Source: a virus
IMG/VR virus record: IMGVR_UViG_3300009156_000233
Location: 1-24,771 of that record
DNA: 24,771 nucleotides
Strand: one strand, 5' to 3'
This document shows, in pieces, positions 1 to 24,771 of the stretch. A model generated the notes under the pieces. The model made no database searches. It was given only the letters and a program-made list of their open reading frames with translations, and was not told the origin of the DNA. Numbering within the stretch: the stretch's first letter is position 1; each line of letters begins with the position of its first letter. Position numbers and translations under genes: made by a program.

Positions 1-242
1 AGTAACGAATCTTTTGATGGGGGAATAACCTTAAACACGAGCCTCTCAACTTGCCATTGAACACTCGTGGATGCTTCTCCTGAGTCGCATTATAGGTTGT
101 TCCTCCTTCAAAGGAGTAGTTATGGTGGGCAAAAACTAGGCGTCGATTGGCCGTACCAAACGTGCGGTGAATCTGGGGACGATGAACAGCAGTCGAATGT
201 AGTTATCTAGTACTACTCGAAGCTGCGGCCCACCCCCAACTT
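1..242. other. Gene-poor leader region
   Basis: No convincing gene lies here. Frame 1 is open from the window edge to a TGA at 58-60 and could be the last 19 codons of an upstream gene, but this is too short to judge. An AGGAG at 112-116 sits before an ATG at 122, which opens only five codons. That AGGAG is part of a small inverted repeat, CTCCTT (103-108) and AAGGAG (111-116). The second half of the region can fold into the structure listed at 118-241. I see no clear sigma-70 promoter. Confidence 0.4.
118..241 (+). ncRNA. Candidate structured RNA or leader fold
   Basis: Nested complementarity is visible. GGTGGGC (124-130) pairs with GCCCACC (228-234), and AGTT (118-121) with AACT (238-241) outside it. 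Inside is a 13-bp interrupted hairpin at 187-225: CAGC, TCGA and GTAGT pair with ACTAC, TCGA and GCTG around an 8-base loop. A small TTGG/CCAA hairpin lies at 147-159. The 3' strand of the outer helix is followed by C and CCA, which resembles a tRNA acceptor end, but no T-arm fits. It could be a leader RNA, a small noncoding RNA or chance pairing: a 7-bp match alone is expected by chance in such a stretch. No family is recognised. Confidence 0.25.
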
Positions 243-260
243 ATGATGGTGAGAGAAGGT

Positions 261-338
261 ATGCTAGAAGTTATTATCGTCGTCCTGATTGTATTAACTT
301 GGGCCGGGATAATTAACAGGTCGAGGAAAGAGGAATAA
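261..338 (+). CDS. Tiny single-span membrane peptide
   Basis: A 25-residue ORF consists of a hydrophobic stretch (LEVIIVVLIVLTWAGII) followed by a basic and acidic tail (NRSRKEE). It looks like one membrane-spanning helix with a short cytoplasmic end. The start at 261 is chosen because AGAGAAGG lies just upstream. An in-frame ATG at 243 would add six residues (MMVREG). The stop at 336-338 is one base before the next start, as expected for coupled phage genes. Function is unknown; small phage membrane peptides can be lysis-related or host-modulating, but nothing here decides that. The peptide is very short, so it may not be expressed. Confidence 0.4.
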   Translation: MLEVIIVVLIVLTWAGIINRSRKEE

Positions 339-339
339 A

Positions 340-510
340 ATGAACTGGAGAAGTGTGAAGATTCACTTAGAGGATAAGATTGTACTCGTAGTGGAGTTCC
401 TCACACGCGATGAACTCGTTCTAGTGAAGAAATACAAGGGAATGGATACGGCGTTTCGCTTCGACGTATGCAACTGGCTTGAAGGTGAACTACCTGCTAC
501 TGAACTATAG
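340..510 (+). CDS. Small hypothetical protein (56 aa)
   Basis: This 56-residue ORF starts MNWRSVKIHLEDKIVLVV and ends WLEGELPATEL. The AGAGGA at 329-334 is well placed before the ATG. The predicted pattern is two or three beta strands followed by a short helix, with no cysteine motif or membrane span. It lies between the membrane peptide (one base upstream) and the 224-residue protein (nine bases downstream), so it probably belongs to the same transcript. No family is recognised. The compact packing and good ribosome site support a real gene. Confidence 0.6.
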   Translation: MNWRSVKIHLEDKIVLVVEFLTRDELVLVKKYKGMDTAFRFDVCNWLEGELPATEL

Positions 511-519
511 GAGACTAAC

Positions 520-1194
520 ATGACTGAAGGAAAAGCTCTCCAGCCATTAACAAATGGCGGGACTGTACTCATTGTTGGTGTGAAGTCGTCAAATCTGAAT
601 GATGAGATTCGCACTCACCCGCGTGTAATTCTTTGGGACAGTCAGCATGAACACTGGACCAATAAGGATATTCCGTCCAACGTCCGCGTAATCTTCATGA
701 CGCGATTCATTGGACATACTGCATTCGAGAAGATACTGGCTGAGGCACGTAAGAAACAGTTAACTATCTTCAATCCAGAAGGCACGGGGTTGATTGTGAA
801 GCAAGTGAGAGAATTACTCGCGCTTGAACCGAAGTCAACTGAACCTGTGCAACGACCAATTGCTACACCGGGGAAACTAACTCCTCTCATTCCACTCATC
901 GACTTCAGCAAGACGAACGCCGAGAATGCACGCGCGCTCATGTCGAAGGCAAATGAACTGAACATCAATACTACTGAGCAGTCAGTAGCTCAGATGATAA
1001 GTGCTCGACGGCGTAAGATGAGCGGAACTGCTGTACCAAGAAGTATTCGAGCGAAGTTGGATGTGTCGGTTGAGATACTCGACAACATGATTCAATCGCT
1101 GAAGGACATGCGCGATTTCCTTATCGCTACGACTGAGGAGAATCGGACTCTGCGGGCAAAGATGGAAAACTTCAAGAAACTAATGGAGCTATAA
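520..1194 (+). CDS. DUF2325-like protein with C-terminal coiled coil
   Basis: This is a 224-residue protein. Residues 16-97 follow the pattern of DUF2325 proteins: a first strand VLIVGVKSS (16-24), a mid segment with a conserved-looking aspartate and histidine (WDSQHEHW, 39-46), the strand VRVIFMTRFIGHTAFEKIL (55-73) with the typical 'xxxSH/GH' helix start, and a final strand LTIFNPEGTG. The match is from memory of the family pattern. The middle (about 105-130) is proline-rich, and residues 180-222 look like a coiled coil. The ribosome site is GGAG just before ATG 520. DUF2325 has no settled biochemical role that I know of. Its place at the head of the replication block suggests an early or DNA-metabolism role, but that is inference. 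Confidence 0.65.
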   Translation: MTEGKALQPLTNGGTVLIVGVKSSNLNDEIRTHPRVILWDSQHEHWTNKDIPSNVRVIFMTRFIGHTAFEKILAEARKKQLTIFNPEGTGLIVKQVRELLALEPKSTEPVQRPIATPGKLTPLIPLIDFSKTNAENARALMSKANELNINTTEQSVAQMISARRRKMSGTAVPRSIRAKLDVSVEILDNMIQSLKDMRDFLIATTEENRTLRAKMENFKKLMEL

Positions 1195-1197
1195 CTA

Positions 1198-1551
1198 ATG
1201 AACAGCATTAACGTAATTGCACCCTATGTGTTCGAGACACAGTGGGTATTTGATGACCCTAGTAAAGAACTAGTAAGAGAACCATTCGTGTCAGGAACAG
1301 ACAACATGATTGACATGTTGACTACGTGTATACCAAATGCAGAGGATGGATTCATTCTCGTATTCTCTGCACAGCCATTTCCTGACCATGATACAGTTCT
1401 CGTGTGGATTAGGGAGGAACACAACGGAAACTGGTATTATGAGGAGGATACAGGAATATTAGGATGGCTGTGTCCTGCTCTACTGAAGTATTTCGACAAA
1501 GCTCCGGGTAGAATCTACGTGCAAATAAAGGCTAAAGGACTGGACCTGTAA
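1198..1551 (+). CDS. DUF6717-like hypothetical protein
   Basis: This 117-residue protein carries the motif series VIAPYVFETQWVFDD (7-21), REPFVSGTDNMID (28-40), 'IPNAEDGFILVFSAQPFP' (45-62), NGNWYYEE and GWLCPALLKYFDKAPGRIY. From memory these match DUF6717, a small family of unknown function found in bacteria and phages. The start is three bases after the previous stop (taa-cta-ATG), and the stop abuts the nuclease start, so it is co-translated with its neighbours. There is no catalytic signature and no membrane or signal segment. The family assignment needs an HMM check. Confidence 0.65.
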   Translation: MNSINVIAPYVFETQWVFDDPSKELVREPFVSGTDNMIDMLTTCIPNAEDGFILVFSAQPFPDHDTVLVWIREEHNGNWYYEEDTGILGWLCPALLKYFDKAPGRIYVQIKAKGLDL

Positions 1552-2505
1552 ATGGTAGATGTCATTGCACCTCCGAAAAAGAACGTAATCTTTGACGCGA
1601 CCACACTCACATCTCTAATGGGGTGTGGTCGCTTCACAGATTTACGTTTCAATCATCGATTTACATCTACCAAAGGTAAGTCGAACAGTCTAGAAGTGGG
1701 GACTCTAATTCATAAGGTGCTTGAAGTCTATTACAAGCACATGATTAAGGGATTCCCTCGCGCTACATCAATTGGTCAAGCTATGACTGCTGGTCAGTTG
1801 TATGTAACTGGATGTCCCCAGTGTGGCAACATGACGGAAGGTAGTCCATCATGCGGGCATGAACTAGGAGAATATCCTGGTCTGACTAATACAGCAGAGC
1901 AGAGCGAGAAGTGGAATGTAGGCTGGCGCTTTGCATTGCAGACATGTGAGCAGTATTTCGAGTTCTACAAGAACGATGCATGGATTCCTCTATCTGCGGA
2001 GCAAGTGAAGGGCGAAGTACTATACGAGGATGATGAAATTCGTATCTTGTGGAAGGCGAAGTTCGATTTGATAGTAGACACGAATCAAATCGGCATAGTG
2101 TCAGTGGACCATAAGACATTCAAACAGCGACGAGATAAGACTACACTATCTAATCAATTCAGTGGTCAGTGTCTCTTGCTGAAAGCACGGAATGTCATCG
2201 TGAATAAGATTGGTCTACAGACTTCATTGAAGATAGATGAGCGTCTGACTCGTGAGGTCGTGAGTTTTAGTGCAGATAGATTGCTCGAATGGCAGTCTGA
2301 GATTCTGCCCTATTACGCATACAAGTACATTCAGTATGCGGAGTCGGAGTATTGGCCTCCTAATTACTCGCACTGCGATACGGTGTTTGGTCCCTGCATG
2401 TTCAAGCATGTGTGCGAGGCAGATAGGAACATGAGGGAAGAAGTGCTGCGTAATGAATTCATGATTGGTCCTGTGTGGGACCCAACTAATCGGGGAGATG
2501 ACTAA
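1552..2505 (+). CDS. Fe-S PD-(D/E)XK exonuclease (RecB/Cas4-like)
   Basis: This 317-residue protein has the visible core of a RecB/Cas4-type nuclease: GTLIHK with H54, E155 in VKGEVLYE, D172 in KFDLIVD, the VDHK motif (D186, K188) and an NQFSGQ segment (201-206) matching the family's glutamine motif. One N-terminal cysteine (C25, in MGCGRF) and three near the C-terminus (C275, C282, C288) match the split four-cysteine layout that holds a 4Fe-4S cluster in Cas4, AddB and Dna2 relatives. An insert with C88, C91 and C101 looks like a small zinc knuckle. It probably degrades or processes DNA ends for recombination, alongside the Sak4-like ATPase and SSB downstream. It is not evidence for CRISPR: no array or cas1 is present. 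The start directly follows the previous stop. Confidence 0.85.
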   Translation: MVDVIAPPKKNVIFDATTLTSLMGCGRFTDLRFNHRFTSTKGKSNSLEVGTLIHKVLEVYYKHMIKGFPRATSIGQAMTAGQLYVTGCPQCGNMTEGSPSCGHELGEYPGLTNTAEQSEKWNVGWRFALQTCEQYFEFYKNDAWIPLSAEQVKGEVLYEDDEIRILWKAKFDLIVDTNQIGIVSVDHKTFKQRRDKTTLSNQFSGQCLLLKARNVIVNKIGLQTSLKIDERLTREVVSFSADRLLEWQSEILPYYAYKYIQYAESEYWPPNYSHCDTVFGPCMFKHVCEADRNMREEVLRNEFMIGPVWDPTNRGDD

Positions 2506-2660
2506 TGTTTCCTGAATCTGATTTGAATGGACAGGCTGGACAAGATATGGAACAGCCAGAACCACTGCTAACGGATGAAATGAAGGAAGAACTACGTGAA
2601 TTCATTCGTCAGTTACTTGTTGAATGGGGAGTAATATCTCCAGCAGCGGAGGATGAATAA
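2505..2660 (+). CDS. Small acidic hypothetical protein (51 aa)
   Basis: This 51-residue ORF (MFPESDLNGQAG... to ...SPAAEDE) has an acidic, Gln/Glu-rich N-terminus and one likely amphipathic helix (EMKEELREFIRQLLVEWGV). Its ATG overlaps the nuclease stop by one base (taATG), and its own stop overlaps the next start the same way. This supports translational coupling and a real gene despite its size. It may be an accessory to the nuclease, but only position suggests so. Confidence 0.6.
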   Translation: MFPESDLNGQAGQDMEQPEPLLTDEMKEELREFIRQLLVEWGVISPAAEDE

Positions 2661-2845
2661 TGACTGTCCGCGAATTGCTCGAACTATTGCATGACCTACC
2701 GCTGAATGCTCCAGTTCGAGTAGACCGAAAGCTGGAGATTCAGTCAGTAACACTTGATGATTACGATTGCGAAGTCATCATCAAATTGATGGAACCAGAG
2801 TCAAAGCAATTGAGCTTCGACTTTGAGAGGGATGTAAATGCCTAA
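2660..2845 (+). CDS. Small hypothetical phage protein (61 aa)
   Basis: This 61-residue protein begins MTVRELLELLHDLPLNAPVRV. The pattern 'T-V-x-E-L-hydrophobic-x-x-L-x-x-L-P-x-x-A-x-V' is common in small phage proteins, in which a short helix is followed by strands. The remainder is acidic (EIQSVTLDDYDCEVIIKL). No function is known. It overlaps the previous gene by one base and the next by eight, so it belongs to the same operon. Confidence 0.65.
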   Translation: MTVRELLELLHDLPLNAPVRVDRKLEIQSVTLDDYDCEVIIKLMEPESKQLSFDFERDVNA

Positions 2846-3068
2846 CTGTGTATCGGATAATTGGGTAGTTGTCAACGTCCAAGGCATTCGGAATGCTACA
2901 TGGGGTGAAGCCTCATACGTTAGTTCAACCAACGTAGGTAAACCATTCTTTATCTCGTTGACATACAAGGGTGCTCATAACACCTTCTACTACCGAACTG
3001 AAGCCGAAGCACGCACAATCTTCAATAAGATTCGTGCAGCGATGGATAAGGAGTTCAAGAATGCCTAA
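2838..3068 (+). CDS. Hypothetical protein (76 aa)
   Basis: This 76-residue protein (MPNCVSDNWVVVNVQGIR...) looks like a small beta-rich domain followed by a helix (TEAEARTIFNKIRAAMDKEF). The ATG overlaps the previous CDS by eight bases, and its 3' end overlaps the Sak4-like gene by eight. Both flanking genes are confident, so this one is likely real. No motif or family is recognised. Confidence 0.6.
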   Translation: MPNCVSDNWVVVNVQGIRNATWGEASYVSSTNVGKPFFISLTYKGAHNTFYYRTEAEARTIFNKIRAAMDKEFKNA

Positions 3069-3873
3069 CATGAGCGACGTGAACTTTGATGCTCTCTATG
3101 TAATGATGAAAGGAGAGCCGGGTACACGTAAATCAACTCAGGCGTTATCATTTCCTGTACCACAGGAATGGTTCTCGTGGGATAGGAAGATGAACGGTAT
3201 CTACCTACCCATGAAGAAGTGGGGAATTGACCCTAAGACAATTTCTTACACGGACTATGACAACTGGAATAAAGCTCGTGCGCGCTTGGAGCAGCTTCAG
3301 ATAACGTGTCCATTTAGGACGCTGATATTTGACTCTCTCACCAGCATGTGTGACATGACACTACGTCAAACGCTGAAGATGAAGTATGGCGTAACACGTC
3401 AGTCAGGTGCAGCCGCAGGCAAGCTCATTGCAGGTATTGCAGTCAATGAGATTGAGGACTACAATGCTGAGAGTGCAGCATTGCAAGAGCTGATTGCATT
3501 GACAAAGGACATCAATGCATTTCACAAGGTGAACATCATTCTTATCGCGCACGTAGTGCAAGCTGAGTACCGCAACACGACGAACAACACAACTCACATT
3601 TCCCGCACGATAATAACTGCGGGCAAGAAAGTTGCGCCGAAAATCCCTGCTTATTGTGGTGAAGTGTATCACTTCAATATTAAGAAGGGAATGGTTGAAG
3701 GAGGAGGTGGAGATTATTCGCTCTTGACTGAGCATACAGGTGACGACTTCGCAAGAACGGCATTGGGATTGGATAGGGAGATTGTCTTTGGTGACAAGCC
3801 TCTGTATGAAACCTATTTGAAACCTGCCATCAACAAGATGAAAGAAACGTACGTACCTCTAACAAAAGTCTAG
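3061..3873 (+). CDS. Sak4-like RecA-fold ATPase (recombinase)
   Basis: This 270-residue protein has a Walker A motif GEPGTRKST (18-26), a Walker B-type strand TLIFDSLT with D91, and a strand IILIAH (159-164) typical of RecA-like ATPases. The late PKIPAYCGEVYHF segment resembles the Sak4/AAA_24 phage family. Those proteins bind ssDNA and promote annealing, usually with an SSB encoded next to them, as seen here. An in-frame ATG at 2971 would add 30 residues read from the previous gene in another frame. The start at 3061 is preferred because AAGGAG lies seven to eight bases before it. It probably works with the upstream nuclease and downstream SSB. Exact subfamily assignment needs a profile search. 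Confidence 0.75.
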   Translation: MPNMSDVNFDALYVMMKGEPGTRKSTQALSFPVPQEWFSWDRKMNGIYLPMKKWGIDPKTISYTDYDNWNKARARLEQLQITCPFRTLIFDSLTSMCDMTLRQTLKMKYGVTRQSGAAAGKLIAGIAVNEIEDYNAESAALQELIALTKDINAFHKVNIILIAHVVQAEYRNTTNNTTHISRTIITAGKKVAPKIPAYCGEVYHFNIKKGMVEGGGGDYSLLTEHTGDDFARTALGLDREIVFGDKPLYETYLKPAINKMKETYVPLTKV

Positions 3874-3888
3874 AAGGAGACTGCACAC

Positions 3889-4287
3889 ATGGCTATTTTC
3901 ACGTTCTCGGATTCTGACCTTCTCCGCAACAAGATTGTGGAGCCTGCGTGGTATGTGCTGGACATTCAGGCACATCGTGATTGGTCACCTACAAAGGATG
4001 GCCTCTCCAACAACTGCCACTACGAGACTGTCATCATGAAGAACGCTGACAGCGGCGCGGAGGAGTTTTCTGGTGTTCCGATTGAACTCCAGTTCAACGA
4101 CAAGCCCAAGGCGCGGGGATTCATTGAAGGATTCCTTCGTGGATTGGGTGTTGACGTTGCCTCTAACCAGCGGTACGATGGCAACTCCGCTGTAGGCAAG
4201 AAGATTGAAGCGTTCATTGAGAACGATACGTTCAATGGTCGTCTCATCAATCGCTGCAACCACAAGTACCGCGTATTCCGCGGCTAG
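3889..4287 (+). CDS. Probable ssDNA-binding protein (OB-fold)
   Basis: This 132-residue protein has the look of phage SSB/DUF669-type proteins: PAWYVLDIQAHRDWSPTKDG at the N-terminus, a central beta segment (CHYETVIMK...GVPIELQF), a helix (RGFIEGFLRGLGV), then VGKKIEAFIENDTFNGRLINRC. A strong AAGGAG precedes the ATG, and it directly follows the Sak4-like gene, a pairing often seen in phages. It would coat ssDNA during replication and annealing. It lacks the acidic C-terminal tail expected of many SSBs and ends in YRVFRG. A separate very acidic protein is encoded just downstream, and the polymerase carries an SSB-type tip. Function is inferred from pattern and context. Confidence 0.6.
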   Translation: MAIFTFSDSDLLRNKIVEPAWYVLDIQAHRDWSPTKDGLSNNCHYETVIMKNADSGAEEFSGVPIELQFNDKPKARGFIEGFLRGLGVDVASNQRYDGNSAVGKKIEAFIENDTFNGRLINRCNHKYRVFRG

Positions 4288-4305
4288 TTCTATTCCTACT
4301 GTCTG

Positions 4306-4324
4306 CATTTGTTGCCAACAAATG
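4306..4324. promoter_or_regulatory. 19-base perfect inverted repeat (operator or hairpin)
   Basis: CATTTGTTG, a single C, and CAACAAATG form a perfect 9-bp inverted repeat 19 bases after the SSB stop codon. As RNA it gives an eight-pair stem with a GCC loop, but no U-run follows, so it is a poor intrinsic terminator. As DNA it has the size and symmetry of a repressor-binding site. It lies at the start of the 195-base gap between the SSB gene and the acidic-protein gene. Its role is not decided by sequence alone. Confidence 0.45.
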
Positions 4325-4415
4325 TGGATACTGGACCATTACCATGCTGATCACATGGGAGAAGATGGACGAAATAAAAGTCAGGATAAAGATGTCCTGT
4401 CCAGTGGGTGCATTA

Positions 4416-4453
4416 TGGACCAGAGTAGGCGTGACCTATACTACTCTGGTCCA
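4416..4453 (+). terminator. Strong 13-bp hairpin, possible terminator
   Basis: TGGACCAGAGTAG (4416-4428) and CTACTCTGGTCCA (4441-4453) are perfect inverted copies with a 12-base loop. The downstream bases CTCTTTCATT are only modestly T-rich, so the hairpin could be a weak terminator, an RNA-processing site or a regulatory element. It sits 30 bases before the acidic-protein gene. Related TGGACC/GGTCC half-sites occur nearby at about 4332 and 4464. The symmetry is clear; the function is inference. Confidence 0.5.
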
Positions 4454-4482
4454 CTCTTTCATTAGGTCCAGCAGAGGATAAC

Positions 4483-4704
4483 ATGATGCACTTCGATGGG
4501 GAGTTTGGTGAAGTTGTAGAGGATGATCTTCCTGTACCAGCAGAGGAAGAACCTGCAAAAGAGGAGGACATTGTCATTGCTGAAGATGAAGATGATGACG
4601 ACGAGTTCGAGGACGATGATGAGGATGAGGACGAAGATGAGGTTCCTGTAGAGGAAACTACTTTCATCCCTCCTCCTCCTGATGATGAGGATTCACTCAA
4701 TTAA
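4483..4704 (+). CDS. Highly acidic small protein (73 aa)
   Basis: This 73-residue protein is dominated by Asp and Glu, especially at residues 25-53 (a run of D/E with few other residues), followed by VPVEETTFIPPPPDDEDSLN. An AGAGGA lies just before the first ATG; a second ATG at 4486 is equally usable. There is no folded-domain pattern. Such proteins can mimic DNA charge or act like the acidic tail of an SSB. The position right after a tail-less SSB makes a partner role thinkable, but this is inference. It is flanked by hairpins on both sides, so it may be a separately controlled transcript segment. Confidence 0.6.
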   Translation: MMHFDGEFGEVVEDDLPVPAEEEPAKEEDIVIAEDEDDDDEFEDDDEDEDEDEVPVEETTFIPPPPDDEDSLN

Positions 4705-4741
4705 ACTACTGCCTCAACTCGCCCTGAGCAACCAGTAGTTT
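4703..4741 (+). terminator. Hairpin after the acidic-protein gene
   Basis: AAACTACTG (4703-4711) and CAGTAGTTT (4733-4741) are perfect 9-bp inverted copies, with a short inner CTCA/TGAG pairing. The hairpin starts inside the stop codon of the acidic-protein gene and lies 12 bases before the stronger hairpin at 4753. Together they look like a tandem termination or processing region. Little T-tract follows this first one. Confidence 0.4.
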
Positions 4742-4752
4742 GTAGAGTGATA

Positions 4753-4799
4753 GGAGGCGCATCCAATACCGGCGGGGTTACGGGTGCGCCTCCGTTTTC
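4753..4799 (+). terminator. Rho-independent terminator
   Basis: GGAGGCGCATCC (4753-4764) pairs with GGGTGCGCCTCC (4782-4793) as a GC-rich 12-bp stem with one T-G wobble, followed by GTTTTC. This is the best intrinsic terminator in the window. It ends the nuclease-Sak4-SSB-acidic transcript. The next gene starts about 20 bases later with no visible promoter, so read-through or an unrecognised phage promoter must serve the polymerase block. Confidence 0.7.
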
Positions 4800-4818
4800 T
4801 ACATGTGAGAATAGAGAA

Positions 4819-5103
4819 ATGAATGAGATTCCAAAGGTCATAGGGAGAGTTATCAAGGTGAGTAAGGCGGGTTGGGGATTTATCTCTAGTAGAGATATTG
4901 AATTCACCCGTATCTTCTTTCACTGGACATCGCTCAGACAAGATACGATTCCATTCTTGGAACTCAAGACTGGAATGATGGTGGAGTTTACTCCACTGAA
5001 GATTGAGGGCAAAGGATGGAGAGCTGTGCACATTCGGGTAGTTGATAAGAAGAAAGAAGAACCCAATGACAACGCGAATCAGTTGCCCGTACTGTCACAA
5101 TGA
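4819..5103 (+). CDS. Cold-shock-domain-like protein
   Basis: This 94-residue protein matches the cold-shock fold: GRVIKVSKAGWGFISS (9-24) holds the RNP1-like KxGxGFI, IFFHWTSLR (32-40) the RNP2-like FxH, then GMMVEFTPLKIEGKGWRAVHIRVV (52-75) with the closing 'V-x-F...G-x-A-x-x-V' strands. The tail (KKKEEPNDNANQLP) is disordered. Cold-shock proteins bind ssDNA or RNA through aromatic residues on an OB-fold; a phage copy may act as an RNA chaperone or antiterminator. The start at 4819 is chosen because the longer in-frame ATG (4747) would run through the terminator stem. The ribosome site is weak (AGAG). Confidence 0.7.
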   Translation: MNEIPKVIGRVIKVSKAGWGFISSRDIEFTRIFFHWTSLRQDTIPFLELKTGMMVEFTPLKIEGKGWRAVHIRVVDKKKEEPNDNANQLPVLSQ

Positions 5104-5275
5104 AGATGCAACATTGATGGACCAGATAACCATCGAAATCTACTTCTGTAGATGTTGCTCCAAGACATTCGCGCCCAAGATACTGGAGAATTATGACTCA
5201 ACACGAAAAGGTCAAGAGAGTAGCGCAGATACTAAAAGAAAGGTTTCCGAATCTTACCGTCGCCGAAACAATTGA
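5066..5275 (+). CDS. Small zinc-ribbon protein
   Basis: From ATG 5066 this encodes 69 residues with CPYC (C7, C10) and CRCC (C28, C31), a classic zinc-ribbon spacing. The tail (residues 45-69) is basic and low in complexity. It overlaps the end of the cold-shock gene by 38 bases and the next small ORF by 83 bases, so part of its tail is read in two frames. An in-frame ATG at 5042 would add eight basic residues. Zinc ribbons of this size often bind nucleic acid or RNA polymerase, but the specific role is unknown. Confidence 0.5.
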   Translation: MTTRISCPYCHNEDATLMDQITIEIYFCRCCSKTFAPKILENYDSTRKGQESSADTKRKVSESYRRRNN

Positions 5276-5312
5276 CATCGCATTCAAGATTGTGGAGGCA
5301 CTTGATGAATAA
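5193..5312 (+). CDS. Tiny helical protein (39 aa)
   Basis: This 39-residue ORF starts MTQHEKVKRVAQILKE and ends KIVEALDE. GGAG lies at 5185-5188, a good distance before ATG 5193. The peptide reads as two amphipathic helices, a common shape in small phage proteins. It overlaps the zinc-ribbon tail in another frame by 83 bases and the next gene by eight. The good ribosome site and protein-like composition favour a real gene. No family is recognised. Confidence 0.5.
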   Translation: MTQHEKVKRVAQILKERFPNLTVAETIDIAFKIVEALDE

Positions 5313-5505
5313 CTATCACCACGAACTGCTGCTGGAAATAGTCCACACTGAGTGGGATGATAATCAACTGGATACCTATATCCACAATCAAGAACTGAGA
5401 TTGGAGAATACGAAAGAACTGATTAGAGAATTGAAGCAGATACGCAGGAAGCGGAATAAAAGGAGACAGAAGCCACTCGATACGGGGGTGCGTGATGGCA
5501 GGTAA
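5305..5505 (+). CDS. Small basic coiled-coil protein (66 aa)
   Basis: The start at 5305 (MNNYHHELLLEIVH) is preferred over 5272 because GGAGG lies at 5293-5297. The 66-residue protein has a probable long helix (QLDTYIHNQELRLENTKEL and onward) ending in a very basic patch, RRKRNKRRQK. This suggests nucleic-acid contact. It overlaps both neighbours by about ten bases. No family is recognised. Confidence 0.55.
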   Translation: MNNYHHELLLEIVHTEWDDNQLDTYIHNQELRLENTKELIRELKQIRRKRNKRRQKPLDTGVRDGR

Positions 5506-5689
5506 AATCTATTTCCTCGACCCAACCATGGGAAGGAATGAAGTAAGAGTAATTAAATCCCCCATTGAAATATTGGGTTTCAATATAAAGAATGAAACCG
5601 GGGAGGATTTATTTATTGAAGTTAAGCGTCAGTCTGGATTCGTAGCTCCGGGCGAAAGTGACATAGAAGAATTGATCATAAGAAAATGA
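5495..5689 (+). CDS. Small hypothetical protein (64 aa)
   Basis: This 64-residue protein (MAGKIYFLDPTMGRN...) appears to be a small beta-rich domain: EVRVIKSPIEILGFNIKN, then DLFIEVKRQSGFVAPGE. A GTG at 5492 is in frame directly before the ATG, and GGGGGTG serves as the ribosome site. It overlaps the coiled-coil gene by 11 bases and the next by four (ATGA). No function is recognised. Confidence 0.6.
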   Translation: MAGKIYFLDPTMGRNEVRVIKSPIEILGFNIKNETGEDLFIEVKRQSGFVAPGESDIEELIIRK

Positions 5690-5805
5690 CTATAAGGGAA
5701 CGCATTCACTACAATCGACTCAGCCGCATTCATGATGAGGGCCAGGGTCTAATATACGCATGGATCATGTCTATAATCGATGAGGTGTTCAGACATGGAA
5801 CATAA
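5686..5805 (+). CDS. Tiny hypothetical protein (39 aa)
   Basis: This 39-residue ORF (MTIRERIHYNRLSRIHDEG to VFRHGT) starts at an ATGA overlap with the previous gene and ends 11 bases inside the polymerase start. It is mostly helical, with a hydrophobic stretch LIYAWIMSIIDEVF. The coupling overlap at both ends is the main support. No function is recognised. Confidence 0.45.
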   Translation: MTIRERIHYNRLSRIHDEGQGLIYAWIMSIIDEVFRHGT

Positions 5806-8407
5806 ATATGTCCCTGGTATGGGCAGTATAGGTGCCAAGCTAATGATACTTGGCGAGGCACCCGCGCGTGAGGAAACTATACAAGGTAAACCATTCGTCG
5901 GCGCTTCTGGCCGTGAACTAGACCGCTTGTTAAGTGATGCTGGTATTCGGCGTGGTGAATGCTGGATAAGTAATGTCTGCAAGTATGAAGTCCCTCCAAA
6001 CGAATTTCGCAAAAAGCTGCCATTCCATATCCGCGCTCGGGATCATGGCATTGATATGGACCAGCAGCTAGCAGAGTTGAGGACAGAGATTGAAGAAATT
6101 AAGCCTAACACAATACTCGCTCTCGGTGGGACTGCTCTATGGGCATTGTCCGGGAAAACTAAAATATCACTACACCGAGGCTCTATCATGTGGGGTATGG
6201 GGCGTAAGTTTGTTCCTACCTATCATCCCGCGCATCTGTTACATAGTGCTGCGGGTGGAGAAATCAAAGGTTATTGGAACCGACAAGTAATGATATTCGA
6301 CATGAAGCGGGCACATGTCGAGTCACTGACTCCGACATTAGAATTGCCTAGCCGCACTCTCCAGATATGTCGAAACTCCGGTGAACTATATCAGTTTCTC
6401 GACAGATATAAAGACTGTAAGAAACTGTCAGTTGATATAGAGGCAGGTGGTCATTGCCTGCCCATCTGTGTCGGACTCTCATTCAACAAGTCTCATGGTA
6501 TGTGTATTCCCTTGTGGAATAAGGATAGCATATCAGACATACCTACTTCAGACCTTGCAACTATATGGCTGATGTTAGCCAAGATTCTATGGGAGAAACA
6601 AATTGTCGGACAGAATTTCAATTACGACCGGGACAAACTTCGCAGACTCGGTTTTGCCATCCAACGTATCCACTCTGATACATTACTCAAGGCATTTGCT
6701 ATTAACCCTGAACTCCCAAAAGGGCTTGCATTCCTTACATCTATCTATACCCGAGAACCCTACTACAAAGACGAGGGTATGTATGAGGGGGAACTTAGAG
6801 ATTTATTCATGGGGTGCGCGCGTGATAGTTGTGTCACGCTCGAAATAGAAGAAGCGATGGATGAGGATGTAGATGAATTGGGTGTAAGGAAGTTCTATGA
6901 GAATTTCCTAATGACACTACCCGACTTCTATGCCGAGATAGAGAATAATGGATTCGACGTGAATGAGAGAGTGCGAAGTGAACTAGTACAGAAGTATGTA
7001 GAGTGGGATGAACGACTCGGATTTGAGATGTTCCAACTCGCAGGCGCGGATGTCAATCCATCATCTCCATTGCAGGTTCACAAGCTACTATTCGATGACT
7101 GGAAACTACCCTACAGACAAGGAACAGGTGAGGAGGAGCTAACTGCTCTGTTAAATCTTCAGACAGGTGTTAAGTTCCCTGCACATAGAGAATGGATAGA
7201 GAAGTGTTTGGAGCGTCGGCGCGTGCGTAAGACGATAAACACTTATCTAATGGCGATTCCAGACTTCGATGGTAAGATGCGGACTACCTGTTTTATGTGC
7301 CTCGAAACAGGTCGCACTTCTACAGGTCAGCAAGATCCCCCAATAAGACCCCTCGTAGATACAGTCGGTAAAGGTGCCAAGAAAGACATGAAAGTTATGG
7401 GCACAGCGTTTCAGGTATTCACTAAGCATGGTGATATCGGAGCTGATGTGCGTTCAATGTATGAACCTGAGCGCGGCTATATCTTCGTCCAACTTGACTC
7501 GTCACAAGCTGAAGCGCGTGTAGTGTTCAATCTCGCAGGTGATGAACAAGCATTAAAGGATATTGATGAGCACGATTACCACGCTCTCACTGCTTCTTGG
7601 TTTTTCGGTGGCACTGAATCTGATTACTCTAAGAAGGTATTGGGTTATGAAAGCCCTATTAGATTCGCAGGGAAAACTCTCCGCCATGCGGGGCATCTTG
7701 CAGCAGGCAAACGACGCGCAGCTACAGAACTTAACACGCAAGCCCGTAAGTACAAGATTCCGATTACTGTTAATGAGGCTACTGCTGAAAGGGCTTTAAA
7801 GATATTCCACGCCAAACAGCCTAAGATCCAGCAAGTGTTCCATCATGAAGTAATCGAATGCATTAAACACAACCGGCGCTTGATTGCGCCTCTGCCTTGG
7901 GGGATTGATGCAGAACGAGGTGGTGTGCGTATATTCTATGAACGATGGGGTGACGACTTATTCCGAGAGGGACTCGCCTATCTCCCACAACGAGCTGTCA
8001 CTGATAATACCAAAGCGGCTGGTATCAGAATTAAGAGAGGATTCCCAGAGGCGAAAATCATTCTTGAAGCACATGACGCACTTCTTTTCGCAGTGCGAAT
8101 CGAGTATCTCGACGACTTTATCCCTCTAGCTAAGAAGGAGATGGAGCGTCCGATTAACTTCCTTCATTGTAGCTTACCACGTCGCTACCTGAAGATTCCA
8201 TGTGACGTGGAAGTAGGCGAGAACTATCGTGACCTAAAGAAATTCAGTCGGAAGGATGAGCCAGTTAAGATTGAACTACCTGAACAAATACGTGCAAGAC
8301 CACTAACTGTAACTGAACAATTCCTAATGACTGATGAAGATGTAAGAGATGAAATGTTCAGGAAAAGAGAAACTAGTAAAACAGCAGATGATGACATTCC
8401 ATTCTAA
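5795..8407 (+). CDS. UDG-domain family A DNA polymerase
   Basis: The protein has 870 residues in three parts. Residues 15-160 are uracil-DNA glycosylase-like (GEAPAREE 20-27, GKPFVGASG, PTYHPAHLL with H144); the four cysteines of Fe-S UDGs are not apparent. Residues 205-360 are a DEDD 3'-5' exonuclease (D214 and E216; NFNYD with D278; D344, with Gly where the Exo III Tyr is usual). From about 375 is the PolA polymerase: TGRTS 505-509, motif A LDSSQAEAR (D568, E573), motif B R623-K627-H631, motif C HDA (D761). There is no 5'-3' exonuclease domain. UDG-PolA fusions occur in SPO1-like phages. The protein ends DDDIPF, like bacterial SSB. GAGGTG at 5782-5787 favours the 5795 start over 5780. This is the likely replicative polymerase. 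Confidence 0.93.
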   Translation: MEHKYVPGMGSIGAKLMILGEAPAREETIQGKPFVGASGRELDRLLSDAGIRRGECWISNVCKYEVPPNEFRKKLPFHIRARDHGIDMDQQLAELRTEIEEIKPNTILALGGTALWALSGKTKISLHRGSIMWGMGRKFVPTYHPAHLLHSAAGGEIKGYWNRQVMIFDMKRAHVESLTPTLELPSRTLQICRNSGELYQFLDRYKDCKKLSVDIEAGGHCLPICVGLSFNKSHGMCIPLWNKDSISDIPTSDLATIWLMLAKILWEKQIVGQNFNYDRDKLRRLGFAIQRIHSDTLLKAFAINPELPKGLAFLTSIYTREPYYKDEGMYEGELRDLFMGCARDSCVTLEIEEAMDEDVDELGVRKFYENFLMTLPDFYAEIENNGFDVNERVRSELVQKYVEWDERLGFEMFQLAGADVNPSSPLQVHKLLFDDWKLPYRQGTGEEELTALLNLQTGVKFPAHREWIEKCLERRRVRKTINTYLMAIPDFDGKMRTTCFMCLETGRTSTGQQDPPIRPLVDTVGKGAKKDMKVMGTAFQVFTKHGDIGADVRSMYEPERGYIFVQLDSSQAEARVVFNLAGDEQALKDIDEHDYHALTASWFFGGTESDYSKKVLGYESPIRFAGKTLRHAGHLAAGKRRAATELNTQARKYKIPITVNEATAERALKIFHAKQPKIQQVFHHEVIECIKHNRRLIAPLPWGIDAERGGVRIFYERWGDDLFREGLAYLPQRAVTDNTKAAGIRIKRGFPEAKIILEAHDALLFAVRIEYLDDFIPLAKKEMERPINFLHCSLPRRYLKIPCDVEVGENYRDLKKFSRKDEPVKIELPEQIRARPLTVTEQFLMTDEDVRDEMFRKRETSKTADDDIPF
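8387..8404 (+). other. SSB-type C-terminal tip on the polymerase
   Basis: The last six codons before the polymerase stop encode Asp-Asp-Asp-Ile-Pro-Phe. This is the terminal hexapeptide of E. coli SSB and many bacterial SSBs, which binds PriA, RecO, RecQ, exonuclease I and Pol III chi. It follows a Lys/Arg/Thr/Ser-rich linker (RKRETSKTA), as a flexible tail would. The identity is seen directly; the partner role is inference. Confidence 0.75.
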
Positions 8408-8418
8408 GGAGTAGAAAA

Positions 8419-9696
8419 TTGACATGGCTAGAAAAACTACTCTCCCAACACTCGGAGCTGGAAAGTCCAACCAACTTTTGGTTGTGGGGCGGTATGGCAG
8501 CAATATCTGCCGTAGTGAAAGACAACGTATGGATTAATCGGCAGATATACAACTTGTATCCCAACATCTACGTCATGTTTCATGCGGAGTCGGGGCTGAA
8601 AAAGGGTCCGCCTATAAGCATGGCGAAACAATTGGTGCGCGGTGTGAACAACACCCGTATTATCAGTGGGCGTAGCTCTATCCAAGGTATTCTCAAGGAG
8701 ATGGGAACGGCACAGACACAACCTGGAGGAAAGGTAATAGCTAAATCGACGGCGTTTATATGTAGTTCAGAGTTGACTAGTTCCATAGTTGAGGACAAAG
8801 TAGCGACCGACATTCTGACCGACTTGTATGACAGACAATACAACATCGGTGAGTGGCGATCACTACTGAAGATGGAGCAGTTCAATCTGAAAGACCCTAC
8901 AATTACAATGCTAACCGCGACGAATGAGGCGCACTCGAATGACTTCTTTGGAAAGAAGGACTTACATGGAGGATACTTCGCTAGGACATTTGTAATCTCC
9001 GAAACTAAACGCAACCGTGCCAATTCATTACTCGTTCCATTAACAAATCCACCGAAGTATGCAGAGTCAATAGAGTATTTAAAGACAATTGGAAAGTTGT
9101 CAGGACCATTCAAACCACTCGCACAGAAAGAGGAGACAGAAGAATACAATAGGCCACATATTGAAAGGGAAACAGGTGAGACAGCTTACTTCACACATGC
9201 AGGACTAAGATACCAACAATGGTATGATGGATTCATTGACCAGATGGAAACTCAGGAAATGAAAGATGAGACTGGGACATTGAATCGATTTGGTGATAGC
9301 GTATTAAAGGTAGCAATGCTACTTAGTCTGAGCCGCAGTCCAGAGCTATACATCGACTTCGATTCGATGGAATTAGCTATCTCCTATTGTGAGAAGTTAA
9401 TAGGTAACGTGAGGGAGATGACTCATGGAAGGAAAGGATTGAGTGAAGCAAAGCACATCAAGAATCTCATCATCAAGGAATTCTTAGCTCGACCTACACA
9501 TCAAATAAGTCGAGCATTACTACTCAAGAATATGTGGTCACACTACAAGGAGGCGAGTGAACTAGATGAGATCATGCTATCATTCGACCAGTCTGGTGTA
9601 ATCAAGATGGAATCGATAGGGAATCAAATCATCTATGTCATGCCTGACATAGTAGTGAAGGAATATTCTCGATTGTTTGCAGGGAAAAGCAGATGA
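8419..9696 (+). CDS. DUF3987-like replicative P-loop ATPase
   Basis: This 425-residue protein starts at TTG 8419, 11 bases after the polymerase stop, with AAGGAG well placed and no in-frame ATG nearby. Residues 20-200 follow the DUF3987-type helicase/primase-associated pattern: a W-rich helix with repeated Ala/Val (WGGMAAISAVV), the strand LYPNIYVMFHAESG, a degenerate P-loop (AESGLKKGPPIS, 56-67), AFICSSELTS (112-121), TITMLTATNEA (161-171), and GGYFART (184-190) with a likely arginine finger. The family usually acts as a phage helicase-like ATPase. The C-terminal half is mostly helical and may be winged-helix-like. The atypical P-loop (KKG rather than GKS/T) is notable. It is probably the replicative helicase partner of the polymerase; its exact biochemistry is uncertain. 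Confidence 0.65.
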   Translation: MTWLEKLLSQHSELESPTNFWLWGGMAAISAVVKDNVWINRQIYNLYPNIYVMFHAESGLKKGPPISMAKQLVRGVNNTRIISGRSSIQGILKEMGTAQTQPGGKVIAKSTAFICSSELTSSIVEDKVATDILTDLYDRQYNIGEWRSLLKMEQFNLKDPTITMLTATNEAHSNDFFGKKDLHGGYFARTFVISETKRNRANSLLVPLTNPPKYAESIEYLKTIGKLSGPFKPLAQKEETEEYNRPHIERETGETAYFTHAGLRYQQWYDGFIDQMETQEMKDETGTLNRFGDSVLKVAMLLSLSRSPELYIDFDSMELAISYCEKLIGNVREMTHGRKGLSEAKHIKNLIIKEFLARPTHQISRALLLKNMWSHYKEASELDEIMLSFDQSGVIKMESIGNQIIYVMPDIVVKEYSRLFAGKSR

Positions 9697-9932
9697 CACC
9701 AATAAATGCTGACGGCGAAGTAATAGAAGAATTAAAAGCTGAGATAGAAGTATTAAAAGCAGAGAATAAACGGCTCACTGAGGCGCTCCAGACGGCGCGA
9801 GCGGCATTGCGGGCCGTGTTAACGTTACCGCGTCCGCGCGGAGACTACGGTGGGCCGGTGTGGGCGCAATGGGATGATACGTTGCTACAGATTGGGGCCG
9901 CCCTACGCACCGCAAGGGAGAGAAAGAAATGA
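9693..9932 (+). CDS. Small coiled-coil protein (79 aa)
   Basis: The ATGA overlap with the ATPase gene sets the start. Residues 8-45 form a heptad coiled coil (EVIEELKAEIEVLKAENKRL and onward), like a leucine zipper. The second part (PRPRGDYGGPVWAQWDDTLLQI) is Gly/Pro-rich, then helical with a basic end. Its local GC content is visibly higher than that of neighbouring genes. It may be a multimerisation adaptor, but no function is recognised. Confidence 0.6.
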   Translation: MTPINADGEVIEELKAEIEVLKAENKRLTEALQTARAALRAVLTLPRPRGDYGGPVWAQWDDTLLQIGAALRTARERKK

Positions 9933-10117
9933 TAATTCCTCTACCTAAACACACTGAATACGAGGTAGTATCGACAGCAGAGCAAGACTATGAGTGGATT
10001 CGATCATATTGGAACTGTCCACCTTGGAGATGTATATGCGGGCACACGATGTTCGGACGTATGCCCCACTGTATACACTGCAAACAACCAAGACCTACAT
10101 CATACGTCGAGTCATAG
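9929..10117 (+). CDS. Small zinc-finger protein (62 aa)
   Basis: This 62-residue protein has WRCICG (C35, C37) followed by CIHC (C48, C51) with basic and aromatic residues between, plus C30. The spacing resembles a short zinc ribbon or RanBP2-like finger. The ATGA overlap with the previous gene supports the start. It may bind nucleic acid or a protein partner. It is one of three or four small cysteine-knuckle segments in this block. Confidence 0.6.
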   Translation: MIIPLPKHTEYEVVSTAEQDYEWIRSYWNCPPWRCICGHTMFGRMPHCIHCKQPRPTSYVES

Positions 10118-10121
10118 CTTT

Positions 10122-10337
10122 GTGCGCGATAATCACATCGAAGTAATTAGGAAGCTGTTACAATTCCAATACAAATCACTGGGATATGGCAAATTCGCCT
10201 GTTCCTCATGTGGCTCTCTGAAGTATGTAGATTATGGAGACCAAGATGTTCCAATGACTGAGAATGCAGAGGAATGTAGTAAGAATTGTCCGTGGAGACT
10301 TGCTAAGGAGATTATAAATGCTCAGTCCAGTATTTGA
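10122..10337 (+). CDS. Small four-cysteine protein (71 aa)
   Basis: The frame is open from 9990, but its first part is only the shadow of the zinc-finger gene. The likely start is GTG 10122, just after that gene's stop, giving MRDNHIEVIRKLL. C27 and C30 (FACSSCG) with C52 and C56 (ECSKNC) make a likely zinc site. No good Shine-Dalgarno is visible, and no in-frame ATG exists until MTENAEE, so the start is the weak point. It overlaps the next gene by 20 bases. Confidence 0.5.
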   Translation: MRDNHIEVIRKLLQFQYKSLGYGKFACSSCGSLKYVDYGDQDVPMTENAEECSKNCPWRLAKEIINAQSSI

Positions 10338-10518
10338 AGTGAAGCTAGTTCCGAAAGATCCCAAGGCGTCGATCGTTTACATCGTCGTGCGTGTAGATGA
10401 TTCCTTGAACCTTGATGATTCAGATAAACTCTTAGACTTCATGGAAGCTCAGTTTCCCATGTATCAGGTGGAACATATCATCGCTGGATATAAACAGACT
10501 TCAGAGCCAGTCAAATGA
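10318..10518 (+). CDS. Hypothetical protein (66 aa), last gene of the + block
   Basis: This 66-residue protein (MLSPVFEVKLVPKDPK...) shows alternating strands and a helix (SDKLLDFMEAQFPMY). AAGGAG at 10304-10309 supports ATG 10318. Its TGA stop (10516-10518) is immediately followed by the stop of the convergent giant gene on the other strand. No family is recognised. Confidence 0.6.
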   Translation: MLSPVFEVKLVPKDPKASIVYIVVRVDDSLNLDDSDKLLDFMEAQFPMYQVEHIIAGYKQTSEPVK

Positions 10519-10521
10519 TCA
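10516..10521. other. Zero-gap convergent stop junction
   Basis: TGATCA holds the TGA stop of the rightward block (10516-10518) and, on the other strand, the TGA stop of the leftward block (10519-10521). There is no intergenic space and no terminator hairpin within about 100 bases on either side that I can see, so convergent transcripts probably overlap. Confidence 0.8.
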
Positions 10522-13500
10522 TTTACCACCAAATAATTGCCAATTTCTTGGATCTACTACATCTCTTAATCCACCCCCCGTAACAACCCAATCGTACTCT
10601 TTAGGTACAATCTTTGCGATACTCTCACCCTTTTCATATATCTGCGAACCACCACCCAACAATACAGGTGGCATCATCACAGGCAGCAGATTCGGATCTT
10701 CCTTCAATATTTCAATGGTATCCTGTATTGCCAATGGAATGAACAACTGAGCAGTGCGATCATACACATGGAACGGATTGTATTGAGACGCATCCCACAA
10801 GTCATAGCCGAATTTCGTCATTGGATTTAGCTTATTCACCATGAACCTTTGCATTGCACTTCTCTGTGTTTCAGGTCTAAATCCCTGACCATATGCATGT
10901 CGCTGCTGAGATGCAGACGATCTATACATACCACTCCACATACGGTTAGCAGCTACGTAGAACTGTTGGAATCCGCCTCCCAAATCCAACCGCGTGTTAC
11001 CAATCCTCATCTTACCAAAGTCTGCACTCTCCTCATCATCACTCACCGTTGCATCATACCCTAATGCTTGGGTTGCAACCTTAGTCAACTGGGTCATCAT
11101 ATACCATGCCGAAGCAGTGGCAAGTGCGGACTTCATGTAAGCCTTACGCACTTGAGGAGGCGCCATGACATAGGTAGCCGGACTCAACATCCTCATTCTA
11201 CTGAACATATTTCGTGGCGAGAATAGAAGGTATCTAAGTCCGCTCGCAGCTTTCTCCAAATTCAATGCAGGCGCACCTGGGATTGGAACAATGTCCAATT
11301 TCAATGGCGCGCGTCCTGTAGCAGTATTGATGAAGTCACCAATAGCCTTAGCTAGTGGTAGATTGTTATACGCATTCAACTCTGCTGCTTCTTGAGGTGT
11401 AAATGATTGCTTCCTAAGTCCGGGTCTAGCTGAACCAGTAGTCTCTGCTTCAATAGCCATCTTCTGAGATGCATCGAACATCCTCTTAGCTGTATTCGCT
11501 CTCAGATGATTCAAGAATGTAGCGGCTGCTCTGTTACTAACCTTAGCTACTTTGCCCCATGTCTGACGATATTTTTCTGAGAATTTACCTAAGTTACCAC
11601 CTGTTTCAATCCATCCTGAAGCTATAGCATTCTCACTCGCGCTGACACTGGTTCCTTCAATCAGTGGTATTCCAGCTTCTTCAGCGAATGACTTCTGCCA
11701 CTTACCAGTTGTCTCATCAAATCTCTTTTGATAGATGTCCATTGATCGAATCTGATCATCTACCATCTTAGCGCGTTCAGCAGTAAATCCATGTGTGAAC
11801 ATGGTTTTAAGTGCGGAGCGCCATTCCGGAGTAAAGATAGTCGGTAGCCCCTGTCTTAATGGCATCGACACATCAGCTATAGTAGTCGCCGCAGTAGGCA
11901 GGCCCAGTATCTCCTCGAATGTTGACGGTTCTTTATTCGGTCCGCGCTTAAAAAAGTTGGTGATAGTATTTCTTATACCTTCAAGTTTAATCCACTCACG
12001 CGGATCAAACATTCTTGGATCTATTGCCCCGCTCTCAGGATCAATCTTCGGCGCAGTATCAGGAGTAAAATGTTTCTGAATATCTTTCCTTGATCTAATT
12101 TGACCAAATCCAAATCGTTCATTTTCTTCTACTTTTAATCTTCTAGCCTTGTCTAATGAATCCATAGCCCATGCATGAAGCATTTCAGCTTCATCAGGAT
12201 CAGCAACCCTTTCTGAAGCAGCCTTCATTTCATTGGAAGCAAGTCGTGCTTCACTCTCAGTTTTTTGAGCTTCAATTAATTTCTGTACATGCGCATCCAA
12301 CGCTCGCATGTTTGGTTCATTATCACTAATTCCACCTTTTATAATTCTTTGTAGCTCTTTCGTTGCTTCAAATAAATTCTTAGGTGCTGTTGGCGTAGCA
12401 AATTTAGCAACTCTGCCTCTCGTTTCACCTGATGTAGGTCCATATTCATTTGAATCAAATGGACCCCTATTCACAGCACTCTCTAGTGGAAGTGGCATCT
12501 GTTCGCCACCTGCAAAGTCTAGATTAGGTTGCTCAGGTAGAGTCTCCAACTCCGCAGCAGTTCTCGGCTGTCTAGCTGCTCTAGGCTCAAATGGTAATTC
12601 AGGCTGTGGCCCAGCATCAGACCCCATGTTTGCGATTAATTCCGCCAAATCTTCGGGCGTCCTAATTCTTACAGGCTGACCCTCATATTGCTTCATCTTC
12701 ATTAGTCGTGCTATGAGATTAGCAAGTTCAGCTGAGTTTACGTCAATACCAGCCCTGACTTTATCACTGATTGATTCAATGAGATTAGCAGTATGTTGAC
12801 TAATAGTACCAGAAGCCTCAGCTGCATCTAGTTCAACTAGTTTCATGCCTACTTGATACACTGCTCTACCTAACAGTCCTCCTCTATTTACTCTACCAGT
12901 GACATGACCAGTAGTAGGATCATATGTGTCCTTAAATCTATCAGCTGCAAGAGTACCAACTTTTCTGGTACCATCTGCTCCCTGTGTAATAATTGCCGTT
13001 ACAACTGGTTTACCATCTGGTCCCCTGTATGTAACCCTATATCTCCCATAATAATCAGTTGGAGTAGGACTATGATACCCTTCCTTCACTATTTCTAATC
13101 CAGGAGTTCCATTTGGTATATGATGTAATTCCCTTCTAGCCCAGCCATCCCAAGTTGGATCCCATTGTGCTAGTGATATCTTTTCCCTCTTTAATTGTTC
13201 AGGACTCATCTGTGCCCGTGCCTGACGTGTATGATACGAGGCTCGGGCTAATCTATCATAGGGTTCCTCACCCATCTGAATTGGGCCTTTATAGGGCGGT
13301 TGCGGACCTTCTACAATTGGAATACTTTCGGCTGCTGTTTTATTTTGCAGATTGAGTGGTTCCTGAACTTCTCCACCACCCATCTTCCTTTCGATATTTT
13401 GTAATATACCTTCAATATGACTTTGAGAAGCATAATCACCTGAATCTAATGCATCCTGGAATTCAGTTAGCAATCTGCTTCGTATTTCTGTCAGATCAGA

Positions 13501-16143
13501 TAGTCTAGTTGCTCTACTAGCTGCCCTTCCAAGCTCAGATATTGTCATTTCTGAAATTGTAGGTTGAGATGCAGTTTGAGTTTGGGCAGGTCGAGATTCA
13601 CCCTCACGTAGCTGTCGTAATCTCTCATAACCAGACATTCTTATCCGATGAGCTTCTGTTCTAGTATCATTATCACGCGCACTAGAAGATTCTCGCCATA
13701 GTTCATCCATGTCTCGTTGTGCTGCTTGTACTTGTTCTCTAGTTGCAGCATTCCGAATATTTTCCTCAGCAGTTCTCAGTCTGTTAACTATAGCTCCTGG
13801 AGATCCAGGTTGAGGTGATGGACCTAATTCAGCACGTCTTATATTAATTAAATGATTCAATTCCTGTGCACGTTGCATATCAGCAGGATTACCACGATTT
13901 GCATCTAGACTAATAACATCACCAAAATGATCTACCAGAGCATTCAGTTCTTCTGCAGTTTGAGCCTCACGAATCAATCGTTCTTCGGGAGACAATTGAT
14001 TCCTTCTACCTGCACGAAGTTCTGTGAGCCTAGCATTTGCTCTAGCCAACATATCTAGAGCGTGATTGTATGCTTCAGTATCTGCACTTTCACGGAATGA
14101 AGGCAAATTATCTTCCCAGAAATCAACTATCTGTCTAGCTGTAGCAACATCGTGGGAACTATTTATCTCCTCAATATCAGCTTCCTTCAATTGCAATCGT
14201 TCTGCTCGATTTTGCGGTATGTCAAGTGGAGGTTCCATTGCAACAGATGGTAATGGTTCCTGTCTCATCACTGTTGGATCAATAGATGGACCCATCCGCC
14301 CAGATATAGGCTGCTGAACTTCTTCCTGATTAAATCCCCGAAGAATTGCCTGAACTTCTTCTTCAGGTATTTCACGCACTCCTGATCTAGCTCTAGAAAG
14401 TAACTCATCCAAGTATGTTCGGGCTTTAGTTCCTGCTGGACTATTTGCTACTCGTTGAAGCCCAGCACGTACTATTCGTATAGCCTGCTCTATATCCATT
14501 GATCCAATTCTGGTACCAACTAGATTGGATCTATGCCGGAAGATAGTATTATCTCCACTCTTAGTGTAAACCTCGTATCCACCTTCCTGCATATTTTCAA
14601 TGAATCCAGGTGCTTCAGCTCGTGCAGTAGGAACAGTAATATCTGCATTACCTCCAACTGTTCTCATACTAGTTCCACCAGGTCCAACTCTAGCTCCAAC
14701 GGCTGGTGGTGTAACAAGTGTTGGTGCAGCGGGAGTAGGTGGTAGCATCTGAGCTAATTCACCACGTACCATTTGTAACTGACCCTCTGGACCACGTAGA
14801 GTAGGATGAGTTACATATCCCTGATTTTTCCTCAGTTGTAGTTCCACCCTATCAGTTGGCATGTCAATTACAGGTGGTAATGCTGGCTCTGGTCCAGCAG
14901 TTTCAGGCATGGTCAAACTCAACTCTTGTGGCTGAGTCTGAGCACGCATATGCTGTTCAAATGGCGTTCCTTCTGGTCTAACAGGAGCCATTGACTCTAC
15001 AGGTGGAAATTCAAATGGAGTAGGACGCAATACACCTTGACGCATTTCAGGTGCTATGTTAGCAGGATTCGTGAATTTATTGTCCTGACGCCATGTAAAT
15101 CCTCTCAAATCACCCTGTTCTGTAGGCATCTCAGGGAATGTTGGCGCCGCTGGTTCAGGCGTAGGCTGCCAATTCTGCTTCAGATCATTGGCGCGCATCT
15201 TAGCTTCGAGAATTGCATTGTCTATCTGCGTAACTCTGGTTAAATCTCCCATCCTCTGTGCTTCAGTACGCTGCAAGGTCAGTTCAAATATCTGCTGCTG
15301 CGTCTGCGCATCAATAGCTGCCATTCCCTGCGCTCTAGGATCAGCAACTTCTCTAGTCGGCATTCGCGCTTCAGGTATTTGAGAACTAAAGTCTACATTC
15401 TCCATGCCCGGTAATCTAGGCTGGCGCGGGTCCATTATTCCAGCAGATGGTGGGGGAGGTGGAGCAGCTCCTCCGGGTGGTGGAGGTAATTCTCCAGTTA
15501 TTTCTCTAGCAGCAGGTTTTCCTTTACCTAAGTAATGAAGAAGTGCATTAAAACCAGCTGCACCTACACCCATTCCACCTAAAGTAGCATAATCACCTTC
15601 TTCATACGCTTTTAGAACCTTTTCAGCAGGTAATCCAGCCATTCCTGCTGCTTCACTAATACCAGCCTTTCTCTTTTCTTCTTCAGAACTCTCCCACGTC
15701 GCACCCGGTAGAGGAAATTGACCAGTGAAGATTCTAGCGCCTAAATCCGCTGTTTGCTTGAGTGGATTTGCCCATGTCGTAGTCGCTAAATTCGCAGCAT
15801 CAGTAAAATCACCGTAAGCAGCCTTCTTAGCCGTTGATTGAATCTCTCCAAACAAATTTTCTAGTGGTTCAATGGCTCCTGAATAAATAGCCGGTCCAAT
15901 TTTCTTCATCCAATCAGGTATGTAGTAGCCAGCTCGTAGGGCTGATGTAGTAGTGGTTGGACTAGTTACACTACCATAATCCTGCATCCAGTCTGGCGTA
16001 TAGATACCAGTCCGACCTGCCATCGCCGTGCCAATAGGCGTAGCTTCAGGAAATGGCTGATAACCAGACGGATACTGTGGAACCGCGGGTGGTTCATATG
16101 TAAACGGCTGATAACCTGTTGGATACTGAATTCCTTGAGGCAT
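10519..16143 (-). CDS. Giant virion protein, large-polyvalent-protein type
   Basis: This is an 1874-residue protein. The N-terminus repeats YPTGYQPF / YPSGYQPF and TPDWMQDYG / IPDWMKKIG. Residues about 215-240 are proline-rich (ELPPPPGG, PPPPPS). Residues about 645-920 hold four degenerate helical repeats. The C-terminal third has features I associate with phage large polyvalent proteins (LPD38-like): a D-x-SMPLRQG segment near 1428, SNRAAATFLNHLRAN near 1540, a hydrophobic segment at about 1630-1690, then DFGKMRIGNTRLDLGGGFQQF near 1715. I see no clear lysozyme, protease or RNA polymerase motif. It probably sits inside the particle and is ejected with the DNA. It is the last gene of the virion block; its start overlaps the upstream stop as TAATG. 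Confidence 0.7.
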   Translation of the reverse strand: MPQGIQYPTGYQPFTYEPPAVPQYPSGYQPFPEATPIGTAMAGRTGIYTPDWMQDYGSVTSPTTTTSALRAGYYIPDWMKKIGPAIYSGAIEPLENLFGEIQSTAKKAAYGDFTDAANLATTTWANPLKQTADLGARIFTGQFPLPGATWESSEEEKRKAGISEAAGMAGLPAEKVLKAYEEGDYATLGGMGVGAAGFNALLHYLGKGKPAAREITGELPPPPGGAAPPPPPSAGIMDPRQPRLPGMENVDFSSQIPEARMPTREVADPRAQGMAAIDAQTQQQIFELTLQRTEAQRMGDLTRVTQIDNAILEAKMRANDLKQNWQPTPEPAAPTFPEMPTEQGDLRGFTWRQDNKFTNPANIAPEMRQGVLRPTPFEFPPVESMAPVRPEGTPFEQHMRAQTQPQELSLTMPETAGPEPALPPVIDMPTDRVELQLRKNQGYVTHPTLRGPEGQLQMVRGELAQMLPPTPAAPTLVTPPAVGARVGPGGTSMRTVGGNADITVPTARAEAPGFIENMQEGGYEVYTKSGDNTIFRHRSNLVGTRIGSMDIEQAIRIVRAGLQRVANSPAGTKARTYLDELLSRARSGVREIPEEEVQAILRGFNQEEVQQPISGRMGPSIDPTVMRQEPLPSVAMEPPLDIPQNRAERLQLKEADIEEINSSHDVATARQIVDFWEDNLPSFRESADTEAYNHALDMLARANARLTELRAGRRNQLSPEERLIREAQTAEELNALVDHFGDVISLDANRGNPADMQRAQELNHLINIRRAELGPSPQPGSPGAIVNRLRTAEENIRNAATREQVQAAQRDMDELWRESSSARDNDTRTEAHRIRMSGYERLRQLREGESRPAQTQTASQPTISEMTISELGRAASRATRLSDLTEIRSRLLTEFQDALDSGDYASQSHIEGILQNIERKMGGGEVQEPLNLQNKTAAESIPIVEGPQPPYKGPIQMGEEPYDRLARASYHTRQARAQMSPEQLKREKISLAQWDPTWDGWARRELHHIPNGTPGLEIVKEGYHSPTPTDYYGRYRVTYRGPDGKPVVTAIITQGADGTRKVGTLAADRFKDTYDPTTGHVTGRVNRGGLLGRAVYQVGMKLVELDAAEASGTISQHTANLIESISDKVRAGIDVNSAELANLIARLMKMKQYEGQPVRIRTPEDLAELIANMGSDAGPQPELPFEPRAARQPRTAAELETLPEQPNLDFAGGEQMPLPLESAVNRGPFDSNEYGPTSGETRGRVAKFATPTAPKNLFEATKELQRIIKGGISDNEPNMRALDAHVQKLIEAQKTESEARLASNEMKAASERVADPDEAEMLHAWAMDSLDKARRLKVEENERFGFGQIRSRKDIQKHFTPDTAPKIDPESGAIDPRMFDPREWIKLEGIRNTITNFFKRGPNKEPSTFEEILGLPTAATTIADVSMPLRQGLPTIFTPEWRSALKTMFTHGFTAERAKMVDDQIRSMDIYQKRFDETTGKWQKSFAEEAGIPLIEGTSVSASENAIASGWIETGGNLGKFSEKYRQTWGKVAKVSNRAAATFLNHLRANTAKRMFDASQKMAIEAETTGSARPGLRKQSFTPQEAAELNAYNNLPLAKAIGDFINTATGRAPLKLDIVPIPGAPALNLEKAASGLRYLLFSPRNMFSRMRMLSPATYVMAPPQVRKAYMKSALATASAWYMMTQLTKVATQALGYDATVSDDEESADFGKMRIGNTRLDLGGGFQQFYVAANRMWSGMYRSSASQQRHAYGQGFRPETQRSAMQRFMVNKLNPMTKFGYDLWDASQYNPFHVYDRTAQLFIPLAIQDTIEILKEDPNLLPVMMPPVLLGGGSQIYEKGESIAKIVPKEYDWVVTGGGLRDVVDPRNWQLFGGK
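13384..14211 (-). repeat. Four degenerate helical repeats inside the giant protein
   Basis: Within residues about 645-920 of the giant protein, four segments of roughly 65-75 residues share one pattern: a start such as TAEELNAL / TREQVQAAQ / TARQIVDF / RLSDLTEI, a hydrophobic or Trp position, an acidic or polar spacer, then an AxxLxxL-type helix ending in RAG, LGP, REG or GGG. Sequence identity is low, so this rests on visual pattern and may mark a superhelical rod. Confidence 0.4.
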
Positions 16144-17585
16144 TATCTACCTACTTCTATGTTCCAACCCTTGCGCTTGGCATCTTCAATAGCTTGATAG
16201 GTATTGGGAATAGTACCTGTTTCACCATTTACAGGATGCCTTACTCGGAGTAATGTCTTGTTCTGAATTCCTTCCTCAACTTGCTGAGGTGTTAGTCGTT
16301 GTGTGTTACTAGGCTGTTGGATTCCAGTTATATTTGGTTGAGCAGGTGGAGGTGCAGCTCCCATCGGTGGAGCAGGGCCACGAGGAATAACTGATTGATT
16401 CCCTTCACCGGTCACAGGTATATTACCCTGCGGGAATTGCATTCCACCACCAGTAGTTGGCGGAGGAGCACTGTTAGGATATACCTTGTTAAGTAGTGCA
16501 TCGTAATCCTGCACATCCTTATCCTGCTGTGATCCAGACTTACCAAATATATTCAACGCAGCAGCAGGTTGTGGCCTCGGCTTCAATCTATATGATCCGT
16601 CATCTCCTCGTTCAATAAATCTTCCTAGTCCAGTTGGATCTCTCATCAGTATTTCTTCTAGCTGTAATTGTCTGTTAGCTCCAATTTCCTTCGCATCAGG
16701 AGGCGTAGGCTGCTTAATAGACGCTGGATTGACACCTGGAATAGCGCCTTTAACTGCAATATCCTTGGCAGTTTCCCACCAAATCTTCTCCATATCTGAC
16801 ATATCGCCAGTTGGAATCTTAGTGTTATATGATTCCCTAGGATTAGCAGGATTCATTGCAATCACATATGGACCTTTAGTATCAAACTTCCAATCTGGAT
16901 TATCTCGCTTGAATTTCTCTGCCATAATCTTGGCATTAGCTATTTGTTCAGTTGCTTTATTGTGTCGATTAATTTCATCCTGTCTTGCTTGTGCCGTCTG
17001 TGCATTCCTGTCAATTCTCTCTTGACCCAATACATTAGTAGCCAAATTACCAGCTAATTGACGTTCGATATTGTTAGCCGCATTCTCCTGACCCGCGGCC
17101 GCGCCGAATGGACCAACTTTTTCCTTCCATGCCTGCACGTCACGCATGTAAGGTGCAAACATTACGGACTCAGCACCAGCTAATCCGCCACCTCTAGCTG
17201 GATCTCCCACACCTACCATACTTGCAGCCAAAGTGCGTCCAAATCCAGGCGTATTACGTTCAGGGAATGAATCAAGTAGTCCACGTAGCCTGTCTCTATC
17301 TACAGTTTCAGGCGTATAAGTCTTATTGACCATTTCCCACAGACGTTTGAAATAGTCATTTGGGTCAGATGGTGCAGCATCTAACTGCATAGGCTCTTGA
17401 CCCATCTGACGTGGATTGATTTGACCACCAAACGGCAGATTAGGTGGCATCTGTGTAGGCATTTCATAAGATGGCTGTCTTATGGTCGGATCTTCATAGA
17501 ATCCACTTGGATATTGTTGCTGGTATGGATCACCACCACCATAATTATCGAATATATTCTGTTGACGAAGATAGTTAAGAGCCAT
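16143..17585 (-). CDS. Probable internal virion protein, Gln/Pro-rich (480 aa)
   Basis: The N-terminus (DPYQQQYPSGFYEDP) shares the YPSG-aromatic motif with the giant protein encoded next. A mid segment (residues about 150-240) is Ala/Gln/Asn-rich and helical (AAAGQENAANNIERQLA, AQARQDEINRHNKATEQIA), and residues 385-430 are Pro/Gly-rich (RGPAPPMGAAPPPAQPN). There is no signal peptide or enzymatic motif. TAATG overlaps bind it to both neighbours. By position among tail and giant genes it is likely a structural or ejection protein. No family is recognised. Confidence 0.6.
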   Translation of the reverse strand: MALNYLRQQNIFDNYGGGDPYQQQYPSGFYEDPTIRQPSYEMPTQMPPNLPFGGQINPRQMGQEPMQLDAAPSDPNDYFKRLWEMVNKTYTPETVDRDRLRGLLDSFPERNTPGFGRTLAASMVGVGDPARGGGLAGAESVMFAPYMRDVQAWKEKVGPFGAAAGQENAANNIERQLAGNLATNVLGQERIDRNAQTAQARQDEINRHNKATEQIANAKIMAEKFKRDNPDWKFDTKGPYVIAMNPANPRESYNTKIPTGDMSDMEKIWWETAKDIAVKGAIPGVNPASIKQPTPPDAKEIGANRQLQLEEILMRDPTGLGRFIERGDDGSYRLKPRPQPAAALNIFGKSGSQQDKDVQDYDALLNKVYPNSAPPPTTGGGMQFPQGNIPVTGEGNQSVIPRGPAPPMGAAPPPAQPNITGIQQPSNTQRLTPQQVEEGIQNKTLLRVRHPVNGETGTIPNTYQAIEDAKRKGWNIEVGR

Positions 17586-18688
17586 TAGCCCCTCCCCAAT
17601 ACTCTATTCTGTTGAGTAGGAGTCATTGGAGTAGTTCTACCCCGATTTCTACTTGCAGCATAATCTAGCCACGGGGCTGCGGCTGCACCAACTCTACCAA
17701 CAGTATCCATAACACGTCCAGTACGGCTCATAGCTTGATCAAATTGACCTGGTTGTTGCTCGGCTGCAATAGAATGACCCATTACACCCTGACCAAAATT
17801 ACCACCCTGACCAACCGCACTGAGTAATTGACTACCAAACACATTGGACATGCCCGGTGTAGTTCCATAGAGATTGGACATTCCACTTAATGCGCGGAAT
17901 CTATCATCCATGTTAGCTGCATTCGCCGCTGCTGCTCTACTGCTAGAAGCTGCACCAGCCGAAGCATTAGCCGCCTGAGCACGTGCCATAGCATCTGCAT
18001 TGTATTGTTGACCTTGAAAGTCCAATCCTGTATTGAATTTACTGATATCTACGTCAGCACCCAACCTCTGACCTTCAATTCCTGCCATGCCGGTCAGGCC
18101 GAATTGTCTACCTCTATTCCTTGCTTCTGCTAATCCAGCTTCAACATTCTGTGTAGCATCAGCCGCAGCCTGACCCTGCTCCCGTGCCATCTTGGCTTGT
18201 GTAGCTATTGCATTAGGCGAATATCCACCTTGCAATGATCTCTGTCTACCTACTTCTCTCTCCGCGTTAGCATACGCCGCTCTAATGGGTGATACACCAC
18301 GAGCACGCATATTCGCTATGTCACCAGCGGAGTATCCACCTGTATTGGCGAATTCTTGCATTCCGCCATATGAGGCGAATGGATCTGAATATCCAGCGCG
18401 ACCCGGAGATACGGTGAATGCATCAAATCCACCACCTCCACCGCCACCTCCACCACCTCCAGGGTCATAATCAGCAGCATCCTGACCAGATGCAATGCCA
18501 CGATACTGATTCATGATATCGGTATAGTCACCGTAATTGGCCTCTGAGCCACGGCCATAATTATAGGCCATAGCATTAGCCATCGGTCCCTGTTGTTGCT
18601 GATACCGATTCGTCTGCTCTTGTATAGCAGTACGACTTCTACCCTTCGGGTCATCACCCTGCTGATTCTTGTTGTTGTTAGAACCCAT
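17585..18688 (-). CDS. Gly/Ala-rich probable internal virion protein (367 aa)
   Basis: This 367-residue protein has a Gln/Asn-rich N-terminus, an eleven-glycine run (residues 77-87), then GGYSPNAIATQAKMAREQGQ-type Ala/Gln helices (about 150-250). These resemble internal proteins of short-tailed phages, an assignment by composition rather than a recognised domain. The C-terminus (GRVMDTVGRVGAAAAPWLDY) is amphipathic and hydrophobic, and could interact with membranes. AGGAG lies just before the ATG. It is the first of three consecutive low-complexity proteins ending with the giant one. Confidence 0.55.
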   Translation of the reverse strand: MGSNNNKNQQGDDPKGRSRTAIQEQTNRYQQQQGPMANAMAYNYGRGSEANYGDYTDIMNQYRGIASGQDAADYDPGGGGGGGGGGGFDAFTVSPGRAGYSDPFASYGGMQEFANTGGYSAGDIANMRARGVSPIRAAYANAEREVGRQRSLQGGYSPNAIATQAKMAREQGQAAADATQNVEAGLAEARNRGRQFGLTGMAGIEGQRLGADVDISKFNTGLDFQGQQYNADAMARAQAANASAGAASSSRAAAANAANMDDRFRALSGMSNLYGTTPGMSNVFGSQLLSAVGQGGNFGQGVMGHSIAAEQQPGQFDQAMSRTGRVMDTVGRVGAAAAPWLDYAASRNRGRTTPMTPTQQNRVLGRG

Positions 18689-18694
18689 AACTCC

Positions 18695-19078
18695 TCACAA
18701 GTCGAAAATGAGTGACTGTCCTTGGGGCAATCTGAACCCGTTTTTCATTAATCTTTTCGTGTATTTTGGATTCTGGCTCCAAACATACATCTGTTCGTAA
18801 TCCGACTTCTTACACACGAAGGTATTCGCGTCTAACATCTGGTATAATGCCCGCGCTCGAACTCTAGGATCTCTACTCATGTTCGTGACTAATACGCACT
18901 CAGCTATGTCACGTATTCCGCCCGCCGTAATGATTCCTTGCTCATCTTCCACGACGAATGCACAGACATATTTCATGAAATCTGGCATCGTGAATTCACC
19001 TGCGAAGTGCAACGAGTGAATTCTTTCCACTTCTCTCACATCGTCAGGAGTAAGTGCGCGTATTTTATGGGAGTTCAT
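18695..19078 (-). CDS. GNAT-like acyltransferase-fold protein (127 aa)
   Basis: The start at 19078 ([21 protein letters not shown]) is preferred over an upstream in-frame ATG (19156), which would read 26 residues of the previous gene in another frame. The pattern fits a GNAT fold: an N-terminal '[16 protein letters not shown]' helix, [16 protein letters not shown] (strands), [21 protein letters not shown] (the acetyl-CoA-binding strand and loop, with a degenerate R/Q-x-x-G-x-A), and [18 protein letters not shown] at the end. Small GNAT-like genes near tail and fibre genes are common in podoviruses, with unclear substrates. The weak acetyl-CoA loop leaves catalysis in doubt. Confidence 0.6.
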
Positions 19079-19685
19079 AGAATCCACTAATTGTAATGAC
19101 TTGACCAGATGCCATTGCAGCAGGAGTCGTGGCACCATGAAGATTTGCAGTACCATGTATCAACAACACAATACCCGCTCCAAATTGTTGTCCAGTCATA
19201 CCCTGATATGTAGGTGATCCATTCCAAATTGCAGGCATGGCGATATCACCAACAAATGAAGTAGGTAGACTATAAGTATAGAATCCACTGCCCGCTACAG
19301 TCGTAGTTCCGGGCTTAAGTGTAATAATAGAGTATACAGTCTTACCAATAACCATGTAACGTCCCGTAAGAGTACCATTACCTAATGCAAAGCCACCTCC
19401 TGACGCGGTTACTGTTGGTGTATAAGACTGCCACACTCCCTGAGACTGCCAATTAGTGTTGAAATTAGTTGCATCAATCTTTGTTAATACTTGTCCAGCA
19501 GTACCACCAACTGGAACACCCGGACCTGTCGGACCTTGTATACCTTGTGGTCCTTGAATACCTTGAATACCTTGTGGCCCAGTAGCTCCAGTCGGACCTG
19601 TAGGACCAGCAGGACCAACTGGACCTTCAGTAAGAGGATTCCAGATAGGAACCCAATTAGTAGTTGCTGGATCAGGAATCGCCAT
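19065..19685 (-). CDS. Collagen-like tail fibre protein (206 aa)
   Basis: After [10 protein letters not shown] come Gly-X-Y triplets over residues 21-56 ([16 protein letters not shown] and onward), then [20 protein letters not shown] (61-80), a segment common after collagen repeats in phage fibres. The C-terminal 120 residues are a beta-rich head ([20 protein letters not shown], ending [13 protein letters not shown]) that probably trimerises and may contact a receptor. TAATG coupling joins it to the 119-residue upstream gene. It overlaps the GNAT-like gene by 14 bases. Confidence 0.75.
19518..19625 (-). repeat. Collagen-like Gly-X-Y repeat (fibre 2)
   Basis: About twelve Gly-X-Y triplets in residues 21-56 of the 206-residue fibre form a short triple-helix segment rich in GPT, GPQ and GIQ. 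Confidence 0.8.
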
Positions 19686-20044
19686 TAGTGTTTACTCTTA
19701 CTTGATGACTGTAACCAATCTAATACTTCTAATGCATTGCGTGAAGGAGTACCAGTATGCCACGGAACTTGAGCCACATAGTTGAACAGCATATCGAATT
19801 CAACCATGCTAATCTGCAACTGTCTACTTCCTTCCTTCTTCAATTGCCTCTCTGATTCTCCATTGACCATTTTCTTGCCACATGACTTCAATTCACTAAT
19901 ACTTTCCAACTTTTCAAACAACCCCACTTCGGTGCGTAGCACCTGCATTCCTTTAGTCTGTTGTAATGATCCTCCGAGAACGAAGCCAACGAAACAGAAC
20001 TGAAAATGACGATCACCCATTTCATCTTCAAAGTCTAGAATCAT
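19685..20044 (-). CDS. Hypothetical protein between fibre genes (119 aa)
   Basis: This 119-residue protein ([26 protein letters not shown]...) has an N-terminal beta pattern, a central helix-rich charged part ([31 protein letters not shown]) and a C-terminal [18 protein letters not shown]. There is no signal or membrane anchor. Its location between two collagen-like fibres suggests a fibre chaperone or connector, but this is inference. Confidence 0.5.
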
Positions 20045-20046
20045 AA

Positions 20047-21681
20047 CTAATTCTTCTGACAGAAATACACGTCAATAAATGGTGGCAGATTGGATGCCGC
20101 AGCCGACACGCCCGTAACAGGAGGTGCCTCGCTACTTATTGGACCTGAACCTGCACCTGACCCGCTGAAATTATGTGAGTGATCTCCTCTTGAATCAGTG
20201 TCCGAGTCAATTGTTCCACTAAAGTTGTGAGTGTGACTCGCCGCATTAGTCTGAAAACTTCCACCAGCATCAGCCGTGTTCGCTGCGCCTGTAGATGCTG
20301 TTGTGCCAGCAAATGGTGCGCTCAAATGATGATTATGACTCCCAGCGTTGTTAGTAGATCCACTGACATTCACGCTGACATTGACGTTACCACCATGATT
20401 ATGCGAACCTGCCGCAAATGTGCCCGGACCATGTGAGTGTGTTGCTGCTCCACCAGTTCCACCCGGAACACCACTACGTATGAAAAGTCCATCCCAATTC
20501 ACTCTAGTCCATCCAACTGGACAAGGTGACATACTAATAACAATCAATCCACTCGGAAATGATTCTAATGACTGCCACGTTGAATCACCACGTAAGAATG
20601 TGGATGCATTCGGCGTTCCGCTACCTAATCTACTTGGATTAACTAGTCCAGTCGTGATATTCGATCCATTTAGATTCGTTACATCTGCGCCATTGCCTAG
20701 CAGGAATGGTGCAACAAATTGTCCAACTCTTGTGTATGCAAATTGGGCCTGATTAGTTCCAAAGCCATCAGTCCACGCCTCAACATAAAGATTACCATCC
20801 TGATAATTAATCATTCTCCAGATACGTTTATTGACTGGAGCAGCAGTATCATGAAATTCTAATGCACCATAACTTCCAGAAATTCTAGTAAAAGCAGCGA
20901 GAGTTTGTGGTACAAACATGTTATCGATGTTCTTCAGTGCTACGTTAGAAGTCAATCGATTATCTGGTAGTATCCCCGTAGTGTCAGTTAGTGGTATCGT
21001 CGCAACTACACTTGGTTCACCCGCAGTTGATCTTACATAGCCAGTTCCGAGCGCACCTAATGGACGCGCATTCGGTAGACTCGCGTGTGGTGAAACTAAC
21101 CAATATGTAGCATCTGCTACTGCTCCTCCTGCTGGTCCCGGCGGTCCTTGTGGTCCTATTGGTCCTACTATACCTTGTGGACCTGTAGGGCCAGTAGGTC
21201 CGGGTGGTCCCGGTGGACCTGTAACTGTTGCAATACCTACACCGGGCCATGTTACAGGAGGATCATTAGTCGGTTTTACACACAGATAAGCAATATTATC
21301 TGGACCAACGACTACATCTCCGTCACTGTAGAGAGGACCGGCTGCGAAATTCCCTAAATACTCTAAATCTAAATCTATCGTTCTCTTGTTGGCAACTGTA
21401 TCATCGAATTTCAGTCCAAATCTTGCAAGGAACTGACGTGAATTCGGTAATATAGATGCTTCATTATCTTCAGTTAGGTATGAGGCCGCGTCACTCGCGC
21501 CGCCACCTCCCGGTCCACCACCTATTATGGTTGTACTCGAAACAGCAGCCTGAGCACCTGATAATCGTTCAATAATTTCCTGAACGACTTGGTACAGAGA
21601 ACCATCAACGTCCCTAGATTGTGCTAGAGTACTTTTTAAGTCCGCAAATTGCGGCGGCTTAGTTGAACGCTTCTGCACCAT
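20047..21681 (-). CDS. Collagen-like tail fibre with His-x-His tip (544 aa)
   Basis: Residues 1-45 are a helical attachment region. Residues 55-61 are glycine-rich and 155-186 are Gly-X-Y triplets. A beta-rich stalk follows (about 190-370) with a [18 protein letters not shown] segment common in phage fibres. The end is tail-collar-like: [18 protein letters not shown] (387-404), five His-x-His pairs (415/417, 427/429, 449/451, 483/485, 501/503), and a final [14 protein letters not shown]. Known collar-type tips use His pairs to bind metal ions along a trimer. This is the likely main receptor-binding fibre. It sits two bases from each neighbour. Confidence 0.85.
20173..20439 (-). repeat. His-x-His motif cluster in the fibre tip
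   Basis: Five His-x-His pairs (HSH, HNH, HNH, HTH, HSH) lie at irregular spacing in residues 415-503 of the 544-residue fibre, separated by Gly/Ser/Asn-rich loops. They are likely metal sites along a trimeric tip. Confidence 0.6.
21124..21219 (-). repeat. Collagen-like Gly-X-Y repeat (fibre 1)
   Basis: About ten Gly-X-Y triplets occupy residues 155-186 of the 544-residue fibre ([16 protein letters not shown] and onward), a short triple-helix stalk. Confidence 0.8.
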
Positions 21682-21683
21682 GA

Positions 21684-21995
21684 CTATGAACCGGGATATG
21701 ACTTGTATATTTCCTTCGTAAAGATTACAATTCGGTTAATTCTGAAGTAGTCGCCCTGATTGACAGTTTTCAGTTCAAATGATGCGCGCTGCTCAACAAA
21801 ATTCACTATGCGAGTAGGAGAATACCTGTTGCTAAGAGCCATAGGTAGAGGATCTAACGCCTTAGAGCGCATATCATCGAGTGAAAACACAGCAATTCTC
21901 AACTCTCCTGCACCCGTAAGTCGAATGCGTATCGTGGAGAAATGAGTAGTAGCCTCACCTGAACTTTGCTCTGATACCGCAGCACCTACTGGCAT
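21684..21995 (-). CDS. Small probable virion protein (103 aa)
   Basis: This 103-residue protein (MPVGAAVSEQSSGEATTHF...) looks beta-rich: STIRIRLTGAGELRIAVFSL, then VEQRASFELKTVNQGDYFRINRIVIF. It sits directly after the LamG-like gene in transcription order (start abuts that gene's stop) and two bases before the main fibre gene. It may be a fibre-attachment or tail-decoration protein, judged only by location. No family is recognised. Confidence 0.55.
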   Translation of the reverse strand: MPVGAAVSEQSSGEATTHFSTIRIRLTGAGELRIAVFSLDDMRSKALDPLPMALSNRYSPTRIVNFVEQRASFELKTVNQGDYFRINRIVIFTKEIYKSYPGS

Positions 21996-23372
21996 TTATT
22001 CACCTATGTATGCTGTTCTAATCGTAGGATTAGGAATTCGCAGACTTACCTGATTGTTATAAATATCGACGCGCGCTTCCTTTGGTTTATTGACCACGAA
22101 CAGACCACTCAAATCATCTTTGGGGGCAAGTGCGCGACCAGTTGGAAATCCAGTGTAGATGACATACAGCATTTGTTGAGATATACGTGATTCCTTAGTT
22201 GGCCCCTGCGGCGTTACAGGATTCCACAGAAACTCCGCACCAAATCCCCATCTATACATGTTAGTTGCTGCAATAGGTCCAGGAATAGTTAATCCTGCAT
22301 TTCCTGTCTGCATGAAACTGTTATTAGCTAATGATGTATTACTTACTTCCACATTATTAGGATCCCTGTATAGTCCCCATGCCTCAGTTGCGGGTGTTCC
22401 TACATCTGCTCCAGTATTAAAGAAGCCATAATATTTAATACTACTCACCGTTGAGTCATTAGGAGGAATTGAACCTTTATCCATGAATTTAATAAAGTGA
22501 ACTGCTTTATAGAATGTAGGAACAGCGGGAGTAAGCCCCGGATCTATATATGCAACTGCACTACCGGGACCAGTACCATCAGTATTGACTGGATACAGCC
22601 ATGTAGGACACGGTTGGGCAGTTGCTAGATATGCAGGATCATTCCAACCACCTATCACTCCGGCTGTAATCAAATTAGGCCGGTTGATATGCTGATCCCA
22701 CATATGTCCCTGTTCCCAATTAAGTGACGTATAGGGATTAGCAATGTTACCTATATCTCCTGCCGTTCTCAGAGGACTAGCCCAAATTGGTGCAGGTCCA
22801 GCTACAGGACCAATGTTAGTATCCCATCTATTTGCCTGAGCCTCAAACTGTTCCTTAGTCAGTGCATCCTGATTCCAATACTTGAAGCAGCAAACATCCG
22901 CTATGTTACTGATGGCAACTACCAAGTTATAAAATGGGTCATTAATGCTATATCCCGTTCCTGCGGCAGTTACTTGCGTTAGTGTGACCGGACGTTCCCA
23001 GGGATTCGTGCTTAATGGATCTTCTACTCCAGCATAAACTGTAACATTAGCTCCACTCTTAGCAAAACAGAATACTTGCCATCTGTTGTGCAGGACAAAG
23101 CCTATGTCTGTAGAGGGAGCAGCAAGAGTTTTATCGCGTGCAGTCAGATGCCATACAATTCCGTCATTCTGTATGATTATGTTCGACCCCCCGATACAGT
23201 TAAATCCGACTAATGTGTTCGGGACCGTGAAATACTGCTTGACCCAAATACAGAAACTCCACTTTTCCGACGCAGCAGGAGTTATACCTGGGAAAAAAAT
23301 AGGCGGATTTTCAGACCCAGTAGTCTGAAATCTTATCAATTGCACATAACCCGCGCTAGACCTAACCGACAT
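21996..23372 (-). CDS. LamG/concanavalin-like virion protein (458 aa)
   Basis: This 458-residue protein has an N-terminal half (about 1-190) that fits a concanavalin/LamG-like jelly roll: WSFCIWVKQYFTVPNTLVGF, 'NDGIVWHLTARD', RWQVFCFAKSGANVTVYAG, and DVCCFKYWNQDALTKEQFEAQAN. The last of these matches the usual closing 'strand plus ALT-x-x-Q/E-x-x' turn. The C-terminal half is beta-rich without a recognised name. Such domains in phage particles bind glycans or decorate the tail. The ATG overlaps the upstream gene by 11 bases. Confidence 0.65.
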   Translation of the reverse strand: MSVRSSAGYVQLIRFQTTGSENPPIFFPGITPAASEKWSFCIWVKQYFTVPNTLVGFNCIGGSNIIIQNDGIVWHLTARDKTLAAPSTDIGFVLHNRWQVFCFAKSGANVTVYAGVEDPLSTNPWERPVTLTQVTAAGTGYSINDPFYNLVVAISNIADVCCFKYWNQDALTKEQFEAQANRWDTNIGPVAGPAPIWASPLRTAGDIGNIANPYTSLNWEQGHMWDQHINRPNLITAGVIGGWNDPAYLATAQPCPTWLYPVNTDGTGPGSAVAYIDPGLTPAVPTFYKAVHFIKFMDKGSIPPNDSTVSSIKYYGFFNTGADVGTPATEAWGLYRDPNNVEVSNTSLANNSFMQTGNAGLTIPGPIAATNMYRWGFGAEFLWNPVTPQGPTKESRISQQMLYVIYTGFPTGRALAPKDDLSGLFVVNKPKEARVDIYNNQVSLRIPNPTIRTAYIGE

Positions 23373-24771
23373 CTAAAATCTCCGTAGGATTTCCAGAAAT
23401 TAAATCAGGACCAATAGCTCCGAGTACTAATCTGTCAGTTTCGGCTAGTGTGATGCTGTTGATGTTCGCGTCGTATATCCACTTAGCCCATCTAATTTCC
23501 TTCGCATTCATTCCGTTCTTGTAGTCCGCGTGTAACAGCACCTTCCTGAACGGCGGAGGCAATGTAATCCAGAGTTTCTTATTGATTGAATCATTTACAA
23601 TCTGTATTAGATGGAATTCATTTCGGTCCAATCCTCTCCAAAAATCTTCAATCTTCCAGGACATTTCAGGCTGTGCATATACGCCGTTGAATAGCATCAG
23701 ACCTGACCAGTCCACAATGATTAGAAAGTCGATGTTCACGCCGCCCGTGTCTAACACCGTTGCTATTCCATGAACAGGTGAGCCTATACCTTGGTCCAGT
23801 AGTTCTTCCTGCCATGTTACTGGTTCATCATAGTTATCTGAGTATGCGTATGTTCTAGTTTTCTTGAATATATACATAACGTCCCTAAATTCTTGGACGC
23901 ATGTTAATGGATGACCATCTAGTGGAACAACTATGATTCCTTCTACTTTGTTTACTGCTTCTGGTTCACCCGCGACTGACAATCTAGCAATTGATCTGTT
24001 GTCTGTGATTCCTGCTGGTAATCCTGTCAATGTTTCAGTCGTACCAAATTCACCGACTATCACGAGTCGAGAATGATACGTGTTCAGATATACGCCAGCG
24101 GGAATCTCAGCAAAGTTGTCAGCTAGGTGCGATGCGTCACTCAATAGGTCAGCATCAAAGAAGTTGATAGTTTTCGTAGTATCGATGTTATTATCAATAT
24201 TTCCTCCTGGAATGAAGAAGTATTGATATCCCTTCTGATCACCATTGTATTCCGGTATCATTTTCGTAGATACCAGATGTCGCTTCTTGACCCAAGCGTT
24301 AGGTGATACAGGAATATTCGATACGACTATATCATGCGTACCAGTGAATGTTACTTCAGCTTTAACATCTGGTCCTATTGATGTGAAATAACCAGTGTCC
24401 GTCTCATATACCACTCCGATGATGTGAAATCCAGCATCAGATTTAATTCCCGTCGTGATTGCTCCCATTGCAGCAGTCATCGGCGGGCCTACAGGTGGAG
24501 TCCCGGCCGCTTTACGCGCCGCAGTTCCATCACCTTTGTAGACGTAAATGAATTCGTTTTGAATTCCTAGCTGATACTTTTCACCATTCTCATTCGTGTA
24601 TGTCTTGAATGGACTGATATACGCGCGCCCGTTAATCGCGACGAACCCAAAATCCTCCATCGCTGCGATGGTTAGAATCGGCCCAACTATCGTCCTAGGT
24701 GAACCTTTAATGTGATAGATGTTCCCTCCTTCAGTCAATACCAGGAGAGTTCCACCCTGCTGTGTAATGTA
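23362..24771 (-). CDS. Probable beta-rich tail protein, 5' end beyond window
   Basis: The reading frame stays open to the right edge. A TTG at 24738 could be mistaken for a start, but the codons before it read YITQQGGTLLV in the same frame, so the true start lies outside. At least 469 residues are present. Strand-rich repeats such as GFVAINGRAYISPF, RLVIVGEFG, VMYIFKKTRTYAYSD, FLIIVDWSGLMLFNG and KLWITLPPP suggest a beta-propeller-like or nozzle protein of short-tailed phages (comparable in position and style to P22 gp10 or T7 gp12), but no motif proves it. It is upstream of all other virion genes here. Confidence 0.55.
   Translation of the reverse strand, partial: YITQQGGTLLVLTEGGNIYHIKGSPRTIVGPILTIAAMEDFGFVAINGRAYISPFKTYTNENGEKYQLGIQNEFIYVYKGDGTAARKAAGTPPVGPPMTAAMGAITTGIKSDAGFHIIGVVYETDTGYFTSIGPDVKAEVTFTGTHDIVVSNIPVSPNAWVKKRHLVSTKMIPEYNGDQKGYQYFFIPGGNIDNNIDTTKTINFFDADLLSDASHLADNFAEIPAGVYLNTYHSRLVIVGEFGTTETLTGLPAGITDNRSIARLSVAGEPEAVNKVEGIIVVPLDGHPLTCVQEFRDVMYIFKKTRTYAYSDNYDEPVTWQEELLDQGIGSPVHGIATVLDTGGVNIDFLIIVDWSGLMLFNGVYAQPEMSWKIEDFWRGLDRNEFHLIQIVNDSINKKLWITLPPPFRKVLLHADYKNGMNAKEIRWAKWIYDANINSITLAETDRLVLGAIGPDLISGNPTEILDVG

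Follow-up and report, generated by a model that had tools for sequence, protein, structure and literature searches.

A tail-less SSB and a separately encoded ultra-acidic protein beside a Sak4-like ATPase: a possible split SSB tail in a family of viral loci

In most SSBs, the OB domain shares its chain with a disordered acidic tail, which competes against ssDNA for access to the OB cleft and recruits partner proteins. The available portion of PMC5686142 treats an acidic tail as characteristic of SSBs from prokaryotes and phages, and presents Enc34 ORF6, T7 gp2.5 and T4 gp32 as alike in joining an OB fold to an acidic element that is held to compete for DNA and recruit partners. For Enc34, the same portion reports that the acidic C-termini sit in the sheets of neighboring SSB molecules, and that their removal allows dsDNA binding (PMC5686142). 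A comparable dependence is described for HK620, where, in the accessible sections of PMC5928155, the binding of Sak4 to SSB-covered ssDNA depends on the final six residues of the SSB; those sections also place as many as 80% of sak4 genes beside an ssb gene.

The locus examined here resembles HK620 in that Sak4 is encoded beside a DUF669-type SSB, but the SSB of HK620 itself carries a C-terminal tail, ending in NDYPPF (PMC5928155, accessible sections), whereas the SSB of this locus has none. The locus belongs to IMGVR_UViG_3300009156_000233, a linear virus record of 24,771 bp that was analyzed over its whole length (hereafter, the window; all window features cited lie on the plus strand). Consistent with the original prediction, ORFs for a Sak4-like ATPase, a tail-less SSB and an ultra-acidic protein were found in a row at 3061-4704. 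The ATPase (270 aa, 3061-3873) matches phrog_124 (E 2.5e-15) and Pfam AAA_24 (34.2 bits, cut-off 27), and its structure model (pLDDT 83.7) matches Rad51/RecA structures with a best E of 5.5e-8; it is assigned to the Sak4 group on this RecA-core fold together with phrog_124, the Sak4 profile. The canonical Walker A consensus is GxxxxGK[ST], from which the window ATPase departs, reading GEPGTRKS (3112-3135). All 94 relatives read have either this form or GEPGLRKS, with Arg at the expected position of the last Gly. The same gene block includes a PD-(D/E)XK nuclease, a predicted recombination exonuclease (1552-2505; Pfam PDDEXK_1 25.3 bits, cut-off 22; phrog_1218 exonuclease, E 8.6e-13). The start of the nuclease gene holds an inverted repeat (1587-1642) with 20-nt arms that are 90% complementary. 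A tblastn search of named phages with the window Sak4 and two SSBs as queries found no relative.

The SSB (132 aa, 3889-4287) is recognized chiefly by its fold. The structure model is confident (mean pLDDT 92.9), and its best solved match is the OB-fold protein PrgE of plasmid pCF10 (PDB 8s4s; Z 11.5, rmsd 4.0, 114 aligned residues), at a sequence identity of 8%; other SSB, PriB and RPA OB folds match at Z 5-6, and a viral-library fold search returned matches named DUF669/SSB. For the window SSB, PHROG gave no hit and Pfam none above cut-off; 27 of 47 aligned relatives match phrog_378 (SSB) weakly (E up to 1, best 1.4e-4). Searching PDB sequences with the SSB profile gave two matches with E near 0.9, which we take as noise. 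The chain ends in NHKYRVFRG, with no acidic tail. Among the matches listed, an acidic tail is likewise absent from all 99 distinct SSB entries, and in 98 of them the chain stops no more than 14 residues past the KYR motif, the exception being an SSB (L197) that ends in KSQYRAPRS. In this respect the family differs from Enc34 ORF6, T7 gp2.5 and T4 gp32, whose acidic element is described as being in cis (PMC5686142, available portion).

The gene for the ultra-acidic protein (73 aa) lies downstream at 4483-4704. Asp and Glu make up a fraction of 0.51 of its residues, and its net charge is -36. The conservation of this gene order was assessed in related loci collected from IMG/VR by scans with the SSB, Sak4 and their relatives, two of these scans contributing the best 80 of 156 and the best 80 of 218 relatives. 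Removing identical SSB/acidic pairs left 99 distinct entries, 91 of them extending 600 nt or more beyond the SSB. Defined as an ORF with at least 15 Asp/Glu in 30 residues and a start within 900 nt after the SSB, an ultra-acidic ORF is present downstream in 88 of these 91 distinct loci among the matches listed; L012, L014 and L102 are the three without it. The gap between the two genes has a median of 86.5 nt (range -58 to 469), and when SSBs are clustered at 90% identity the acidic gene follows in 66 of 69 clusters, again among the matches listed. At a stricter threshold of 17 Asp/Glu in 30 residues, 89 of 7496 distinct ORFs qualify (at least 35 aa, both strands, from the related loci then collected); all 89 are the post-SSB ORF, and none lies elsewhere. 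The prediction had been open to refutation by related phages lacking the acidic gene or carrying it at another place, and the comparison speaks for the predicted order instead. A more distant SSB group, recovered by a scan with L197, has an acidic gene that reaches the 17-in-30 threshold at 15 of 16 loci, a set that includes the L197 contig again as well as near-identical contigs; one locus (L215) has a weaker acidic ORF, 14 in 30, at 572 nt after the SSB. The acidic gene is not always the next ORF: in two loci a 73-aa ORF lies between it and the SSB (L167:3775-3996 and L168:2028-2249).

A fused counterpart of this pair of genes is found in actinophages and gives the split-tail reading its firmest backing. 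Taking the window polymerase as a lead pointed to Gordonia phage Axym and Mycobacterium phage Muddy. In both, a phrog_124 Sak4 gene is followed by one whose product has, in a single chain, an OB domain and then a long acidic tail. All ten actinophage SSBs that were read—those of Axym and Muddy, and eight others picked from the 24 listed among 280 matching records—have such a cis tail, whose most acidic 30-residue stretch holds 17 to 27 Asp/Glu. The gene preceding the SSB matches the Sak4 profile phrog_124 in the three phages tested (Axym, Muddy and Shrew), is annotated as an ATPase in six others, and is hypothetical in Maco7; an exonuclease near the ATPase occurs in actinophages with a cis-tailed SSB as well. 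Axym gp38, Muddy gp41 and Shrew gp86 strongly match phrog_14876 and phrog_3724, and the same two profiles are matched by 17/47 (E up to 1, best 5.4e-6) and 11/47 (E up to 1, best 0.0036) of the window-family SSBs, respectively. Homology of the OB domains is drawn from these shared profiles. An Axym protein of 183 aa, the length of gp38, ranked seventh in the viral fold search (TM 0.71 by query length), and direct hhalign comparison of the window-family profile with single sequences gave modest probabilities of 50% for Axym and 25% for Muddy. The alignment places the start of the cis tail at the point where the window SSB ends (four actinophage rows). The actinophage SSBs, then, have an acidic tract directly after the OB domain in the same chain, whereas the window family has two proteins. 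The two forms also differ in composition, in that a Lys/Ala-rich stretch is found in eight of the ten cis tails and is not shown by the trans proteins. The profile phrog_14876 is labeled DNA polymerase, yet the SSB-like Axym gp38 matches it over 183/183 positions (see also L165:10573-11124); the label looks wrong.

On balance, we consider it probable, from comparison of sequences, that the acidic protein serves as an SSB tail in the form of a separate molecule. The parts are known ones in an unusual and strongly conserved arrangement, and the split tail is well supported by the comparison of the trans loci with the cis-tailed actinophage proteins; the original prediction that the tail function is divided between two genes gains support in the same way, and the prediction as a whole, which extended to the polymerase, is supported in part. 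In the mechanism that we envisage, the two parts of the SSB would be separate polypeptides from neighboring genes, and, when ssDNA is absent, a basic patch on the SSB—the cleft or the C-terminal strand—would be the docking site of the acidic protein. So docked, the acidic protein would keep the SSB off dsDNA or RNA until ssDNA displaced it. It may also help to recruit Sak4 and other partners via a short peptide that varies between phages. The SSBs of the window family are about neutral (mean net charge -0.8), so docking would require a local basic patch; the conserved basic residues near the C-terminus (R118, R122, K126, R128 and R131) are a possible candidate site. By analogy, a stand-alone acidic protein could act as the HK620 and Enc34 tails do, without covalent linkage. 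The acidic part is nevertheless dispensable, given the three loci without it and given Mel-JY34, a Desulfofustis phage and ctMlz233, whose candidate SSBs have no acidic tail and in which no acidic ORF was found among the translated neighbors. In a literature search of open-access papers, no report of a separately encoded SSB acidic tail was recognized. If the split-tail reading is correct, it would offer a natural, separately encoded tail whose functions could be probed by supplying or withdrawing a single protein, and it could account for acidic hypothetical ORFs next to phage recombination genes.

The separation of the two genes would allow the tail-to-SSB ratio to be set independently, perhaps via an intergenic hairpin. 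A perfect 13-bp stem-loop with the loop GCGTGACCTATA lies between the SSB and the acidic gene (4416-4453). Stems of at least 10 bp occur in 35 of 91 SSB-acidic gaps, compared with 33 of 455 random stretches, and 44 of 63 gaps have fold energies below z -2, though against single-base shuffles (30 each). In several relatives, the loop GTGACCTA or a GGCCTA form is kept while the stem sequences differ. A terminator-like stem-loop, with 12-nt arms that are 92% complementary and followed by GTTTTCT, lies 3' of the acidic gene (4753-4793), although it was not among the results of a consensus terminator scan. The hairpins in the gap and after the gene may together set the tail-to-SSB ratio. Sigma-70-like promoters in the window between 2500 and 6000 are at chance level (six found, 5.9 expected).

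Other roles for the acidic protein have to be weighed against that of an SSB tail. Ocr-like proteins are small acidic proteins that imitate DNA, and the acidic protein could be a counter-defense DNA mimic of this kind, blocking host restriction or a nucleoid protein and placed beside the SSB for regulation only. The high net negative charge of the window protein, the low sequence conservation and what looks to be a small, early-type gene would suit such a role. Genes for counter-defense DNA mimics usually vary in place and presence, however, and the acidic gene is fixed after the SSB in nearly all of the loci; the fusion of the acidic tract to the SSB in the homologous actinophage proteins also argues against a mimic, and we regard this role as unlikely.

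A further alternative concerns short peptides within the acidic proteins. The acidic protein could bind the host's sliding clamp, the beta-clamp, through such a peptide, either shutting down host replication or tethering phage proteins, with the acidic part serving as a DNA-like arm; this would overlap with the split-tail explanation if both hold. The motif Q[LMI].LP[FLYI] occurs in 14 of 67 nonredundant acidic proteins, as compared with a shuffle mean of 0.00 and maximum of 1, and similar forms occur in L190 (QLEIF) and L197 (KQLPLPA); in one protein (L062) the motif is near the C-terminus. These peptides, of the QLDLPF, QLPLPL and QMELPF types, resemble the QLSLPL of Hda, a tight beta-clamp ligand, the clamp-binding consensus being QL[S/D]LF, as given in the portions available of PMC12309361 and PMC3836487. 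They differ in carrier, Hda being an AAA+ protein and the predicted motif here being on a disordered acidic protein, that of the window excluded. The PF02768 clamp domain is absent from the 32 long records (11 of 14 control genomes were positive), so the target would be the clamp of the host. Against clamp binding as the general function, 53 of the 67 acidic proteins have no Q[LMI].LP[FLYI] peptide, including that of the window, which has DDLPVP in place of a Q form. Moreover, a wider version of the motif, present in 17 of 74 rows, requires 12 or more changes when mapped on the Sak4+SSB tree, and so comes and goes or is exchanged rather than being a constant part; a scan of cellular genomes with the SSB profile also found no relative. 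We consider a primary role as a clamp ligand to be quite unlikely, and treat the clamp link, which is read from sequence, as a lead. No report of phage proteins with such a clamp-binding motif, or acting in this way on the host clamp, was recognized in the open-access papers searched. Were a clamp-binding version of the tail to exist, it would connect phage ssDNA with the host replisome in a new way.

Downstream of the acidic gene, the window encodes a cold-shock-domain protein (4819-5103, with the start at 4819 being our own reading of an ORF that, at its longest, opens at 4747; Pfam CSD 32.1 bits, cut-off 27). The acidic protein could be a partner of this protein, covering the nucleic-acid face of its OB-like domain, and a cold-shock gene does follow the acidic gene in the window and in most of the loci listed. 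But other ORFs intervene in several subfamily-2 loci, and the fused counterpart is an SSB, not a cold-shock protein, which makes such a partnership very unlikely.

The acidic gene itself looks to be coding, to judge from its substitutions and its conserved place. Pooled over nine close pairs of relatives, its pN/pS is 0.22, a value dominated by few pairs, with one pair giving much of the signal and two of the nine showing no substitution. An SD-like site of four or more bases precedes some in-frame start in 86 of 91 acidic genes, by a lenient criterion and with no control. The acidic proteins diverge fast (mean column identity of 21% over 27 sequences) and have a variable N-terminal peptide; what they share is acidity and, often, an aromatic residue inside the acidic run, the pattern [DE]3[FYW][DE]3 occurring in 19 of 67 nonredundant proteins, as against a shuffle mean of 2.67 and maximum of 9. 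A nonfunctional low-complexity ORF carried along by chance would account for the simple composition and the fast divergence, but, set against the pN/pS, the conserved place, this aromatic pattern and the SD-like sites, it is extremely improbable. Frameshifting or readthrough that would fuse the SSB and acidic ORFs was considered and rejected, since the start frames show no preference (31, 33 and 27 of 91). The overlaps of -58 nt between the two ORFs in L056, L058, L060 and L160 look like upstream-open frames.

The remaining part of the original prediction was that the SSB-type tip had moved to the polymerase. The window polymerase is a fusion of UDG and a family A DNA polymerase (875 aa, 5780-8407; Pfam UDG 80.8 bits, DNA_pol_A 70 bits), and its translation ends in DDDIPF (8387-8404), identical to the last six residues of the E. 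coli SSB, as quoted in the accessible sections of PMC5928155. The E. coli tip ends an SSB, while the window tip ends a UDG-PolA protein. The claim stands for the window but fails as a general rule, in that DIPF is the ending of only 14 of 56 distinct polymerase C-termini. For ORFs of 40 aa or more, an SSB-like end was found in 16 of the 2936 plus-strand ORFs and in 0 of the 3253 minus-strand ORFs; the 16 comprise 13 polymerases and 3 small proteins (70-73 aa). Of 32 long records, 8 have the tip pattern, once in each, on the polymerase in five and on a small separate protein in three. The tip on the polymerase is a real, odd local feature, but it is not the split tail's counterpart in general, and the analysis gives no tie between it and either the SSB or the split tail. 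The acidic protein was also considered as a bearer of the SSB tip, but the tip is absent from its 55 listed C-termini, and no acidic protein is among the 16 tip-bearing ORFs. A complementary distribution of the polymerase tip and QLxLPF was likewise rejected, since both classes, compared by eye, occur with and without the tip. A broader scheme can be proposed in which an exchangeable trans SSB tail carries a host beta-clamp peptide in about one-fifth of the phages, linking SSB-coated ssDNA and Sak4 to the clamp, with DDDIPF carried by either the polymerase or a separate small protein and the SSB functions dispersed over several mixable genes; we hold this scheme to be doubtful.

Two minor observations concern the polymerase ends and the separate tip-bearing proteins. 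Separate proteins of 66-74 aa ending in DDIPF are encoded at L040:11357-11578, L102:7559-7771 and L105:5009-5230, and further ones at L198:5818-6024, L199:5452-5652 and L200:6465-6689; in these six loci the polymerase end, where seen, is without the tip. Many of the tip-less related polymerases stop soon after a TEQF[LM]V-like stretch, and the window polymerase (8300-8404) has this stretch upstream of its tip.
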